DNA of 64,000 nucleotides from Janthinobacterium sp. UMAB-56 (lineage in GTDB: Bacteria; Pseudomonadota; Gammaproteobacteria; Burkholderiales; Burkholderiaceae_D). Positions within the stretch are counted from its first letter, which is position 1. Every line of letters begins with the position of its first letter. The stretch spans positions 1 to 64,000 of the forward strand of contig NZ_LT607652.1 in the NCBI RefSeq assembly GCF_900095265.1, given 5' to 3'. Position numbers and translations under genes: made by a program. Under the pieces are notes generated by a model. That model had not been told where the DNA came from. It worked only from the letters and a program-made list of their open reading frames with translations, and did no database searches. This document shows, piece by piece, positions 1-64,000 of this stretch.

Positions 1-119
1 TTGGAACAGTGTACGCAAAACCTGCCTGGCCTTGAAGAGCGGCCAACTACGCATAGGTACATGATCCTACGAATCTAAACAATTACGCTCTTTCCTTCCA
101 CCTAAGCACGACACGCATC

Positions 120-909
120 ATGAGTCAAGCCCTGCACAGTCTTGCCAGAACCGCCCGCCTGATCGGTAAGGAGATACGGGAATCGATCGATACGCAGGCC
201 CAACTGGCACGTCTTACAACGTCACGCGGCAAACCATCCGCAAGTGGTAGGGGCGCGACAGTCTAGTGGCCCAGGAAAGTGACGCACGCGAAGAAGAAGA
301 CCTTCAAGGACAACGCACCAGGCTTCATTCACATTGATATCAAGCACCTACTGCAGATGTCATACGAGTCGTCGCGGCGCTACTTGTTCGTGGCCATTGA
401 CCGCGCCACCCGCTGGGTCTTTATGGAAATCTATGACGACCAGTCCGACAGCAGCACCGACTTTCTCATCAATGTAAAGAATGCCAGTCCGGTCACCATC
501 GTCAAACTGTCGACCGACAACGGCAGCCAATTCATCGACCGCTACACCAGCAGGAAGAAGGGGCCGAGGGCAAGCAGATCCCTTCTGGCCACCACGTCTT
601 TGATCGCCCCTGCAAGTAGCTGGACATCGAACATCGCTTCATCCCGCCACGCCATCCGCAAACAAACGACATGCTGGACCGCTTCAACGGACGCATCAGC
701 GAGATCATCTACCGAACCAGATTCGCATACGCCACCGAACTCGAATCAACTCTGCGCGGCTATCTGAAAGTCTATAACAACAGCATTCCGTAGCGCGCGT
801 TAAACCATATGACACTGATTCAGGCACTCAAGGAATGGCAGAAAAAGAAGTCTGAATCCTTCGTTAGCGCGTGTAAAACCACGCGGGTCTTGATACCCAA
901 GTTCATGCC
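120..909 (+). pseudogene. Degenerate IS481-type transposase
   Basis: Broken DDE transposase. An N-terminal helix-turn-helix segment starts at 120 (MSQALHSLARTARLI) and slips frame near 215. Part of the middle is missing. The catalytic core resumes near 279-590 (HIDIKHLLQM, YLFVAIDRATRWVF, STDNGSQF). After another frameshift the C-terminal part continues in a different frame (PPRHPQTNDMLDRFNGRISE) and is cut by an in-frame TAG near 792, where the family normally has Gln before RALNH. The last recognisable residues (LIQALKEWQKKKSESF) lie at 809-870. With at least two frameshifts, one internal loss and one nonsense codon it cannot make an active transposase. I could not define terminal inverted repeats. 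Confidence 0.85.
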
Positions 910-1044
910 TACTCCTGCGTCAAAAGCAAACAATACTTCCCTTTTGTTTACAATGCCCTGCTGCAACTATCTATTTGTAAAGAATTTTTAATACCCTGGC
1001 CCTGACAGAACAGCATAGAGCCGTGTTTTTTTTGGCAGTGCGCG

Positions 1045-1926
1045 TTATACTTTTTTCTCATGGCAATGCGGGCATGACACTTCATACACATATTCCTGCG
1101 CCAATTGCTGGCGCGGCGTGACGACGGCGCGGCAGACGAAACATTGCACGGTTTCCGTCGGTTCCAGTTTCGGGTTCAGGGCCGTACGGTAGTCGAACAC
1201 GAAGCAGTCGCCCGTGTAGTGTTCGCCGCCCACTTCCTCGAAATATTTCAGGATGCCGCCGTCGAGCTGGTACACGCTGTCGTAGCCGATTTCCTTCATG
1301 TGGATGGCGGCCTTTTCGCAGCGGATGCCGCCCGTGCAGAAGGTGACGACGGTCTTGCCTTCCAGTTCATTCTTGTGCGCGGCGGCAACGGCCGGGAATT
1401 CCGTAAACTTGTCGATGCGATAATCAAGCGTGTTGTTGAACGTCCCCACGTCCACTTCAAAGGCGTTGCGCGTTTCCATCATGACTACGGGTTTGCCCGC
1501 GTCGTCGACGCCGGCGTCGAGCCAGCGCTTGAGTGTGTGCGCGTCGACGGACGGGGCGCGGCCCAGTTCCGGCTTGATCAGCGGCATGCGCATGGTGATG
1601 ATTTCTTTTTTCAGCTTGACCAGCATGCGCTTGTGCGATTGCTCGTTCGACAAGCTTTCCTTCCATTCCAGATCGGCCAGACGCTCGTCGCTGCGCACCC
1701 ACGCGAGGAAGGCATCGATATGCTCGCGCGTACCGGACAGGAACATATTGATGCCTTCCGGCGTCAGCAGGATCGTGCCTTTCAGGCCCAGCGCCAGGCA
1801 TTGCTCCTGATACAAGGGGCGCATGGCTTCCGTATCGGCTAGCGTAATGAATTTATACGCTGCAATATTGACAAAAGTACTGGCGGCGGCGGAAACGGCG
1901 GGTGTGGCTTGCGTGATGGCTTGCAT
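1045..1926 (-). CDS. trhO: tRNA uridine(34) hydroxylase, rhodanese family
   Basis: Rhodanese-fold protein of the TrhO/YceA (UPF0176) family, which hydroxylates the wobble uridine of certain tRNAs in the cytoplasm. The N-terminal acylphosphatase-like part carries the family sequence [16 protein letters not shown]. The rhodanese active-site loop is [10 protein letters not shown] with Cys at about residues 197 and 203. A cysteine-rich C-terminus ([17 protein letters not shown]) probably binds zinc. The ATG at 1926 gives 293 residues. A start 24 codons further up is possible in frame, but the extra residues look non-conserved. It is divergent from dnaE. Confidence 0.93.
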
Positions 1927-2009
1927 GATGGCGATCGGGTTAGACTGAACAGCCGATATTATAAGCCCGAGAGGCCAGGCAGGATACCCGGTGCACACCC
2001 GCGACGCGG

Positions 2010-2015
2010 TAGAAT
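2010..2015 (+). promoter_or_regulatory. Candidate -10 element of dnaE
   Basis: TAGAAT at this place, about 45 bases before the favoured dnaE start, matches a sigma-70 -10 box at 5 of 6 positions. I do not see a convincing -35 box, so this is only a candidate. The trhO-dnaE intergenic region must hold promoters for both directions. Confidence 0.35.
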
Positions 2016-2057
2016 AGACCCCATTGAATTTTGCACGAAACGGTACACAGGATGGAA

Positions 2058-5000
2058 ATGGTTATGCAAGAGGCCGGCACTCCGGCAGGTTCACAGCAAG
2101 CGATGCAGCCCGGTCCTGCCTTCGTCCATTTGCGCGTGCACTCGGAGTACTCGATCGTCGATGGTTTGGTGCGCATCGACGATGTTGTCAAGGCGGCGGC
2201 GAAGGACAAGCAGGTGGCGCTGGCCGTCACCGACCTGTCGAACCTGTTTGGCATGGTCAAGTTCTACAAGGAAGCGCGCGGCAAGGGCATCAAGCCCATC
2301 GTCGGCGTCGACGTCTGGATCACGAATGACGACAACCGCGAAAAACCCTCGCGTTTGCTGCTGCTGGCGAAGAACCGCATGGGCTATTTGCAACTGTGCG
2401 AACTGCTGTCGATGGCCTGGCTGACCAACCAGTACAAGGGACGCGCCGAGCTGCGCATCGAGTGGCTGCAGGCGCTGGCGACGAATACCTACGAGCTGTA
2501 TCCGGGTGAAAGCGCGGCGAATGGCTTGATCGTGCTGTCGGGCGCGCATTTTGGCGATGTCGGCATCGCCATCGAAAATGGCAACCTGGCCCTGGCCGAG
2601 CGCAACGCGCAGCGCTGGGCCGAGATTTTCCCTGGCCATTTTTATATTGAAATCCAGCGCGGCGGCCAGGCTAACCAGGAAGCGCAGGTACGCCATGCGG
2701 TGGCCCTGGCAGCCAAGCTGGGTCTGCCCGTGGTGGCCACGCATCCCGTGCAATTCATTTCTCCTGAAGAATTTATCGCCCACGAAGCCCGCACCTGTAT
2801 CGCCGAAGGCGAAATGCTGGCCAACGCCAAGCGGGTGAAACGTTTCAATGATAGCCAGCGCTTCCTGTCGCAGGCCGACATGGCGCAATTGTTCGCCGAC
2901 TTGCCGGCCGCGCTGGCCAATTCCGTGGAGATTGCCAAGCGCTGCAACTTGACCCTGACCCTGGGCAAGCCGCAACTGCCGAATTTCCCCACGCCGCCCG
3001 GTATGACGATCGACCAGTTCCTGGTTGCCGAATCGCAGGCGGGCCTGGAAAAGCGGCTATTACAGCTGTATCCCGATCCCGAGCGCCGTGAAAAGGAGCG
3101 CCCGCGCTACGAGTCACGCTTGAAATTCGAGACGGACACGATTTGCAACATGAAGTTCCCCGGCTACTTCCTGATCGTGGCCGAGTTTATCCAGTGGGCC
3201 AAGGAAAACGGCGTGCCCGTCGGCCCGGGCCGCGGTTCGGGTGCCGGTTCGCTGGTGGCGTATTCGCTGCTCATTACCGACCTTGATCCATTGCAGTACA
3301 ACCTGCTGTTCGAGCGATTTTTGAATCCCGAACGCGTCTCGATGCCCGACTTCGATATTGACTTTTGCCAGGAAGGACGCGACCGGGTCATCCAGCACGT
3401 CAAGGATTTGTATGGCAAGGAGGCCGTCTCGCAGATCGCCACCTTCGGTACCATGGCGGCCAAGGGGGCGATCCGCGACGTCGGCCGCGTGATGGACTTC
3501 GGCTACAACTTCTGCGACGGTATTTCCAAGCTGATCCCGTTCAAGCCGGGCAAGCCCGTGTCGATCGCCGACGCCATCGAAGAAGAGCCGCTGCTCAAGG
3601 AGCGCCTGGAAAACGAGGAAGAGGTCAAGCAATTGCTGGAGCTGGCGCAGCAAGTCGAAGGCATCACGCGCAATATCGGCATGCACGCTGGGGGCGTGCT
3701 GATCGCCCCGGGCAAGCTGACGGATTTCTGCCCACTGTACACGCAGGGCGGCGACTCGGGCGTCGTCTCGCAGTACGACAAGGATGACGTGGAAGCCGTC
3801 GGCCTGGTGAAGTTCGACTTTTTGGGCTTGACCACGCTGACGATACTCGACCGCGCCGTGCGCTATATCAAGCAGCTCGATCCGGCGCAAGCCGATTTCG
3901 ACCTGGCGACCTTGCCGCTGAACGACAAGCCATCGTATGACTTGCTGACCAAGGCCAAGACCGTGGCCGTGTTCCAGCTGGAGTCGCGCGGCATGCAGGG
4001 CATGCTGAAAGACGCGCGTCCCGACCGCTTTGAGGACATCATCGCGCTCGTGGCCCTGTACCGTCCCGGCCCGATGGACCTGATTCCCGACTTCTGCAAG
4101 CGCAAGCACGGCGAACGCTTCGATTATCCCGATCCGCGCACGGAATCGATTCTGTCCGAAACCTACGGCATCATGGTGTATCAGGAGCAGGTGATGCAGA
4201 TGGCGCAGATCGTCGGCGGCTACTCGCTGGGCGGCGCCGACATGCTGCGCCGCGCCATGGGTAAAAAGAAGGCCGAAGAGATGGCCGAGCACCGCGAGAT
4301 CTTCCGCGCCGGTGCGGCCAAGGATGGCTTGACGGCGGAAAAGGCCGACGAGATCTTCGACTTGATGGAAAAGTTCGCCGGCTACGGTTTTAACAAATCG
4401 CACGCCGCCGCCTACGCCTTGCTGTCCTACCATACGGCCTACCTGAAAGCGCACCACACGGCCGCCTTCATGGCTGCCAACTTGTCGCTGGCCATGGATG
4501 ACACGGACAAGATCAAGATCCTGGTGGAAGACTCGCTGGACATCTGCAAGCTGACCTTGTTGCCGCCAGACATCAACGAATCGGATTACCGCTTCACGCC
4601 GAGCGGCGCGGCGCCTTCCGTGAGCGGCAAGAAAGTCACGCAGATCCGCTATGGCCTGGGCGCCGTGAAGGGCTCGGGCCAGAACGCCATCGAGGCCATC
4701 ATCGCCGCGCGCGAGGCGGGTGGGCCATTCACGAGCCTGTTTGATTTCTGTAAGCGCGTGGATAAAAAGCAGATCAACCGCCGGACCATCGAGTCCCTGA
4801 TACGCAGCGGCGCCTTCGATTGCCTGAAGGTCGACCGCGCCATCCTGCTCGCGTCCGTGGCCTTCGCCATGGAATGCGCGGACCAGGCGGCCAAGGCGGC
4901 AAATCAGGTGAGCCTGTTCGGCGGCGACGACAGCGACATGGTGGCGCCGCCCGAGTACGTCAAGGTGCCCGTGTGGACGGATAAACAGCGATTGACGGAA

Positions 5001-5603
5001 GAAAAGATTGCGCTGGGCTTCTACCTGTCCGGCCACCTGTTCGACTCGTATGCGCCCGAGGCGCGCCGGTTTGCGCGCACGAAATTGTCGGAACTGTCGC
5101 CGTCGCGCGAACCGCGCATGATGGCCGGCGTCATCACGGGCTTGCGCACGCAGATGACGCAGCGCGGCAAGATCCTCATCGTCACCCTGGACGACAAGAG
5201 CGGCACGGTGGAAGTGACGGTGTATGGCGAACTGTTCGACGCCAACCGGAAAATTTTCAAGGAAGATGAATTCCTGGCCGTCGTGGGCAAGGTGTCGGAA
5301 GACCGTTTTTCGGGTGGCTTGCGCATCACGGCCGAGAGCGCCTTCGACATCATCGCGGCGCGCGTACAGTATGGCCGCCAGCTGGGTCTGACCTTGCCTG
5401 CTACTCTGGACGCCAAGCGCATCCGTGACGTTATCCTGCCGCACCGCGCCGAGACGGGCTTGCCGATCGCCGCGCGGGTCAGCCCGCAAGGCGTCAGTTG
5501 CGTGCTGCAGTTTGGTGACGATTGGAAAGTGGCGCCATCGGATGAATTGCAGATGGCGCTGGAACAGATGCTGGGTGCGCAAGAGGTGGCGGTCGAATAC
5601 TGA
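2058..5603 (+). CDS. dnaE: DNA polymerase III alpha subunit
   Basis: Replicative polymerase catalytic subunit. The protein has about 1180 residues, the usual DnaE length. It begins with a PHP domain ([15 protein letters not shown]), followed by the C-family polymerase core with the metal-binding PDFDIDF motif near 3349 and the [10 protein letters not shown] loop near 3220, then the helix-hairpin-helix and OB-fold region ([19 protein letters not shown]) toward the C-terminus. Several in-frame starts exist (TTG 2031; ATG 2052, 2058, 2064, 2103). I chose 2058 because AGGA lies 5 bases before it, but the true start is uncertain. A strong terminator follows. Confidence 0.97.
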
Positions 5604-5628
5604 CCGGCACCGCCCGGCACGTACAATA

Positions 5629-5664
5629 AAGCCAAACTGCAGACATGCTGGTTTGGCTTTTTTC
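5629..5664 (+). terminator. Rho-independent terminator after dnaE
   Basis: Perfect 9-bp stem (AAGCCAAAC paired with GTTTGGCTT, 5629-5637 and 5651-5659) around a 13-base loop, followed by a T run. It sits 25 bases after the dnaE stop. The A-rich left flank could let it also end leftward transcription of the small gene at 5667. Confidence 0.9.
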
Positions 5665-5666
5665 GT

Positions 5667-5897
5667 TTACATGTCTTTCAGGCCCGTGATCGCATAGCCC
5701 TTGGCGGCGATCTGCTGGTGCGGCTGTTCGATATGGTAGTCGGGCAAGGCCAGGGCATCGTCTGCCACTTCGCTGGCGCGTACTTCCAGCAGCCAGTCGG
5801 TATTGGTCACTTCTTCCGGAATGATCTTTCCTTCCGGCACGGCGAGGTAGGAAAAAATGCCGTCGTGCTCGGCCCGGCGGTAGATGTCTACGCGCAT
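5667..5897 (-). CDS. Small acidic protein of unknown function, 76 residues
   Basis: Intact 76-residue ORF that begins MRVDIYRRAEHDGIFSYLAVPEG and ends GYAITGLKDM. It has no membrane segment or signal peptide and is rich in acidic residues. A good Shine-Dalgarno (AGGAGG read on the minus strand, 5904-5909) lies about 6 bases before the ATG. It looks like a small family common in Oxalobacteraceae (possibly DUF6139), but I am recalling that name rather than checking it. It stands alone between dnaE and the VirK/YbjX gene, and its stop abuts the dnaE terminator. No function is proposed. Confidence 0.7.
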   Translation of the reverse strand: MRVDIYRRAEHDGIFSYLAVPEGKIIPEEVTNTDWLLEVRASEVADDALALPDYHIEQPHQQIAAKGYAITGLKDM

Positions 5898-6075
5898 GAA
5901 TGCCTCCTAGTAAACGTTGGGGGAACCGGTGCACCGCAGTGCATACCGATAGCGCTAGCGTAACAGGATTACGTCGCGCACGGGTTGACGCGTGTGGCGC
6001 AAGAGGGAAGGCGGTGTGGCTAGTGACGCAGCGCAATGACGCGGGGGTGGGGCGTCGTACGCAGCTCAGGGCCAC
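5898..6075. other. Intergenic region, no gene seen
   Basis: This 178-base gap separates the stop of the VirK/YbjX gene from the start of the 76-residue protein, both on the minus strand. Apart from the ribosome-binding site of the small gene I see no hairpin, repeat or plausible ORF. Confidence 0.5.
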
Positions 6076-7092
6076 TCAGGCGATAGCGGAAGCATAGTCG
6101 TCGTCATCGAGGCTGGCCGATTGCCGTATCTCGTTGGCGGCTGCTGCGGCGCCTGGCGTGGCGACTTGCATCTGACTGCGATGGGCGTCGAGGCCGCTAC
6201 GCAGGCTGCTGATCATGGCCAGCGTCAGTTCGTGGCGCTTGCGCGCTTCCGAGCGTTTTTTTGACGGTATTTCTTGCAGCGCAGGCAAGGGCAGGTTTTC
6301 GCATGGCAGCTCAAAGTCGCCATCCTGGCATGCTTGCGCGCCCAGTTCTTGCCATAAGGCATTGTAGTCGGCAAACAAACGGCCTTTCTTGGCGGAGTGG
6401 TGCACGGCACGGTTGCTATTGCCGACAAGAAGCATCTTGCGGCAGCCGTGCTCATAGCCCAGCTGGCGTACCAGGCGCACCATCAGGGTCTTGGGGCGCA
6501 TGCCGTGCAAGTCGCGCGTTGCCTCGCGCACGCGGTGCGCGCTATCCTGGCCTTTCGGGCCTTGCACGCAACCGATGCGCATGCTCAGGGTGGCGCGCAA
6601 CTGGCTGCCGAAGAAGGAAAAGGCGATCGAGTAGAGCACGTCGTCTTCGTCGTGCATCAGTTGCAGCACCATCTCGCCTTCGCGGTCCATGGGGTGCAGC
6701 GAACACAGTTGCAGGTGATAGGGCGCACCCGATTTGCCCGTTACCGTGCCGAGGCGCACGGGCCCGTGGGCCGCCTGGCTCATCAGCTTGCCCCAGCCTT
6801 GCTGCAAGATGAAGTGGTAGTGCTCGGCCAGCAATTCCACGCGCTGGCGACAATTCAGTGTAAGGCTCAGATAAGGGCGGTAAACCTTGTGGATCATGTG
6901 CGGATAGGCTTGCACCAGCTCATGAAAAACCGGGTGCGAGTTCAGTAATTGTAACCAGCGGCGGGTTGGGCGCTGTTGCACGCGGGCGCGCAGATGCAGT
7001 TTGAGCATTTCGCGCCAGCGGCGTATGCCTTTCGGCATCGCCATCAAACCGTCAGACAGGGTAATAGTTGGCATCATTGTGCGCATGTCCAT
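6076..7092 (-). CDS. VirK/YbjX (DUF535) family protein
   Basis: 338-residue protein of the DUF535 family, whose members include Shigella VirK and E. coli YbjX. Family knowledge links these to surface-protein localisation and resistance to host peptides; the biochemical role is not settled. Recognisable segments are HPVFHELVQAYPHMIHKVYRPYL near the N-terminus, LHPMDREGEMVLQL in the middle and LVGNSNRAVHHSAKKGRLFADYNALWQELGA split over the C-terminal half. No signal peptide is seen. The ATG at 7092 follows GGAGG by 13 bases; a second ATG lies two codons further. The upstream in-frame extension overlaps the UspA-like gene and reads as non-coding. Confidence 0.85.
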   Translation of the reverse strand: MDMRTMMPTITLSDGLMAMPKGIRRWREMLKLHLRARVQQRPTRRWLQLLNSHPVFHELVQAYPHMIHKVYRPYLSLTLNCRQRVELLAEHYHFILQQGWGKLMSQAAHGPVRLGTVTGKSGAPYHLQLCSLHPMDREGEMVLQLMHDEDDVLYSIAFSFFGSQLRATLSMRIGCVQGPKGQDSAHRVREATRDLHGMRPKTLMVRLVRQLGYEHGCRKMLLVGNSNRAVHHSAKKGRLFADYNALWQELGAQACQDGDFELPCENLPLPALQEIPSKKRSEARKRHELTLAMISSLRSGLDAHRSQMQVATPGAAAAANEIRQSASLDDDDYASAIA

Positions 7093-7123
7093 GATAAAGA
7101 GAGTACCTCCAAGCCGTTTTGGC

Positions 7124-7705
7124 TCAGACGGGTACCGGGCTGCTGACGCCCTCGTGGTTAGCCAGCAAGATGGTGGTGTCGCGGCTGCCACGCGCCAGCC
7201 TGGTGGCCAGTCCGCCCGAAAACTGACGGGGCCAGCCGCTGTGCCGATGCGCGGGCAAGACGATTTCGTGGCAACCGAGCAGTTCAGCCGTATCGAGGAT
7301 CGTAAACAACAGTTCGCCGGCAAAAATATGGCTACTGAAGGAGAGATGAGAACGGCTCAGGTAGAGTCCCGCCTCGTGCATCATGAGCTGCGTGGCCAGG
7401 TCCAGCGCCTGGCAGTCGCTGGTGCTTTGGCGGGGAAAGCCATCAGCCTGGCGCGGCGGCGCCGGTGTCACGTGCAACAGGCTGACGCAGACTTTGATGC
7501 CCCATTCCTGCAAGCGCCTGGCGTAGCGCGCACCGTAGATGATGTCGCTGGCGCGCTTGACGGGCAAGAGCAGCAGCAAAGTATCCTGGTCCGGCTTGCC
7601 GCCTGCGGCGCTGTCCGGGGAACGGTGGCGTTGCGGGGCAAGGCGCGATGCATGCATGGGAGAGATGGCCGTGGTGGGGAAACCATGCCATCTTATCCAT
7701 GCCAC
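7124..7705 (-). CDS. Universal-stress-protein-like protein
   Basis: Up to 193 residues. The core alternates strand and helix like a UspA fold: TLLLLLPVKRASDIIYGARYARRL near the start, a central KVCVSLLHVTP, and LLGCHEIVLPAHRHSG followed by a C-terminal GSRDTTILLANHEG. Universal stress proteins are small cytoplasmic nucleotide-binding proteins made under stress. The typical G-2x-G-9x-G-S/T loop is only partly matched here. The start is uncertain: the ATG at 7705 has a purine-rich upstream stretch, and ATG 7657 is also possible. It lies upstream of the VirK/YbjX gene on the same strand and may be co-transcribed. Confidence 0.7.
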   Translation of the reverse strand: MAWIRWHGFPTTAISPMHASRLAPQRHRSPDSAAGGKPDQDTLLLLLPVKRASDIIYGARYARRLQEWGIKVCVSLLHVTPAPPRQADGFPRQSTSDCQALDLATQLMMHEAGLYLSRSHLSFSSHIFAGELLFTILDTAELLGCHEIVLPAHRHSGWPRQFSGGLATRLARGSRDTTILLANHEGVSSPVPV

Positions 7706-7761
7706 CCCGCCCCTGTAAATTGGCGAAACAGCGTACGGGTTCCCCTTATGCCGTCCCGCTT

Positions 7762-8583
7762 TTAATAGCGGTAGGTGACATACACGGCGCCGACCGGGGA
7801 TGTCTTGCGCTGTACGATGGGGCTCTTGGCTGCGTCGCCCATGCGGTGCTCGACGCCGACCAGGGTATTGATGCCCCAGCGTGCATCGAAGCGGTGCTCC
7901 CAGTTGACGGTGGCCTGCGCTTCATAGAAGCCGCCCTTCGGCGTGTATTGCTTGAACGAAGTATTTGCGGCCTGGGTGGCCGTCACGCCATACATGGTCT
8001 GCACGTACTTGCGCTCGCCCCAGCCCAACTGCCCGCCGATGCTCACGCTATCTTGCTGCACGCCCTTGGCATCTGCCCGGCCGTAGATTTGCCCTGTCGC
8101 GCCGAAATGCACATTCGCGCCATTTTCGCGATTCGACAGGGGAATGTCGCTCGAGACGCTCAGCGACAGGCCCGGCAAGGGCGAATAGCCGGCGCTGAGC
8201 AGGGCGCTGGCGTTGCCCTTGACTTCGCCCATGCCCTTCAGATAATCGCTGCCGCCGAAACCGTTGATGCCCTTGCGCTTGTGGTCTTCGCGATTACCGC
8301 GGTAGCCCAGTGCGGCGCTGTAGCTGAAGGGGCCAGCCTGTCCGCCGTAACCGATGCCGCGCGAGGTGCTGATGAACAGGCCATTGGCCATGGCGTAATC
8401 GAGGATGATCAGGGGCGAGGCGGACAGCTTGTCGGAGCCGGAATAGCTGGACACGGCGGCAACGCCGCCGCCGATGGTGAAGACATTTTCCGCCGCCGGG
8501 TCCGCCGCTGCAGCTGCCAGGGGGTTCAAGCTCAGGCCGCAGGCCAGTGCCAGCGAGGTCAACAAGGTTGTAGGTGCGTGCAT
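7762..8583 (-). CDS. MipA/OmpV family outer membrane protein
   Basis: 273-residue predicted outer-membrane beta-barrel. The ATG at 8583 opens a signal peptide (MHAPTTLLTSLALACGLSLN followed by an Ala-rich cleavage region). The mature part alternates short amphipathic strands, such as FTIGGGVAAVSSYSGSD and LIILDYAMANGLFIST, and ends in aromatic VYVTYRY, as barrel proteins do for BAM recognition. MipA/OmpV members act as porins or MltA-interacting scaffolds. The gene is divergent from an OmpR-type two-component system with 157 bases between them, a common arrangement when the system controls the porin; that link is inferred. Confidence 0.88.
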   Translation of the reverse strand: MHAPTTLLTSLALACGLSLNPLAAAAADPAAENVFTIGGGVAAVSSYSGSDKLSASPLIILDYAMANGLFISTSRGIGYGGQAGPFSYSAALGYRGNREDHKRKGINGFGGSDYLKGMGEVKGNASALLSAGYSPLPGLSLSVSSDIPLSNRENGANVHFGATGQIYGRADAKGVQQDSVSIGGQLGWGERKYVQTMYGVTATQAANTSFKQYTPKGGFYEAQATVNWEHRFDARWGINTLVGVEHRMGDAAKSPIVQRKTSPVGAVYVTYRY

Positions 8584-8740
8584 GGAGTTTTCCGTCAGGT
8601 AGAGAACCGAGTCCGGATTGGCTCGATTGACAGCCGACAGTATCCATCCTTGCCATGAAGGAAAAATGAGCCTTTTATTAAGATTGTATGAAGATGGCTT
8701 CTTTACCCATTCTTCAGCTTGCGGTGGTTTAATACTCATC

Positions 8741-9427
8741 ATGAAGATACTGCTGATTGAAGACGATATGGACCTGGGCAATGGCGTGCGGATTGCCTTG
8801 CGCGACCAGGGCATGCAAGTGGTCTGGGTGCGCAGCCTGGAGGATGCGGCGCGCAGCATCGAGCACGACAGTTGTGAGCTGGTGTTGCTGGACTTGGGCT
8901 TGCCCGATGGCGATGGCCTCGATTTGCTGGCCAGGCTGCGCGCGGCGCGTCTGCCGGTGCTGATCCTCAGCGCCCGCGATACGCTGGAACAGCGCTTGCG
9001 GGGCCTGGACGGTGGCGCCGACGACTACCTGGTAAAGCCCTTCGTACTGGCCGAGCTGCTGTCGCGCGTGCGCGCCCTGGCCCGCCGCAGCTATGGCTTC
9101 GATGGCGATACCATCGAATTGCGCGGCCTGGTGCTGCAAGTGCCAACGCGCCGTGTCAGCGTGCATGGTCGGCCGGTGGAGCTCACCGCCAGTGAATATG
9201 CCCTGCTGAAGACCTTGCTGATGCGCGCCAACAGAGTCATCACGCGCCGCGTGCTGGAGGAACATATCCTGCCCGGCGGTCTGGCCAATGCCAGCAATAC
9301 CCTGGATGTGCATATGGGCAACCTGCGTCGCAAGATCGGAGAAGGTTATATCCGCACCGTGCGCGGCGTGGGCTATGTTATCGACCAGCAGGGCGAGACA
9401 GCGACCCCGCCGGGTGCAGGCGCATGA
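8741..9427 (+). CDS. OmpR-family response regulator
   Basis: 228-residue two-domain regulator. The receiver domain has the acidic pocket at residues 7-9 (IEDD), phospho-acceptor Asp51 in LLDLGLPDGDGL, and the conserved Lys in DDYLVKPF. The C-terminal winged helix runs from about residue 130 (ELTASEYALLKTLL through RRKIGEGYIRTVRGVGYVID). It is closest in style to QseB/PmrA/TctD regulators. The ATG at 8741 begins directly with the receiver strand MKILLIEDD. The stop overlaps the next gene's start by 4 bases, so it is translationally coupled to its kinase. Confidence 0.95.
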   Translation: MKILLIEDDMDLGNGVRIALRDQGMQVVWVRSLEDAARSIEHDSCELVLLDLGLPDGDGLDLLARLRAARLPVLILSARDTLEQRLRGLDGGADDYLVKPFVLAELLSRVRALARRSYGFDGDTIELRGLVLQVPTRRVSVHGRPVELTASEYALLKTLLMRANRVITRRVLEEHILPGGLANASNTLDVHMGNLRRKIGEGYIRTVRGVGYVIDQQGETATPPGAGA

Positions 9428-10812
9428 TGGGGCGTTTCTGGGCCATCATCAGGCGGCCCACCCTGGTGCGCCGCTTGATGATGGCGCAAATGCTGATGCT
9501 GACCGTGCTGTGGAGCCTGGCCGTGGCCTATGTGCTGTTCGAGGGCACGGGCGAGGCGAGCAATGTCAGCCGGGGCGTTTTGCACGCTATTATCAGCGTG
9601 GCCGATAACCTGGCCGAGCAGCCGCAGCGCCAGGAGCAAAGCTTGCGCGCGATCGACGAAGCCTTGCGCGAGGAGTTTGAGATGGGGCAAGTGCCGGAAC
9701 TGGCGCCGCGCATCCTGGTCTGGCGCGATGGCAAACTGGTCTACAAGTCCCCCGCAGCACCGAGCGGCATCCGCAGCGCCGGCCCCGAGCAGATGGAAGT
9801 GGTGTATATCAAGGGACAGGCCTGGCGCAGCCGCAGCCTGACCGAGGGTGTCACGCGCGTGACGGTGCTGGAGGTGGGCGGCCCGTGGCAGTTTTTCATC
9901 ACGATTAATTCACACGGCTATTACCTGCTGCCGCTGCTGATCAGCCTGCCATTTTTACTGGTGCCGGCCTGGCTGTCGATCCGCCTTGCCATGCGCCCGT
10001 GGCGCAAGGTGGCGCAAGAGGTGGCGGCGCGCGGGCCGCAGGATTTGCGTCCGCTGGCGTTCAAGCCGCCGCATGGCGAACTGGCGGGACTGGTCGACAA
10101 TATCAATGCACTGCTGCAGCGGGTCGATGCCAGTGCTTCGCGTGAACGCAGCTTCATCGCCGATGCCACGCATGAGCTGCGCACGCCACTGGCGGCCATG
10201 CGCGTGAATGTCGAGGCCTTGCAAGGCCAGGCACATGATGCACGCCAGCAAGAGTTGTTGGACGGCATCTTGAACAGCGGCAACCGGGCCGCGCGCCTGG
10301 TGGGCCAGCTGCTGCAATTGACGCGCAGCGAATTGCAGGCAGGTGCGGGCGAGCAGTCGCAGCGGCAGGCACTCGATACCTTGCTGCAAGACCGTCTGGC
10401 AGCCCTGTCCGGTCTGGCCCAGGCGGGTGATATCGAACTCGAATTGCAAGCCAGCGTCTCGCTCAGCGTTCCCGGTCAGCGCGAGAGCCTGGTCTCGCTG
10501 ATCGATAACCTGGTGGAAAACGCCATCAAGTACAGCCCGCGCGGCCGCAGCGTGACGGTGTCGTTGCATGCTGAGCGTGGCCAGGCCGTGTTGCATGTGG
10601 CCGATCAGGGGCCGGGCATCGCGCCGGCGCTATATGAACGTGTGTTCGACCGCTTTTTCCGCGCGCCGCAACAGGCGCAGCCAGGCAGTGGCCTGGGCTT
10701 GTCCATCGTCGCCTCCGTCGTGCGCCAGCATGGCGGCACGATTAAGTTGCACAGCGGCAATGGCGGCCTGGGCTTGCTGGTGGAAGTGCGCTTGCCTTTG
10801 GTCATGGCCTGA
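9424..10812 (+). CDS. Sensor histidine kinase, QseC-like
   Basis: 462-residue membrane kinase. Transmembrane segments lie near residues 18-38 (MMAQMLMLTVLWSLAVAYVL) and 163-185 (YYLLPLLISLPFLLVPAWL), enclosing a periplasmic domain of about 125 residues. The H-box is ATHELRTPLAAMR with His250. It is followed by a HATPase domain with N-box (DNLVENAIKYSPRG), G1 (DQGPGIAP) and G2 (GSGLGLSIV). It is the partner of the upstream regulator, with ATGA overlap. The likely target is the divergent MipA/OmpV gene or an envelope function; the signal cannot be read from sequence. Confidence 0.95.
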   Translation: MMGRFWAIIRRPTLVRRLMMAQMLMLTVLWSLAVAYVLFEGTGEASNVSRGVLHAIISVADNLAEQPQRQEQSLRAIDEALREEFEMGQVPELAPRILVWRDGKLVYKSPAAPSGIRSAGPEQMEVVYIKGQAWRSRSLTEGVTRVTVLEVGGPWQFFITINSHGYYLLPLLISLPFLLVPAWLSIRLAMRPWRKVAQEVAARGPQDLRPLAFKPPHGELAGLVDNINALLQRVDASASRERSFIADATHELRTPLAAMRVNVEALQGQAHDARQQELLDGILNSGNRAARLVGQLLQLTRSELQAGAGEQSQRQALDTLLQDRLAALSGLAQAGDIELELQASVSLSVPGQRESLVSLIDNLVENAIKYSPRGRSVTVSLHAERGQAVLHVADQGPGIAPALYERVFDRFFRAPQQAQPGSGLGLSIVASVVRQHGGTIKLHSGNGGLGLLVEVRLPLVMA

Positions 10813-10930
10813 CTGCGCTGGCGCGCCTTGCGATATTGCATGAAAATTATTCCATGTGCTTATAACGTAAGATGGCATGGCGTGGCGCACGCTTGCGATG
10901 CATAATGCGGGACAGTTAAAAAACACCGTT

Positions 10931-12526
10931 ATGCGCCCATCCCTGTCCCGCTACCTGCCGTATCCCGCCTTTGTCGGCCTGTATCTGCTGTTTGACTGGG
11001 CGACCTATATCGACCCGATGTATGGGTTGAACATCACCCCGTGGAATCCCGATCCTGCGTTGGGCCTGGTATTTTGGCTGATCCACGGCCGCAAGGCGGC
11101 CTTGCCGTGGTTTATCGCTTTGCTGGCTGGCGAAGTGCTGGTGCGCGGCATGCCGGCAGGTCTGCCCCTGACCTTGCTCTGTTCGGCGTGGCTGGTGCTC
11201 GGCTATGGCAGTATCGGCGCAGTCTTGCGTCGCAGTTTTACCAGTAGCGATATCTTCGACAACCGGCGCCGCCTGAGCGCCTGGGTCGCCATCGTGCTGC
11301 TGGGTACCGCGCTCAATGCGCTCGGCTATATTTCCTTGCTGTCGCTCACCGGACGCATCCCGGCCGGTGAATGGGGGATGGCAGTATGGCATTTCGGCAT
11401 CGGCGACACGGTAGGCATATTGGTGTCGATGCCGCTGATCTGGGTACTGTTCAGCGAGCGCGGGCGTGAGCGCCTGCATGCTGCCGTCTGGCGCTGGGAA
11501 ACCCTGGCGTATCTGGCACTCGCCAGTTTCGTGTTATGGAGCCTCTTCGGCTCCATCGCGCGTTGCGAATACAAGCATTTCTATTTCCTCTTTCTCCCCG
11601 TGATCTGGGCCGCCTCGCGCCAGGGTTTGCATGGCGCCGTGCTGGCCGTGTTTGTCTTGCAACTGTGCATCATCACCGTGGTGAAATGGACGCATGCAGT
11701 CGATATTCAGTTTTATGAATTGCAATTGCTCGATGCCGTGCTGGCGCTGGTGGGATTTTTTATCGGTATCGTCGTCGATGAAATGCGCCAGGTGGCCGGC
11801 GAACTGAAGCACACGATGCGCCTGGCGGCCGCCGGCGAGATGGCGGCTGCGCTCGCGCATGAGCTGAACCAGCCGCTGACGGCCTTGTCGACTTATGGCA
11901 AGGCTTGCGAATACTTGCTGGAGCGCGGCGAGACCGGCGCCTTGCTGCAGGGCGCGGTGGGGCATATGATCGTCGAATCGGGACGTGCCGCAGAGGTGGT
12001 GCGCCGCCTGCGCGACTTTTTCCGCACGGGCGCAATGCAGCTGGAAGCGGTGGAGGCGAGCGCCTTGATCGAGGGCATGGCCCGCCAGTTTACGCCGTTG
12101 TTCCATGAGCATGGCATCGAACTGGTGCTGGCGCCGCCGTCGCCGCTGGCCGTCAACGCGGACCGTCTGCAAATCGAACTGGTGCTGCGCAACTTGCTGG
12201 CCAATGCGCAGGATGCGGTGATGGGCCTGCCGCGCGGCCAGCGCCGCATCACGGTCTCGGCCGAGCGGCTCGAGGGCGGGCGGCTGCGCCTGTCCGTGGA
12301 AGATAGTGGGCCAGGCATTTCCAATAGCCTGGCGGCACGCCTGTTCGAACCGTTTGTCTCGACCAAGGCCAGCGGCCTGGGGCTGGGCTTGGTGCTCAGC
12401 CGCAGCATCGTCGAAGCGCATGGCGGCCAGCTATGGGCCGAAGTGGGCAGGCATGGCATTTTTCGTTTTGTCCTGCCCCTGGCGCGCGCCAGTGTGGCCG
12501 CTACAGGAGAGCATGGTGACAAGTAA
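10931..12526 (+). CDS. MASE1-domain sensor histidine kinase
   Basis: 531-residue kinase. Residues 1-270 hold about eight hydrophobic segments typical of the MASE1 integral-membrane sensor. Next come the H-box LAHELNQPLTALSTYG with His310, and a HATPase domain (NLLANAQDAVMG, DSGPGIS, GLGLGLVLSRSIVEAHGG). The HELNQPL motif and this arrangement resemble FixL/DctB-type kinases that work with FixJ-type regulators, as found immediately downstream. The start at 10931 is chosen because it opens the membrane domain; ATGs at 10877 and 10898 are also in frame and no strong ribosome-binding site decides. It overlaps the next gene by 14 bases. Confidence 0.9.
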   Translation: MRPSLSRYLPYPAFVGLYLLFDWATYIDPMYGLNITPWNPDPALGLVFWLIHGRKAALPWFIALLAGEVLVRGMPAGLPLTLLCSAWLVLGYGSIGAVLRRSFTSSDIFDNRRRLSAWVAIVLLGTALNALGYISLLSLTGRIPAGEWGMAVWHFGIGDTVGILVSMPLIWVLFSERGRERLHAAVWRWETLAYLALASFVLWSLFGSIARCEYKHFYFLFLPVIWAASRQGLHGAVLAVFVLQLCIITVVKWTHAVDIQFYELQLLDAVLALVGFFIGIVVDEMRQVAGELKHTMRLAAAGEMAAALAHELNQPLTALSTYGKACEYLLERGETGALLQGAVGHMIVESGRAAEVVRRLRDFFRTGAMQLEAVEASALIEGMARQFTPLFHEHGIELVLAPPSPLAVNADRLQIELVLRNLLANAQDAVMGLPRGQRRITVSAERLEGGRLRLSVEDSGPGISNSLAARLFEPFVSTKASGLGLGLVLSRSIVEAHGGQLWAEVGRHGIFRFVLPLARASVAATGEHGDK

Positions 12527-13124
12527 TTTGACAGTGTTTATTGTGGATGACGATCCCGCCGTGCGCGATGCGCTGGGTTTGCTGTTGGGCATACGCGGTT
12601 ACCGCACGGCCCTGTTTTCCTGCGGCGAGGATTTCCTGCACAGCTGGCTGCCAGAGTGGGCCGGCTGTTTGCTGATCGATATCCGCATGTCTGGCATGGA
12701 TGGCCTGAGCCTGCAGCGCCGCTTGCTGGAGCTCAAATGCATGCTGCCCATTATCATTATCACGGGACATGGCGATGTCGGGCTCGCGCGCCAGGCCTTC
12801 AAGGCGCAGGCCAGCGATTTCCTGGAAAAACCGTTTGACCACGACAAGTTGCTGGCTGCCATCGATGAAGCGTTTTCGCGCGAGGCGCAGGCGCGCGGCC
12901 AATTGCTGCGCCAGGTGGAGGGGCTAGCCTTGCTGCGCGCCTTGACGCCGCGCGAACGGGAAGTGATGCATCTGGTGGTGACGGGCCAGCACAACCGCGA
13001 TATCGCGCCGGCGCTGGGTATTTCCGTGCGCACGGTGGAAGTGCACAAGGCGCGCCTGATGGACAAGCTCGGGATCGATAATGTGGCCGACCTGGTGCGC
13101 ATCAGCATGCTGGGCACCGACTAG
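12513..13124 (+). CDS. FixJ-type response regulator (receiver + LuxR HTH)
   Basis: 203-residue regulator. The receiver domain has acidic residues in IVDDDP, phospho-acceptor Asp56 in LLIDIRMSGMDG, the TGHGD switch Thr and Lys in FLEKPF. The C-terminal LuxR-type helix-turn-helix is LTPREREVMHLVVTGQHNRD continuing to SVRTVEVHKARLMDKLG. The ATG at 12513 has AGGAGA 6 bases upstream and lies inside the end of the kinase gene, so expression is coupled. A much longer in-frame ORF from 12306 is just the kinase read in another frame. Target genes are unknown. Confidence 0.95.
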   Translation: MVTSNLTVFIVDDDPAVRDALGLLLGIRGYRTALFSCGEDFLHSWLPEWAGCLLIDIRMSGMDGLSLQRRLLELKCMLPIIIITGHGDVGLARQAFKAQASDFLEKPFDHDKLLAAIDEAFSREAQARGQLLRQVEGLALLRALTPREREVMHLVVTGQHNRDIAPALGISVRTVEVHKARLMDKLGIDNVADLVRISMLGTD

Positions 13125-13139
13125 CCGTTAAAGAGTTCT

Positions 13140-14240
13140 CTACGCGATGGTTTGCAATACCTGATCGACCGAAATCGCCTTGACCCAGTCGCTGCGGCGC
13201 GCCACCGTGATGACGGTGCTGTTGGCGCTGTCGAACGGTGCCCATTCCGGATTCTTCTTGCGCATCAATGCCACCACGGGCACATGCACGGCATTCGCCA
13301 GATGCATGATCGATGTTTCCACAGAAATAATCAGCTCGCATTGCGCCAGCATGGCCGGCAGCTGGAAAAAGTTGTCGACGGCGCTGAAGGCTTGCGTGCG
13401 CGGCAAGTTGTGTGCTTGCACGACGGCATCCACCTTGGCCAGTTCCTGCGGCATGGCATTGATCAGGAAACAGGCATGCTGCCATTGCGGCATCGTTTGC
13501 ATGCGTGCGATCAGCTCGGCAATGCGTTCCAGCGGCCAACCGCGCTTGTGCGACTTGGCAAACGGATTCAGTAGTACAAGCGGACCCTGGCGCGGGGCAA
13601 AGCCCCAGGTGGCCAACTGCTGCTGCGCCTGCTGCAGCGCATGCTCGGGGATGTGCACGAAGGGATAGCGTTCGGCCACGGGAATGTCGAGCCCCGTCAA
13701 TTGATGGAACCAGTCCGCATACACGCTGCTGATATGGTGTTCGCCGGCATCCTGTCCCGCATACGAGGCCAGGACGGCATCGATCTTGCGATAGGCCAGG
13801 TAATGCCAGGGACGCAGCGGGCTGAACGGCTTGCGCGTGCCGATTACCAGCCCGTGCGGGCTGATGGCGCGGGCAAGGTCTGCATATTGCTGTGGCCGTA
13901 CGTGGGCCAATGACACGACGACAGGATAGTGTTCCGCTTTGGCTTCGCGCAGCGACTCTTCGTACAGCGCCGGGCTGTAGGTCTTGCGATACACCTTGGA
14001 GAACAGTCCTGATTGTTCGACCCAGTCGTACAGCGAATAGGTGCGCAAGCCTTCCCATTGCCGTGCGTCGGACGTGCGCCGCACTTCGTCGACCCACAGG
14101 TGAATCTGCATATGGGGATAGGCCGCGGCAAAGGCGCGGAAACCGTTTTGCAGGTAGGTAAAGTCTCCCAGCGCCAGATGAGCGATGAAAAGAATTTTGT
14201 CCGACTTTTGTAGAAGTTCGGCGGGAATCAAAGGCGTCAT
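13140..14240 (-). CDS. Glycosyltransferase family 9 (heptosyltransferase-like)
   Basis: 366-residue protein with the GT9 (ADP-heptose:LPS heptosyltransferase) layout. The N-terminal Rossmann domain starts with ILFIAHLALGDFTYLQNGFRAFA. The C-terminal nucleotide-sugar domain has PLVLLNPFAKSHKRGWPLERIAELI and the diagnostic LIISVETSIMHLANAVHVPVVAL (family D-T-G/S-x-x-H-L-A equivalent; here the first Asp is Glu). It would add a sugar to the LPS core at the inner face of the cytoplasmic membrane. It is last in a run with msbA and an O-antigen ligase gene. It is distant enough that the sugar and acceptor cannot be named. Confidence 0.85.
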   Translation of the reverse strand: MTPLIPAELLQKSDKILFIAHLALGDFTYLQNGFRAFAAAYPHMQIHLWVDEVRRTSDARQWEGLRTYSLYDWVEQSGLFSKVYRKTYSPALYEESLREAKAEHYPVVVSLAHVRPQQYADLARAISPHGLVIGTRKPFSPLRPWHYLAYRKIDAVLASYAGQDAGEHHISSVYADWFHQLTGLDIPVAERYPFVHIPEHALQQAQQQLATWGFAPRQGPLVLLNPFAKSHKRGWPLERIAELIARMQTMPQWQHACFLINAMPQELAKVDAVVQAHNLPRTQAFSAVDNFFQLPAMLAQCELIISVETSIMHLANAVHVPVVALMRKKNPEWAPFDSANSTVITVARRSDWVKAISVDQVLQTIA

Positions 14241-14275
14241 GTATCAGTACGATTTCAGGTATTCATTCGATGGTG

Positions 14276-16009
14276 TCAAAGCACTTGCTGGGAAAATTGC
14301 AGGCGATGCAGATTGGCATACGCGCCGTTGGCATCCAATAATTGCTGGTGATTGCCGGTTTCCATTATTTTCCCATGTGACAATACCACGATACGGTCCG
14401 CCCGTTCAATTGTTGATAGCCGATGAGCAATAACCAATGTAGTTTTACCTTGCATCAGGTGCTCCAGTGCCGCTTGTACGGCCCGTTCCGCCTCGGTATC
14501 CAGTGCCGAGGTTGCTTCATCGAGAATCAGGATGGGTGCATCCTTGTAGATCGCGCGGGCGATGGCCACGCGTTGGCGCTGGCCGCCGGACAGGCGCGAG
14601 CCGTTGTCACCCAGGCGCGTTTCCAGGCCGTCTGGCAAGCCATCGATGACATCAGACAGGAAAGCGGCCGCAGCGGCCGCTTCGACGCGCCGCCGGTCAG
14701 GGGCTGCATCGCCGTACGCGATATTGGCGGCCAGGGTATCGTCGAACAACACGACCTGCTGACTGACCATGGCGATCTGGCTGCGCAGGCTGGTGAGGGA
14801 GATGGCATCGATATTCTGCCCATCGAGCAAGATTTCACCACTGCTGGCAGAGTAAAAACCGGGTAGCAGACTGACCAGGGTCGATTTGCCGCCGCCGGAC
14901 ATGCCGACAAAGGCGACCGTTTGTCCTGGCGCAATGCTCAGGTCGATGTGTCGCAGGGCCGCTTCCTGATGTCCGGGGTAGGCAAAGCTCACATCCTTGA
15001 AGTCGATGCGGCCTTTGCTGCGACCGGCGAGTGGCTGGCCGCCCGTGCGTTCCGGAGTCTTGTCGATCAGCTGGAAGACTTCCTCGGCGGCGGCCATGCC
15101 GCGCTGCAGGGGACCGTTGACTTCGGCCAGTTGTTTCAAGGGCGTCAGCAGCATCAGCATGGCGGTGATGAAGGAAACAAAACCACCGACCGTGATCTGG
15201 CCCTGCTCCGACTGGAACAGGGCCATCACGATGACCAGGGCCACGGCGGCGGCCGTGATCACCTGCGTGATGGGCACGGTGGCAGAAAAGGTCGTCGTCA
15301 TGCGCATGCTGTAGCGGCGCAATTGTTCGGCGCGCTCTTCGAAGCGGGCCTTTTCGTATTCCTGGCCACCGAAGATCTTGATCACCTGCTGCGCGCGCGT
15401 GGTTTCCTCGATGACCTGGGTCAGTTCGGCATTGACGGCCAGCGAGTCGCGGTTGAGTTTTTTCAGGCGCTTGCCCGTGGTACGCACGACGATGGTCAGC
15501 ACGGGCAGCAGCACCAGGGTCACCAGGGTCAGTGCCCAGTTCAGGTACAGCAGCCACGCCAGCAGGCCCAGCACCGTCAGCGAGGAGCGCACGATCGAGG
15601 TAAACACCTTGGTCACCATTTCAATGATCTGCTGCACTTCGAACATGATGGAATTGATGACTTTGCCCACCGTGTGCGTGTTGTAGAAGTCGATGGGCAA
15701 GTTGAGCATGCTGGCAAACATTCTGCGCCGCAACTCGTTAAGGATGCGCGTGGAGACATAGCTCATCAGGTAGCTGCTGGCAAAGGTCGAGGTACCGCGT
15801 ATGGCAAAGATGCCGATGACGATCAGCGGCACCAGCCAGAAGGAAAAACTCACCTTGCCGCCAAAACCATTGTCGAGCAGCAGCTTGAGCGCATACGGCA
15901 ACAGTGGTTCCGTGGCCGCCGTGACGACCATCGCCAGCAGGGCCAGGGCCAAGTGTTTTTTATAGGGCGCGTGTAGCGCGGTGAGGCGCTTCAGGTCGGG
16001 CGTGAGCAT
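14276..16009 (-). CDS. msbA: Lipid A export ABC transporter MsbA
   Basis: 577-residue half-transporter. The N-terminal membrane domain (residues 1-310) has about six helices. The ATPase domain has Walker A GMSGGGKST, the Q-loop in SQQVVLFDDTL, signature LSGGQRQRVAIARA, Walker B ILILDEATSALD and the switch His in VIAHRLST. MsbA flips lipid A-core across the inner membrane, and both length and motifs fit. The ATG at 16009 (MLTPDLKRL) is preferred over one 9 codons up. Its placement between an O-antigen ligase and a GT9 gene supports the LPS role over a drug exporter. Confidence 0.93.
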   Translation of the reverse strand: MLTPDLKRLTALHAPYKKHLALALLAMVVTAATEPLLPYALKLLLDNGFGGKVSFSFWLVPLIVIGIFAIRGTSTFASSYLMSYVSTRILNELRRRMFASMLNLPIDFYNTHTVGKVINSIMFEVQQIIEMVTKVFTSIVRSSLTVLGLLAWLLYLNWALTLVTLVLLPVLTIVVRTTGKRLKKLNRDSLAVNAELTQVIEETTRAQQVIKIFGGQEYEKARFEERAEQLRRYSMRMTTTFSATVPITQVITAAAVALVIVMALFQSEQGQITVGGFVSFITAMLMLLTPLKQLAEVNGPLQRGMAAAEEVFQLIDKTPERTGGQPLAGRSKGRIDFKDVSFAYPGHQEAALRHIDLSIAPGQTVAFVGMSGGGKSTLVSLLPGFYSASSGEILLDGQNIDAISLTSLRSQIAMVSQQVVLFDDTLAANIAYGDAAPDRRRVEAAAAAAFLSDVIDGLPDGLETRLGDNGSRLSGGQRQRVAIARAIYKDAPILILDEATSALDTEAERAVQAALEHLMQGKTTLVIAHRLSTIERADRIVVLSHGKIMETGNHQQLLDANGAYANLHRLQFSQQVL

Positions 16010-16058
16010 CGGTATGGTTCCTGGCAAGCAAGGCAAAACGGTCAGGTGGAAAGTGAAC

Positions 16059-17270
16059 TCAGCTCGTGTGCTCTTGCTGGCGCAACATGGCCCACAATAT
16101 CACCATCGGGAAAAGCAGCATGATGATGCCGATATTCAGGGTGAGCGAGCTCGTTGTCAGGCCGAAAATCATATAGCAGGTGCACAGTACCACGCCACCC
16201 AGTGCATAAGGGCGGGCCGCCGTCGTGCAGTGGCGCAGTGCGCCGGCAAACATGACCAGCGGCAGCAAGAAGAAGGCCAGGAGGACCGCTAGGCCCGTCA
16301 GGCCGCGCTTAACCAGCGCATCAAAGTAGTCGTTGTGCGCATTGGTGTGCTTGAGGATGCTCTTGTTCATCTTGCCCTGATCGGCCAGTGACTGTTTCGC
16401 CGCCATGTAGCCGTCGCGGCCCATGCCGAACCAGATGTGCTGAGTCGACATGGTTACCGCCGTGCGCCACATTTCAAAGCGTTGCCCGATCGAGGTGGTG
16501 ACATTATCCATTTCGTTAAATTTCTGCACGTCGTCGACAGCCACTTCTACGCGCTCGCGCAAGGGGGAGTTGGGCAGCGTGTAAGCCAGGGCGCTGACGG
16601 CAATGAAGACGGCCAGGATGGCGGGAAGGTAGTACTTGCCGCGACCCTTGGCATATTGGCATGCAAAGATGCAGACGCAGATCGGCAGCACCAGCCAGCC
16701 GCCGCGGCTTCCGCTGACGATTGAGCCGGCGACGCCAGCGATGCCGCCTGTGACCAGTAGCGCCATCCAGGCGCGGTGATGGCGCTGTTGGCGGGCCCAG
16801 CTCAGGCCGCACAGCGATAGTATGCCCAGAAGGATGCTGACGTTGCCATAGTGGATGGCGTTGCTTGTGGCCGCCTGCGGCCGTTCCATGTGCAGGATTA
16901 AGAGTTGCCACAAGCCCAGTGCCGCGCCGCCGATTGCACCAATGGCCAGGCCGCCCCACCAGGCCTCTGCCCGGGGCGGGTATGCCAGCAGCAGCAGCAT
17001 GACGGGTACGGCCAGCAGTGCCCGCAATGGCATATCGAGTTCACGGGCCGGATCTGCGTGGTACAGCATGTTGGCAGAGAAAACACAGAAATACAGCAAC
17101 AGGGTGCCCAGCAGCAGATAATCCTGGCGTTGCAGGTTCAGGCGCGGACGTTTCCACAGCAGGCAGGTGCTGGCCAGCAGGAGAACCAGCGCGCCAAGGG
17201 AATATCCGCTGGTGACAGCCAGTGCCAATGCCAAAAAAAGAAAAACAGAAACAGAAGTCAGGCCGAGCAT
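16059..17270 (-). CDS. O-antigen ligase/polymerase family membrane protein
   Basis: 403-residue polytopic membrane protein with about ten to twelve hydrophobic segments. It has the periplasmic loop signature of the WaaL/Wzy_C family: GSRGGWLVLP, then FEMWRTAVTMSTQHIWFGMGRDGY and HTNAHNDYFDALVKRGLTGL, where Arg and His residues are conserved in ligases. It would join O-antigen or another glycan to lipid A-core at the periplasmic face. The start at 17270 has AAGGA with 7-base spacing; a longer frame reaches 17438 but crosses the terminator. It is the first gene of the LPS run with msbA and GT9. Ligase versus polymerase cannot be decided. Confidence 0.85.
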   Translation of the reverse strand: MLGLTSVSVFLFLALALAVTSGYSLGALVLLLASTCLLWKRPRLNLQRQDYLLLGTLLLYFCVFSANMLYHADPARELDMPLRALLAVPVMLLLLAYPPRAEAWWGGLAIGAIGGAALGLWQLLILHMERPQAATSNAIHYGNVSILLGILSLCGLSWARQQRHHRAWMALLVTGGIAGVAGSIVSGSRGGWLVLPICVCIFACQYAKGRGKYYLPAILAVFIAVSALAYTLPNSPLRERVEVAVDDVQKFNEMDNVTTSIGQRFEMWRTAVTMSTQHIWFGMGRDGYMAAKQSLADQGKMNKSILKHTNAHNDYFDALVKRGLTGLAVLLAFFLLPLVMFAGALRHCTTAARPYALGGVVLCTCYMIFGLTTSSLTLNIGIIMLLFPMVILWAMLRQQEHTS

Positions 17271-17414
17271 GAAAATCCTTGGTAACGCACGTCGTTGCCA
17301 TTCTGGCAACTGTAGCAACATAAAGTAGGCGTCATTGTAATCGAAGGCCGCGGCAAAAACGCCCCTGGAAATTTTCGATTTGATAACTATATGGGCGGTC
17401 TCAAGGGGGGAATG

Positions 17415-17447
17415 AAAAAAACCATGGTTTTTAGCCATGGTTTTTTT
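17415..17447 (-). terminator. Bidirectional rho-independent terminator
   Basis: Stem CCATGG/CCATGG extended by A7/T7 (17415-17427 and 17435-17447) around a 7-base loop. A run of T follows on either strand. It lies 57 bases beyond the malic enzyme stop, so it most likely ends that leftward transcript before the LPS genes. Confidence 0.88.
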
Positions 17448-17503
17448 GTAAGCAATGGTAACTTGCTGTTATTTTGCTAATGCAGCAAGGCCTGTCATGT
17501 GAC

Positions 17504-18760
17504 TCAGGCGATGACTGGCACGCGGGTGGCCACGCCGGTGGCGATGGCCGCTTGCGACACGGCGGGCGCGACCCAGCTGCGCAGACGTTCGTCGAACGGC
17601 GACGGAATCAGTTGCAGCGGCGTCAGCGCACTGCTCTCATGACCCGGTAACGGCTCTTTGGCCAGTGCGGCGATGGCGCGCACGCAGGCCAGCTTCATCT
17701 CTTCGTTGATGGTGGTGGCGCCCACGTCAAGCGCGCCACGGAAGATGTACGGGAAGCACAGCACGTTGTTGATCTGGTTAGGGTAGTCCGAGCGGCCCGT
17801 GGCCACGATGGCGTCGTCGCGCACTGCGTGGACTTTTTCCGGGGCGATTTCCGGATGCGGATTGGCCAGGGCGAAGATCAGCGGCTTGGCGGCCATCGAT
17901 TCGACCATCTGCGCGCTGACCACGCCACCCTTCGAGACGCCGATGAAGATGTCGGCACCGACCATGGCGTCGGCCAGGTCGCGGTCGCTTGTGTCGTTCG
18001 CGTAGCGCGCCTTGTTCTCTTCCATGTTGGCATCGCGGCCCGGGTAGATCACGCCCTGGCTGTCGCATACCTTCAGCAGCGACTTGTTCAGGCCCAGCGA
18101 GACGAGCAGGTCCAGGCAGGCGATCGACGCCGCGCCGGCGCCCGAGACGGCCACTTTCACGTTGCCGATATCCTTGCCCACCAATTCCAGGCCGTTCAGG
18201 ATGCCGGCCGCAACGATGATGGCTGTGCCATGCTGGTCGTCGTGGAAGACTGGAATGTTCATGCGCTTGCGCAATTGCTGTTCGATATAGAAGCAGTCCG
18301 GCGCCTTGATGTCTTCCAGGTTGATGCCGCCGAAGGTCGGCTCCATGCGCACCACGGTGTCGATGAACAGGTCGGGATCGTTCTCGGCCAGTTCGATGTC
18401 GAACACATCGACGTCGGCAAATTGCTTGAACAGGCAGGCCTTGCCTTCCATCACCGGTTTGCTGGCCAGCGGACCGATATCGCCCAGGCCCAGTACGGCC
18501 GTGCCATTGGTGATCACGGCCACCAGGTTGCTGCGCGAGGTGTAGGTGCCGGCCGTGCGCGGATCTTCCACGATGGCTTCGCAGGCGAAGGCCACGCCCG
18601 GCGAGTACGCCAGGGTCAGCGCGCGGGCGTCGCCCAGCGGTTTGGTTGGCGTCACGGAAATCTTGCCGGCGCGAGGTTCGGCGTGATAGGCGAGAGCGGC
18701 TTCTTTCAGGTTGAAGGTTTCGCCGTTCTGTTCGGCGTGCTTGCTGTGGGAAGTAGACAT
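17504..18760 (-). CDS. NAD(P)-dependent malic enzyme, short form
   Basis: 418-residue oxidative malate decarboxylase (malate to pyruvate plus CO2). The N-terminal malic domain has [16 protein letters not shown] and the catalytic-site segments [18 protein letters not shown] and [19 protein letters not shown]. The NAD-binding domain has [18 protein letters not shown] and the Rossmann loop [15 protein letters not shown]. MaeB proteins of enterobacteria are about 760 residues with a C-terminal phosphotransacetylase-like domain; that domain is absent here. The ATG at 18760 starts [11 protein letters not shown]. It is divergent from a LacI-family regulator across two operator-like sites, so repression by it is likely. 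Cofactor preference is not resolved. Confidence 0.93.
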
Positions 18761-18812
18761 AAGAATTCTGGGAAGGGCATACAGGGCCCGAGTGGTCAAT
18801 CCGGGCCATGTT

Positions 18813-18828
18813 ATGCAAGCGTTTGCAC
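18813..18828. promoter_or_regulatory. LacI-family operator candidate 1
   Basis: ATGCAAGCGTTTGCAC is a near-perfect palindrome around a central CG (GCAAGC against GTTTGC, one mismatch), the form bound by LacI/PurR-type repressors. It lies 53 bases upstream of the malic enzyme start, where it would overlap that promoter. Confidence 0.75.
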
Positions 18829-18890
18829 GCTGTCAAGGCTCGTTTGTGGGGAAGTCGAGCAAAACCGCTTTGGAGAGCACGTTTATCTCA

Positions 18891-18906
18891 ATGCAAGCGT
18901 TTGCTC
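18891..18906. promoter_or_regulatory. LacI-family operator candidate 2
   Basis: ATGCAAGCGTTTGCTC repeats site 1 with the first 14 bases identical, 78 bases further right and 62 bases before the LacI-type gene. Two copies with this spacing suit DNA looping or separate control of the two divergent promoters. Confidence 0.75.
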
Positions 18907-18967
18907 GGTTTTTAACGGAAAGCGGATTATTTGCGATAAAATTAGCGTATTGCGATCCGGGAAGCCC

Positions 18968-19993
18968 ATGACAAACAAGAACCCCACCTTAAGCGACGTC
19001 GCGCGGGCCAGCGGTGTGCACTTTTCCACCGTCTCGCGCGTGATGAACCCGGAAACGCGGCAAATGGTCAGCGCCGAGGTGGCCGCGCGCGTGCTGGCCG
19101 AAGCGGGTCGGCTCGGCTATCGGCCAAACCGCGCCGCCTCCACCCTCGTCACGCGCAAGTCGCGCATCATCGGCGTGGTCTTGCCTGACATTACCAACGC
19201 GGTTTTCCCGCCTATCCTGCTGGGCATCGAGGAAGGCTTGCGCAAGCATGGCTACCTGGCCATCGTCGCCAATGTCGGCGCTGACGAGGAAGAGCAATTG
19301 TTCGTCATCAATCGCCTGCTGGGGCAGCAGGTTGATGGCCTGATCCTGGCCACGGCTCGCCGCGACGATCCCGTCATCAAGATGTGCATCGACCAGAATG
19401 TGCCCGTCGTCACCGTCAACCGCAGTGACGAGACGGGCGTCGCTTCCTGCGTCGTCAGCGACGACGTGGTCGGCATGCGCCTGGCAGTGGACCACTTGCT
19501 GGCCCTGGGCCACCGCCATATCGCGCACATCGCGGGACCGGAAAACCTGTCTACCGGTCACGTGCGCCGCCTCGGTTTCCTGGCCGCCATCCAGGCCAGC
19601 GAACTCGATCCCTCACAAGCCTTCGTGTTTGAAAGCAGTGGTTATTCGCGCGAATGTGGCAAGGCGGCCCTGCTGGCACTGCTGCGCCAGTCCCCGCAGA
19701 CGACGGCCGTGGTGACGGGCAGCGACCTGGTGGCCCTCGGCTGCTACGACGCCATCCGCGAACTGGGCTTGAGCTGCCCCGAAGATATTTCCGTGGTGGG
19801 ACACAACGACATGCCGTACATGGACATGATCCGTCCGCCCCTGACCACTATCCGCATCCGTCACCACGGCATCGGCACGGAAGCGGCCCGGCTGATCCTG
19901 CAAACCATAGCCTCGTCCGATTCCCCGGTGCTCGACGTGCGCCTGAAACCCGAACTGGTGGTGCGCGAATCGACGGCCGCCCCCAGAGGCTGA
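18968..19993 (+). CDS. LacI-family transcriptional regulator
   Basis: 341 residues. The N-terminal helix-turn-helix and hinge are PTLSDVARASGVHFSTVSRVMN followed by GYRPNRAASTLVTRKS. The periplasmic-binding-like effector domain begins IIGVVLPDITNAVFPPILLGIEEGL and ends with DISVVGHNDMPYMDMIRPPLTTIR. The ATG at 18968 is the natural start; the frame stays open far to the left but only as the antisense of the malic enzyme gene. Two operator-like palindromes precede it. It probably represses itself and the divergent malic enzyme; the effector is unknown. Confidence 0.95.
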   Translation: MTNKNPTLSDVARASGVHFSTVSRVMNPETRQMVSAEVAARVLAEAGRLGYRPNRAASTLVTRKSRIIGVVLPDITNAVFPPILLGIEEGLRKHGYLAIVANVGADEEEQLFVINRLLGQQVDGLILATARRDDPVIKMCIDQNVPVVTVNRSDETGVASCVVSDDVVGMRLAVDHLLALGHRHIAHIAGPENLSTGHVRRLGFLAAIQASELDPSQAFVFESSGYSRECGKAALLALLRQSPQTTAVVTGSDLVALGCYDAIRELGLSCPEDISVVGHNDMPYMDMIRPPLTTIRIRHHGIGTEAARLILQTIASSDSPVLDVRLKPELVVRESTAAPRG

Positions 19994-20065
19994 TGCAACG
20001 CCTGGGGCCGCGCCGCTGCAAGGTGGTACACTGGCGCCCCTCAACGTAATTTGCCCGCCATCGCC

Positions 20066-20605
20066 ATGACCAAAACCAACACGCCTTCCCCGAAACGCCG
20101 CGAAGAGGGCGTCGCCAAGCTGACCGTCAATCCCTTCCTCGACGCCGAATTTTACGCGCGCATGCGCGACTACACGGAGCGCGATGCAGCCATCATCAAG
20201 GAATTGAAAGCGATCGCCGAGATCCGTGCCGGCAACAAGCAAGCCGATCCCCGCCTGGCGCCGTCGTTGGCTGCGCTGCGCAGCACCGTCAAAAAGGGCC
20301 TGAGCTTCGGCGACATGCTCGAGCGTATGGCGGCCGGCAAGGAAAAAGGCTTGTGGGAGCCGTGGATGACGACCTTTGGCATCGAAATCCGCGCCGTCAA
20401 TTATGGCGCCGGCCCGCGCAACGCTTGCCTGGTGCTGGACCTGGCCGCCAATGCCCCCGCACACGCGATGTTCGCCAAGGCTGGCATCCAGAACTGGCGC
20501 AGCCTGGCCGCCGACGACTGCTCCGTCGTGCGCTCGGAAAAGGCAACGGAAACCACGCCCTTGAAAGTGTATGCCGTGTTTTACCTGGACCCATTGCCAG
20601 CCTGA
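20066..20605 (+). CDS. Conserved-looking protein of unknown function
   Basis: 179-residue soluble protein starting MTKTNTPSPKRREEGVAKL at an ATG preceded by weak purines; an in-frame start 5 codons up is possible. It has an amphipathic helical first half (YARMRDYTERDAAIIKELKAIAEIRAGNKQ) and an alpha/beta second half ending VYAVFYLDPLPA. I recognise no family. Codon use matches its neighbours, so it is likely a real gene. Its last 25 bases overlap the end of the convergent LysE-type gene, an unusual tail-to-tail overlap. Confidence 0.72.
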   Translation: MTKTNTPSPKRREEGVAKLTVNPFLDAEFYARMRDYTERDAAIIKELKAIAEIRAGNKQADPRLAPSLAALRSTVKKGLSFGDMLERMAAGKEKGLWEPWMTTFGIEIRAVNYGAGPRNACLVLDLAANAPAHAMFAKAGIQNWRSLAADDCSVVRSEKATETTPLKVYAVFYLDPLPA

Positions 20606-21204
20606 ACCAGCAGCACCAGTGCCAGCACGATCAGCATCACGCCCGACAGCCGTTCCAGCGACGGCAGCGCGCGCGCAAAGCGCTGCCGCAGGGCGCTGCT
20701 GCCGATAGCCAGCGCCACCGCCATATCCCACGCCAGCACGGCAAAGACCATCCATGCGCCATACGCCACCATCGCAGCGGGACTCGTCTGCCTGCCGGCC
20801 AGCACGGTGGCCAGGCTGACATAGAACAGCGCATTCTTCGGGTTCAGGATGGCGGAGACAAATCCCATCACGACACCGCCGCGCCAGCGCGCCTTGCCTG
20901 CGGCGGGCTTTGCATCCAGGCTGCTCTTGCCTGCATGGCGCAAGAACAGCCAGCCCAGGTACAGCAGATAGGCGCATCCTGCCAGGCGCACCACCATGAA
21001 TGCCGTACTGCCCGCCTGCAGCACCGATAGTCCCCCAAACGCCGCCGCGATAAACACCGCATTTGCTGCGGTAATGCCCATGCAGGTGCCGGCGGCGCCG
21101 CGCCAGCCGTGGGCCAGCGAAGTGCGCGCGATCAGGAAAAAATCGGGACCGGGCGACAGCAGGGAGAGAAAGTGGGCGGCGGCGATGAAGAAGAAATCGT
21201 GCAT
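20581..21204 (-). CDS. LysE/RhtB family amino-acid exporter
   Basis: 207-residue inner-membrane protein with six hydrophobic segments. The family signature is near the N-terminus: FLSLLSPGPDFFLIARTSLAHGWRGAAGTCMGI, followed by YLLYLGWLFLRHAG and an inner-loop GFVSAILNPKNALFYVSLA. RhtB/LysE proteins export amino acids or related small molecules. A divergent control pair is not present; instead an AraC-type gene lies directly upstream on the same strand, with 79 bases between. The substrate is not predictable. Confidence 0.92.
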   Translation of the reverse strand: MHDFFFIAAAHFLSLLSPGPDFFLIARTSLAHGWRGAAGTCMGITAANAVFIAAAFGGLSVLQAGSTAFMVVRLAGCAYLLYLGWLFLRHAGKSSLDAKPAAGKARWRGGVVMGFVSAILNPKNALFYVSLATVLAGRQTSPAAMVAYGAWMVFAVLAWDMAVALAIGSSALRQRFARALPSLERLSGVMLIVLALVLLVQAGNGSR

Positions 21205-21283
21205 GGAGTTCGGCTCCGGCTATAGGGATGCGCGAGTATGCAGGGGCCGGCGACAGCCTGTATTGAAGAAAATTGCAGGCGCT

Positions 21284-22072
21284 TCAGCTGTCCTGGCGGC
21301 GATAGCGCCCCGGCGTGATGCCCGCATGCGCCTTGAAGACGCGCTGCAGATGGCTCTGGTCGGCAAAGCCCAGCTCATGCGCCAGCTGCGCCAAAGCCGT
21401 CCCTGCCTGCAAGCGGCTGCGCGCGCGGTTGACGCTCAGGTTCAGCTGATAGGCATGCGGCGTCATGCCAGTGGTGGCGCGAAAAGCGCGGATCAATTGA
21501 TAAGGGCTCAGGCCTGCCGCTTCCGCCAGTTGTCGCAGGCTGGCCGAGGGCTGCGCCTGCAGCGTTGCGAGCACGGGCGCCAACTGCTGCGGCACCGGCT
21601 TGCGTTCCGATGGCAGCAGGTCTGCACGGGCGCAGGCGCAGGTGCCCAGGAACGCCAGCAGCGCCGCATCCTTCTCCGCCGCGCCGGCCCTGGAAAACAG
21701 CAGCGCATTCATGGCGCAAAACTGCGCGTACAGCAGCGGGCAGTGCAACACCGCCGCCGTGTCGCCATCGAGCGCCGGCGCGTGTGCTTGCAGCCACCGC
21801 GCATCGAGATGCAGCATCTGGTAGCTCCAGGGGGTGCCAGGGAGGGGATTGCAGGCGTGCACGCAGCCGGCCGGCACCAGCACCAGGCTGCCAATGCCGA
21901 GTGCGACCTTGCCGTCTTTGCTGCCCGTAAAGATGCTGCCGCCCGCATCGACGGCGCCGATGGAAAACGTGGGATGGCTGTGGGGCTTGTAGCACGCCCG
22001 GCTGTGGCAGGCGCGCCGGCTTTCCACGTGGGGCAGAAACGGGTCGCGCCAGAAGGCGGTGGTGCCGGGCAT
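21284..22072 (-). CDS. AraC-family transcriptional regulator
   Basis: 262 residues. The N-terminal cupin-like sensing domain includes the HSHPTFSIGAVDAG stretch, typical of AraC proteins that sense small ligands (AraC_binding). Two C-terminal helix-turn-helix motifs are visible: ASLRQLAEAAGLSPYQLIRAF and TALAQLAHELGFADQSHLQR, the second followed by VFKAHAGITPGRYR. AraC-LysE pairs are common and the AraC protein usually controls the exporter; here both are on the minus strand and may form one transcript. The ligand is unknown. Confidence 0.92.
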   Translation of the reverse strand: MPGTTAFWRDPFLPHVESRRACHSRACYKPHSHPTFSIGAVDAGGSIFTGSKDGKVALGIGSLVLVPAGCVHACNPLPGTPWSYQMLHLDARWLQAHAPALDGDTAAVLHCPLLYAQFCAMNALLFSRAGAAEKDAALLAFLGTCACARADLLPSERKPVPQQLAPVLATLQAQPSASLRQLAEAAGLSPYQLIRAFRATTGMTPHAYQLNLSVNRARSRLQAGTALAQLAHELGFADQSHLQRVFKAHAGITPGRYRRQDS

Positions 22073-22147
22073 GGCTACATCAAAATCACGTCGTATTGCT
22101 TTTTAGTGTCTATTGGCATCTATTGATCAAAATTCTGCCGACCGCTG

Positions 22148-23512
22148 CTAAAAATCAAAATAATAGAAATTTGCTGGCTGCATCGAAGCAACTGCCGAGC
22201 ACCCTAGGCATAACATCAGAAGCACCGGAGCTAAGACAGCCGTCGGCACAAGTGAGGCCATGGAACGAATCTTGTCTACCTGATCAAATGGATGCAGCAG
22301 CAGCACACCTATACCGAGAAGAACAGGTATGGTAGCAGCGGCAGGCCAATTGCCAAAGCTGCCTCGAGAGAAGCTGCCGACGACAACGTCATAGGCCACG
22401 GATATAGAAGGGGATCTAAAAATTACCGTAAGTAAACTCCAGATCAGGAAAGTGCAGAGTATGCAAAGCCACCGCTTCCATCCCGAGGCGGCGGCTGCAA
22501 AACGCCTATAGCCGCTGGCGGTTTCTGCGACCATAACAAGTCCGTGGGCTAGTCCCCAAAGAACAAAAGTCCATGCAGCACCATGCCACAATCCGGAAAC
22601 CCCCATGGTGAAGACGATAGAGAGGTGGCGAGAATACTTGTACAGATAGCCATGCAGCGGCTTGAACACGTAATCGCGCAACCAGAAACTCAGGGTCATG
22701 TGCCAACGCTGCCAAACCTCGCTCATCGAGACCGAGCAATAGGGCGAGTGAAAATTTGCAGGGAATGCGATCCCCAGCATGCCGGCCAGAGCGATTGCCA
22801 TGTCGGAATAGGCACTAAAATCGCAATAGATTTGTATCGTGAAACCGAATATCGCCGCCACGCCCTCCCAGCCAGATAAGGTAGTATGCGCCGCATAAGC
22901 CTGGTCGACAAAAGCCCCGATAGGATCGGCCACCAGCACCTTTTTCAGTATGCCGACCGTAAACAGGGCTAAATTGGGCATGAGATTGGCGCTTGCAATC
23001 CTCATCTGCTGCAGCTGCGGCAGGATGTGGCGCGCACGGAGAATCGGACCTGCGATGAGGTGAGGAAAAAAAGTCAAATACACAGCCGTCGGCCAGAAGC
23101 CGGGCGGCCTCTCCTGAGGCTGGCGTGCCGTATCGACGAGATAACTAATTATGGTGAAAGTAACAAACGAAATGCCGAGCGGCAACGCCCAGCCGAGTTG
23201 CGGAGTCTGGATACCTGAAATGTTCTCAATGGTCTCAAATAAGAAGTCGGCGTACTTGTAAAGTAAAAGCGGAATCAAGGATACGAACACGCAAAGCGCC
23301 AGCTTGCTCCGATCATGCCAAACGAGCCGCAGCATCCACCAGCAGCCAACAATCATCGCGACCAGCAACAGAACAGCGGGCGGATACCACCAAGCGTAAA
23401 AGACCAGGCTAGAGATGGTGACGTAGCTGAGTTGCAAACGCTTGGGACAAAAGGAAAAAATAGTGCAAAAAATCAGGAAAAACAGCAGGAACGAAGGCAG
23501 CTGAAACAACAT
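22148..23512 (-). CDS. MBOAT-family O-acyltransferase (AlgI-like)
   Basis: 454-residue polytopic membrane protein of the MBOAT family, similar in layout to AlgI, DltB and PatA-like polysaccharide acetylases. The second catalytic His is in SGLWHGAAW (His310), and the motif WQRWHMTLSFWLRDYVF carries His271. These enzymes move acyl groups across the membrane onto glycans, usually with a periplasmic SGNH partner. Such a partner lies 6 bases upstream (23519-24475). AT content is higher than in flanking core genes, suggesting transfer. The substrate could be a surface glycan or a small molecule; the sequence does not tell. Confidence 0.9.
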   Translation of the reverse strand: MLFQLPSFLLFFLIFCTIFSFCPKRLQLSYVTISSLVFYAWWYPPAVLLLVAMIVGCWWMLRLVWHDRSKLALCVFVSLIPLLLYKYADFLFETIENISGIQTPQLGWALPLGISFVTFTIISYLVDTARQPQERPPGFWPTAVYLTFFPHLIAGPILRARHILPQLQQMRIASANLMPNLALFTVGILKKVLVADPIGAFVDQAYAAHTTLSGWEGVAAIFGFTIQIYCDFSAYSDMAIALAGMLGIAFPANFHSPYCSVSMSEVWQRWHMTLSFWLRDYVFKPLHGYLYKYSRHLSIVFTMGVSGLWHGAAWTFVLWGLAHGLVMVAETASGYRRFAAAASGWKRWLCILCTFLIWSLLTVIFRSPSISVAYDVVVGSFSRGSFGNWPAAATIPVLLGIGVLLLHPFDQVDKIRSMASLVPTAVLAPVLLMLCLGCSAVASMQPANFYYFDF

Positions 23513-23518
23513 CGACTG

Positions 23519-24475
23519 TTACTCCTGAGCGGGAAGCAAATACGGCCTAAGTACATCCGTCATAATTTGGAATGCCTTTGCGTTAGGGTGGACATCATTA
23601 TTGGCAACCCAGTAGCTTTCGGCAGGTTCTTTCCGAAGAGTTGGCAGTGGATCCAGGAAAATCCAGCCACGCTTTTCACTTTCCGCGCGCATGATATTGG
23701 TTGCAAAGTCGAAATTGTATGGCTGGAAACTGTGTGGCTCCGGAATCATCATTACCAGCACTCGATAGCCATGCTTCGCTTGATCCGCCTTCAGCCGGTC
23801 AAGCGCCGCGTCCATGGCAGCGCGGCCAGCGCCTGTAGCCCACATCTTTTCATAGGCTGCAATCAATCCTGCTTGGCCAGGAGTATTACTCGAAGCAATT
23901 TCGATGAAGGAAACGAGCAGAGCATAGGCTTGGCTGTTACGCACCAGCCATCCGGCCTGGCCAGTATCCTGCACAGCCGGGGCACGTGCAGTAGCCAGCA
24001 CGATGACCGTATCCGGGCGTACTCTGTCAGCGTACCTTAGCCAGTTGGCAACAATCTGCGTCATGTTCATGTTGCCGACACCTGTCGTCATTACCTCGGT
24101 CCCCGAGCCGAGCCGACTAGCGAGTTGACCCCGCAACGTTTCATCCTCAGGAAGGCCCCAACCCATGGCAATAGAGTCCCCAGCAATGACAACCTTATGC
24201 CTGCCGAAAGTTGATAGGTCCGGCTCAGGCCCGCGCATGCCGAGCGAATTAATGGAGACCTCGACCCCTTGCAGCAAAGCAGATGCGCCAGGAATGTGCT
24301 CATGGCCAATGAGAGGGTCGGCACTATTGCGCTTTAGCAGCGTTGCATAACGCCACATCTCGATTAGATAATTCTGCTGCGAGGAGGTTGCCACGCGCAC
24401 CAACCCCTCCACTGCCGCGCAGGCCAGCAGCAGACCAAAAAGCACGAGGCCAGTTCCCGAGAGGAGCCTCTTCAT
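23519..24475 (-). CDS. Membrane-anchored SGNH/GDSL hydrolase-like protein
   Basis: 318 residues. An N-terminal hydrophobic segment (about residues 7-22) serves as signal anchor. The SGNH block I is VVIAGDSIAMGWG with nucleophile Ser101, and block V is NNDVHPNAKAF with Asp294 and His296. Other blocks fit (GVGNMNMTQI for block II/III). Such proteins are periplasmic esterases or acyl-transfer partners of MBOAT proteins. The gene lies between the DUF5989 gene (23 bases upstream) and MBOAT (6 bases downstream), so the three are probably one operon. The ATG at 24475 begins MKRLLSGTG; 18 more codons are open upstream but overlap the DUF5989 gene. Confidence 0.85.
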   Translation of the reverse strand: MKRLLSGTGLVLFGLLLACAAVEGLVRVATSSQQNYLIEMWRYATLLKRNSADPLIGHEHIPGASALLQGVEVSINSLGMRGPEPDLSTFGRHKVVIAGDSIAMGWGLPEDETLRGQLASRLGSGTEVMTTGVGNMNMTQIVANWLRYADRVRPDTVIVLATARAPAVQDTGQAGWLVRNSQAYALLVSFIEIASSNTPGQAGLIAAYEKMWATGAGRAAMDAALDRLKADQAKHGYRVLVMMIPEPHSFQPYNFDFATNIMRAESEKRGWIFLDPLPTLRKEPAESYWVANNDVHPNAKAFQIMTDVLRPYLLPAQE

Positions 24476-24498
24476 GAGAGATTTTCGACTGTTCACGC

Positions 24499-24651
24499 TT
24501 AAAACACCGCGTATACGAATGGCGCCCAAGACGAATTAGCCAACACGACAAAAAGGACAGCGAATAGCAGTATTACCACCAAGAATGGAATTAATATCAA
24601 CCTCGATTTGCTACTAAAAAGGAATCCAAAAAGGTCTTGCAAGAATTTCAC
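24499..24651 (-). CDS. DUF5989-like small membrane protein, GTG start
   Basis: 50-residue protein read from a GTG at 24651: it begins MKFLQDLFGFLFSSKSRL, continues with one membrane helix (LILIPFLVVILLFAVLFVVL) and ends SSWAPFVYAVF. GGAG lies 7 bases before the GTG, a clear ribosome-binding site. The pattern of basic N-terminus, one helix and a final APF-(I/V)-Y-x-x-F matches the small DUF5989 family. From memory, these proteins occur beside SxtJ-type membrane proteins and NodU/CmcH-type carbamoyltransferases, both of which are present 1.6 kb away on the other strand. The function is unknown; an accessory subunit role is a guess. Confidence 0.8.
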   Translation of the reverse strand: MKFLQDLFGFLFSSKSRLILIPFLVVILLFAVLFVVLANSSWAPFVYAVF

Positions 24652-25122
24652 AAAATTACTCCACTATGTAGTCAATCTAAAATGAGAAGGGATGAATTGA
24701 TATTAAATTTATTTGAAATCGCAGGAAATAATCTTTATGTAGACTGGAAATCTGCCATCAGCTCCTGAATTCATAGCAACTATTCTTATCATCCGTTGTC
24801 GATCCTGTCAAATTAAATTAGTCTCGGGACGTATGTGCGTCCATGATGCGCAACAGAGTGCGGCACGAGTCCGCCGCTAAGTACAAGCTTGTGAACTGTA
24901 AGCACCACCTTTAGCGATTGATGCAGCCAGTGGCAAGCGAAGACACACGCCGACACAATCGAATACAGCAATCCTAATCTATCTGAAGATCAAGTCCCTC
25001 GGTCGGCCAGTCTCCGACCAGACCAGGCAATTGTATTATGACGCATGCAACGGTGATCCTCCCAGCAAATGATCGCGTTCAAAGGTGGAAATTTTCAAAC
25101 TCAGATTTTTGAAAGTTCTGCA
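24652..25122. other. AT-rich gap without recognisable gene
   Basis: About 470 bases, clearly richer in A+T than the core chromosome in its first third. It should hold the promoter of the leftward DUF5989-SGNH-MBOAT genes. I see no ORF with coding character, no tRNA and no clear terminator. The right end runs into the IS3 remnant, and an IS end may lie near 25050, but I cannot define it. Confidence 0.5.
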
Positions 25123-25472
25123 TGAAGACCTTCCGTCTTACCGATAGCCCGATCATCGCCATCCTCAAGCAAGTCGAGGATGGCTCGCCAGTGCCTGAAC
25201 TTTGCCGCGAGCACGGTATTATCCATTCCACGTTCTACAAGTCGCCCCCCCCAAGTTCGGCGGCATGGATGCCTCGCTGATGGCCCGCATGAAGGGACTG
25301 GAAGATGAAAATCGGCGCCTGAACAAGATGTGCGCCGAGGAGCGCTTGAAGGCCAAGATCGTTGTGGTGGCCCTGGCAAAAAAGTGATGAAGCCATCTCG
25401 CCAGCGTGAGATGGCGCGTCACTACGTTGAGGCAGGTCGCATGAGCGTCCGGCCCACTTGCCTGGTGGGCTG
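25123..25472 (+). pseudogene. IS3-family transposase remnant (orfA plus start of orfB)
   Basis: OrfA begins at ATG 25123 with MKTFRLTDSPIIAILKQVED and the helix-turn-helix segment GSPVPELCREHGI, then loses frame at a run of C around 25244-25252 (YK followed by PPP instead of the family's WRAKFGG). It continues in another frame as GGMDASLMARMKGLEDENRRL up to ALAKK. A short start of orfB (REMARHYVEAGRMSVRPTCL) follows and ends abruptly near 25472. The DDE catalytic core is absent, so the element is dead. Family: IS3, IS407-like group by its orfA. Confidence 0.85.
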
Positions 25473-25554
25473 TAAGAATTTATGGGTGAAACGGGATCAT
25501 AAAATAATACCGACAGGGATGTTCCATGACCGATGTAATGACCAACAAGAAGCC

Positions 25555-25800
25555 CAGAAAGATACAGTGTCGACCGGGGTATCGAAAACAGCATGCACTG
25601 GGTGCTTGATGTCGCATTCCGCGAGGACGATTGCCGCAACCGGGGTGGCGAAGGGGGCGCAAAATTCCGCCATCTTGCGTCGAATAGCACTCAGTTTATT
25701 AAAAAATGAAAAAACGACCAAGTTCGGCATCGCTATCCAACGCTTAAAAGCCGGTTGGAGTGCCGACTATCCCGCCAAGGTTTTGGGCTTGCCGACCTGA
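25555..25800 (+). pseudogene. ISAs1-like transposase C-terminal remnant
   Basis: Two frames together spell the C-terminal end of an ISAs1-family transposase: ENSMHWVLDVAFREDDCRNR in one frame and, after a frameshift near 25655, AILRRIALSLLKNEKTTKFG and LKAGWSADYPAKVLGL in the next, ending in TGA at 25800. The N-terminal two thirds are missing. It abuts the IS3 remnant, so several insertions and deletions have happened at this spot. Confidence 0.8.
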
Positions 25801-26252
25801 TGCTTCATGCAATTGCTCTGCAAGCTACTATGACTGGCCTTGCGCAATATTAAAAAATATTGGAAGATGTTGTAGCGCATGTGGAAACTGTCAGCCAACC
25901 AGTTTGCCGTCATGTACGGCGAACGCTACACATACGCGAATAACTAAAACCCGGCCCCGCATATCCACAGAATTCCCTACACGTCCGCTGGTTAACCTTT
26001 CAAAATCAGCGAAGTTTGCATCGATAGTGGAATACCCCAATCTGATGCGGTATCACCAACGCTGTCATGACGCAGCAGGCGCAAAGACAGTTGGCACAGT
26101 GCGCCGAGTGCTTCACGCTGCAAGTGCAAGTGCAAGTTTGGCGCAGGCGTTCTAGCCACCTGAAAGGCTCTTAGTGAATCCGGTCTGAATTGCAATGCAT
26201 GCAACTTCAGCCTCCGCCGACTGAGATATGAAAACTGTAAAGAGGAATAAAC
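25801..26252. other. Non-coding or decayed sequence before sxtJ-like gene
   Basis: About 450 bases with short broken frames only (for example WKLSANQFAVMYGERY near 25880-25925), none of which I can assign. It probably contains further mobile-element debris and, at its right end, the promoter of the rightward SxtJ-carbamoyltransferase-SGNH genes. AGAGGA precedes the sxtJ-like GTG at 26253. Confidence 0.5.
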
Positions 26253-26621
26253 GTGAGTAACAGAGTTTTTGGTTTAGTTTGGTGCCTCATCATCGGCTCT
26301 CTCTCTCTCCGGCCTTTGCTGCACGGAGAAACCGTGCATGTGCCGCCAGCGGTTGTTGCAGTGCTGCTCGCACTGATCGCCCTTGCTGCGCCGGGTCTTC
26401 TTGATCGACCAAACAGATTATGGACATATTTTGGAAAAAAATTACATGCAGCAACCAGCAACGTTGCGCTTTTCGTGATTTATTTTTTCTTTCTTACTCC
26501 AGGGGCAGCACTGTTGCGTCTGTGTGGTCGCAGACAGCTAAAACTGCAATTTGATTCAAAGACGCAAACATACTGGACCGAGCGCACTTCGGGCGACACG
26601 AACTTCAACCACCCATATTAA
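26253..26621 (+). CDS. SxtJ-family membrane protein
   Basis: 122 residues from a GTG start with AGAGGA 7 bases upstream. There are two closely spaced N-terminal hydrophobic segments (VFGLVWCLIIGSLSLRPLL and PPAVVAVLLALIALAAPGLL) and a third (NVALFVIYFFFLTPGAALLRL). The C-terminus is polar (KLQFDSKTQTYWTERTSG). This layout matches the small SxtJ family named from the saxitoxin gene cluster, where it accompanies the carbamoyltransferase SxtI. It sits 11 bases before a carbamoyltransferase gene, so the pair is likely co-expressed. The function is not established; a membrane partner of the transferase is the simplest idea. Confidence 0.8.
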   Translation: MSNRVFGLVWCLIIGSLSLRPLLHGETVHVPPAVVAVLLALIALAAPGLLDRPNRLWTYFGKKLHAATSNVALFVIYFFFLTPGAALLRLCGRRQLKLQFDSKTQTYWTERTSGDTNFNHPY

Positions 26622-26632
26622 GCATACATTCA

Positions 26633-28462
26633 ATGCAAATTCTCGGTATCTCCGCATACTATCACGATAGCGCCGCCGCCTTAATCCGTGATGGTATCGT
26701 TGTGGCAGCCGCACAGGAAGAACGTTTCACTCGAAAAAAGCAGGATTCAGATTTCCCTCGCACCGCAACTCGTTTCTGTCTTGAAGCAGCACAAGGCTCT
26801 GCGATCGATCACGTCGTCTTTTATGATAAACCCCTCCTCAAGTTCGAGCGCCTTCTAGAAACATATCTCAGCTTTGCCCCGAAGGGGTACGCCTCCTTCC
26901 GTGCCGGCTTACCGGTCTGGGCGAAGGAGAAACTGTTTCAGCGATCATTGCTCACAAAGGAACTGAACGCCCTTGCACCCGGCCGATTTACTTCTGATGA
27001 GTTGCTATTTTCAGAACATCATCTAAGCCATGCAGCCTCCGCCTTTTATCCCTCGCCCTTTGATGAGGCAGTGGTGCTGACCATGGACGGCGTGGGAGAA
27101 TGGGCGACCACATCGGTGGCAATCGGTCATGGCTCGGAACTGAAAATCATCCGCGATCTAGTCTTTCCCCATTCGCTTGGACTTCTGTATTCCGCATTTA
27201 CTACCTATTCAGGTTTCCGAGTAAATTCTGGTGAATACAAGCTAATGGGCCTCGCCCCCTACGGGAAACCACGATTTAGCAGAATCATTCGCGAACACCT
27301 AATTGATGTAAAGGAAGATGGCAGCTTCCGATTGAATCAGAAATACTTCAACTACTGCACCGGGTTGAGCATGACAAATTCCCGCTTCCATAAGCTATTC
27401 GGTCGTCCACCTCGATTACCGGAGAGCCCGCTCGAAGACTTTTATGCCGACATAGCAGCTTCGATCCAGGAAGTAACGGAAGACATCATTCTTCGCATGA
27501 CTAGGGCACTGGCACAAGAAACCGGCCAGAAGAATCTCTGTCTGGCTGGAGGAGTAGCGCTTAACTGCGTAGCCAATGGCAAGATCGCCGCTGATGGTGC
27601 ATTCGAGAATATTTGGATTCAACCCGCTGCCGGCGATGCTGGTGGAGCACTTGGTGCCGCACTTGCTGCCTACCATCTCCATGTCAAGGCGCCGCGCCAG
27701 GTGACTTTTCCAGATGCGATGAACGCTAGCGCACTGGGTCCAGAATTCTCACCCAGCCAGATCGACGCTGCGCTATCGGCAGTCGGGGCGCGTTTCACTA
27801 TTGTCCCGAATGAGGTATTATTTGATGAGACAGCTCAGGCGCTGGCAGCTGGCGAAGTGGTTGGCTGGTTTCAAGGACGAATGGAGTTTGGTCCTCGTGC
27901 CCTCGGCAATCGCTCTATCCTGGGGGATCCACGCAGATCCGATATGCAGAAGAAACTCAATCTCAAGATTAAATTCCGAGAGAGTTTTCGGCCCTTTGCT
28001 CCATCAGTTTTAGCAGAGGCAGCAACAGACTGGTTCGATATGAGCGCACCGGCCTCTCCATACATGCTGACCGTTTCTACGGTAGCGGAAAAACATCGAA
28101 AAATATCGGCGCAGCATGCAGCGGAACATCACGCATTAAAAGACCAACATCTGGTACGTTCCGTCATTCCTGCAGTGACGCACACAGATTTTTCTGCCCG
28201 TGTGCAGACTGTTCACGCCGAACAGAGCCCCCGTTATCACGCACTTCTAAAGGCATTCGAAAGACATACTGGCTGCCCTGTGTTAATCAATACCAGCTTT
28301 AATGTACGGAATGAACCGATTGTTTGCACACCGAAAGATGCATTCGACTGTTTTATGGCTACTGATATGGATCGCTTAGTTGTTGGGAACTTCGTGATGC
28401 GCAAAGTAGAACAGGATCACACGTTATCTACGAATTATGCCTCCCGTTTCGAAATGGATTAA
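26633..28462 (+). CDS. NodU/CmcH/SxtI-type carbamoyltransferase
   Basis: 609-residue O-carbamoyltransferase. The N-terminal Kae1/YrdC-like nucleotide-binding domain has GISAYYHDSAAALI, the metal-site histidines in SEHHLSHAASAFYPSPF and LTMDGVGEWATTS. The C-terminal domain includes GWFQGRMEFGPRALGNRSIL and TSFNVRNEPIVCTPKDA. These enzymes make carbamoyl-adenylate from carbamoyl phosphate and ATP and place the carbamoyl group on a hydroxyl of a sugar or natural product. It is flanked by sxtJ-like (11 bases) and SGNH (1 base) genes. The acceptor is unknown; a surface glycan is plausible given the MBOAT/SGNH genes nearby. Confidence 0.93.
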   Translation: MQILGISAYYHDSAAALIRDGIVVAAAQEERFTRKKQDSDFPRTATRFCLEAAQGSAIDHVVFYDKPLLKFERLLETYLSFAPKGYASFRAGLPVWAKEKLFQRSLLTKELNALAPGRFTSDELLFSEHHLSHAASAFYPSPFDEAVVLTMDGVGEWATTSVAIGHGSELKIIRDLVFPHSLGLLYSAFTTYSGFRVNSGEYKLMGLAPYGKPRFSRIIREHLIDVKEDGSFRLNQKYFNYCTGLSMTNSRFHKLFGRPPRLPESPLEDFYADIAASIQEVTEDIILRMTRALAQETGQKNLCLAGGVALNCVANGKIAADGAFENIWIQPAAGDAGGALGAALAAYHLHVKAPRQVTFPDAMNASALGPEFSPSQIDAALSAVGARFTIVPNEVLFDETAQALAAGEVVGWFQGRMEFGPRALGNRSILGDPRRSDMQKKLNLKIKFRESFRPFAPSVLAEAATDWFDMSAPASPYMLTVSTVAEKHRKISAQHAAEHHALKDQHLVRSVIPAVTHTDFSARVQTVHAEQSPRYHALLKAFERHTGCPVLINTSFNVRNEPIVCTPKDAFDCFMATDMDRLVVGNFVMRKVEQDHTLSTNYASRFEMD

Positions 28463-28463
28463 C

Positions 28464-29582
28464 ATGAGTGAGAAATCAAATTCCTCGCAATTCCAGTCAA
28501 AACTCCGTCCATATCTAATTAGATTATTTCAGGTTTTCATCGTTATCTGTTTAGTCGATGGGCTTTTCGATATAATTTATCCAGTAGCGACAGTCGCCCA
28601 AAAAAAAATTGGCAGCGTAATTTCCGAGATTAAAAATTCTGGGCCGATGGAACTCAATGAATCCCAGGAAGTTATAATTCCGGCCTCAGGCTTTCCCTTT
28701 CGGAATGAACCAGGAATTCGGAACATTGTTTCCGAATATCATTCAAAAAGTATTAATGTAACTGCAGATGGTCTGCGCTACAACGGTCAGGCACCTCCAG
28801 AGAAGGTGAATTACGTTGGCTTCCTGCTCGGCTCATCAACTGCATTCGGATACGGTGTCGCCGATAATCAGACTATTGCCGCACATCTAGAGCGAGCATT
28901 GAATCATACTCAAATTTATAATTATGCAGGTTTAGCCCAACCCGTCCCTGATAATATATTGCGCTGGTACGATTTGCAGAAGAGAAACGGAAAACCAGAT
29001 TTTTTCATTCTCGCTGGCGTAAACTACCAGTTATACAATGATTGCCAGCCAATTCCGAGGACGTACATACCGGCAAGTCTGCAGTCAAACATTTTTTTAT
29101 ATCTAACTGACAAGCTTATCGGCAAGCTCTCAAACGAGAAAATTATGCCTTGTGCCTCCAGTGAAAGTTTGGAACTAGCCGTCCGAAACTCCATACTTTC
29201 TATAGAAAATGCGGTTACATTCGCTCGTAAAAATGGGGTCCCTTTTTATATAATTAATCTTCCAAGTCCTTATGACGCCAATGTCAATGTCGACAATATT
29301 TTAAATGCTGCCAATACAGCAGATTATATATCAATGCGAAAAGTATTTAGTCACTACCATGAAGAGTTGACCAAGCTCGATATTCCGGAGTTTATCGATC
29401 TATCCCGTGCACTACCAGCTGATAAAACTTACTTTCTAGATATGGGAGGACATCTCTCAAAGGAAGGAAACAGGCTTATTTCAGAGAAAATTTTTGACCA
29501 CATCTGGGGCAACAAAAGCCAAGTGGCGACACGCTTCCCCCAGCACACCCAATCCACCGGATATATCGGCTTAACACTTTAG
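28464..29582 (+). CDS. Membrane-anchored SGNH-like protein
   Basis: 372 residues beginning MSEKSNSSQFQSKLRP one base after the carbamoyltransferase stop. A single N-terminal membrane segment (LIRLFQVFIVICLVDGLFDIIY) precedes a periplasmic domain with an SGNH block I variant, FLLGSSTAFGYGVADNQTIA, where Ser of GSS-T would be the nucleophile. A C-terminal GGHLSKEGNRLISEKI resembles the D-x-x-H block V. Base composition is markedly AT-richer than the neighbouring core genes, a sign of transfer. It probably acts with the carbamoyltransferase or MBOAT genes on an exported glycan. Some GSST proteins are catalytically altered, so hydrolase activity is not assured. Confidence 0.75.
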   Translation: MSEKSNSSQFQSKLRPYLIRLFQVFIVICLVDGLFDIIYPVATVAQKKIGSVISEIKNSGPMELNESQEVIIPASGFPFRNEPGIRNIVSEYHSKSINVTADGLRYNGQAPPEKVNYVGFLLGSSTAFGYGVADNQTIAAHLERALNHTQIYNYAGLAQPVPDNILRWYDLQKRNGKPDFFILAGVNYQLYNDCQPIPRTYIPASLQSNIFLYLTDKLIGKLSNEKIMPCASSESLELAVRNSILSIENAVTFARKNGVPFYIINLPSPYDANVNVDNILNAANTADYISMRKVFSHYHEELTKLDIPEFIDLSRALPADKTYFLDMGGHLSKEGNRLISEKIFDHIWGNKSQVATRFPQHTQSTGYIGLTL

Positions 29583-29641
29583 TATTGTTTTGGCGTCATC
29601 GGTTTATGCGTTTTTGGCTGAATTTTCCTTGTCTTGGATAG

Positions 29642-31105
29642 TCACATAAGTATCACGTCGTACTGCTCCTGGTGATAGGCGTTCTCCACCTGCAACGAGA
29701 TTTTTTTGCCGATGAAGTCACCGAGCATGGCCAGGTGCTGCGACTCTTCCTCTAAAAACAGATCGACCACTTCCTGCGAGGCCAGGATGCGGAATTCGCG
29801 CGGGTTGAATTGCTTGGCTTCGCGCAGCAGTTCGCGCAGGATTTCATAGCAGATCGTGCGCGAGGTCTTGACTTGTCCCTTGCCGGCGCAGGCGGGGCAT
29901 GGTTCGCACAGGATGTGGGCCAGCGATTCGCGCGTGCGCTTGCGCGTCATTTCCACCAGGCCCAGCGGCGAGAAATTGCTCACTGAAACCTTGGTGCGGT
30001 CGCGCGACAGGGTGCGTTTCAGTTCGGCCAGCACGGCGTTGCGGTGCTCGGCATTGTCCATGTCGATGAAGTCGAGGATGATGATGCCGCCCAGGTTGCG
30101 CAGGCGCAGCTGGCGCGCGATGGCGTGCGCCGCTTCCAGGTTGGTCTTGAAAATCGTGTCGGCGAAATTGCGCCCGCCGACAAAGCCACCGGTGTTGACG
30201 TCGATGGTGGTCATTGCCTCGGTCTGGTCGACGATCAGGTAGCCGCCCGATTTCAGGTCGACCCTGCGGCCCAGCGCGCGCAAGATTTCTTCTTCTACGC
30301 CATATAAATCGAACAGTGGGCGCTCGCCCGTGTAGTGCTGCAGGCGTGTCAGTTCGCTGGGCGTGTAGATTTCCGCGAATTCGCGCAATTTCACATAGTT
30401 TTCGCGCGAGTCGACCTGAATGGTGGCCGTTTCATCGCCGACGAAGTCGCGCAGCACGCGCTGCGCCAGGCTCAAGTCCTGATGCAGCAGGCTGGTGGCG
30501 GGACGCGTGCGCGCGCCGTGGGTGATCGTGCTCCAGGTCTTGCGCAGGTAGTCGACGTCCGCCTTCAGATCCGCGTCGGATGCGTCTTCAGCCATGGTGC
30601 GCACGATATAACCACCCTTTTCATCGGGGGGCAGCAGGCTTTGCAGGCGCACGCGCAGCTGTTCGCGCTCCGCTTCCTTTTCGATTTTCTGCGAAATGCC
30701 GATGTGCTTGTCTTGCGGCAGGTACACCAGCATGCGCCCGGCGATGGAAATCTGCGTCGACAGGCGGGCCCCCTTGGTGCCGATAGGGTCCTTGATCACC
30801 TGCACCGTCAGCACCTGGCCATCGAAGAGGATTTTTTCGATGGGAGCGGGCGTGGTGTTCTGGCCGTCGTGGCCGCGCGCTTCCCAGATGTCGGCCACGT
30901 GCAAGAAGGCGGCGCGCTCCAGGCCGATGTCGATGAAGGCCGACTGCATGCCCGGCAACACCCGTACCACTTTGCCGGAATACACATTGCCAGCCAGGCC
31001 GCGCGTGAGCGTGCGCTCGATGTGCAATTCCTGCACGGCGCCCTGCAGGATGAGGGCGACGCGCGTTTCTTGCGGCGTGATATTGATCAGGATGTCTTCG
31101 TTCAT
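29642..31105 (-). CDS. rng: Ribonuclease G
   Basis: 487-residue RNase E/G-family endonuclease that matures 16S rRNA 5' ends and degrades some mRNAs. The S1 domain lies near residues 35-125 (AGNVYSGKVVRVLPGMQSAFIDIG). The catalytic region has TIDVNTGGFVGGRN and IIILDFIDMDN with the metal-binding Asp residues, and the zinc-link cysteines are in CEPCPACAGKG. The length is RNase G-like, lacking the long C-terminal scaffold of RNase E. It starts the core run with maf, rlmH, rsfS, nadD and hemF, in reverse order of transcription. Confidence 0.96.
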   Translation of the reverse strand: MNEDILINITPQETRVALILQGAVQELHIERTLTRGLAGNVYSGKVVRVLPGMQSAFIDIGLERAAFLHVADIWEARGHDGQNTTPAPIEKILFDGQVLTVQVIKDPIGTKGARLSTQISIAGRMLVYLPQDKHIGISQKIEKEAEREQLRVRLQSLLPPDEKGGYIVRTMAEDASDADLKADVDYLRKTWSTITHGARTRPATSLLHQDLSLAQRVLRDFVGDETATIQVDSRENYVKLREFAEIYTPSELTRLQHYTGERPLFDLYGVEEEILRALGRRVDLKSGGYLIVDQTEAMTTIDVNTGGFVGGRNFADTIFKTNLEAAHAIARQLRLRNLGGIIILDFIDMDNAEHRNAVLAELKRTLSRDRTKVSVSNFSPLGLVEMTRKRTRESLAHILCEPCPACAGKGQVKTSRTICYEILRELLREAKQFNPREFRILASQEVVDLFLEEESQHLAMLGDFIGKKISLQVENAYHQEQYDVILM

Positions 31106-31148
31106 GGAGGCGCGGGAGTGGAGGCAACGAATGACATCATACCCGGGA

Positions 31149-31769
31149 TCAGGGCAGGGGAAAACCTGCTAGCCTCAGCAACTGTGCAGTTTCGTACAGA
31201 GGCAGGCCCATGATGCCGGAATGGCTGCCTTCGATATGCTCGACGAACAGCGCGGCGCTACCCTGGATGCCGTAGCCGCCGGCCTTGTCGTAGGGCTCGG
31301 GCGTGGCACAGTAGGCGGCGATGGAGGCGGGCGAGAGCACGCCGAAGCGCACTTGCGACACTTGTGTGCGCTGTTCCGCGAAGTTCTTGTAGTGCACGGC
31401 AATCGAGGTGAGCACCTCGTGCGTGCGGCCCGACAGTTGCTGCAGCATTGCCACGGCTTCAGCCCGGTCGGCCGGTTTGCCGAGGATGACGCCGTCGATG
31501 GTGACGGTGGTATCGGCCGCCAGCACGGGACGCGGGGTCAGGTGGCGGCGACGCACCAGATCCCAGGCGAAGGCGGCTTTTTCATTCGATACGCGGGCGA
31601 CATAGTCGAGCGCCGACTCGCCGGCGAGTACTTCCTCGGTGACGTCGGCGCCACGCGGGCCGTCGCTGCGCAGCAGCAGCAATTCGAAATCGATGCCGAT
31701 CTGGCGCAGCAGTTCGCGCCGGCGCGGACTTTTGGAAGCAAGGTAGATCTTGTGATCAGCCGTTTTCAT
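31149..31769 (-). CDS. Maf-family nucleoside triphosphate pyrophosphatase
   Basis: 206-residue house-cleaning pyrophosphatase, probably of the dTTP/UTP (YhdE) group, which hydrolyses non-canonical or excess nucleotides. The N-terminal signature is IYLASKSPRRRELLRQIGIDF. It is followed by SNEKAAFAW, VLAADTTVTIDGVILGKP with the catalytic Asp, and the C-terminal PYDKAGGYGIQGSAALFVEHIEGSHSGIMGLPL. It is transcribed toward rng, 43 bases away, and lies 7 bases after rlmH, so it is part of this housekeeping operon. Confidence 0.95.
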   Translation of the reverse strand: MKTADHKIYLASKSPRRRELLRQIGIDFELLLLRSDGPRGADVTEEVLAGESALDYVARVSNEKAAFAWDLVRRRHLTPRPVLAADTTVTIDGVILGKPADRAEAVAMLQQLSGRTHEVLTSIAVHYKNFAEQRTQVSQVRFGVLSPASIAAYCATPEPYDKAGGYGIQGSAALFVEHIEGSHSGIMGLPLYETAQLLRLAGFPLP

Positions 31770-31776
31770 GTGGAGT

Positions 31777-32247
31777 TCAGACGCGGTGATAAGGGTGGTT
31801 TTGCGTGATCGACCAGGCGCGATAGAGCTGCTCGGCGAGGATCACGCGCACCACGCCGTGCGGCAGGGTCATGCTGGAAATGCGCAGCATGCCTTCGGCA
31901 CGTGCCTTGAGTTGCGGATCGAGGCCGTCGGCGCCGCCGATCAGGAAAGCGGTGTCGCGGCCATCCTGCTGCCACGCCATCAATTGCTGCGACAGGCCGA
32001 CGCTGGTCAGGTCCTTGCCGCGTTCGTCGAGGGCGATGATGCGCACGCCCTTGGGCAGGACGGCTTCGATGCGTTCGCGTTCCAGCGCCATCGCCGTCGC
32101 GGCGGTCTTGCTGCCGGAACGCTCCACCGGCTTGATTTCTTTCAGCACGATGCGCAATTCCGGCGGCATGCGCTTCGCGTATTCCGCGAAGCCCGTCTCG
32201 ATCCAGGCCGGCATTTTATGGCCGACCGCAGCGATGATGAGCTGCAT
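31777..32247 (-). CDS. rlmH: 23S rRNA (pseudouridine1915-N3)-methyltransferase
   Basis: 156 residues, the exact size of RlmH, a SPOUT-class methyltransferase acting on helix 69 of 23S rRNA in the assembled 70S ribosome. The start [20 protein letters not shown], the central [19 protein letters not shown] and the knot region [20 protein letters not shown] and [18 protein letters not shown] are all typical. The gene follows rsfS by 6 bases, the common pairing in bacteria. Confidence 0.97.
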
Positions 32248-32253
32248 CGAGGC

Positions 32254-32943
32254 TTACGCTTCGACTTTTTTGATACGCTTGATCACGGTTTTTTCCGGTG
32301 CAGCATCGGCTGCCGGCTTGGCCGCGCGTGGGGCGCGTACTTTTTTCTCTGGCAGCGCTTTCAAGGCTTTGACGGCAGCCGCTTCGGTCTTGGTTGGCGC
32401 GACTTTCACGGTCTTGCCGACGGCTTTGGAAGCGGTGGCTTTTTTCGCCGGGGCTTTCTTGGCGGCGGTGCTGGCCGTGGCTTTCTTGGCCGGCGTCTTT
32501 TTCTCGATCACGGGCGTCGCTTCCACATTGGCCTTGCTCGCTGCCAGATGGCCGCTGACCTTCTTCGGCTCGTCGCCGGCGGCTTTTTTCGGCGCGCGCT
32601 TGGCGGCACCCAGCTTGACCGGGGTGTCGCCCCAGATTTCTTCCAGGCGGTAGTAGGCGCGGATAGGTGCTTGCATGATGTGGACGATCATGTCGCCCAG
32701 ATCGACCAGCACCCATTCACCGGTGTCCTCGCCTTCCATGCCGATGATGTCGCCGCCGGCGTCCTTGACCTTGTTGCGCACCGAGGCAGCCAGCGCCTTG
32801 GTTTGACGGTTCGAGGTGCCGGAAACGATCGCGATGCGGTCGAACAGGCTGGTCAGGTGACTCGTTTCGAAGACAGCGATGTCTTGGCCTTTGACGTCTT
32901 CAAGGGCGTCAACGACGAGGGTTTGCAGTTTTTTGATGTCCAT
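32254..32943 (-). CDS. rsfS: Ribosomal silencing factor RsfS with long basic tail
   Basis: 229 residues. The first 110 form a complete RsfS domain (KLQTLVVDALEDVKGQDIAV, DRIAIVSGTSNRQTKALA, GEWVLVDLGDMIVHIMQAP, YYRLEEIWGDTPV). RsfS binds ribosomal protein uL14 and blocks subunit joining during starvation. The remaining 120 residues are a low-complexity Ala/Lys/Pro tail with KKAPAKKATA-type repeats, like histone H1 or AlgP tails. RsfS is usually 105-130 residues. The tail could bind rRNA or DNA. Its stop is 6 bases before rlmH, and its ATG directly follows the nadD stop. Confidence 0.95.
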   Translation of the reverse strand: MDIKKLQTLVVDALEDVKGQDIAVFETSHLTSLFDRIAIVSGTSNRQTKALAASVRNKVKDAGGDIIGMEGEDTGEWVLVDLGDMIVHIMQAPIRAYYRLEEIWGDTPVKLGAAKRAPKKAAGDEPKKVSGHLAASKANVEATPVIEKKTPAKKATASTAAKKAPAKKATASKAVGKTVKVAPTKTEAAAVKALKALPEKKVRAPRAAKPAADAAPEKTVIKRIKKVEA

Positions 32944-33639
32944 TTAGCTTTTGTATAAATTATGTTGTTCAATATAGTCTAGCACTAGCGGGGAAACAAG
33001 CGAGTTTGCCCGATTCCCCCGTTGTAATGCCGCACGTATTTCGGTGGCGGAGATATCCACCGCGAAGTCCTGTGCCAGATAAGTCAGACCGTGCGGCGTG
33101 TTGCGGATGCTTTCCAGTGCCCCCAGGCGGCGCGAAAATTCTTCGGCGACCATTTGCGGCACTGCGGTGTCATTCAGCGCGAAGCCGGGGCGGGCCGCGA
33201 CGCAGATATGCGCGTATTCAAATAATTGCTGCCATTCGCGCCAGGTCGCGAGCCGCTGCAGCTGGTCGGCACCCATCAGAAAAACGATGGAGGCGCGCGC
33301 TCCCAACTCGGCGCGTACCTGGCGCAAGGTATCGATGGTATAGCTGGCCTGGCCATGTTCACTGCGCGCAATTTCCTGGCGGTCGATCACGACCGGCAGT
33401 GGCAGGCCGGAAAACGCCAGGCTGGCCATTTCGGCGCGCTGCTGGCCGGTGGCGCCCAGCTGACTCTTTTGCCATGGCGCGCCGGCCGGAATTACGCGCA
33501 GTTCATCGGCGTGCAGCAGGCTGGAAAAATGCGTCCCCAGCGCGACATGGCCCATATGCACCGGATCGTAGCTGCCACCGAGTAGCGCTACGCATGGGGT
33601 ACTGCCCGCTGCGCCAGCCGCCGTGCCAGGTGCCGTCAC
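32944..33639 (-). CDS. nadD: Nicotinate-nucleotide adenylyltransferase
   Basis: 231-residue enzyme of NAD synthesis that joins ATP and nicotinate mononucleotide. The nucleotide-binding signature is [19 protein letters not shown]. Further motifs are [20 protein letters not shown] and the C-terminal [15 protein letters not shown]. About 15 extra N-terminal residues rich in Ala/Gly precede the fold. The start overlaps the hemF stop by 4 bases, and the stop touches the rsfS start codon, so the three genes are translationally linked. Confidence 0.96.
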
Positions 33640-34550
33640 GCCTGCAGCCAGTCGCGATGCACGAGGAAGTCAGTATACAACGCCGCTTCGGGACTGCCCG
33701 CTTCCGGGTGCCAGTCGTAGCGCCACTTGACCACGGGCGGCATCGACATCAGGATCGCTTCGGTGCGGCCGCCCGACTGCAGGCCGAACAGGGTGCCACG
33801 GTCGAAGACCAGGTTGAACTCGACATAACGTCCGCGCCGGTAGCACTGGAAATCGCGTTCGCGTTCGCCGTAGGGCGTATCCTTGCGCCGCGCCAGGATC
33901 GGCACATAGGCGTGTATGAAGGCGTCGCCGGCGCTGCGCAACATCGCAAAGCTGTCGTCAAAGCCCAGGGCATTGAAATCGTCGAAGAAAATCCCGCCCG
34001 CGCCGCGCGCTTCGCGCCGGTGCTTGAGGTAGAAATAATCATCGCACCACTGCTTGAATTGCGGATGCAGTTCGTCGCCAAACGGCGCCAGCGCATCATG
34101 GCACACCTGATGAAAGTGCTTCACGTCGCCCGCGTCGCCATAATATGGCGTCAGGTCCATGCCGCCGCCAAACCACCATACGGCTTCGCCACCGGCATTG
34201 ACGGTGCTGAAAAAACGCACGTTCATGTGCACCGTGGGCGCATACGGATTACGCGGATGCAGCACCAGCGACACGCCCATCGCTTCCCATGCCTTGCCGC
34301 CGAGCTCAGGGCGCGCGGCCGCTGCAGAAGGCGGCAATGCGGCGCCGGTGACGTGCGAAAAATTCACGCCGCCCCGCTCGAATACATTGCCTTCCTCGAT
34401 CAGCCGCGAAATGCCGCCGCCGCCTTCGGGGCGCTGCCAGCTATCGGTCAGGAAGGGCTTGCCGTCCTGTGCTTCGAGCGCCTGCACGATACGGCTTTGC
34501 AAATCGAGCAAATAGGCCTTGACGGCCGAAGGAGAGGGAGTTGACGACAT
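33636..34550 (-). CDS. hemF: Oxygen-dependent coproporphyrinogen III oxidase
   Basis: 304 residues, the usual HemF length. It catalyses aerobic decarboxylation of two propionates of coproporphyrinogen III to vinyl groups in haem synthesis. Characteristic stretches are [24 protein letters not shown] near the N-terminus, [29 protein letters not shown], and the C-terminal [32 protein letters not shown]. The ATG at 34550 is followed directly by a Ser/Pro-rich leader. It is the promoter-proximal gene of the hemF-nadD-rsfS-rlmH-maf-rng run. Confidence 0.97.
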
Positions 34551-34666
34551 CGCGTGGGCCGACGAGGCCGAAATAAAAAAGTAAGGACGGATTGTACCCT
34601 GTTACGCGTTTTTGTGATAGGGCGGCGCTTGCGCTGTGCGCTTCTGCCGTGCGTTTGTGCTGTGAT

Positions 34667-35461
34667 TCAGCGCACCGGTGGCGTGGCGGCGTCCTGCACC
34701 ACCGTGATGGACAGGTCCGCGCCGGCGCCGGGCAAGCGCGCACTCTCCACGGCGTGCGCGGCGCGCTGTTGCAAGTCGGGCCGTTCGACGCCCTGCTCAG
34801 CGACGGGGACTGCGGCGGCAGAGGGCGCCGGCCTGGAGACGATGGCGCGGCCGGCAAAGGCCATTAGCAACAGTAGCAGGGCTGCCATCACCCACGTTCC
34901 CGGGCGCGCGTAGATGGGGCCCTCCTGGCGGGCCTGGCGCGCGGCGGCGTCGACGATGATGCGGCCCAGCTCCGAGCCATGCTGGCGCGTGCGCAGTACC
35001 TCGAATTGCTGCGCCGTCACGGTGCCTTGCCGCAGCATCTCGCGCAGGGCGGCAATCGGCGAGGCGAGCAGGCGATCCGCAGGCAAGCTGGCGTGGGCGG
35101 CGTCGCGCTGCCACTGGTTGATCAGGTCTTCGTCGTACAGGGTGTCGATGGCCTGGCGGTTGAGCAGATTGAGCGCGTCGGCGGCCAGTCGCTGGCGTTC
35201 GAGCAGGTCCGCGCCGCCATGCTGCCGCGACAGGTCCTGTACGCGCCGCAGGAAGCCGTCCTGTGGCAGCAGGTCGGTGCGCAGCAGCCATGCCAGGGTG
35301 TCGGCCAGACCTGCGCCGGCGGCAAGTCGTGGCATGTCGATGTCGTCTTCCTCGTCGAGGGCGAGGATTTCCAGTTCGGCCATCGCCTCGTCGAACTCTA
35401 TGGCGGTGATCAGGCCAAGTTGGCGCAGTTCGCCGAGGGCAGGAGGAATGTGGCTGGTCAT
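34667..35461 (-). CDS. Unknown protein with one membrane segment
   Basis: 264 residues. The first 190 are helical and soluble, with an acidic stretch (ILALDEEDDIDMP) and no cysteine-rich or enzymatic motif. One hydrophobic helix follows at about residues 191-206 (WVMAALLLLLMAFAGRAIV). A short Pro/Ala-rich tail with a possible beta part (ADLSITVVQDAATPPV) ends the chain. The topology would leave the large N-terminal part in the cytoplasm. I recognise no family. It lies between hemF and purD on the same strand and is separated from purD by a hairpin terminator, so it probably has its own promoter. Confidence 0.75.
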   Translation of the reverse strand: MTSHIPPALGELRQLGLITAIEFDEAMAELEILALDEEDDIDMPRLAAGAGLADTLAWLLRTDLLPQDGFLRRVQDLSRQHGGADLLERQRLAADALNLLNRQAIDTLYDEDLINQWQRDAAHASLPADRLLASPIAALREMLRQGTVTAQQFEVLRTRQHGSELGRIIVDAAARQARQEGPIYARPGTWVMAALLLLLMAFAGRAIVSRPAPSAAAVPVAEQGVERPDLQQRAAHAVESARLPGAGADLSITVVQDAATPPVR

Positions 35462-35526
35462 GGGCTGGAACTGTGTCTGAAAGGCAAAATTTTAGCGCAT
35501 GGCCTATTTTTCCGGCGCGCCGATGA

Positions 35527-35562
35527 AAACAGGGCCGGGCAGATCATCTCTGCGCCGGCCCT
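35527..35562 (-). terminator. Terminator hairpin after purD
   Basis: GC-rich 13-bp stem with one bulged base (35531-35543 with 35549-35562) and a 5-base loop. Read on the minus strand it is followed by TGTTTTC. It lies 40 bases beyond the purD stop. The T tract is short, so termination may be partial. Confidence 0.65.
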
Positions 35563-35601
35563 TCCATTTTGCCATCAATGGGCGTGCTTAGTGCCTGGTG
35601 C

Positions 35602-36870
35602 TTAGTGCTTCAGGCCGCGCCAGCCGATGTCGCGGCGGTACTGCGCGCCGTCGAAATGAATTTTTTCAACGGTTTCATACGCCTGTTTCTGCGCCATCTT
35701 GATGCTGTCGCCCAGGCCCACCACGCACAGCACGCGGCCGCCGTTGGTGACCAGGCGTTCGCCTTCGATGCGGGTGCCCGCATGGAAGGTGATGGCGTCT
35801 GGCGTTTCGGCCGGGATGTCGCCGATGGACGTGCCTTTGACAGGGTCGTCCGGGTAGCCGGCGGCGGCCATGACGACGCCAACGGCCGTGCGGCGGTCCC
35901 ATTCCAGTTCCACGGCGTCGAGCGTGCCGTTGACGGCGTGTTCCATGACGGTGACCAGGTCGGTTTTCAGGCGCGCCATGATGGGCTGCGTTTCCGGGTC
36001 GCCCATGCGGCAGTTGAATTCCAGGGTCTTCGGCGTGCCCTTGTCGTCGATCATCAGACCCGCGTACAGGAAGCCTGTAAACGTGATGCCGTCCTTGGCC
36101 ATGCCCTGGATGGTCGGCACGATGATCTCGCGCATGACGCGCGCATGCATGGCTGGCGTGACGATGGGCGCAGGCGAATACGCGCCCATGCCGCCCGTGT
36201 TCGGGCCCTGGTCTTGGTCCTTCAGGCGTTTATGGTCCTGGCTGGTGGCCAGCGGCAGGATGTTCTTGCCGTCGCACATGACGATGAAGCTCGCTTCTTC
36301 GCCGGCCAGGAATTCTTCGATGACGATGCGCGCGCCGGCGTCGCCGAACTGGTTGTCAGACAGCATCATGTCGACTGCCTGATGTGCTTCTTCCAGGGTC
36401 ATGGCAACGACGACGCCCTTGCCGGCGGCCAGGCCGTCTGCCTTGATGACGATAGGCGCGCCCATGGCGTCGACGTAGGCGTGCGCCGGGGCGACGTCGG
36501 AAAAGGTCTGGTAGGCGGCTGTCGGGATGCCGTGGCGCTGCATGAAGGCCTTGGCGAAATCTTTCGACGATTCCAGTTGCGCCGCTTCCTTCGTCGGGCC
36601 GAAGATTTTCAGGCCGCGCGAACGGAACAGGTTGACGATACCGGCGGCCAGCGGCACTTCCGGACCGACGACCGTCAGGCCGATGTGTTCCTGTTGAACG
36701 AAGTCGGCCAGCAATTGCGGGTCGCTGATGTCGAGATTGACCAGGCGCGCATCGCGCGCGGTGCCGCCGTTGCCCGGCGCGACATACACCATCTGTATGC
36801 GTTCGGACTGGGCCAGTTTCCAGGCCAGGGCGTGTTCGCGGCCGCCAGAGCCGACTACCAGAATTTTCAT
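35602..36870 (-). CDS. purD: Phosphoribosylamine-glycine ligase
   Basis: 422-residue ATP-grasp enzyme of purine synthesis (GAR synthetase). The N-terminal MKILVVGSGGREHALAWKLAQS is diagnostic, followed by VGPEVPLAAGIVNLFRSRGLKIFGPTKEAAQLE, the ATP-grasp region PIVIKADGLAAGKGVVVAMT, and the metal and product site NTGGMGAYSPAPIVTP and LEFNCRMGDPETQPIMARL. It is 71 bases downstream of yebC on the same strand. No adjacent purH is seen. Confidence 0.97.
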   Translation of the reverse strand: MKILVVGSGGREHALAWKLAQSERIQMVYVAPGNGGTARDARLVNLDISDPQLLADFVQQEHIGLTVVGPEVPLAAGIVNLFRSRGLKIFGPTKEAAQLESSKDFAKAFMQRHGIPTAAYQTFSDVAPAHAYVDAMGAPIVIKADGLAAGKGVVVAMTLEEAHQAVDMMLSDNQFGDAGARIVIEEFLAGEEASFIVMCDGKNILPLATSQDHKRLKDQDQGPNTGGMGAYSPAPIVTPAMHARVMREIIVPTIQGMAKDGITFTGFLYAGLMIDDKGTPKTLEFNCRMGDPETQPIMARLKTDLVTVMEHAVNGTLDAVELEWDRRTAVGVVMAAAGYPDDPVKGTSIGDIPAETPDAITFHAGTRIEGERLVTNGGRVLCVVGLGDSIKMAQKQAYETVEKIHFDGAQYRRDIGWRGLKH

Positions 36871-36941
36871 AGGGACCGTTCGTTCAGTGTGGGTTGCAGG
36901 GCGGCGGTGCCGCCCTTGAGGTGGACTGCTTGCTTGTCGAC

Positions 36942-37667
36942 TTAGTTTTCAATTAGTGCGTTGGTGAACACTTCCTGGACATCGTCCAGCAGTTCCAGCG
37001 CATCGATCAGCTTTTGCATCTTGATGGCGTCGTCGCCCGCGTACACGGTTTCCGTCGCCGGCTTCATGATGACTTCGGCCACTTCGGCCTTGAAGCCGGC
37101 CGCTTCCAGTGCTTCCTTGACGGTGGCGAAATCGTGCACGGGGGTGACCACTTCGAAGCCGCCTTCTTCATCGGCGATGACGTCGTCGGCGCCCGCTTCC
37201 AGGGCCGCTTCCATCAGCTTGTCTTCGTCGGTGCCCGGCGCGAACAGCAGCTGGCCGCAATGCTGGAACATGAAGGCGACCGAGCCTTCGTTGCCCATGT
37301 TGCCGCCATTCTTGTTGAAGGCGTTGCGCACTTCGGCCACCGTGCGCACCTTGTTGTCGGTCATGCATTCGACGATGACGGCTGCGCCGCCCACGCCGTA
37401 GCCTTCGTAGCGCACTTCTTCGTAGTTGGCGCCATCGACGCCGCCGCTGCCGCGGTTGATCGCGCGCTGGACGTTGTCCTTCGGCATGTTCGCGTCAGCC
37501 GCCTTGTCGACCGCCAGGCGCAGGCGCGGATTGGTGATGGCGTCGGCGCCGCCCATGCGGGCAGCGACCGTGATTTCCTTGATCAGGCGCGTCCAGATTT
37601 TGCCGCGCTTGGCATCGGTGGCAGCCTTTTTATGCTTGATATTGGCCCATTTGCTATGTCCTGCCAT
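36942..37667 (-). CDS. YebC/PmpR family regulatory protein
   Basis: 241 residues of the YebC/TACO1 family, starting [28 protein letters not shown]. The family includes transcriptional regulators and, from recent work, factors that help ribosomes through proline stretches. Central motifs [28 protein letters not shown] and [18 protein letters not shown] are well conserved. It is upstream of purD on the same strand and divergent from phoD, with about 143 bases between. Members are often beside ruvC; here they are not. Confidence 0.95.
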
Positions 37668-37810
37668 GTCGAATCTTCCTTAGACGGGTGTTCAATTGTG
37701 GCCGACATTTTAGCATATCGGCCCCCTGCCAAGCGGCATGGCCGCGTCATCAGGATGACACAATCTGTTGCTAAAGTGACGCGCTTTCACCATATCGAGG
37801 GCGCGACATC

Positions 37811-40294
37811 ATGGCAAGTCAAATGGACAGGCGGCAATTTCTGAAATTGGGCGGCTTTATTACGGTTTCCGTGGCGACCGCCGGCCTGGCCGCCTGCGGC
37901 AGTACCGATTACAGCGATCCTGGCGTGCCGCTGGCGTCGGGCAGCGACTGGAAATTCCCGCAAAGCGTGGCTTCGGGCGATCCGCGCGCCGACAGCGCCA
38001 TGCTGTGGACGCGCGTCGTGCCCGCCAGTTTCGACGCCGTCGCGCCCGCCGTAGCCAGCAAGTCGGACGTGGCCGTGCGCCTGATCGTCAGCGCCAGCGA
38101 CAATTCGTCCGCCCTGGGCGGCAATACGGCCCTGGCCGGTACGCCCATCGTCGACGCGAAATTGCCCCTGAAGGCCGATTTCGACAATACCCTGCGCCAC
38201 AAGGTGACTGGCTTGCAGCCGGGCCAGGTGTATTTCTATCAGTTCATCGCCGGCGACGTGCGCTCGAACGTGGGGCGCTTCAAGACGGCACCCGCCGCCA
38301 CGGCCGACGTGTCGCAACTGCAGTTCGCCTATCTGACGTGCCAGGACTGGAGCGTCAACCACTGGGGCGCGCTGTCGCACATCGCCGCCAACGAGTCGCT
38401 CGATTTTATTGTCCACCTCGGCGACTACATCTATGAAACGGTGGGCGAGGCTTTCCAGAGCGGCGCCGTGGAAAGCCGGCACGACCAGCTGAAGTTGCCC
38501 GATGGCACGTATAAAAGCGGCGCGTCCGGCGCCAAGTACGCCACCACATTGGCCGATTACCGCTACCTGTACAAAAAATACCGCACCGATGCGCGCCTGC
38601 AAGCCGTGCATGAGCGCTTCGCCTTCATCGCCATCTGGGACGACCACGAGTTCACGGACGACGCCTGGCAGGATGCGTCCACCTATGAAGGCATCGTGGC
38701 CGCCGACGGCAGCGACTTGCACCAGCCGGCCCGCCGCCGCAGCGCCAACCAGGCCTGGTTCGAATACATGCCGGCCGACGTCACCTTCGACGCCGCCGCG
38801 ACGACGTTCCAGAACATCCAGATCTACCGCGATTTCCAGTTTGGCAAGCTGATGCAGCTGGTGATGACGGACGAGCGCCTGTACCGCGCCGACCACGCGA
38901 TCGCCGAATCGACCATCAACCCGTCCACGGGCAAGCCGCTGGGCAGCATCGGCAGCCGCTATCTGGTGCCGCAAGCGCTGTTCGACAGCGCGGAAGGGCA
39001 GAAAATGGCCGCCGCCACGAAAGCTGGCGCCGACCCGCTGGCCGCTGTCGGCATGCTGGGCGCTACCCAGCGCGACTGGTGGAAGAGCAAGATGAAGGCG
39101 GCCACGTCCACCTGGAAGCTGTGGGGCAATGAAGTGTCGCTGCTGCGCATGGGCTTGAATGGCACGGATGCGATTGCCACCCTGCTGGCGCTGAGCGCCA
39201 TGTCGAACCTGGGCAAGGCTATCGCCAGCACACTGCCTTTGGTGAGCGGCAGCGTACCGCTGGCCTCCAGCATCGTCGCGGCCTCGACGGCGGGCGCATC
39301 GACGAGCGTGGCGCAGGCAGCGGCCATGGCGATTGCCGGCGCGGCCGCGAATGCCAGCGCGCAGGGCGCCGCTGCCGTGGGCGCCGGCTTGAGCGCGGCC
39401 CAGGCCGGCATCACGGTGGCCGCCTTTAACAGCGGCTCGCCTGCCGCTGCCGCGCAAGTGATCGCCTTCGGCTGGATCAAGCCAGACGTGCAGGCCAAGG
39501 GCGCAGCGTCAAGCTTTGTCGCCGCTTCCGGCCAACAAGCGGCGCTGGCGCCCTTCTTCACGCGTTTCCTGCTCAATTGCGACCAGTGGGATGGTTACAA
39601 TAGCGAGCGCAAGAACCTGATGGCGCACCTGAAGACGAATGCCATCGGCAATGTCGTCGCCATCACGGGCGATATCCATTCCTTCTTTGCCGGCACGGTC
39701 AGCGATGACTTCGATGCGGCCGGCGGCGGCACGCCTGTCATGGTGGACCTGGTGTCGGCCGGCATCAGCTCGGACTCCTTCTTCAGCTACCTGAAGTCGG
39801 CCGCCGGCGCCATGGGCGATATCGGTACTCTCGTCAGCTACCCGCTGGCCATACCCGTCACGGGCCTGGGCACGCTCAATCTCGACATCAACTTGCTCGA
39901 CTACACCATGGGCAAGGCGGCGCCTAGCGTCGACAGCCTGCTGGAGCAATTGCGCGTGCAACTGCGCGGCGCCCTGGCCGCCAAGGGCGTGCCGGAAGCG
40001 CAACTGGATACGACAGTTTCTGCCGTGCAGGCTGGCTTGAAAGCGAGCACTGACTTCAATGCAACCCTGCTGGGCCTGGCGCAGCAATTGTCCGGCCTGG
40101 GCAACAACCCGTGGATCAAGCACCTGAACACGGATGCGCAGGGCTACACGGTGGTCACTTTGACGCCAGGCAAGCTGGTGGCGCAGTTCAAGCAGGTGAA
40201 TAAACTGATCGGCACGGCGGCGCCTTCGAACGTGATTGCGCGCGTGACGACGGCCACGGTGGCGGCGGGCGCGGTGGCGGTGGTGGTGGCGTAA
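37811..40294 (+). CDS. phoD: PhoD-type alkaline phosphatase, Tat-exported, enlarged
   Basis: 827 residues. A twin-arginine signal (DRRQFLKLGGF) and a possible lipobox (LAAC) open the protein, so it is exported folded and perhaps lipid-anchored. PhoD metal-site segments are FIVHLGDYIYE near residue 198, IAIWDDHEFTDDAW near 276 and VAITGDIHSFFAG near 617. PhoD enzymes hydrolyse phosphomono- and diesters using Ca and Fe. The usual length is 500-600; here an Ala/Ser/Gly-rich stretch of about 120 residues (450-570) is inserted before the last metal motif, and the C-terminus is extended. ATG 37811 or 37823 may be the start. Confidence 0.9.
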   Translation: MASQMDRRQFLKLGGFITVSVATAGLAACGSTDYSDPGVPLASGSDWKFPQSVASGDPRADSAMLWTRVVPASFDAVAPAVASKSDVAVRLIVSASDNSSALGGNTALAGTPIVDAKLPLKADFDNTLRHKVTGLQPGQVYFYQFIAGDVRSNVGRFKTAPAATADVSQLQFAYLTCQDWSVNHWGALSHIAANESLDFIVHLGDYIYETVGEAFQSGAVESRHDQLKLPDGTYKSGASGAKYATTLADYRYLYKKYRTDARLQAVHERFAFIAIWDDHEFTDDAWQDASTYEGIVAADGSDLHQPARRRSANQAWFEYMPADVTFDAAATTFQNIQIYRDFQFGKLMQLVMTDERLYRADHAIAESTINPSTGKPLGSIGSRYLVPQALFDSAEGQKMAAATKAGADPLAAVGMLGATQRDWWKSKMKAATSTWKLWGNEVSLLRMGLNGTDAIATLLALSAMSNLGKAIASTLPLVSGSVPLASSIVAASTAGASTSVAQAAAMAIAGAAANASAQGAAAVGAGLSAAQAGITVAAFNSGSPAAAAQVIAFGWIKPDVQAKGAASSFVAASGQQAALAPFFTRFLLNCDQWDGYNSERKNLMAHLKTNAIGNVVAITGDIHSFFAGTVSDDFDAAGGGTPVMVDLVSAGISSDSFFSYLKSAAGAMGDIGTLVSYPLAIPVTGLGTLNLDINLLDYTMGKAAPSVDSLLEQLRVQLRGALAAKGVPEAQLDTTVSAVQAGLKASTDFNATLLGLAQQLSGLGNNPWIKHLNTDAQGYTVVTLTPGKLVAQFKQVNKLIGTAAPSNVIARVTTATVAAGAVAVVVA

Positions 40295-40387
40295 CTTATG
40301 CGGTCAGACCCTCAATGCCGCTAACTTGGAGCCTTGCGCTGTCGTTTGCGGGGGGGCTGACCCCAGCTTTTGCCTTACAATCTGGGC

Positions 40388-41308
40388 ATGAGCTCCAGTT
40401 CCCCGCAAGCATCCCCTGCATCGCTTCCCCGTTCCGTCTACCTCGGTGGCCTGGCCATCGCCGTGGGCGGGGCGGTGCTGTTTTCCACCAAGGCCATCGT
40501 CGCCAAGCTGCTGTACCGCTACCAGATCGATGCCGTCACCCTGATCGCCTTCAGGATGATCTTTTCGCTGCCCGTGTTCGCCGTCATCGCCTGGTGGAAG
40601 ATGCGCACGGAGCCGCCGCTATCGAATAGCGACCGCTGGCGTCTGGTCGGGCTGGGTCTCGTCGGCTATTACCTGTCCAGCTATCTGGACTTTCTCGGGC
40701 TGCAATACATTTCCGTGGGCCTGGAGCGCCTGATCCTGTTCCTTACGCCCACCTTCGTGCTGCTCATTACCACCGTGTACTTCAAGCAGAACATCAGCCG
40801 CCTGCAGTGGCTGGCCTTGCTCACCTCGTATTGCGGCATCGTGCTGGTCTTCGTACACGACTTGCAGGGCGGTGCCAGCAATGTGGCGTTCGGTTCCACC
40901 CTGGTGCTGGGCTCGGCCTGCTCGTATGCCGTGTATCTGCTGGGCTCGGGCGAACTGGTGAAGCGCATCGGCTCGATGCGGCTCGTTTCCTACGCGATGT
41001 GCGTGGCCAGCTTTGCCTGCATCGCCCAGTTTTTCATTTTGCGTCCCGTCGAGCTGCTGATACAGCCCATGCCCGTGTATGGCTTGTCGTTATTGAATGG
41101 CATCTTTTGCACGGTGATGCCCGTCTTCATGACGATGATCGCCGTCGAGCGTATCGGCGCGCCGGTCGCCTCGCAGGCCGGCATGATCGGCCCCGTATCG
41201 ACCCTGTTCCTGGGCGCCATGATCCTCGATGAACCGATCACCCACTGGCAACTGGCGGGCACCAGCCTGGTATTGGCCGGTATTTACTTGCTGTCGAAAA
41301 AGAAATAA
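40388..41308 (+). CDS. EamA/DMT-superfamily transporter
   Basis: 306-residue inner-membrane protein with ten hydrophobic segments in two EamA repeats. It begins [21 protein letters not shown] and has the repeat ends typical of the family ([21 protein letters not shown] and [29 protein letters not shown]). DMT proteins export metabolites such as amino acids or nucleosides. The start at 40388 is preferred because upstream codons look non-coding. It precedes mgsA by 29 bases and may share its transcript. The substrate is unknown. Confidence 0.92.
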
Positions 41309-41337
41309 TTCCTCCACCCACTGAATTGGTCCTCACC

Positions 41338-41727
41338 ATGAAAACACGCATCGCCCTGATTGCCCACGACAAGAAAAAAGATGACATGATTACCCTGGCG
41401 GGCGAATACCTGGACTTTCTCAAAGGCTGCGAACTGTCGGCCACGGGTACCACGGGCGGCCGCCTGATCGCGGAACTGGGCCTGAGCGTCGAGCGCAAGC
41501 ATTCCGGCCCGTTCGGCGGCGACTTGCAGATCGGCTCCCTGCTGGTGGAAGGCTTGATCGATTGCGTGATCTTTCTGCGCGACCCGATGACGCCACAGCC
41601 GCACGAGCCGGACATCAACGCCCTGGTGCGCGCCTGCGACGTGCACAACGTGGCGTGCGCGACGAATCTGTCGTCGGCGCACCTGGTGCTGTCGCAGCTG
41701 CAGGCGCGGGCCAACGCCGCCGCCTGA
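41338..41727 (+). CDS. mgsA: Methylglyoxal synthase
   Basis: 129 residues. It converts dihydroxyacetone phosphate to methylglyoxal, an overflow route of glycolysis that frees phosphate. The start [17 protein letters not shown] and the motifs STGTTGG-type [29 protein letters not shown] and [27 protein letters not shown] (with the catalytic Asp in RDP) match the family. The ATG at 41338 fits the domain start. Its neighbour is a quinone oxidoreductase (qorA), 23 bases downstream, which could handle reactive carbonyls. Confidence 0.96.
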
Positions 41728-41750
41728 TACACCTGAATGAGGAGATGAGC

Positions 41751-42740
41751 ATGAGCGCAACGATTAGCACCAAGGCGATCCGCGTACAGCGCGTGGGCGG
41801 CCCGGAAGTGATGGAATACGTGGACGTGGAACTGCCGCCGCCCGGCCCGGGCGAGGCACGCGTCAGGCATGAGGCCATCGGCCTCAATTTCATCGACGTG
41901 TATTTCCGCACGGGCCTGTACCCGCAGCCGCTGCCGAATGGCCTCGGCGTCGAGGGCGCGGGCATCGTCGAGGCGGTGGGCGAGGGCGTCAGCGAAGTGA
42001 AAGTGGGCGACCGGGTGGCGTATGCGGCACGCATCAATGGCGCGTATGCGCAGCAGCGCAACTTGCCGGCGGCCATGCTGCTGGTGCTGCCAGAGCGCAT
42101 CGCTTTCGATACGGCGGCTGCCATGATGCTGCAAGGCTTGACGGTGCAATACCTGTTCCACCGCACGGTGGCGCTGAAGGCGGGCGATACCATCCTGTTC
42201 CACGCTGCCGCGGGCGGCGTGGGCTTGATCGCTTGCCAGTGGGCGAAGGTGCTGGGCGTGAACCTGATCGGCACGGCCGGTTCCGATGAAAAGGCGGCGC
42301 TGGCCAAGGCCCACGGCGCCGCCCACGTCATCAACTACAACACGGAAAACTTCGTTGAGCGCGTGCGCGAGATCACGGGCGGCAAGGGCGTCTCTGTGGT
42401 CTACGATTCCATCGGCAAGGAGACGTTTACGGGCTCGCTCGACTGCCTGGCCCCGCTGGGCATGATGGTCAGCTTCGGCAACGCGTCCGGTCCCGTGCCG
42501 GCCTTCACCCTCAGTGAACTGGCCTCGCGAGGTTCGCTCTTCATCACGCGCCCGGCCTTGTTCAGCTATGCCTCCAACCGCGCGAACCTGGAAGAAATGG
42601 CCACCTCGCTGTTCGGCGTCGTCAGCAGCGGCGAAGTCAAAATCAAGATCAACCAGCGCTACGGTTTAAGCCATATCGCCCAGGCGCACGCGGACCTGGA
42701 AGGGCGCAAGACGACCGGCTCGAGCATCATCGTGCCATGA
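41751..42740 (+). CDS. qorA: NADPH:quinone oxidoreductase (zinc-free MDR family)
   Basis: 329 residues of the medium-chain dehydrogenase superfamily, quinone reductase branch. It lacks the structural zinc cysteines. Motifs include the N-terminal IRVQRVGGPEVMEYVDVELP, GLNFIDVYFRTGLYP, LGVEGAGIVEAVGEGV, the Rossmann loop HAAAGGVGLIACQWAKVLG, and VVYDSIGKETFTGSLDCL. GAGGAG lies 8 bases before the ATG at 41751; ATG 41745 is also possible. It probably reduces quinones or alpha,beta-unsaturated carbonyls. It is downstream of mgsA, so a joint role in carbonyl stress is possible. The stop overlaps the next small gene by 4 bases. Confidence 0.94.
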   Translation: MSATISTKAIRVQRVGGPEVMEYVDVELPPPGPGEARVRHEAIGLNFIDVYFRTGLYPQPLPNGLGVEGAGIVEAVGEGVSEVKVGDRVAYAARINGAYAQQRNLPAAMLLVLPERIAFDTAAAMMLQGLTVQYLFHRTVALKAGDTILFHAAAGGVGLIACQWAKVLGVNLIGTAGSDEKAALAKAHGAAHVINYNTENFVERVREITGGKGVSVVYDSIGKETFTGSLDCLAPLGMMVSFGNASGPVPAFTLSELASRGSLFITRPALFSYASNRANLEEMATSLFGVVSSGEVKIKINQRYGLSHIAQAHADLEGRKTTGSSIIVP

Positions 42741-42856
42741 GCGGCGGCAGCGAAAACGACGGCACGCCGAAGTTCGGCCGCCTGCTGATCGTGCTGTTGC
42801 TGGCCGTGGCCCTGATCGGCGTACTGACCTTTGCCGCCGAGGCGTATTATTCTTGA
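42737..42856 (+). CDS. 39-residue single-pass membrane peptide
   Basis: Starts at ATG 42737, overlapping the qorA stop by 4 bases (ATGA), and encodes a polar head (MSGGSENDGTPKFG), one hydrophobic helix (RLLIVLLLAVALIGVLTFAA) and a short tail ending EAYYS. A 10-bp terminator stem follows within 10 bases of its stop. The coupling, the clean membrane-peptide layout and the terminator position argue for a real small gene. I know no family. It may be an inner-membrane modulator, which is a guess. Confidence 0.7.
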   Translation: MSGGSENDGTPKFGRLLIVLLLAVALIGVLTFAAEAYYS

Positions 42857-42865
42857 GTGAAAAAA

Positions 42866-42903
42866 AACCGGCTTGCGCATCGCTGCACAAGCCGGTTTTT
42901 TGG
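42866..42903 (+). terminator. Bidirectional terminator between small peptide and lipoprotein genes
   Basis: Stem AACCGGCTTG/CAAGCCGGTT (42866-42875 and 42888-42897), perfect over 10 bp with a 12-base loop, flanked by A-run and T-run on both sides. It ends the mgsA-qorA-peptide transcript and, on the other strand, the DUF4136 lipoprotein gene. Confidence 0.92.
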
Positions 42904-42916
42904 TGTTGCCACGTAA

Positions 42917-43546
42917 TTATTCCACCTTGACTTCAACCTTGCGCGGCACGCCGCTCTGGCCGGGGAAGTCGGCAAAGGCGCTGGCCACCATGGCCGGCAT
43001 CACCTGCGACGTGGCGCGCTTGTTGCTGGTCGATTGCACAGTCACGTCGTACAGTTTCTTGCCGTTGCGGTCATTGATCGTCACGCGCAATTCGCGTTCG
43101 TATTTATGGCGCACGCTTTCTTCCATGTCCATCGGACCATACCAGTAGGGGTTGTAGCCAAAGCGGCCATAGCCTGGCCATGCGCCGTAGCGGTAGCCGT
43201 AGCGGCCAGGCCAGTAGCCTGGGCCATACCAGAATGGGTCGGTGGCTTGCAGCACGCGCTCAGGATAGTCGACGGTGGAAAATTGCATCGCCACGCGCAA
43301 ATTGGCGGCTGCAGGGCCGGAAGCTTCGCCGAAGCCGTGCCTGGCCAGTTCCGCGCGTACCAGGTTCTGGTAGCTGCGGTACTCCAGCGTGTCGTTTTCC
43401 GCCGCTGGCGCCTCGAAGGCATACGATTTGTCCTGCAATTGCGCAGGCCACTCATGGAAGACGGTCACATCGCTGCGTATGGTGGTGGCGCATCCAGTCA
43501 GCAACACGGTCAATGCGACCATCATGATGGTGAGATATCGTTTCAT
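42917..43546 (-). CDS. DUF4136-family lipoprotein
   Basis: 209 residues. The signal peptide with lipobox (LTVLLTGC, lipid on the Cys) targets the envelope. The mature domain is DUF4136-like: short beta strands (RSDVTVFHEWPAQLQDKSYAF, YRSYQNLVRAELARHGFGEA) with a Tyr/Gly/Pro-rich central loop (FWYGPGYWPGRYGYRYGAW), then ELRVTINDRNGKKLYDVTVQS. DUF4136 lipoproteins are common in proteobacteria and their job is unknown. AGGAGG lies 7 bases before the ATG at 43546. It stands alone, between a bidirectional terminator and the pepN upstream region. Confidence 0.88.
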   Translation of the reverse strand: MKRYLTIMMVALTVLLTGCATTIRSDVTVFHEWPAQLQDKSYAFEAPAAENDTLEYRSYQNLVRAELARHGFGEASGPAAANLRVAMQFSTVDYPERVLQATDPFWYGPGYWPGRYGYRYGAWPGYGRFGYNPYWYGPMDMEESVRHKYERELRVTINDRNGKKLYDVTVQSTSNKRATSQVMPAMVASAFADFPGQSGVPRKVEVKVE

Positions 43547-43742
43547 TGCATGACCTCCTGATAGTAGACGCAATTCATCGCTTAGTATTATAAGAATAGT
43601 TCCATTTGTTTCTATTCATTATTACAGAATGTTACCTGGCATGTCGGCGTGCAAGGGAATCCAACATTCCTGAGCTGAATCGCGACTATCGGGGGCTGGT
43701 GTTGGTAAAATAGGCTTTTGCCTCCGCTCCCACCCATTCCCT

Positions 43743-46397
43743 ATGCGCACAGACAGCCCTCAGACGATTTACCGCAAAGATTACACGCCGCCCAGCTTTC
43801 TGGTTGACAGCGTCGAACTTGGTTTCGATCTTGATCCCGCCCGCACAGTGGTGGCGAGCAGGATCAGTATGCGCCACAACCCGGCCAGCAGCAGCCGCAG
43901 CATCGAATTGCACGGCGAGCACATCGAACTGGTGCAGGTGCGCCTGAATGGCAAGCTGCTGAAACCGTCACAGTACAAGCTGACGGCCAGCATGCTGACC
44001 ATCCCCAAGGCCCCGGACGAGGTGCTGCTCGATATCGAAACCGTGCTGGCGCCGCAAGACAACACCTCGCTGTCCGGCCTGTACGTATCGAACCATAATT
44101 TCTTCACACAGTGTGAGGCCGAGGGCTTCCGCCGCATCACCTTCTTCCCGGACCGCCCGGACGTGATGGCCAAATACACGGTCATGCTGCGCGCCGACAA
44201 GGACAAATATCCGGTGCTGCTATCGAACGGCAACCTGATCGAAGAGGGCGACCTTGATGACGGCCGCCATTACGCCAAGTGGGAAGACCCGTTCAAGAAA
44301 CCATCCTACCTGTTCGCCCTGGTGGCGGCGCGCCTGGTGTGCCAGGAAGAACGCTACACCCTGAAGTCCGGCCGAGAAGTGCTGCTGCAGGTGTGGGTGG
44401 AAGACGGCAACCTGGATAAAACCGACTACGCCATGCAGTCGCTGAAAAACTCGATTCGCTGGGACGAGGAGCGCTTCGGCCTGGAACTGGACCTGGACCG
44501 CTTCATGATCGTCGCCGTGGGCGATTTCAACATGGGCGCCATGGAAAACAAGGGTTTGAACATCTTCAATACCAAGTATGTGCTGGCCAACTCGCGCGTG
44601 GCTACCGACGTCGATTACGCGGGCATCGAAGCGGTGGTGGGTCATGAATACTTCCATAACTGGACCGGCAACCGCGTCACGTGCCGCGACTGGTTCCAGC
44701 TGTCGCTGAAGGAAGGCTTAACGGTCTTCCGCGACCAGGAATTCTCGGCCGACATGATCGGCACGGACACGGGCCGCGCCGTCACGCGCATCGACCAGGT
44801 GCGCACCCTGCGCCAGGCGCAGTTCCCCGAAGACGCCGGGCCGATGGCGCATCCCGTGCGCCCCGATTCTTTCGTCGAGATCAATAACTTTTATACGGTC
44901 ACGATTTACGAAAAAGGCGCCGAAGTGGTGCGTATGTATCAGACCCTGGTGGGCCGCGACGGTTTCCGCAAGGGCATGGACCTGTACTTCGAGCGCCATG
45001 ATGGCCAGGCCGTGCAGTGCGACGACTTCCGCGCCGCCATGGCGGATGCGAATGACCGCGACTTCACCCAGTTCGAGCGCTGGTACAGCCAGGTCGGCAC
45101 GCCCATCGTCACCGCTTCCACGCGCTATGACGCCGCCAGCCAGACGTTCGAGCTGACCTTGGCGCAAAGCTGCCCCGCCACGCCGGGCCAGCCGAAAAAA
45201 CTGCCGTTCCACATCCCCGTCACCGTCGGCTTGCTGGCGGCCGACGGCAGCGACCTGCCGTTGCATGTGGATGGCGTGGCAGCCAACGGCGCCACCAGCG
45301 TCGTGCTGGAACTGACGCAAGCCTCGCAGACTTTCCGCTTCACGCAGGTGGCGGAATTGCCCGTGCCTTCGCTGCTGCGCGACTTTTCCGCACCCGTGGT
45401 GCTGGAGTATGACTACAGCGACGCCGAACTGCTGCACCTGTTCCGTCACGACAGCGACCCCGTCAACCGCTGGGAAGCGGGTCAGCGCCTGGCCATGGAG
45501 CGCCTGCTGAAACTGACCGGCGCCGTCGCCGCCGGCGAAGCGCTGGCGCTGGACGACACCTTCATCGAAGCGCAGCGCGCCCTGCTGGCCGACGACACGC
45601 TCGATCCAGCCTTCCGCGAACTGGCCCTGATCCTGCCATCGGAAACCATCATTGCCGAGCGCATGGCGCAAGTCGATCCGCAAGCAATCCATGCGGCGCG
45701 CCAGTTCATGCGCCGCACGCTTGCTGCAGCTTTGAAACCTGAATTGCTGGCGCAGTACCACGCCAACCAGACGCCAGGCGACTACAGCCCCGACGCCCTG
45801 TCGGCCGGCAAGCGCGCCTTGAAAAACCTGGCCCTGTCCTATTTGCTGATTGCGCCAGACGCGCAAGCAATGACGCTGGCGCAGCAGCAGTTCGACAGCG
45901 CTGGCAACATGACGGACCGCGCGGCCGCCCTGGGCGCCCTGATACATTCGGGTTCCGCGCAACATGCGCAGGCGGCACTGGCCGGTTTTTATAGCGACTT
46001 CGAAAACGAAGCGCTGGTGGTCGACAAGTGGTTCGCCATGCAGGCGGCCGCGCCAGCGACCGATGTGCAGGCCGTGCGCCAGTTGATGACGCACCCGGCG
46101 TTCACCTTGAAAAATCCGAACCGCGCGCGCAGCCTGATCTTCAATTTCACCAACGCCAATCCATCGCAGTTCCACGCGGCAGACGGCAGCGGCTACGCCT
46201 TCTGGGCCGAGCAAGTCATCGCGCTCGACGCCCTGAACCCGCAGGTGGCGGCCCGCCTGGCACGCTCCATGGACCGCTGGCGCCGATACGTGCCCGCGCT
46301 GCAAGGCCTGATGCGCGACGCGCTGGAAAAAGTCGCCGGCCAGGCCAGCCTGTCGAATGACGTGATGGAAGTGGTCAGCAAGGCTTTAGCGAACTAG
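43743..46397 (+). CDS. pepN: Aminopeptidase N
   Basis: 884-residue M1-family zinc aminopeptidase. The substrate N-terminus is recognised by GAMEN ([11 protein letters not shown], near residue 265). The zinc-binding HExxH-x18-E is [20 protein letters not shown], beginning near residue 301, with the third ligand Glu in [13 protein letters not shown]. The C-terminal helical domain (DUF3458/Ig-like part) is complete. It cleaves neutral and basic N-terminal residues from peptides in the cytoplasm. The ATG at 43743 starts [17 protein letters not shown]. It is 34 bases upstream of fbp, so the two are likely co-transcribed. Confidence 0.97.
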
Positions 46398-46431
46398 CAC
46401 GGCAAATCATCACCAAAACAAAAGGGAATTC

Positions 46432-47433
46432 ATGAAACGCATCAGTCTTACGCAATACCTGGTTGAAGAGCAGCGCTCGAACAACAGCATTCCGGCCGAA
46501 CTGCGCCTGCTGATCGAAGTCGTTGCGCGCGCCTGTAAAACCATCAGCCACGCCGTCGGCAAGGGCGCACTCGGTGAAGTGCTGGGCACGGCCGACACGG
46601 AAAACGTGCAGGGCGAAGTACAGAAAAAACTCGACATCATCTCCAATGAGATCCTGCTCGAAGCGAACGAATGGGGCGGCCACCTGGCGGCCATGGCGTC
46701 GGAAGAGATGGAGTCGATCCACCCGATCCCGAACCGCTATCCGAAGGGCGAATACATGCTGCTGTTCGACCCGCTGGATGGCTCGTCTAACATCGACGTC
46801 AACGTTTCCATCGGCACCATTTTCTCCGTGCTGAAAGCGCCGGAAGGCATGGGGCAGCCGACCGAGCAGGACTTCATGCAGGCGGGCAGCAAGCAAGTGG
46901 CGGCCGGCTACGCCGTGTACGGCCCGCAAACCATGCTGGTGCTGACCTTCGGCAATGGCGTGAACTGCTTCACCCTGGACCGCGAAATGGGTTCGTGGGT
47001 CCTCACGCAAAGCAATATGCAGATTCCGCCGACGACCAAGGAATTCGCCATCAATATGTCGAACGCGCGCCACTGGCATCCGCCCGTGAAGCGCTATGTC
47101 GACGAATTGCTGGCCGGCGACACGGGTCCGCGCGGCAGCAACTTCAACATGCGCTGGATCGCCTCGATGGTGGCCGACGTGCACCGCATCCTGAACCGCG
47201 GCGGCATCTTCATGTACCCGGCCGACCTGCGCGACACCTCGATGCCGGGCAAGCTGCGCCTGATGTACGAAGCGAACCCGATGGCCTTCATCGTTGAACA
47301 GGCCGGTGGCGCGGCCACCGACGGCCAGCAGCGCATCATGGACATCGCCCCGCACAAACTGCACCAGCGCGTGCCCGTCTTCCTCGGCTCGAAAGACGAA
47401 GTAGCCCGCGTCACGTCCTACCACGCGGAGTAA
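46432..47433 (+). CDS. fbp: Fructose-1,6-bisphosphatase, class I
   Basis: 333-residue enzyme of gluconeogenesis that removes the 1-phosphate of fructose-1,6-bisphosphate. Class I motifs are present: [17 protein letters not shown] and the metal-binding [26 protein letters not shown], then [34 protein letters not shown] split across residues 218-255, and [25 protein letters not shown] near the end. AAAGGGAA lies 4-11 bases before the start. It forms a pair with pepN. Confidence 0.97.
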
Positions 47434-47548
47434 ACGGCGCACTTTTGCATGATTTTCAGCGGCCTGCAGCCGGGCCGCTAAAAAAATGCAAAAAAGTTCG
47501 CGTTGACACTAGCAAATTTTGTGCATTGTTTGTAGAATGTGGGTCTTC

Positions 47549-47624
47549 GCCGTTGTAGCTCAGTTGGTAGAGCAGCACATTCGTAATGTGAAGGTCGCCA
47601 GTTCGATTCCGGCCAACGGCACCA
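47549..47624 (+). tRNA. tRNA-Thr (anticodon CGT)
   Basis: A 76-base cloverleaf including encoded CCA. Acceptor arms GCCGTTG and CAACGGC pair perfectly. The D-arm is GCTC...GAGC, the anticodon loop TTCGTAA gives anticodon CGT (47582-47584), and the T-loop TTCGATT is standard. It decodes ACG. A TAGAAT -10-like box lies at 47533-47538. A decayed integrase follows 100-400 bases downstream, so the tRNA 3' end is likely an old integration site. Confidence 0.96.
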
Positions 47625-47719
47625 AGTATTCGCAGTAAAATCAAAGGGTTACACGCTTCGGCTTGTAGCCCTTTGTCGTTTCAGCTTGTAGCTCGCTTTC
47701 AGCAGGGCCGATGTAGGCT

Positions 47720-48007
47720 TTGCGGGGAGGGGGATTCAATCGCATACGCTGCGCAGAAGAGATGGTTACTACCAATTCGACAAGGAGCGCGCGAGTGCGC
47801 GAAAGCTCGGGTAAAGAGAAGCCGCGCCATGACATTCTTCAACGCGACATGCTGCAGCTATGGTACGGCGCGGTGTGCAAGAGGGGAAATCTGCTCATTG
47901 CCGTCTATCTGCAAGTTCTGCTGCTTACCGGTGCCAGATTTGAAGAGCTCGCTGCACTGAAGTGGGCAGACGTGAATTTTCAGTGGTGCAGCATCCTGGA
48001 TAGCTAA
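47720..48007 (+). pseudogene. Tyrosine-integrase fragment next to tRNA-Thr
   Basis: An open frame whose second half reads RDMLQLWYGAVCKRGNLLI followed by AVYLQVLLLTGARFEELAAL and KWADVNFQW. That is the start of the catalytic domain of a phage-type tyrosine recombinase around its first catalytic Arg (TGAR-x-E-E). It stops after CSILDS, so the rest of the catalytic domain (H-x-x-R, Tyr) is missing. Its position just downstream of tRNA-Thr fits the site-specific integrase of an element that inserted there and later decayed. Confidence 0.8.
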
Positions 48008-48012
48008 GTCCC

Positions 48013-48129
48013 GTCAATCACTGGCGAGAGGCGGCCAAAGCGATTAAAGAAGCCCTCATCGAGGCGCGGCATAGACACGAGATGGTTCGCGTGCAGTTCC
48101 AGTTGGCGTCATTGGGCGGCATGACCTAG
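48013..48129 (+). pseudogene. Possible further integrated-element fragment
   Basis: A 38-residue coding-like stretch (VNHWREAAKAIKEALIEARH then EMVRVQFQLASLGGMT, stop at 48129) with no start codon. It follows the integrase fragment and looks like the C-terminal end of another gene from the same element. I cannot name it; it may be chance. Confidence 0.35.
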
Positions 48130-48517
48130 CCGCGCAGTAAAAGTTGAGGGCCATGTTTGCCAAGAGAAAATTGCGCCGAATTTCTGTTACATTATGAGTC
48201 TGAAGAAGCGTTTGCGAGTCTTGAGTTAAATAAGCGCTTAAGTGTCAATTTTTAACGATCTACAATCGCTACCGGAGATTGCCACATAATCTACCGTATA
48301 AGTGACATGTGCCGCCGGCAAACTGGTCGTCGGCATTTTTGCCGCGTTAGCGTCTGCGCCGGCGAGAGGACTTAGTGGAGGGAGGCCATTCAAGAGGACG
48401 TCGGCCAAGTTGCGAATGGCAGGGCGTCCCTGGGCAAACATGCCGGCAATTCGTCGGTAAATTGCTTGAGGGCCCTCCATGCAGCCCAACACTTTGCCGA
48501 CCGCCGGAGGTAGCTCA
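48130..48517. other. Gap without confident gene
   Basis: Nearly 390 bases between the element debris and the BLUF gene. A minus-strand frame ending at 48238 (GMFAQGRPAIRNLADVLLNG) has some coding character but no sensible start outside the BLUF gene, so I do not call it. The right end carries the ribosome-binding site GGAGG of the BLUF gene. Confidence 0.45.
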
Positions 48518-48925
48518 ATGATTCGACTTCTATATCTCAGCAGTGCCGTCCCCTTAATATCAGATAAGCAAGTGCAGGACATCCTGCTTTCCTCGCGTCG
48601 AAATAATTCGGCCAACTGTATCACTGGTATTCTAATCCACGGTGGCGGACTGTTCATGCAAGTTTTAGAAGGGCCGGAACAGGAGGTGCTACGGAAGTAT
48701 GTGAAGATTCTGGATGATCCCAGACACAGCGGCGCACAGATTCTGTATATTTCGCCAGCGACTAATCGGATTTTTGAGAAATGGTCGATGGGGGGTATCG
48801 AGAGCGATCCATTGCAATTTCAATATATATCCAAATTGCGCGCTCGCCGTCTAGAGGCCATCGATGTAAATACGTTCACGGATACGATGCGCGAGTTTGC
48901 AAAGAGGCTGAGAGACGCGAAGTAG
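48518..48925 (+). CDS. Stand-alone BLUF photoreceptor 1
   Basis: 135-residue blue-light sensor using FAD. The flavin-switch residues align by spacing with AppA: Tyr6 (LLYLSS), Asn30 (RRNNSANCITG), Gln48 (LFMQVLEG), Trp89 and Met91 (KWSMGG). All are conserved, so it should be photoactive. A short C-terminal helix follows the domain and no output domain is attached, so it must signal by protein contact. The ATG at 48518 has GGAGG 8 bases upstream. It converges on the cyclic-di-GMP gene at 49069, with 143 bases between and no clear terminator. It is AT-richer than the core genes around. Confidence 0.93.
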   Translation: MIRLLYLSSAVPLISDKQVQDILLSSRRNNSANCITGILIHGGGLFMQVLEGPEQEVLRKYVKILDDPRHSGAQILYISPATNRIFEKWSMGGIESDPLQFQYISKLRARRLEAIDVNTFTDTMREFAKRLRDAK

Positions 48926-49068
48926 GGTTTGACCAGAAAACCCTGCTTGTGGCGGCCGTTGGTCAATGCCCAGGAGTAAGCTGGATACTCAGCATCTCAG
49001 CTTTGATTAGCAGCACCTCAGGCGCAAGCGAACATCTGGCAGGTGGCCTATATGCAGTACTTCTTACG

Positions 49069-50817
49069 CTAAGCCATTTTACTTAACCATTCCTCAATTG
49101 CCTCTCCGGTGAGAGGTCGGCTATATAGATACCCCTGGCCCTTGTCGCATCCCTGCGCGTAAACCACCGCTGCTTGCTGTGCAGTCTCTATTCCCTCCGC
49201 GACTGTATTCATGCCTAAGCTACGCGCAACTTTCACAGTTGCTTCTATTAAAACTTCATGATGGCGGCTGGTACCGGCTAAGGTAACAAATGAACGGTCA
49301 ATCTTGACGGTATCGACGGGCAATAGGTGCAGGCTCGATAAGGAGGAATAACCGGTTCCAAAATCATCCAGGGCGAGCTTGACCCCAAGCTCTTTCAGAC
49401 GGAGTAACTGTTCTTGGATGTCTTTTCCCTGAGCCGCCAAACTTTCGGTAATCTCCAACTGCAATTTATCTGGCTCCATTCCGCTGGCTGCGAGAATGGC
49501 ATTAACCTTGCAGCACAAATCTTCTTGGCTGAGCTGCGCACGTGATAAATTTACTGCAAGTAGCCGGGGTGCTCGCGTTCCCAATCGCTGCTCCCAGCGC
49601 ACAAAATCGCGGCATGCCATTTCCAACACTTTTTCACCGATTGCTCCGATCAGGCCACAGTCCTCGGCGATGCCGATGAACTCCACGGGACCGACTACCC
49701 CTCGTACCGGATGTTGCCACCTTACCAAGGCTTCGACGCCTGCAACCGGATCAAACTTCCCGCCAGCCAAGAGCCCTACCACAGGCTGATATAAATTATA
49801 TAATTCTCCTCGCTCTATTGCATATCGGAGATCTGTTTCCATGCCTCCGCGCAACAACGCATCCTCGCGCATCTGCGGTCTAAATACCTCAAAACGATTC
49901 CCTCCTCCGGCCTTGGCGACGGCCATGGCAATCGCAGCGTCGCGAAGCAGATCATCAGCTTCATACGCTTCAGAGTCTAGTATCCTTACACCTGCGCTGA
50001 ACGTACACGTGAGCTCATGATTCCCTATACGGTATGGTTCGCTCAGGCGGTCAAGCAATCGCGCAGCAATACGTGATGCAACGCTACGATCAGCAAGTCC
50101 ATCCAATATCACTGCGAACTCGTCGCCTCCCACTCTTGTTGTCAGCTCAGCCGAAGTACGCTTTACAGGTGGCCGGCTACTCGATCTTACTGTCGTGCGC
50201 AGGCGTTCCGCCACAAGAACAATGACCTGATCTCCGACCTCATTGCCCAGGGTGTCATTGATCTGCTTAAAACGATCAAAGTTGATGAACAGCACAGCGC
50301 AATCATCGCCGCTGGGGGCACGTGTGCGCTGTGTCATCGTATGTAACAATTCGAGTGCGCCCGCGCGATTAGGCAACTGTGTCAACGCATCCAGCTTTGC
50401 TGCACTCGCGAGACGACTAGCCAGTAGGCGTTGCTCTCGTACTACCTCATGAGTAGCGTCCAGTAATATTGCCATTAAGCGATTGCCATCAACTTTAAGT
50501 AGGCCTAGTGACAATACTGCGGGACTGTCAGGATGATGTCGTTGATTCTCATTTACCGCGACCCTCATACCCTCGCAGATCAGTCCTTGCTCAGGTTTGA
50601 AGTTAGTGCACAGGCGCTGCAGATCCGGTGCATACGGCTGTAGTACCTGAAAAAAATTGACAAGATCCCCATCCTGAGAAAGCGGCATTAACAATTGTGA
50701 GGCCATAGGGTTGAGCATCTCTATGCTGCCGTCTACTTGCAGCTGTATGAGCGCAACAGGAGCACGGTACAAAAACTGTATTAAAGCCTCATAGGCACTG
50801 TCACTTTCACCGCTCAT
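49069..50817 (-). CDS. PAS-GGDEF-EAL cyclic-di-GMP enzyme
   Basis: 582 residues, no membrane segment. The N-terminal PAS domain (about 8-125) closely resembles the first PAS of the next gene. The GGDEF domain has an intact VGGDEFAVIL (230-234) but no RxxD inhibitory site. The EAL domain has EAL at 362-364 (GVEALVRWQHP), ITES, DDFGTGYSS (484 on), VKIDRSF and AEGIET, so all metal and catalytic residues appear present. It should hydrolyse c-di-GMP and could also make it. AGGAG lies 6 bases before the ATG, and its first 11 bases overlap the upstream cyclase gene. It is last in the PYP operon. Confidence 0.95.
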   Translation of the reverse strand: MSGESDSAYEALIQFLYRAPVALIQLQVDGSIEMLNPMASQLLMPLSQDGDLVNFFQVLQPYAPDLQRLCTNFKPEQGLICEGMRVAVNENQRHHPDSPAVLSLGLLKVDGNRLMAILLDATHEVVREQRLLASRLASAAKLDALTQLPNRAGALELLHTMTQRTRAPSGDDCAVLFINFDRFKQINDTLGNEVGDQVIVLVAERLRTTVRSSSRPPVKRTSAELTTRVGGDEFAVILDGLADRSVASRIAARLLDRLSEPYRIGNHELTCTFSAGVRILDSEAYEADDLLRDAAIAMAVAKAGGGNRFEVFRPQMREDALLRGGMETDLRYAIERGELYNLYQPVVGLLAGGKFDPVAGVEALVRWQHPVRGVVGPVEFIGIAEDCGLIGAIGEKVLEMACRDFVRWEQRLGTRAPRLLAVNLSRAQLSQEDLCCKVNAILAASGMEPDKLQLEITESLAAQGKDIQEQLLRLKELGVKLALDDFGTGYSSLSSLHLLPVDTVKIDRSFVTLAGTSRHHEVLIEATVKVARSLGMNTVAEGIETAQQAAVVYAQGCDKGQGYLYSRPLTGEAIEEWLSKMA

Positions 50818-52168
50818 GGCCTACTCCTATATGTTTCGTAGGAAAATCAGCTGCATCACTGTCCAAGAATGCGACTTGGTTTCGACCTCGGCGTTTCGCT
50901 GCATACAGGGCTTGGTCGGCGCGCTTCATCAGTCCGTCGAATCCCGTCAGGCTGTCGTCCATTGCCGCAACGCCTATGCTAATAGTGTATGCGATGACAT
51001 GCTGTTCATATATGGCGGGAATGAGTTGTACTTGTGCCCTTAGACGCTCCGCCACCGCCATTGCATCGGTCAGATCCACAGAGGGCAAAATCACCGCAAA
51101 TTCTTCGCCTCCGATGCGCGCCAGTACGTCAACCTGTCGACATACGCTCTTCATCGTGGCAGCCAGATGGCACAGCACTGCATCGCCTGCCGGGTGACCG
51201 TATTGGTCGTTGATCGCCTTGAAATGGTCGGCATCGAGCATGATCAACGACACAGGCCGCAATGCGTTTTTGCGGCGCAGTATCTCCAGATCTGCAGCGT
51301 CGAAAAAAGCGCGGCGGTTTGACAGGCCGGTGAGGTGGTCGCAATAAGCCGCCTTGCGAAGATTCTCGCTGGCATCACGCTTATCTGAAATGTCCCGAAT
51401 GATCATGCAATAGGCAGCTTCTTCATCGTTCATCTGAATGGGCTGAGAGCTCTCATCGATACGGATGGGCAGTGGCGAGATCATTGCGCTACCCCAGAAT
51501 TCTCGGCCGTCGGCGCGTAGCCGCGCTCCCTCATCCAAGGCCCAGCCGTTCTCGTCTGCCTCCCGCAAACGGTCCAGTTGCTGTTCTGGGGTGGTCGCCT
51601 CGGAGGGGTAAAAAATTGCATATGGCTGCCCCTTGATGCTCGGTGTATGGCCGGTGACCCGTCCAATGCTTTCATTCCAGGACTCGATGCGACCTCGCTT
51701 GTCTAAGCTAACCAACGCGTAGTCGGCAATATTAGTCATGATCGCGTTAAGCCAAGCATCCGTCGTGCGCAGCTGTCGTTCGCGCCTGTCCTGCAGGGTG
51801 ATATCGTTCAGTACCGCCATCAGCCGCTCCGCATCCAGCTTCAGCATACTCAACGATAGCACCTGCGGGCCGCTAGCCGCGCCATCCGCGTGCAGGTAAA
51901 GCCGGGTTGCGTCGCAGATTTGGCCATAGTTTGCACAAAACTGACTGCACTGCAGTTGCAGGTCGGGTGCAACCGGCGCGAGAGCATCGAACAGATTGGT
52001 CAGCTCGCCGTCTCGGCTCAGCGGCATCAGCAGTTGGGCCGAAAGCGGATTGAGCATGATGATGGTACCGTCCGACGAGATTTGAACCAGGCCTACCGGC
52101 GCCATGTACAGAAACTGAAGCAATGCTTCGTATTCCTGAGACTCCTCAGAATGGATGAGGCTGCTCAT
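50807..52168 (-). CDS. PAS-PAS-GGDEF diguanylate cyclase
   Basis: 453 residues, soluble. PAS1 (about 12-125; YEALLQFLYMAPVGLVQIS, then MLNPLSAQLLMPLSRDGEL) is related to the PAS of the following gene. PAS2 spans about 136-262 (ESWNESIGRVTGHTP through EFWGSAMISPLP). The GGDEF domain has active-site IGGEEFAVIL (353-357) and an RxxD product-inhibition site (RQVD, 344-347), so it should be an active, feedback-inhibited cyclase. The ATG at 52168 overlaps the PYP stop by 4 bases (ATGA), which argues for stoichiometric coupling with PYP. A longer open frame to 52342 only overlaps the PYP gene. Confidence 0.95.
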   Translation of the reverse strand: MSSLIHSEESQEYEALLQFLYMAPVGLVQISSDGTIIMLNPLSAQLLMPLSRDGELTNLFDALAPVAPDLQLQCSQFCANYGQICDATRLYLHADGAASGPQVLSLSMLKLDAERLMAVLNDITLQDRRERQLRTTDAWLNAIMTNIADYALVSLDKRGRIESWNESIGRVTGHTPSIKGQPYAIFYPSEATTPEQQLDRLREADENGWALDEGARLRADGREFWGSAMISPLPIRIDESSQPIQMNDEEAAYCMIIRDISDKRDASENLRKAAYCDHLTGLSNRRAFFDAADLEILRRKNALRPVSLIMLDADHFKAINDQYGHPAGDAVLCHLAATMKSVCRQVDVLARIGGEEFAVILPSVDLTDAMAVAERLRAQVQLIPAIYEQHVIAYTISIGVAAMDDSLTGFDGLMKRADQALYAAKRRGRNQVAFLDSDAADFPTKHIGVGHER

Positions 52169-52554
52169 AAGCGGTGCACCAGGACGTAGGATAGATCGGC
52201 CGCTGGATCCGACAGCAAACGCAGCTTGACCCTTGTGGGACGCATGCGCAGTGTCAGCACATAGTTGATCGTGTCGTCCAGGGCTTGCCCGCTTTCGTGC
52301 GCGTCCACGAACCGTTGCGCGACGAGGAAATTGTTCATGCACGGCGCGATCACCATGAACAGGTCCTGCAGCAGCACGCGCTCCACGCTGAGTCCGGCCG
52401 CCTTCGATTCAAAGGTGTTATAGCGCTGAACCCGACCGTCCTTTCCGAAGCCGATGACACCGAAGCCGAGCGCATTCAGCGCAACTTCATCCATCGTTTC
52501 CAGCAGCATGGTGATGCCAGGCTGGTCAAACTGTAATTCTTCATGCATGTTCAT
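52165..52554 (-). CDS. pyp: Photoactive yellow protein
   Basis: 129 residues, against 125 for Halorhodospira PYP. The PAS-type blue-light sensor binds p-coumarate by a thioester. Aligned with the classic protein: Tyr42 and Glu46 correspond to Tyr45 and Glu49 (RYNTFESKAAG), chromophore Cys69 to Cys72 (VIAPCMNN), Met100 to Met104, and MTPTKVKV to MRPTRVKL. Thr50 is Ala53 and the Arg52 gate is Leu55, which may shift colour and recovery rate. The start at 52554 has AGGAG upstream and gives the family length; a longer frame to 52626 is less likely. It lies between the ligase that activates its chromophore and a diguanylate cyclase. Confidence 0.93.
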   Translation of the reverse strand: MNMHEELQFDQPGITMLLETMDEVALNALGFGVIGFGKDGRVQRYNTFESKAAGLSVERVLLQDLFMVIAPCMNNFLVAQRFVDAHESGQALDDTINYVLTLRMRPTRVKLRLLSDPAADLSYVLVHRL

Positions 52555-52673
52555 TGTTGCCAACTCCTGTACGGATCGCAAGAGGATCTCTGTTATCGTG
52601 TTCATCAAGCTGTATGGTGTCTCCAAACCTCACCCAGCAGCGCGTCCATACAAGCGTGGCTTGTCCATCCATA

Positions 52674-53933
52674 TTACGCTCCATCTGCCCCTGGACCATC
52701 GCTGATGATCCAGTCGGTAAGCTTGCCCTGCAGGTTCACTGGCAGAGCGGCACCGACCGTGAACGACACCGGGCGCGCCGCAGGCGGCAAGCGCTCCCTG
52801 ACCCAGGACGCCAACTGGTCCGGCAGGCGCTCGGCCCCGCCGAAGTGCTCGGCCACCACGAACGCCTTCAGCCGGTGCCCTTCGTCCGCACGCATCAGCC
52901 GCACGTGGGCCTCGCTTACGCCAGGATGGCGCTTGAGCATCTCTGCCACCTGCGCCGGATAAACATTCCTGCCACCAACCTGCACTGCCTGGTCGCGCCG
53001 GCCCACGGGGACGAAACTATTCTCGCCCTGCCAGTCGATCTGATCCTGGCAGTCGCAGCGCAGTTCGGTGCCGTCGGGTGCCTGACGCAGCAAAGTGTCG
53101 GTGGACGCAGAGCGCCGCCAGTGCGGCAGCAAGACATAGGGCCGGCGCGCATCGGTGCGCCAGCCCACACCTGCGGTTTCGCTGCTACCGTATACTTCTG
53201 CCATATACAAGCCGGACGCGGTCAGTTGCAGTGCCACGTCGCGCGGGCATGGCGCGGTTGACGTCACGCCCGCAACACCACCAGGCCAACTGGGCGCGTG
53301 TCGGGCAACGGCGGACCAAAGTTCCGGGTAGCCGATGATCACGTCCCCCTCCGTGGCCTGCGCGATCAACTCCATCGGAAGCATATTTCTCGCATCGATC
53401 AGCGAGGCGCGCACCGGGCCGCATGCCAGTGGGAGTAGCACGCTGAACAGGAAGCCATAAATGTGATGCGCAGGAACGGTATAGATGACGCGCCGCGCAT
53501 GCGGCAGTTGTGCTGCGAAAAAGCATGCCTCTTGCCATAGCATGTCGAGTTTGTGGGGGCAGCACTTGGGCACGCCGCTGCTGCCGGAGGTTTTAAAGCT
53601 CAGCTCGGCGCTGTAATGGTCCAGGCCGTTACTGGCGCAGGCGATCCACTGCTCCAGCGTCGTGCACCCCAGCAACGCTTGGTCGGCGCCACTCTCGTGC
53701 AGATGTAAACAAGCGGAGATTGCCGTCGCAAGGGCGTAGCGCTCCAGTGAGTCGATACCTAAGTCAGCTTCCAGCTGCAGCCCTCCCGGCCACGGCAACG
53801 ACGGCAAACCGGCGCTTCCGCGCCGCATCATGATCAATTCAGCGTGCATGAAGTCCGACACAAAACGGCGCAGCAACTCCCCGTCATGCCACCAGTTGGC
53901 GCAGTGCCGGTATGCTGCTTGAGTCTGTTTCAC
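52674..53933 (-). CDS. pcl: p-Coumarate ligase for PYP chromophore, with ACP-like N-terminus
   Basis: 419-residue ANL-family adenylating enzyme, shorter than plant 4CL (about 540) but like PYP-linked pCL. Motifs: P-loop TSGSSGVPK (115-123), YGSSETAG (248-255), GRRDQAVQVGGRNVYP (311-326) and C-terminal catalytic Lys404 (LQGKLTDW). It should activate p-coumarate for transfer to the PYP cysteine. Residues 18-100 look like an acyl carrier protein: helix 1, then LEADLGIDSLERYAL with Ser62 in the phosphopantetheine position, and TTLEQWIACA as last helix. It starts with GTG at 53933, overlapping the tetR stop by 4 bases; 119 bases separate it from pyp. Confidence 0.85.
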   Translation of the reverse strand: MKQTQAAYRHCANWWHDGELLRRFVSDFMHAELIMMRRGSAGLPSLPWPGGLQLEADLGIDSLERYALATAISACLHLHESGADQALLGCTTLEQWIACASNGLDHYSAELSFKTSGSSGVPKCCPHKLDMLWQEACFFAAQLPHARRVIYTVPAHHIYGFLFSVLLPLACGPVRASLIDARNMLPMELIAQATEGDVIIGYPELWSAVARHAPSWPGGVAGVTSTAPCPRDVALQLTASGLYMAEVYGSSETAGVGWRTDARRPYVLLPHWRRSASTDTLLRQAPDGTELRCDCQDQIDWQGENSFVPVGRRDQAVQVGGRNVYPAQVAEMLKRHPGVSEAHVRLMRADEGHRLKAFVVAEHFGGAERLPDQLASWVRERLPPAARPVSFTVGAALPVNLQGKLTDWIISDGPGADGA

Positions 53934-54535
53934 TTTAAGCCTTCAAGCGCTACTCTGAGCATGTGGCGGACTATATCGTCAGGCGCCATCTTGGTGTATT
54001 TCTGCAAATACTCGACCGCAGGGTCACAGGTTCGAGCGTAATAGCTGAATAATATAACGTCGGTGGGCAGTTCTCGGTTCAACTGCCCCTGCTGCTGTGC
54101 CAGCTTCACCAAGGCCTCGAGCTGCCGGTTCAGTTTCATTACTCGCAGCATGTACTTCACATTGCGGATCAACATGTCGCGCACGTGCGGGCTGGTCGAT
54201 GGCAGGAACGGCAGTCCGCCGTTCAGGCGCACACGCAACGCCCACTCCAGCAGGGACGACAATTTCTGCAGGGGAGTAAGCGCAGTGTCCAGCGCGGCGA
54301 CATAATCGAGCGCGCCGTCAAGCAGCCGTATCAGCGCTTCACCGACTAGCTCTTCCTTTGATTTAAAGTGCTTGTAAAGGCTGGGCTTGGAGATGCCAAC
54401 GGTACCGGCGACGTCATCCATGGTCATCAAGTCATAGCCTTTTTGGCTCAGTACCGCCGTTGCGGCATCAAGGATAGCGTTCTCGCGCAGCTTAAATGCT
54501 TGATTTTTAAAGCTTAGTCTTGGAAGGATACTCAT
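53930..54535 (-). CDS. TetR-family regulator of the PYP operon (inferred)
   Basis: 201 residues. The N-terminal helix-turn-helix is AILDAATAVLSQKGYDLMTM, then DDVAGTVGISKPSLYKHFKSKEEL. The C-terminal ligand domain (ALDYVAALDTALTPLQKLSSLLEW and on) does not reveal its ligand. It is the first gene of the leftward run tetR-pcl-pyp-GGDEF-GGDEF/EAL and overlaps pcl by GTGA. A 12-base palindrome TACTAATCAGTA lies 14 bases before its start, suggesting autoregulation and possibly control of the divergent FAD-oxidoreductase operon. p-Coumarate, its CoA ester or a fatty acid are candidate ligands; none is shown by the sequence. Confidence 0.93.
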   Translation of the reverse strand: MSILPRLSFKNQAFKLRENAILDAATAVLSQKGYDLMTMDDVAGTVGISKPSLYKHFKSKEELVGEALIRLLDGALDYVAALDTALTPLQKLSSLLEWALRVRLNGGLPFLPSTSPHVRDMLIRNVKYMLRVMKLNRQLEALVKLAQQQGQLNRELPTDVILFSYYARTCDPAVEYLQKYTKMAPDDIVRHMLRVALEGLK

Positions 54536-54548
54536 TGGTAATTTTCGA

Positions 54549-54560
54549 TACTAATCAGTA
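54549..54560. promoter_or_regulatory. Candidate TetR operator
   Basis: TACT-AATC-AGTA, arms perfectly inverted around 4 bases, in the 95-base gap between the divergent tetR and FAD-oxidoreductase genes. The surrounding sequence is AT-rich, as promoters are. It is a plausible TetR binding site by position and form; no second copy was seen. Confidence 0.5.
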
Positions 54561-54630
54561 GCTTTTATTATTTGGAGGTAGTAATATTAGCACGTCAGTA
54601 AAAAATGGTCAGAATAATCAACAAAACGAC

Positions 54631-55914
54631 ATGAGCCCGCCACGCAAACGTATCGCCATCATCGGCTCCGGCATTTCAGGCCTGGCCAGCGCCTATTTTC
54701 TCAACCGCAAGCACGACGTCGTGCTATTCGAGTCCGCCGGCTATCTCGGCGGCCACACCAACACCGTGGACGTGACGCTGGAAGGGCGCTGCCATGGTGT
54801 CGATACGGGCTTTTTGGTCTATAACGAGCGGACCTATCCCAACCTTGTGGCGCTTTTCGACGAGCTCGGTGTAGATAGTATCGCCAGCGACATGTCGTTC
54901 GGCGTGTCCATGGACGGCGGCGCGCTGGAATGGGCAGGCGCAAGCCTAGATACCGTGTTCGCGCAGCGCGTCAACGTCGGTTCACCTACCTTCCTGCTCA
55001 TGCTGTGGGACATCCTGCATTTCAACCGCAACGCGGAGCGTTTTCTGCAGTTGTCGAACCAGACCCCGCTGACGCTGGGACAACTTCTGCAGCAGGAGAG
55101 CTATGGCGCGCGCTTCCGCGACGCCTACCTGCTGCCGATGGCGGCGGCAATCTGGTCCAGTTCGCCAAGCGATATCTTGCAATTTCCTGCGGCGACCTTT
55201 TTGCGTTTCTGTCTCAACCACGGTCTGTTGCAGGTCAACGACCGTCCACAGTGGCGCACGGTCGCAGGCGGAGCCTGCCACTATGTCAACAAGATCGCCG
55301 CCACGCTGCCTGACGTTCGTCTGAACACGCCGGTGTATTCTGTGCGGCGCAGCGCGGGCGGCGTTCAGGTGTGGAGCAGCAGCGCGGTCGCCGACGAGTT
55401 CGATGCCGTCGTGTTCGCCACCCACGCGCCGACCACGCTGGCCATGCTGCACGACGCCAGCCAGACAGAGCGCGCCATCCTTGGCGGCGTGCGCTACCAG
55501 CCCAACACGGCCTACCTGCACACAGACGCGAATCTTATGCCAAGGCGGCGCAAGGTCTGGTCGGCCTGGAACTACCTGGCGGGCGCACAGTCGGACGGGC
55601 AGCGTCCAGTGTGCGTGAGCTACTGGCTGAACCAGTTGCAGGCATTGCCATTCGATGCACCGGTGATCGTAACGCTCAACCCGCACACTCTGCCGGCCGA
55701 CAGCAAACTGCTGGCGAAGTTCAACTACGCCCACCCGGTGATGGACCTGGCCACCGTACGCGCGCAGCAGCAGCTGGCGCAGATCCAGGGCAAGGGCGGT
55801 GCCTGGTTCGCCGGCGCCTGGACCGGCTATGGCTTCCACGAAGACGGCCTGAAATCGGCACTGCGCATCTCCGCAGCATTTGACACGGCGCCAGTATGGA
55901 GTGTGCTGTCATGA
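54631..55914 (+). CDS. FAD-dependent amine-oxidase-like oxidoreductase
   Basis: 427 residues. The dinucleotide-binding motif is IAIIGSGISGLASAYFL at the N-terminus, and the C-terminal FAD segment is WFAGAWTGYGFHEDGLKSA. A central VDTGFLVYNERTYPNLVALF and PMAAAIWSSSPSDILQFPAATF match the family found beside DUF1365 and cyclopropane-synthase genes in stress clusters. It may act on membrane lipids or a carotenoid-like substrate. It is first in a run in which each stop overlaps the next start, and it is divergent from tetR. The exact reaction is unknown. Confidence 0.9.
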   Translation: MSPPRKRIAIIGSGISGLASAYFLNRKHDVVLFESAGYLGGHTNTVDVTLEGRCHGVDTGFLVYNERTYPNLVALFDELGVDSIASDMSFGVSMDGGALEWAGASLDTVFAQRVNVGSPTFLLMLWDILHFNRNAERFLQLSNQTPLTLGQLLQQESYGARFRDAYLLPMAAAIWSSSPSDILQFPAATFLRFCLNHGLLQVNDRPQWRTVAGGACHYVNKIAATLPDVRLNTPVYSVRRSAGGVQVWSSSAVADEFDAVVFATHAPTTLAMLHDASQTERAILGGVRYQPNTAYLHTDANLMPRRRKVWSAWNYLAGAQSDGQRPVCVSYWLNQLQALPFDAPVIVTLNPHTLPADSKLLAKFNYAHPVMDLATVRAQQQLAQIQGKGGAWFAGAWTGYGFHEDGLKSALRISAAFDTAPVWSVLS

Positions 55915-56687
55915 AGCAGCCGGCCGCCCAACTGTTGCACGGCCAGGTGACGCATACGCGCCTGCGTCCGGTGCCGCACCGCTTCGTCTATCCGCTATTT
56001 TATGTGCGCTTGAACCTGGCCCGGCTGGACGAATGTCATTCTCGCTGGTTCGGCGTGGACCGCTTGCGGCCGCTGTCGATACGGCGGCGCGACTATGGCC
56101 CGCGCGATGGCTCCAGTCTGGAACAATGGATACGCGCTCTGCTGCGCGACCACCACATCGATGCGGATGGCGAAATCTGGCTGCAAACCTTTCCCCGCGT
56201 TGCTGGCTATGTATTTAATCCCGTCAGCTTCTGGCATTGCCACGACGCGGCTGGCCAGCTGCGCGTCGTGCTGGCCGAGGTTAACAACACCTTCGGCGAA
56301 AGCCACCGCTACCTGATGCGCATCGCCCACACGGAGGGTGGCTCGTCCACGGCCACTGCTGTCAAGCAGATGCACGTGTCGCCGTTCTGCGAGGTGCGGG
56401 GACACTACCGCTTCCGCTTCCGCCTGGACGGTGCCAGCCACTGCACCGGGCTTGATTATCACGACGGCGACGGCGTGCTACTGCGCACCGCGCTTAGCGG
56501 CCGCCCCGTGCCGATGACCGACAGCGCATTGGCTTTTGCCCTGCTGAGCTATCCGCTTCTGGGGCTGGGCATCGTGTTCCGCATTCACTGGCAGGCGTTC
56601 AGGCTCTGGCTGAAACACGTGCCGTTTTTCAGCAAGCCGCCTGCCCCCGCCCATCAAACCACCGTGCACCAGGAGACTGTCCGATGA
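55911..56687 (+). CDS. DUF1365 family protein
   Basis: 258 residues. The family start LLHGQVTHTRLRPVPHRFVYPLFYVRLNL is clear, with later RVAGYVFNPVSFWHCHDAAGQLRVVLAEVNNTFGE and KQMHVSPFCEVRGHYRFRF. DUF1365 proteins nearly always sit between an FAD oxidoreductase and a cyclopropane-fatty-acid synthase-like gene, as here, and are thought to take part in fatty-acid modification. Its start overlaps the upstream stop and its stop overlaps the cfa start, both by 4 bases. Confidence 0.92.
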   Translation: MKQPAAQLLHGQVTHTRLRPVPHRFVYPLFYVRLNLARLDECHSRWFGVDRLRPLSIRRRDYGPRDGSSLEQWIRALLRDHHIDADGEIWLQTFPRVAGYVFNPVSFWHCHDAAGQLRVVLAEVNNTFGESHRYLMRIAHTEGGSSTATAVKQMHVSPFCEVRGHYRFRFRLDGASHCTGLDYHDGDGVLLRTALSGRPVPMTDSALAFALLSYPLLGLGIVFRIHWQAFRLWLKHVPFFSKPPAPAHQTTVHQETVR

Positions 56688-57889
56688 ATCGCACCTTGTC
56701 CACCGCCACGCTGTCCGCCCCCGCTGGCGCCCGGCTATTCCTCAGGCTACTGAACAATATCCGTCACGGGCACCTGGAACTGATCACCCCCTGCGATACG
56801 CGCATGGTGTTCGGCGACGCCCATGCGTCTTCCGGCGCGACGCTCAAGCTGCACGACTGGCGCGCCTGCCAGCGTATCCTGCGCGCGGGTGACATCGGCT
56901 TTGCCGAGGCCTACGCGGCTGGCTGGGCCAGCACGCCCGACCTGACCGCGCTGTTGCGCCTGGCGCTGCGCAACGAAGCGTCGCTGGACCAGTTGGTGTT
57001 CGGCGGCGCGCTGGCGCGCTGCTGGTACCGGCTGCGGCACTGGCTGCGCCCCAACACGCGCAAGGGCAGCCAGCGCAATATCCACGCGCATTACGATATT
57101 GGCAACAACTTCTACCAGTTCTGGCTCGATCCCAGCTGGACGTATTCCAGCGCGCTGTTCGACGGCGACTACGAGCTGACGCTGCAGGACGCCCAGCGGC
57201 GCAAGTACCAGCGTATCATCGACACGCTACAACTACGGCCCGGTCAGTGTGTGCTGGAAATCGGCTGCGGCTGGGGCGGCTTTGCTGAACATGCGGCACA
57301 GCAAGGGATCCACGTGCATGGCGTGACGATTTCGCCGTCGCAGTTGGAGGTGGCGCAGCGCCGCGTGCAGGAGCTGGGGCTGGCCGACCGCGTGCAGCTG
57401 GAGCTGTGCGATTACCGCGACCTGCGTGGCGAGTACGACGCCGTGGTGTCGATTGAAATGTTCGAGGCCGTGGGTGAGCAGTACTGGCAGCAGTATTTCC
57501 ATACCGTCGCTGCGCGGTTGAAGCCCGGTGCACAGGCGCTGGTACAGTCGATCACCATCGGTGAACAGTATTTTGCGCGTTACCGCAGCAGCACCGATTT
57601 CATCCAGCAGTACATTTTCCCCGGCGGAATGCTGCCCAGTGTCGAACGATTCGAACGCCAGGCGGCCCGCAGCGGCCTGCGCCCAGTCGAACGCCACGCC
57701 TTCGGCCGCGACTACGCCGAAACGCTGCGCCGCTGGGATGCTCGTTGCCGCCTGCACCATCCGCAGATCGCGGGCCTGGGCTTCGATGAACACTTCATGC
57801 GGATATGGCATATGTACTTTGCCTATTGCGAGGCTGCCTTTGACGAAGGGCGAACCGATGTTGTTCAATTCCTGCTCCAGAAGGCCTAG
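56684..57889 (+). CDS. cfa: Cyclopropane-fatty-acyl-phospholipid synthase-like methyltransferase
   Basis: 401-residue SAM-dependent enzyme. SAM motif I is VLEIGCGWGGFAEHAAQQ (about 189-206). Preceding segments HAHYDIGNNFYQFWLDPSWTYSSALF and later VSIEMFEAVGEQYWQQYF and YIFPGGMLPS are standard for the CFA family. It methylates unsaturated phospholipid chains, to cyclopropane or perhaps to furan or methylated fatty acids in this cluster type. Such modification protects membranes from acid or singlet-oxygen damage. The co-location with FAD oxidoreductase and DUF1365 is typical. Confidence 0.93.
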   Translation: MNRTLSTATLSAPAGARLFLRLLNNIRHGHLELITPCDTRMVFGDAHASSGATLKLHDWRACQRILRAGDIGFAEAYAAGWASTPDLTALLRLALRNEASLDQLVFGGALARCWYRLRHWLRPNTRKGSQRNIHAHYDIGNNFYQFWLDPSWTYSSALFDGDYELTLQDAQRRKYQRIIDTLQLRPGQCVLEIGCGWGGFAEHAAQQGIHVHGVTISPSQLEVAQRRVQELGLADRVQLELCDYRDLRGEYDAVVSIEMFEAVGEQYWQQYFHTVAARLKPGAQALVQSITIGEQYFARYRSSTDFIQQYIFPGGMLPSVERFERQAARSGLRPVERHAFGRDYAETLRRWDARCRLHHPQIAGLGFDEHFMRIWHMYFAYCEAAFDEGRTDVVQFLLQKA

Positions 57890-57948
57890 TCGGCCATGAC
57901 GTCGCTGTGGCGCCTAGGCCCGGCCACGCCGATGTTCAGGAGACGCGC

Positions 57949-58449
57949 ATGCGCACCCTGAATCGGCCCATCGCTGATCACTTATTTTTTGCTGGCAAAA
58001 TGAACGATACTGAACCACTCCTGACATGGTATGCCTCGCTGACCCCGGACACCGTTGGACGGGCGGGCGAATTCTACGCGGCGGACGCGCAGTTTCGCGA
58101 TCCGTTCAACAATGTTTACGGCGTTGCAGCGATAGAGGCGATTTTCCGCCATATGTTTGACCACACCGAGCAGCCGCGCTTCATCATCGGCGAGCGCGTG
58201 GTGCAGGGCGACCAGGCCTTCGTCACCTGGCTATTCGTGTTCCACTTGCGCGGCGTGCCGTATCAAATCTCCGGCGGCAGCCATTTGCGTTTCAATGTGG
58301 ACGGCCTGGTCGTGATGCACCGCGACTACTGGGATGCCGCCGAAGAGCTGCTGGAAAAGCTGCCACTGATCGGCGCCCCGATCCGATGGCTGCGCGGCCG
58401 CTTCCGCGTGCCGTTGCCCGATGCAGCAACAAAGGGGAGGAAGGCATGA
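57949..58449 (+). CDS. SnoaL/NTF2-like protein
   Basis: 166 residues. It has the NTF2-like fold pattern: FYAADAQFRDPFNNVYGVAAIEAIFRHMF, EQPRFIIGERVVQGDQAFVTWLF and HLRFNVDGLVVMHRDYWDAAEEL. SnoaL-type proteins act as small isomerases, hydrolases or binding proteins. In light/stress clusters they accompany the cfa genes. The ATG at 57949 has CAGGAGA upstream; ATG 58000 (MNDTEPLLTWYASL) would give a more typical length and is a real alternative. The stop overlaps the TspO start by 4 bases. Confidence 0.85.
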   Translation: MRTLNRPIADHLFFAGKMNDTEPLLTWYASLTPDTVGRAGEFYAADAQFRDPFNNVYGVAAIEAIFRHMFDHTEQPRFIIGERVVQGDQAFVTWLFVFHLRGVPYQISGGSHLRFNVDGLVVMHRDYWDAAEELLEKLPLIGAPIRWLRGRFRVPLPDAATKGRKA

Positions 58450-58946
58450 ACGCGGCCCAATCCATCAAGCCGGGCGCATTTCTTCAGTTGGCCGGCTGGA
58501 TCGCGCTGACCGCCGCTTTTGCAGCGCTGGGCGCATTCGCCTCCGTTCACGCGGCCGTGTTTTATGCACAGCTGGACCGCCCCGGCTGGGCGCCGCCGGC
58601 CTGGCTGTTCGGTCCCGTGTGGAGCTTGCTGTATCTGATGATGGCCATCGCCGCCTGGCGCGTCGGTCGTACCGCTGCAAGCCGCGTCTACCCGGCGCTG
58701 CTGCTTTATCTGGCACAGCTGGCGGTCAACGCACTGTGGAGCTGGCTATTCTTTGCCTGGCATCTGGGCGCGGCGGCGTTTGCGTGCATCGTTGTGTTAT
58801 GGCTGATGATCGCGGCGACCATCGTACTGTTCGGCCGCCACGAACGCCTCGCCGCCATGCTGCTATGGCCCTATCTGGCATGGGTCAGCTTCGCCGGGGG
58901 GCTGTGCTTCAGTATCTGGCAGCGCAACCCGTCCCTGCTCGGCTAA
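58446..58946 (+). CDS. tspO: TspO/MBR family tryptophan-rich sensory protein
   Basis: 166 residues with five membrane helices, rich in Trp. Family motifs are YAQLDRPGWAPPAWLFGPVWSLLYLMMAIAAW, then LYLAQLAVNALWSWLFFAWHLGAAAF, and the last helix LLWPYLAWVSFAGGLCFSIWQRN. TspO proteins bind porphyrins and link to light and oxygen responses in purple bacteria. GGGGAGGAAGG lies just before the ATG at 58446, which overlaps the upstream stop. In this island it may guard against porphyrin-driven photo-oxidation, an inference. Confidence 0.94.
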   Translation: MNAAQSIKPGAFLQLAGWIALTAAFAALGAFASVHAAVFYAQLDRPGWAPPAWLFGPVWSLLYLMMAIAAWRVGRTAASRVYPALLLYLAQLAVNALWSWLFFAWHLGAAAFACIVVLWLMIAATIVLFGRHERLAAMLLWPYLAWVSFAGGLCFSIWQRNPSLLG

Positions 58947-58981
58947 ACGCTACAACGCACTATCAACAACAAGGAATTCCC

Positions 58982-59689
58982 ATGACGAATGAAAAGCAGC
59001 TTGACTACCGGGTCGCCGGCACGCCTGCCTCCGCACGCATACGCGCCCGCTTGATGGCAAGCGGTGTCCGTTTCCACGCCAACGACAATATCGCCGACTA
59101 CATCGAAAGCGGCGAAATGGATGAACTGCTGGACGAGGTCAGCCTGCGCATGCAGGGCGTGCTGGAGAGTCTGGTGATCGACACCGCCAACGACCACAAC
59201 TCGCAGGACACAGCGCGCCGCGTGGCCAAGATGTATTTGCTGGAAGTGTTCGGCGGGCGTTACATCCCCCCACCGCCCGTGACAGAATTTCCCAACGCCG
59301 CCAACCTGAACGAGCTGATGATCATCGGTCCGATCACCGTGCGCAGCGCCTGTTCGCACCACTTGTGCCCGGTCATGGGCAAAGTATGGATAGGTGTGAT
59401 GCCCAACCAGCACTCCAACCTGATTGGCCTGTCGAAGTATGCGCGGCTGGCGGGATGGATCATGAGCCGCCCGCAGATCCAGGAAGAAGCCGTGGTCCAG
59501 CTGGCCGAACTGCTGCAGGAAAAGGTCAAGCCGGACGGTTTGGCCGTGATCATGGAGGCCGATCACTTCTGCATGCAGTGGCGTGGCGTTAAAGACAATG
59601 ACGCGCGTATGATCAATAGCGTCATGCACGGTTCTTTCCTCAAAGACCCCGCGCTACGGCGGGAGTTCCTCTCATTGATCAAACGCTGA
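58982..59689 (+). CDS. folE: GTP cyclohydrolase I
   Basis: 235 residues. It opens the imidazole ring of GTP to dihydroneopterin triphosphate, the first step to folate and pterins. Zinc ligands are Cys124, His127 and Cys197 (SACSHHLCP and ADHFCMQW). Other conserved parts are GRYIPPPPVTEFPN, NLIGLSKYARLAGWIMSRPQ and VMHGSFLKDPALRREFL. It differs from the E. coli type in the active-site loop, as do folE copies in stress clusters. Such copies could raise pterin supply for photolyase or cryptochrome antennas. It lies 35 bases after tspO and 22 bases before a BLUF gene. Confidence 0.93.
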   Translation: MTNEKQLDYRVAGTPASARIRARLMASGVRFHANDNIADYIESGEMDELLDEVSLRMQGVLESLVIDTANDHNSQDTARRVAKMYLLEVFGGRYIPPPPVTEFPNAANLNELMIIGPITVRSACSHHLCPVMGKVWIGVMPNQHSNLIGLSKYARLAGWIMSRPQIQEEAVVQLAELLQEKVKPDGLAVIMEADHFCMQWRGVKDNDARMINSVMHGSFLKDPALRREFLSLIKR

Positions 59690-59711
59690 TACACCGTCCA
59701 AAGGAGTTCCT

Positions 59712-60137
59712 ATGCTCGTCCGTTTACTCTATGCCAGCCGCGCTGCGGGCACTATCGATGTCGCTACCATCGGCGCCATCCTTCAGCAGTCTCGCCGCCA
59801 CAATCCGCCCAGCGGCATAACCGGCGTCCTATGCCACAGCGAACGGTTTTACCTGCAGCTGATCGAAGGCGGACGCGAACAGGTCAATATCCTGTATGCC
59901 CGCATTCTCGCCGATGCACGGCACACAGGAGTAACACTGCTGCACTATGAAGAAATGAGCGAGCGTCGCTACGCTGGCTGGACGATGGGACAGACCAACC
60001 TCGACAAGCTTAACCCGGGCACGCTGCTGCGGTACTCGATGCTGCCCGAGTTCGATCCGTTCGCACTTGTCGGAGACAGTTCGCTCTCGCTGGTCGACGA
60101 GTTGATGGCTGGCGCTGCGGTCCTTGGTCGGGCATAA
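59712..60137 (+). CDS. Stand-alone BLUF photoreceptor 2
   Basis: 141 residues. All flavin-switch positions fit the AppA spacing: Tyr7 (LLYASRA), Asn31 (SRRHNPPSGITG), Gln49 (FYLQLIEG), Trp90 and Met92 (YAGWTMG). The domain is followed by a 40-residue C-terminal helix region (PEFDPFALVGDSSLSLVDELM). No output domain is fused. AGGAG lies 6 bases before the ATG. It is last in the fatty-acid/TspO/folE run and 234 bases upstream of the MerR gene. It differs markedly from BLUF 1, so it is not a recent duplicate. Confidence 0.94.
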   Translation: MLVRLLYASRAAGTIDVATIGAILQQSRRHNPPSGITGVLCHSERFYLQLIEGGREQVNILYARILADARHTGVTLLHYEEMSERRYAGWTMGQTNLDKLNPGTLLRYSMLPEFDPFALVGDSSLSLVDELMAGAAVLGRA

Positions 60138-60350
60138 GGGCGACGCGCGATCACATCTGCACGGAAGCTGTCGAGGCATCGGCCGCTTGCGGCGGGTACA
60201 TGTTCAATGTTGTTGCATTTAACTCGAAAAACAGTCGAGTCTGTTCCCGGCTCATGGGGAGTTGGTGTGGCGATGAACTGGATTTGTAGCGGTGTCTTCA
60301 GCGATTTTCGTCTGTTATCTGCCGATTGCACGATATAATCAGGGATTATA
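60138..60350. other. Intergenic region upstream of merR
   Basis: Contains a small inverted repeat (ACTCGA/TCGAGT, 60222-60227 and 60235-60240) without a T tract, so not a convincing terminator, and a TATAAT -10 box at 60334-60339 just before the MerR gene. I see no ORF. Confidence 0.5.
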
Positions 60351-60367
60351 GGTTCATTCTCGGTTCG
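60351..60367 (+). promoter_or_regulatory. GGTTCA-N5-GGTTCG direct repeat, site 1
   Basis: GGTTCA at 60351-60356 and GGTTCG at 60362-60367, 11 bases apart start to start, that is one helix turn. It lies between a TATAAT box (60334-60339) and the MerR start at 60372, where a bound protein would block transcription. The same repeat occurs at 63427 and, inverted, at 63970. Confidence 0.6.
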
Positions 60368-60371
60368 ATTT

Positions 60372-61355
60372 ATGGTGCAATCTTTACTTCCTGCTCAGGT
60401 CGACAATAGTCAGCCTGTTCAATATCGCAGCGGGGTCGCCGCCAGACTTGCTGGCTTGCCGGTTGAAACGTTGCGCGTGTGGGAGCGTCGTTACGGCATC
60501 TCCGACACCGGCCGTAGCGCGCATGGCCAGCGTTTGTATTCCGAGGAGCAGGTTCGTCGGCTGCGGCTGATGAAGCAACTGGTCGACCAGGGTCATCCAA
60601 TTGGCGCGCTGGCGAAGCTGCAGTTGGAACAATTAGGCCAGTTTGCGTTGGTACCCGAGCCTGGTGTGCCTTTGCAGCCTTTGCAACCTATGCGCCTGGC
60701 ACTGATGGGCACGGCACTGGCGCGACGCCTGGCCGTCGGCGGGCGAGAGTTACTGGCGCTCGATATCGTCGCCCACTTTCAGAATCTGGACGAGGCGGCA
60801 GCGACATGGCCCGGCACCGGCGCGCAACTGCTGTTGATGGAAATATCGGAACTCGATGAGCGCGTGGTGCCGGCGATTGGCGCGCTGCGTCAAAAACTGG
60901 GGATGGCGGTGGTGGTGTTGTACCGTTTCGGCGCCAGCGCGACCATACGCCAGTTGCGCGCTCAGGGCTGCCTGGTTGCGCGCGTACCCAATGATGTTGC
61001 AGAAATAGTGTTGCTGTGCCAGGCGGCGCTGGCGGCGTTGCCCTTGGCGCAAGCTCAGCTTGCGCGGCAGCGGCCGGCGGCGCCGGCCCCGCGCCGCTTC
61101 GACGACCGGGCGTTGGCGGAGCTGGCGGCGGCCAGCAGTACGGTCCACTGTGAATGCCCGCGCCATCTGACGGAGATACTGTTGATGATCAACAGCTTTG
61201 AGCGCTACAGCGAGCAATGCGCGTCGCGCAATGTGGCCGACGCGCTGTTGCATGAGCAGTTGGGGCACGCCGCCGCCGCTGCCCGCATGGTCCTGGAGGA
61301 AGCGCTGTTGCGGCTTGCTCGGGCGGAAGCCCTGCCTTTGCCGGCCGGCCTGTAA
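60372..61355 (+). CDS. MerR-family regulator, LitR/CarH-like
   Basis: 327 residues. The winged-helix MerR domain (about 17-90) reads RSGVAARLAGLPVETLRVWERRYG, then YSEEQVRRLRLMKQLVDQGHPIGALAKL. The following domain (about 106-225) has a Rossmann-like pattern (MRLALMGTALARRL, AQLLLMEISELDE, GMAVVVLYRFGASA) in the place of the B12-binding domain of CarH/LitR, but I see no E/D-x-H-x-x-G cobalamin ligand. It may therefore need a photoreceptor partner, such as the BLUF or PYP proteins nearby. No Shine-Dalgarno precedes the ATG, and the leader may be short. It likely controls this island. Confidence 0.88.
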   Translation: MVQSLLPAQVDNSQPVQYRSGVAARLAGLPVETLRVWERRYGISDTGRSAHGQRLYSEEQVRRLRLMKQLVDQGHPIGALAKLQLEQLGQFALVPEPGVPLQPLQPMRLALMGTALARRLAVGGRELLALDIVAHFQNLDEAAATWPGTGAQLLLMEISELDERVVPAIGALRQKLGMAVVVLYRFGASATIRQLRAQGCLVARVPNDVAEIVLLCQAALAALPLAQAQLARQRPAAPAPRRFDDRALAELAAASSTVHCECPRHLTEILLMINSFERYSEQCASRNVADALLHEQLGHAAAAARMVLEEALLRLARAEALPLPAGL

Positions 61356-61523
61356 GCGGAAGATTATCACTTATCGGGAGCACTATGCCGTATTACACCA
61401 TCACGAAAGCCCAGTGTTCCCGCACATTCCATGGCGCTCGCTTGCCTGGTGCCTGCCGATGAACGCGGGAAGGGTGCTGCGCTTGCAACCTGGCAAGTTG
61501 CTGCGAAGAGGACAGAAAATCCC

Positions 61524-62507
61524 ATGACTAACTCTTCTCATATTGCCATCATTGGCGCCGGTATCGCCGGTTTGGCCTGTGCCACGGCCTTGACGCAGGC
61601 AGGCTTCCAGGTCAGTCTGTTCGACAAGAGTCGCGGCGCGGGAGGTCGCATGAGCACACGGCGCGGCGCCGACTGGCAATGCGACCATGGCGCACAGTAT
61701 TTTACTGCGCGCAACCCTGAATTCCGCGCCGAGGTGAGCCGCTGGGAGCGGGCCGGCGTGGCTGCGCATTGGCAGCTGCGGCTGCGCGGCCTCGATGCCG
61801 ACGGATGCGGCAGCGGTGCACCCGTGGAGCGCTTTGTCGGCGTTCCGAGCATGTCATCTATCGGCGCGTGGCTGGCCGCAGATCTGGCATTGCACACAGG
61901 GATGGCGATCAGTGCGTTGCAACGTGAAGACAACGTTTGGCGCTTGCATGTGCAGGATGAGGGGCCACTTGCGCATCGCTATGACATGGTAGTGCTTGCG
62001 GTGCCGGCGCCGCAGGCGGTGCCACTGCTGGGCCAGGTGGCGCCATTGCAGGCGGCGCTGGCGGCCGGGACAAATATGGCAGGCTGCTGGGCAATGATGC
62101 TGGAGTATGCGCAGCCGTTGGCATTGGACTTCAATGCGGCTTTCCTCAACGCCGGTCCGCTGCGCTGGGTGGCACGCGACAGCGCCAAGCCTGGCCGTAG
62201 CGGTCGCGAAAGCTGGCTGTTGCACGCCAGTACTGAATGGAGCGAGGCGCACATTGAGCTCGATGCCGATAGCATTGCCGCGCAGATGCTCGCAGCGTTT
62301 ATCAGTTTGGGCGGGCAGGTGCCGCAACGCTGGAGCGTACACCGTTGGCGCTATGCCAGTACGCCGCAGGCGCGTAACGATGTCTGCATGTGGGAGGCAG
62401 GGCAGGGTCTGGGGATGTGCGGCGATTGGCTGAACGGTGGCACAGTGGAGGCTGCCTGGCTTAGCGGTCATGCACTGGCACAACGCATCATTGCCGGCGC
62501 CGCTTAA
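61524..62507 (+). CDS. NAD(P)/FAD-dependent oxidoreductase, renalase-like
   Basis: 327 residues. The N-terminal FAD-binding motif is IAIIGAGIAGLACATALTQAGF followed by VSLFDKSRGAGGRMSTRR and DHGAQYFTARNPEFR, the hallmark of small renalase-type flavoproteins. The C-terminal MCGDWLNGGTVEAAWLSG contacts FAD. Renalases oxidise isomeric NAD(P)H; bacterial copies often lie in photolyase/stress clusters. The ATG at 61524 follows GAGGACAGAAAATCCC. It is 168 bases after the MerR stop, and converges on the SDR gene. Confidence 0.9.
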   Translation: MTNSSHIAIIGAGIAGLACATALTQAGFQVSLFDKSRGAGGRMSTRRGADWQCDHGAQYFTARNPEFRAEVSRWERAGVAAHWQLRLRGLDADGCGSGAPVERFVGVPSMSSIGAWLAADLALHTGMAISALQREDNVWRLHVQDEGPLAHRYDMVVLAVPAPQAVPLLGQVAPLQAALAAGTNMAGCWAMMLEYAQPLALDFNAAFLNAGPLRWVARDSAKPGRSGRESWLLHASTEWSEAHIELDADSIAAQMLAAFISLGGQVPQRWSVHRWRYASTPQARNDVCMWEAGQGLGMCGDWLNGGTVEAAWLSGHALAQRIIAGAA

Positions 62508-62536
62508 GCGTGGCGCGCGTGCCGGCGCGCTGCGTA

Positions 62537-63250
62537 CTACCAGGGGAGGCGCGTGCCGTCGTATGCGATGAATGTGCCGCTGTCAGACGGCTTCAGGGTG
62601 TTTAGAGCGCTCAGCATGTCGCTGGCGGCGTCATGCGCCGGACGTCCGATAAGCTCACCGCGAAATGGCCGCGACAATCGCGAGTTGACAGTGCCCGGAT
62701 GCAGCGCGACCAGCACGCTGTGCTTTTGCGTACGCGCCAGTTCAATGGCTGCCGTCTTGACCAGCATGTTGAGTGCGGCCTTCGAAGCGCGGTAACTGTA
62801 CCAGCCGCCTAGCTGATTGTCGCCTATGCTGCCCACTTTCGCCGATAACATGGCCATGATGGCGCGTTCTCCATCGAGCAGCGGCAAGAAATGGCGCATG
62901 AGCAATGCCGGCCCCATGGTGTTGGTCTGGAAAATTGCCTGCATCTGCAGATAACTCAGGTCAGCCAGGCGTTTCTCCGGCATGAGATTGCCGTCGTGCA
63001 GCATGCCTGCGGCGTTGATGATCAGGTGATAGGGCGGCTTGGTGGCAAGTTCTCGTGCTGCCTCGGCAATGCTGTTTTCGTCGGCAAAGTCGAGGCGTGG
63101 TGTCGAATGGCGATGCAGGCCGCGCACAGATGCGCAGCGTGGCATGGCGCCCAACAGGTCGACGAATGCGGCGCCGATCGCGCCCGACGCGCCAAGCACT
63201 AGCGCGTGAAACTGCTCAGGAAGACTGGACATCATGGCATGCTGCTCCAT
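62537..63250 (-). CDS. Short-chain dehydrogenase (CsgA-like)
   Basis: 237 residues. The SDR cofactor motif is LVLGASGAIGAAFVDLLG (Gly20, Gly23-Gly26 region), NAAG at 79-82 and catalytic Tyr153 and Lys157 in YSYRASKAALN. Ser138-type residue is in AMLSAKVGSIGD. Relatives are annotated as C-factor or cell-signalling dehydrogenases, but function in these clusters is unknown; lipid or quinone reduction is possible. The upstream 282 bases hold the second GGTTCA repeat, so it is likely in the same regulon as merR. Confidence 0.9.
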   Translation of the reverse strand: MEQHAMMSSLPEQFHALVLGASGAIGAAFVDLLGAMPRCASVRGLHRHSTPRLDFADENSIAEAARELATKPPYHLIINAAGMLHDGNLMPEKRLADLSYLQMQAIFQTNTMGPALLMRHFLPLLDGERAIMAMLSAKVGSIGDNQLGGWYSYRASKAALNMLVKTAAIELARTQKHSVLVALHPGTVNSRLSRPFRGELIGRPAHDAASDMLSALNTLKPSDSGTFIAYDGTRLPW

Positions 63251-63532
63251 TCAAGGTTGGGGGTGTACCTATCTGTTTCCTCAAGTAGCGTTGCCCGACT
63301 TTTCGATGCCGACGCCGCTGTCTGTACTCGCCCGGCGCAAACTGTGTGCCAGATGATATCGGGTTTCAGCTTATCGACCGGTGTTGTGTGTGTCCAGCGT
63401 ATTTTGCTCTTCCTTGTGCATAGGTCGGTTCATTTTCGGTTCATTGTATCGAATTGTTGAACTGCAAGGATTGGCTTTTGCCGTGCTGCTGCCTGTTGCG
63501 CCAGAGTTGTGTCATGCCCGACCATGCTTGCA
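63251..63532. other. Intergenic region between SDR and DCC genes
   Basis: 282 bases on which I see no gene. It should carry the promoter of the SDR gene and holds the repeat at 63427-63443. No terminator hairpin for the DCC gene was recognised. Confidence 0.55.
63427..63443 (+). promoter_or_regulatory. GGTTCA-N5-GGTTCA direct repeat, site 2
   Basis: Two perfect GGTTCA units (63427-63432 and 63438-63443) with the same 11-base period as sites 1 and 3. It is 177 bases upstream of the SDR start and points toward the DCC gene end, so it most likely serves the SDR promoter. Confidence 0.6.
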
Positions 63533-63931
63533 CTACTGCCGCTTGGCAGTGCCGCATTGTCTGACTAGCCACTGGAGGCTGGGACGCAGGCGCAAGAAGC
63601 CACGATACAGCAACTCCAGCAGCGTTTGCATGCCGGGCAATGAGCCCAATTTCCCCAACCAGCGCCAGGCCGGGTATAGCAGCCATAGTGCAACGAACGC
63701 CGCTGCGCCGCTCAGCATGGTGCCGTCCTTCGTTTGCACATGAAATCTCGCCATCAACTCCTGGCAACTGCAACCCTCCATTGCGCTTGGCTTGGAATCG
63801 CTGACATCGACCCATTCGATGGGAGTCGTCGGCACAGCACCTTGATACAGGCTGATTTCCCAACGGCACAAAGGACAGGAGCCATCAAAAAAAACAGTTG
63901 TCGTAATGCCGTTTTCGGCAGGTTTGGGCAT
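63533..63931 (-). CDS. DCC-family thiol-disulfide protein (DUF393)
   Basis: 132 residues. The thioredoxin-like CxxC is in VFFDGSCPLCRWEIS (Cys19 and Cys22), followed by VDVSDSKPSAMEGCSCQELMARFHVQ and a C-terminal hydrophobic part (AAFVALWLLYPAWRWLGKLGSLPG). The DxxCxxC motif (DGSCPLC) names the family. These proteins commonly neighbour photolyase and FAD-oxidoreductase genes in stress clusters; their reaction is unclear. The third GGTTCA repeat lies 39 bases upstream of its start, so it is likely coregulated. Confidence 0.92.
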   Translation of the reverse strand: MPKPAENGITTTVFFDGSCPLCRWEISLYQGAVPTTPIEWVDVSDSKPSAMEGCSCQELMARFHVQTKDGTMLSGAAAFVALWLLYPAWRWLGKLGSLPGMQTLLELLYRGFLRLRPSLQWLVRQCGTAKRQ

Positions 63932-63969
63932 GGCTTGACCTCTTTAGGTAGTGAGTATTTGTTGTGATG

Positions 63970-63986
63970 AACCTACATTGAACCTA
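63970..63986 (-). promoter_or_regulatory. GGTTCA-N5-GGTTCA direct repeat, site 3
   Basis: On the plus strand TGAACC at 63970-63975 and 63981-63986, i.e. GGTTCA-N5-GGTTCA on the minus strand, pointing toward the DCC gene 39 bases away. The bases before the repeat (TATAGGTTCA) match site 1, so the conserved motif extends to TATAGGTTCA. Confidence 0.6.
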
Positions 63987-64000
63987 TATATATTGGACTA

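Follow-up and report, generated by a model that had tools for sequence, protein, structure and literature searches.

Several photoactive yellow proteins (PYPs) have been connected to kinase or cyclic-di-GMP (c-di-GMP) outputs. In the PYP-phytochrome fusions Ppr and Ppd, a kinase or GGDEF/EAL output is under the control of the covalently fused PYP (PMC9664959, PMC12826048). The PYP of Idiomarina loihiensis, a clade A protein, stands alone beside a GGDEF protein and has a biofilm output (van der Horst 2009, as cited in PMC9664959). The clade C PYPs of Xing, Gumerov, and Zhulin 2022 are also stand-alone, occur mostly in Burkholderiales, and adjoin GGDEF/EAL genes; that paper described the clade as uncharacterized and its route to partners as unknown (PMC9664959). 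More recently, 29 of 113 predicted pyp operons were reported to include GGDEF/EAL genes, with pcl also present (Dohmen et al. 2025, PMC12826048). The signal route of free-standing PYPs was called unknown in both 2022 and 2025 (PMC9664959, PMC12826048), and according to a 2026 abstract the partner of the founding PYP, that of H. halophila, is still unidentified (PMC13250908). A comparable arrangement outside the PYPs is PmSB-LOV with class II LitR, where a short PAS-fold photoreceptor that stands alone passes its signal in trans to an effector encoded next to it (PMC9758184).

Here, we analyzed a 64,000-nucleotide stretch of Janthinobacterium sp. UMAB-56 (the window), in which a first-pass annotation had proposed an operon joining PYP, its chromophore ligase, and two c-di-GMP enzymes. 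The literature already describes PYPs that stand alone next to GGDEF/EAL genes (PMC9664959, PMC12826048), so the proposal of such an operon is not in itself new. The locus shares its residue hallmarks with the clade C PYPs and its combination of pyp, pcl, and GGDEF/EAL genes with the Dohmen operons. Unlike in Ppr and Ppd, its PYP is a separate protein; it differs from the I. loihiensis PYP in clade, and from PmSB-LOV/LitR in pairing PYP with c-di-GMP enzymes instead of LOV with a transcription factor. The two enzymes have in common an N-terminal domain of ~114 aa that we did not find in print among the main texts surveyed, though Meyer 2012 or van der Horst 2009 may mention it. In the text surveyed, PMC9664959 names no common partner domain, and PMC12826048 reports domains at the GGDEF/EAL level, with no PYP-linked N-terminal domain. 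This partner domain is a strong candidate for the receiver of the PYP signal.

Organization of the operon

The five genes lie on the minus strand in the order tetR (53930–54535), pcl (52674–53933), pyp (52165–52554), a diguanylate cyclase gene (DGC, 50807–52168), and a gene for a GGDEF-EAL protein (49069–50817), as initially annotated. The three overlaps noted with that order were also present: the GTG start of pcl lies within the tetR stop (GTGA), the ATG of the DGC gene lies within the pyp stop (ATGA), and the last two genes overlap by 11 nt. Overlap does not extend to every junction of the operon, since 119 nt separate pcl and pyp. The tetR product matched PF00440 (TetR_N, E 4e-17) and reached no NCBIfam equivalog cut-off.

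The pcl product matched an AMP-binding Pfam domain (E 8e-12) and TIGR02372 (E 1.4e-84, residues 19–405), the latter at 284 bits, below the curated cut-off of 334.7. The protein is likely a PYP-type 4-coumarate–CoA ligase, a role that we keep for it without an equivalog claim. As to the source of the chromophore, a dedicated tyrosine ammonia-lyase was considered and rejected, the sole PF00221 match in the genome being HutH (640.9 bits against a cut-off of 539.15). Because this histidine ammonia-lyase is the only aromatic ammonia-lyase, p-coumarate may be supplied from outside.

A clade C photoactive yellow protein

The preferred start of pyp is the ATG at 52554, which is preceded by AGGAG, although the ATG at 52605 is also possible; the former start gives the chromophore cysteine the number Cys72 that had been assigned to it. 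The protein scored 73.9 bits against TIGR02373 (E 1.1e-20), the NCBIfam equivalog for classical PYP, which is below the curated cut-off of 143.05, and is therefore filed as PYP family and not as that equivalog. Pfam returned a weak PAS match only (E 0.061), and the sequence aligned with the solved PYPs 1mzu (E 4e-12) and 1gsv (E 2e-11). Cys72, Tyr45, and Glu49 align with the family hallmark residues Cys69, Tyr42, and Glu46 (H. halophila numbering; PMC9664959). Clade C is marked by the loss of Phe92, Phe96, and Trp119 with conservation of Met100 (PMC9664959). In our alignment, Phe96 is replaced by Leu100 and Met100 is kept as Met104, and the same offset gives Ile96 for Phe92 and Tyr123 for Trp119. 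Judged by these residue hallmarks, the PYP is of the clade C type. Positions conserved only in clade C (37 clade C vs. 6 other PYPs) cluster at residues 75–84 and 100–113, which correspond to the helix that follows the chromophore cysteine and to the Met100 loop, respectively.

Two c-di-GMP enzymes with a common N-terminal domain

The DGC consists of the partner domain (~residues 10–136, 51761–52141), a second PAS domain (51386–51763; PAS_9 E 5e-5; TIGR00229 at 42.6 bits, over the cut-off of 22.9), and a GGDEF catalytic domain (50867–51358; TIGR00254 E 7e-49; Pfam GGDEF E 2e-46, with PF00990 over its cut-off), all on the minus strand. It carries the residues of a diguanylate cyclase, GGEEF with an RxxD I-site (RQVD-N5-GGEEF). 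In the GGDEF-EAL protein, a second copy of the partner domain (50414–50802, minus strand), 50% identical to the first and matching the profile at E 8e-53, is followed by GGDEF (E 6e-34) and EAL (PF00563, E 3.5e-64) domains. The EAL motifs EALVRW and DDFGTG are intact, so that this protein is predicted to be a phosphodiesterase, and its GGDEF domain has no I-site. The division recurs across the loci that we collected: the I-site was found in 46/46 proteins with GGDEF only vs. 1/44 GGDEF-EAL proteins, and DDFG.G is kept in 54/54 EAL proteins. GG[DE]EF is absent after the first domain copy in 15 of 64 loci, some of which have a degenerate GGDEF.

Pfam all but misses the partner domain, and searching PDB sequences with its profile found nothing at E ≤1. 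An AlphaFold model of the domain (pLDDT 82) has a PAS fold, and on the basis of this model we place the domain in the PAS superfamily. The first-pass descriptions of the enzymes as PAS-PAS-GGDEF and PAS-GGDEF-EAL are correct, though Pfam detects only the second PAS in the former and none in the latter. That annotation was sound on gene order, overlaps, chromophore-binding residues, and the intact GGDEF/EAL motifs, but it overlooked that the N-terminal domain is common to both enzymes. Profile comparison gave no demonstration that the domain derives from PYP, and from a full-length DGC model built on a 3-row alignment (pLDDT 36, pTM 0.30) we drew no inference.

In a tree of the partner domain, first and second copies fall on either side of one branch (52 vs. 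52 rows, support 100/98), a split that points to an old duplication that has been kept. Such pairs would suit a domain that joins the cyclase to the GGDEF-EAL protein in a hetero-oligomer, with PYP acting on that complex elsewhere, as both proteins carry it in 52/64 loci. We regard this as improbable: the other 12/64 loci have a single copy yet still have PYP, and plasmid loci often have one copy.

Co-occurrence of the partner domain with PYP

Among 392 genomes of the family, PYP was found in 95, the domain in 96, and both in 95, so that the domain is present in 95/95 genomes with PYP and in 1/297 without, the exception being G461 (Fisher p 1e-91, uncorrected for kinship). It lies ≤1 kb from 98 of 99 strong PYP genes, the remaining one running off its contig. 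Among the matches listed, 146/150 copies are ≤4 kb from a strong PYP, and 3 are far from any strong PYP yet in PYP-bearing genomes. In an order sample of 399 genomes, the domain was present in 11/11 genomes with a close PYP, and it adjoined PYP in 7/7 PYP matches outside the family. In 72,556 plasmid records, all 11 with the domain carry PYP (alpha- and betaproteobacteria). A phylum sample of 398 genomes gave four with domain matches, of which two were strong, both in the family, and two were weak, at 32 and 29 bits; neither of the latter had a PYP within its 3-kb locus. As the profile was seeded from PYP loci only and the genome search scored 10–11 candidates per genome, remote relatives of the domain could be missed.

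Conservation of the gene order extends far beyond this Janthinobacterium genome, which rules out an order found only here by chance. In 64/64 distinct pyp loci, the domain comes next on the same strand, 10–131 nt downstream of where pyp ends, and in 41/64 an in-frame start codon that could be used overlaps the pyp stop. This adjacency could reflect joint inheritance instead of contact.

One might see here an ordinary operon, co-transcribed without direct coupling, whose PYP acts on another target. Plasmid CP099603 fits this, as its PYP is 55% identical, its pyp adjoins other genes, and the domain was found neither in the 10-kb stretch examined nor on the rest of the plasmid at E 1e-3. We give this reading little credence, because the domain is specific to PYP loci; GGDEF genes in general are numerous and for the most part lie away from pyp. 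As a control, the remaining part of the DGC (PAS-GGDEF) had matches in 18/18 relatives and at 49 places in this genome, compared with two places for the partner domain, both within this operon.

PAS domains commonly bind ligands. The partner domain could sense one of its own (redox, a CoA thioester, c-di-GMP, or a metabolite) without contacting PYP, the genes traveling together for one ecological switch. In keeping with this, the structures nearest to the model include flavin- and heme-binding PAS domains, and genome G461, which has lost pcl, pyp, and the EAL gene, retains tetR and a DGC that still carries the domain, which indicates that the domain can outlive PYP. The restriction to PYP-bearing genomes would, however, be unusual for a general ligand sensor, as would two kept copies, varied outputs, and a wide host range, and no LOV cysteine motif was seen in the aligned domain rows. 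An own ligand is thus unlikely, if the least so of the alternatives. We favor, with some reserve, the reading that the N-terminal PAS-fold domain docks clade C PYP and receives its signal, in an operon with pcl and the two c-di-GMP enzymes.

Proposed mechanism

Following the docking model, pcl, free PYP, and both enzymes would be made as one unit, and the ligase would charge p-coumarate onto Cys72. Blue light would switch PYP, which would then bind or release the partner domain through a PAS-PAS contact. This could shift the balance between the I-site cyclase and the EAL phosphodiesterase, in a direction that the model leaves unspecified, and thereby a biofilm/motility switch; the effect of light on c-di-GMP had been suggested before, and we infer it likewise. 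The partner domain is found in HD, histidine kinase, GGDEF, GGDEF-EAL, and PAS-only proteins. It is probably a portable PAS receiver that serves light-activated, free-standing PYP as a docking site in trans, on cyclases and phosphodiesterases as well as on an HD protein and a histidine kinase, giving a two-piece, mix-and-match blue-light switch that would here drive c-di-GMP synthesis and breakdown from one sensor. If true, c-di-GMP or kinases could be put under a light switch whose two proteins are separable. A domain that tracks one whole PYP class across hosts and outputs offers a concrete protein for testing, and the G461 deletion, the orphan domain copies, and the CP099603 counter-example provide natural controls.

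The upstream intergenic region

Scans of 48400–55000 gave 4 promoter matches, close to the shuffled mean of 3.8, and 8 terminator matches, ~1 sd above the shuffled mean of 5.8; we therefore claim no promoter or terminator. The 95-bp gap (54536–54630) between tetR (minus strand) and a divergent FAD-oxidoreductase operon (plus strand) contains two inverted repeats, TACTAATCAGTA at 54549–54560 and TAGTAATATTA at 54579–54589. The first fits TACTRATYAGTA in 6/7 aligned related loci, L169 being one base off, and the second is unchanged in 7/7. These repeats are candidate operators.

A clade C PYP in a confirmed five-gene operon

The first-pass annotation described a minus-strand run (49069-54535) of tetR, pcl, pyp, diguanylate cyclase (DGC) and GGDEF-EAL genes with overlaps at several junctions, and both the five genes and these overlaps were confirmed as given on the window sequence. 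The source genome is a 6.1-Mb assembly, with same-genus relatives that include Janthinobacterium lividum PAMC 25724. In alignment, the photoactive yellow protein (PYP) of the window retains Tyr42, Glu46, Cys69 and Met100 of the founding PYP, and Leu replaces the gate Arg52. By the marks given in PMC9664959, its sequence is that of a clade C PYP, a class termed uncharacterised there. The window proteins scored too low for both the NCBI equivalog model for PYP and that for its ligase. Several clade C PYPs are named "phosphonate transporter" or "hypothetical protein" in RefSeq/GenBank plasmid annotation (L174 to L184).

The interpretation that accompanied the gene calls, with blue light adjusting the balance of the two cyclic-di-GMP enzymes through PYP, was partly supported overall. 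The operon is best framed as a further example of a known group, because two papers already report such neighborhoods: GGDEF genes often adjoin clade C PYPs (PMC9664959), and 29 of 113 predicted pyp operons contain GGDEF (PMC12826048). What is new here is that the same domain starts both the DGC and the GGDEF-EAL protein.

An N-terminal domain linked to PYP

The DGC and the GGDEF-EAL protein both begin with one and the same domain of ~114 residues, the two copies being 50% identical. We read 64 distinct pyp loci, namely the window, 59 regions of the 392-genome family sample and, on named contigs, four more (L055 to L058), L060 being dropped because it is the same genome as L055. In 64/64 loci the domain was encoded downstream of pyp in the same orientation, separated from the pyp stop by 10 to 131 nt; 52 loci had two copies and 12 had one.

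Across the family sample, the domain was present in 95/95 genomes with PYP but only 1/297 without it. Measured by distance only, 92 of 99 strong PYP matches had a listed domain copy within 1 kb; direct reading placed the domain beside six further ones (L087, L099, L189-L192), and the last ends at a contig edge. Conversely, 146 of the 150 domain copies listed in this sample had a strong PYP no more than 4 kb away, and three of the other four were in PYP-bearing genomes. In the 399-genome order sample, PYP matched in 12 genomes, the domain in 12 and both in 11; genome G125 has distant PYPs only and no domain, and the domain match in G297 is weak, covering only 38 residues. Among 72,556 plasmid records, PYP was found in 13 and the domain in 11, all 11 of which carry PYP. 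As a control, the rest of the DGC, searched likewise, hit 18/18 relatives and gave 49 matching places in this genome; the PYP linkage therefore belongs to the N-terminal domain, not to GGDEF proteins generally.

When 28 domain members were scanned with Pfam, no family matched more than one of them (best E 0.0066), and the Pfam PAS model, with 71 matches in this genome, had none listed at either copy. AlphaFold, run on nine sequences, predicted a PAS fold with flanking helices (mean pLDDT 82), and the solved folds nearest to the model were LOV and other PAS domains, PYP included. A profile comparison showed no sign of origin from a PYP that had lost its cysteine.

When 37 clade C PYPs were compared with six other PYPs, the positions conserved only in the clade C set grouped in two segments, 75-84 (the helix that follows the chromophore cysteine) and 100-113 (the Met100 loop). 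Illumination moves both elements. These segments are a lead to a candidate region of contact with the domain rather than a demonstration that contact occurs. We consider this domain, somewhat more probably than not, the receiver of PYP's signal, and regard it as the most useful result of the analysis.

Outputs and duplication of the domain

A GG[DE]EF protein is followed by a GGDEF-EAL protein in 31/64 loci. In 15/64 the GG[DE]EF motif is missing after the first domain copy, at least four of these (L079, L100, L117, L118) having an altered yet recognisable GGDEF domain. The I-site was found in 46/46 GG-only proteins vs 1/44 GGDEF-EAL proteins, and DDFG.G is kept in 54/54 EAL proteins. Outputs in other loci are PAS-GGDEF, GGDEF-EAL and, in some, a PAS-only protein; a Geobacteraceae metagenome-assembled genome has two domain copies following two PYPs, one on an HD-domain protein and the other on a PAS-histidine kinase. 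In a 116-row domain tree with few columns and some long branches, one branch divides first from second copies (52 vs 52 rows, support 100/98; 12 rows ungrouped). The duplication is therefore old, with both copies kept.

Exceptions to the linkage

At the corresponding locus of G461, a genome of the same genus, tetR, the divergent oxidoreductase operon and the domain-bearing DGC are present, whereas no pcl, pyp or EAL gene was found. This shows that the DGC can persist where PYP is absent; it speaks against strict dependence and makes G461 a natural comparison.

The two plasmid PYP records without the domain are from Niveispirillum (a distant PYP, 27%) and CP099603 (L174; a close PYP, 55%), and the domain profile found nothing in either neighborhood. 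The CP099603 PYP, which may use a different partner, neighbors a TetR gene, a histidine kinase, a large CheB-CheR-PAS-kinase protein and a BLUF gene.

A clade C PYP can share its genome or plasmid with a distant PYP that adjoins its own CoA ligase (L023, which is G380:C1, L176 and L184); this suggests two parallel PYP pathways. In L023, a MerR gene is also beside the distant PYP.

Regulation, chromophore supply and neighboring light genes

A 95-bp divergent gap separates tetR from a plus-strand operon (54631-61355) encoding an FAD oxidoreductase, DUF1365, CMAS-like, SnoaL and FolE-domain proteins, BLUF and MerR. The gap holds two inverted repeats, possible TetR operators, that are conserved among related loci; the second (54579-54589) is unchanged in 7/7 aligned loci and the first (54549-54560) in 6/7. 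The operon is similar to the light-induced class II LitR genes that PMC9758184 lists for Pseudomonas; no TGTACA site of that system was seen in the gap, and Pfam found no B12-binding domain in the MerR protein (60372-61355). The FolE-domain protein (422 aa; 58421-59689, plus strand) is a GTP cyclohydrolase I over its C-terminal 178 residues, and Pfam gave no match for the first ~240.

Because the genome's only aromatic ammonia-lyase reaches the HutH cut-off, p-coumarate may be taken up from outside. On either side of the pyp operon, within a 12-kb span, lies a plus-strand BLUF blue-light sensor gene (48479-48925 and 59712-60137), so that three blue-light sensors of two kinds, two BLUF and PYP, are grouped here.
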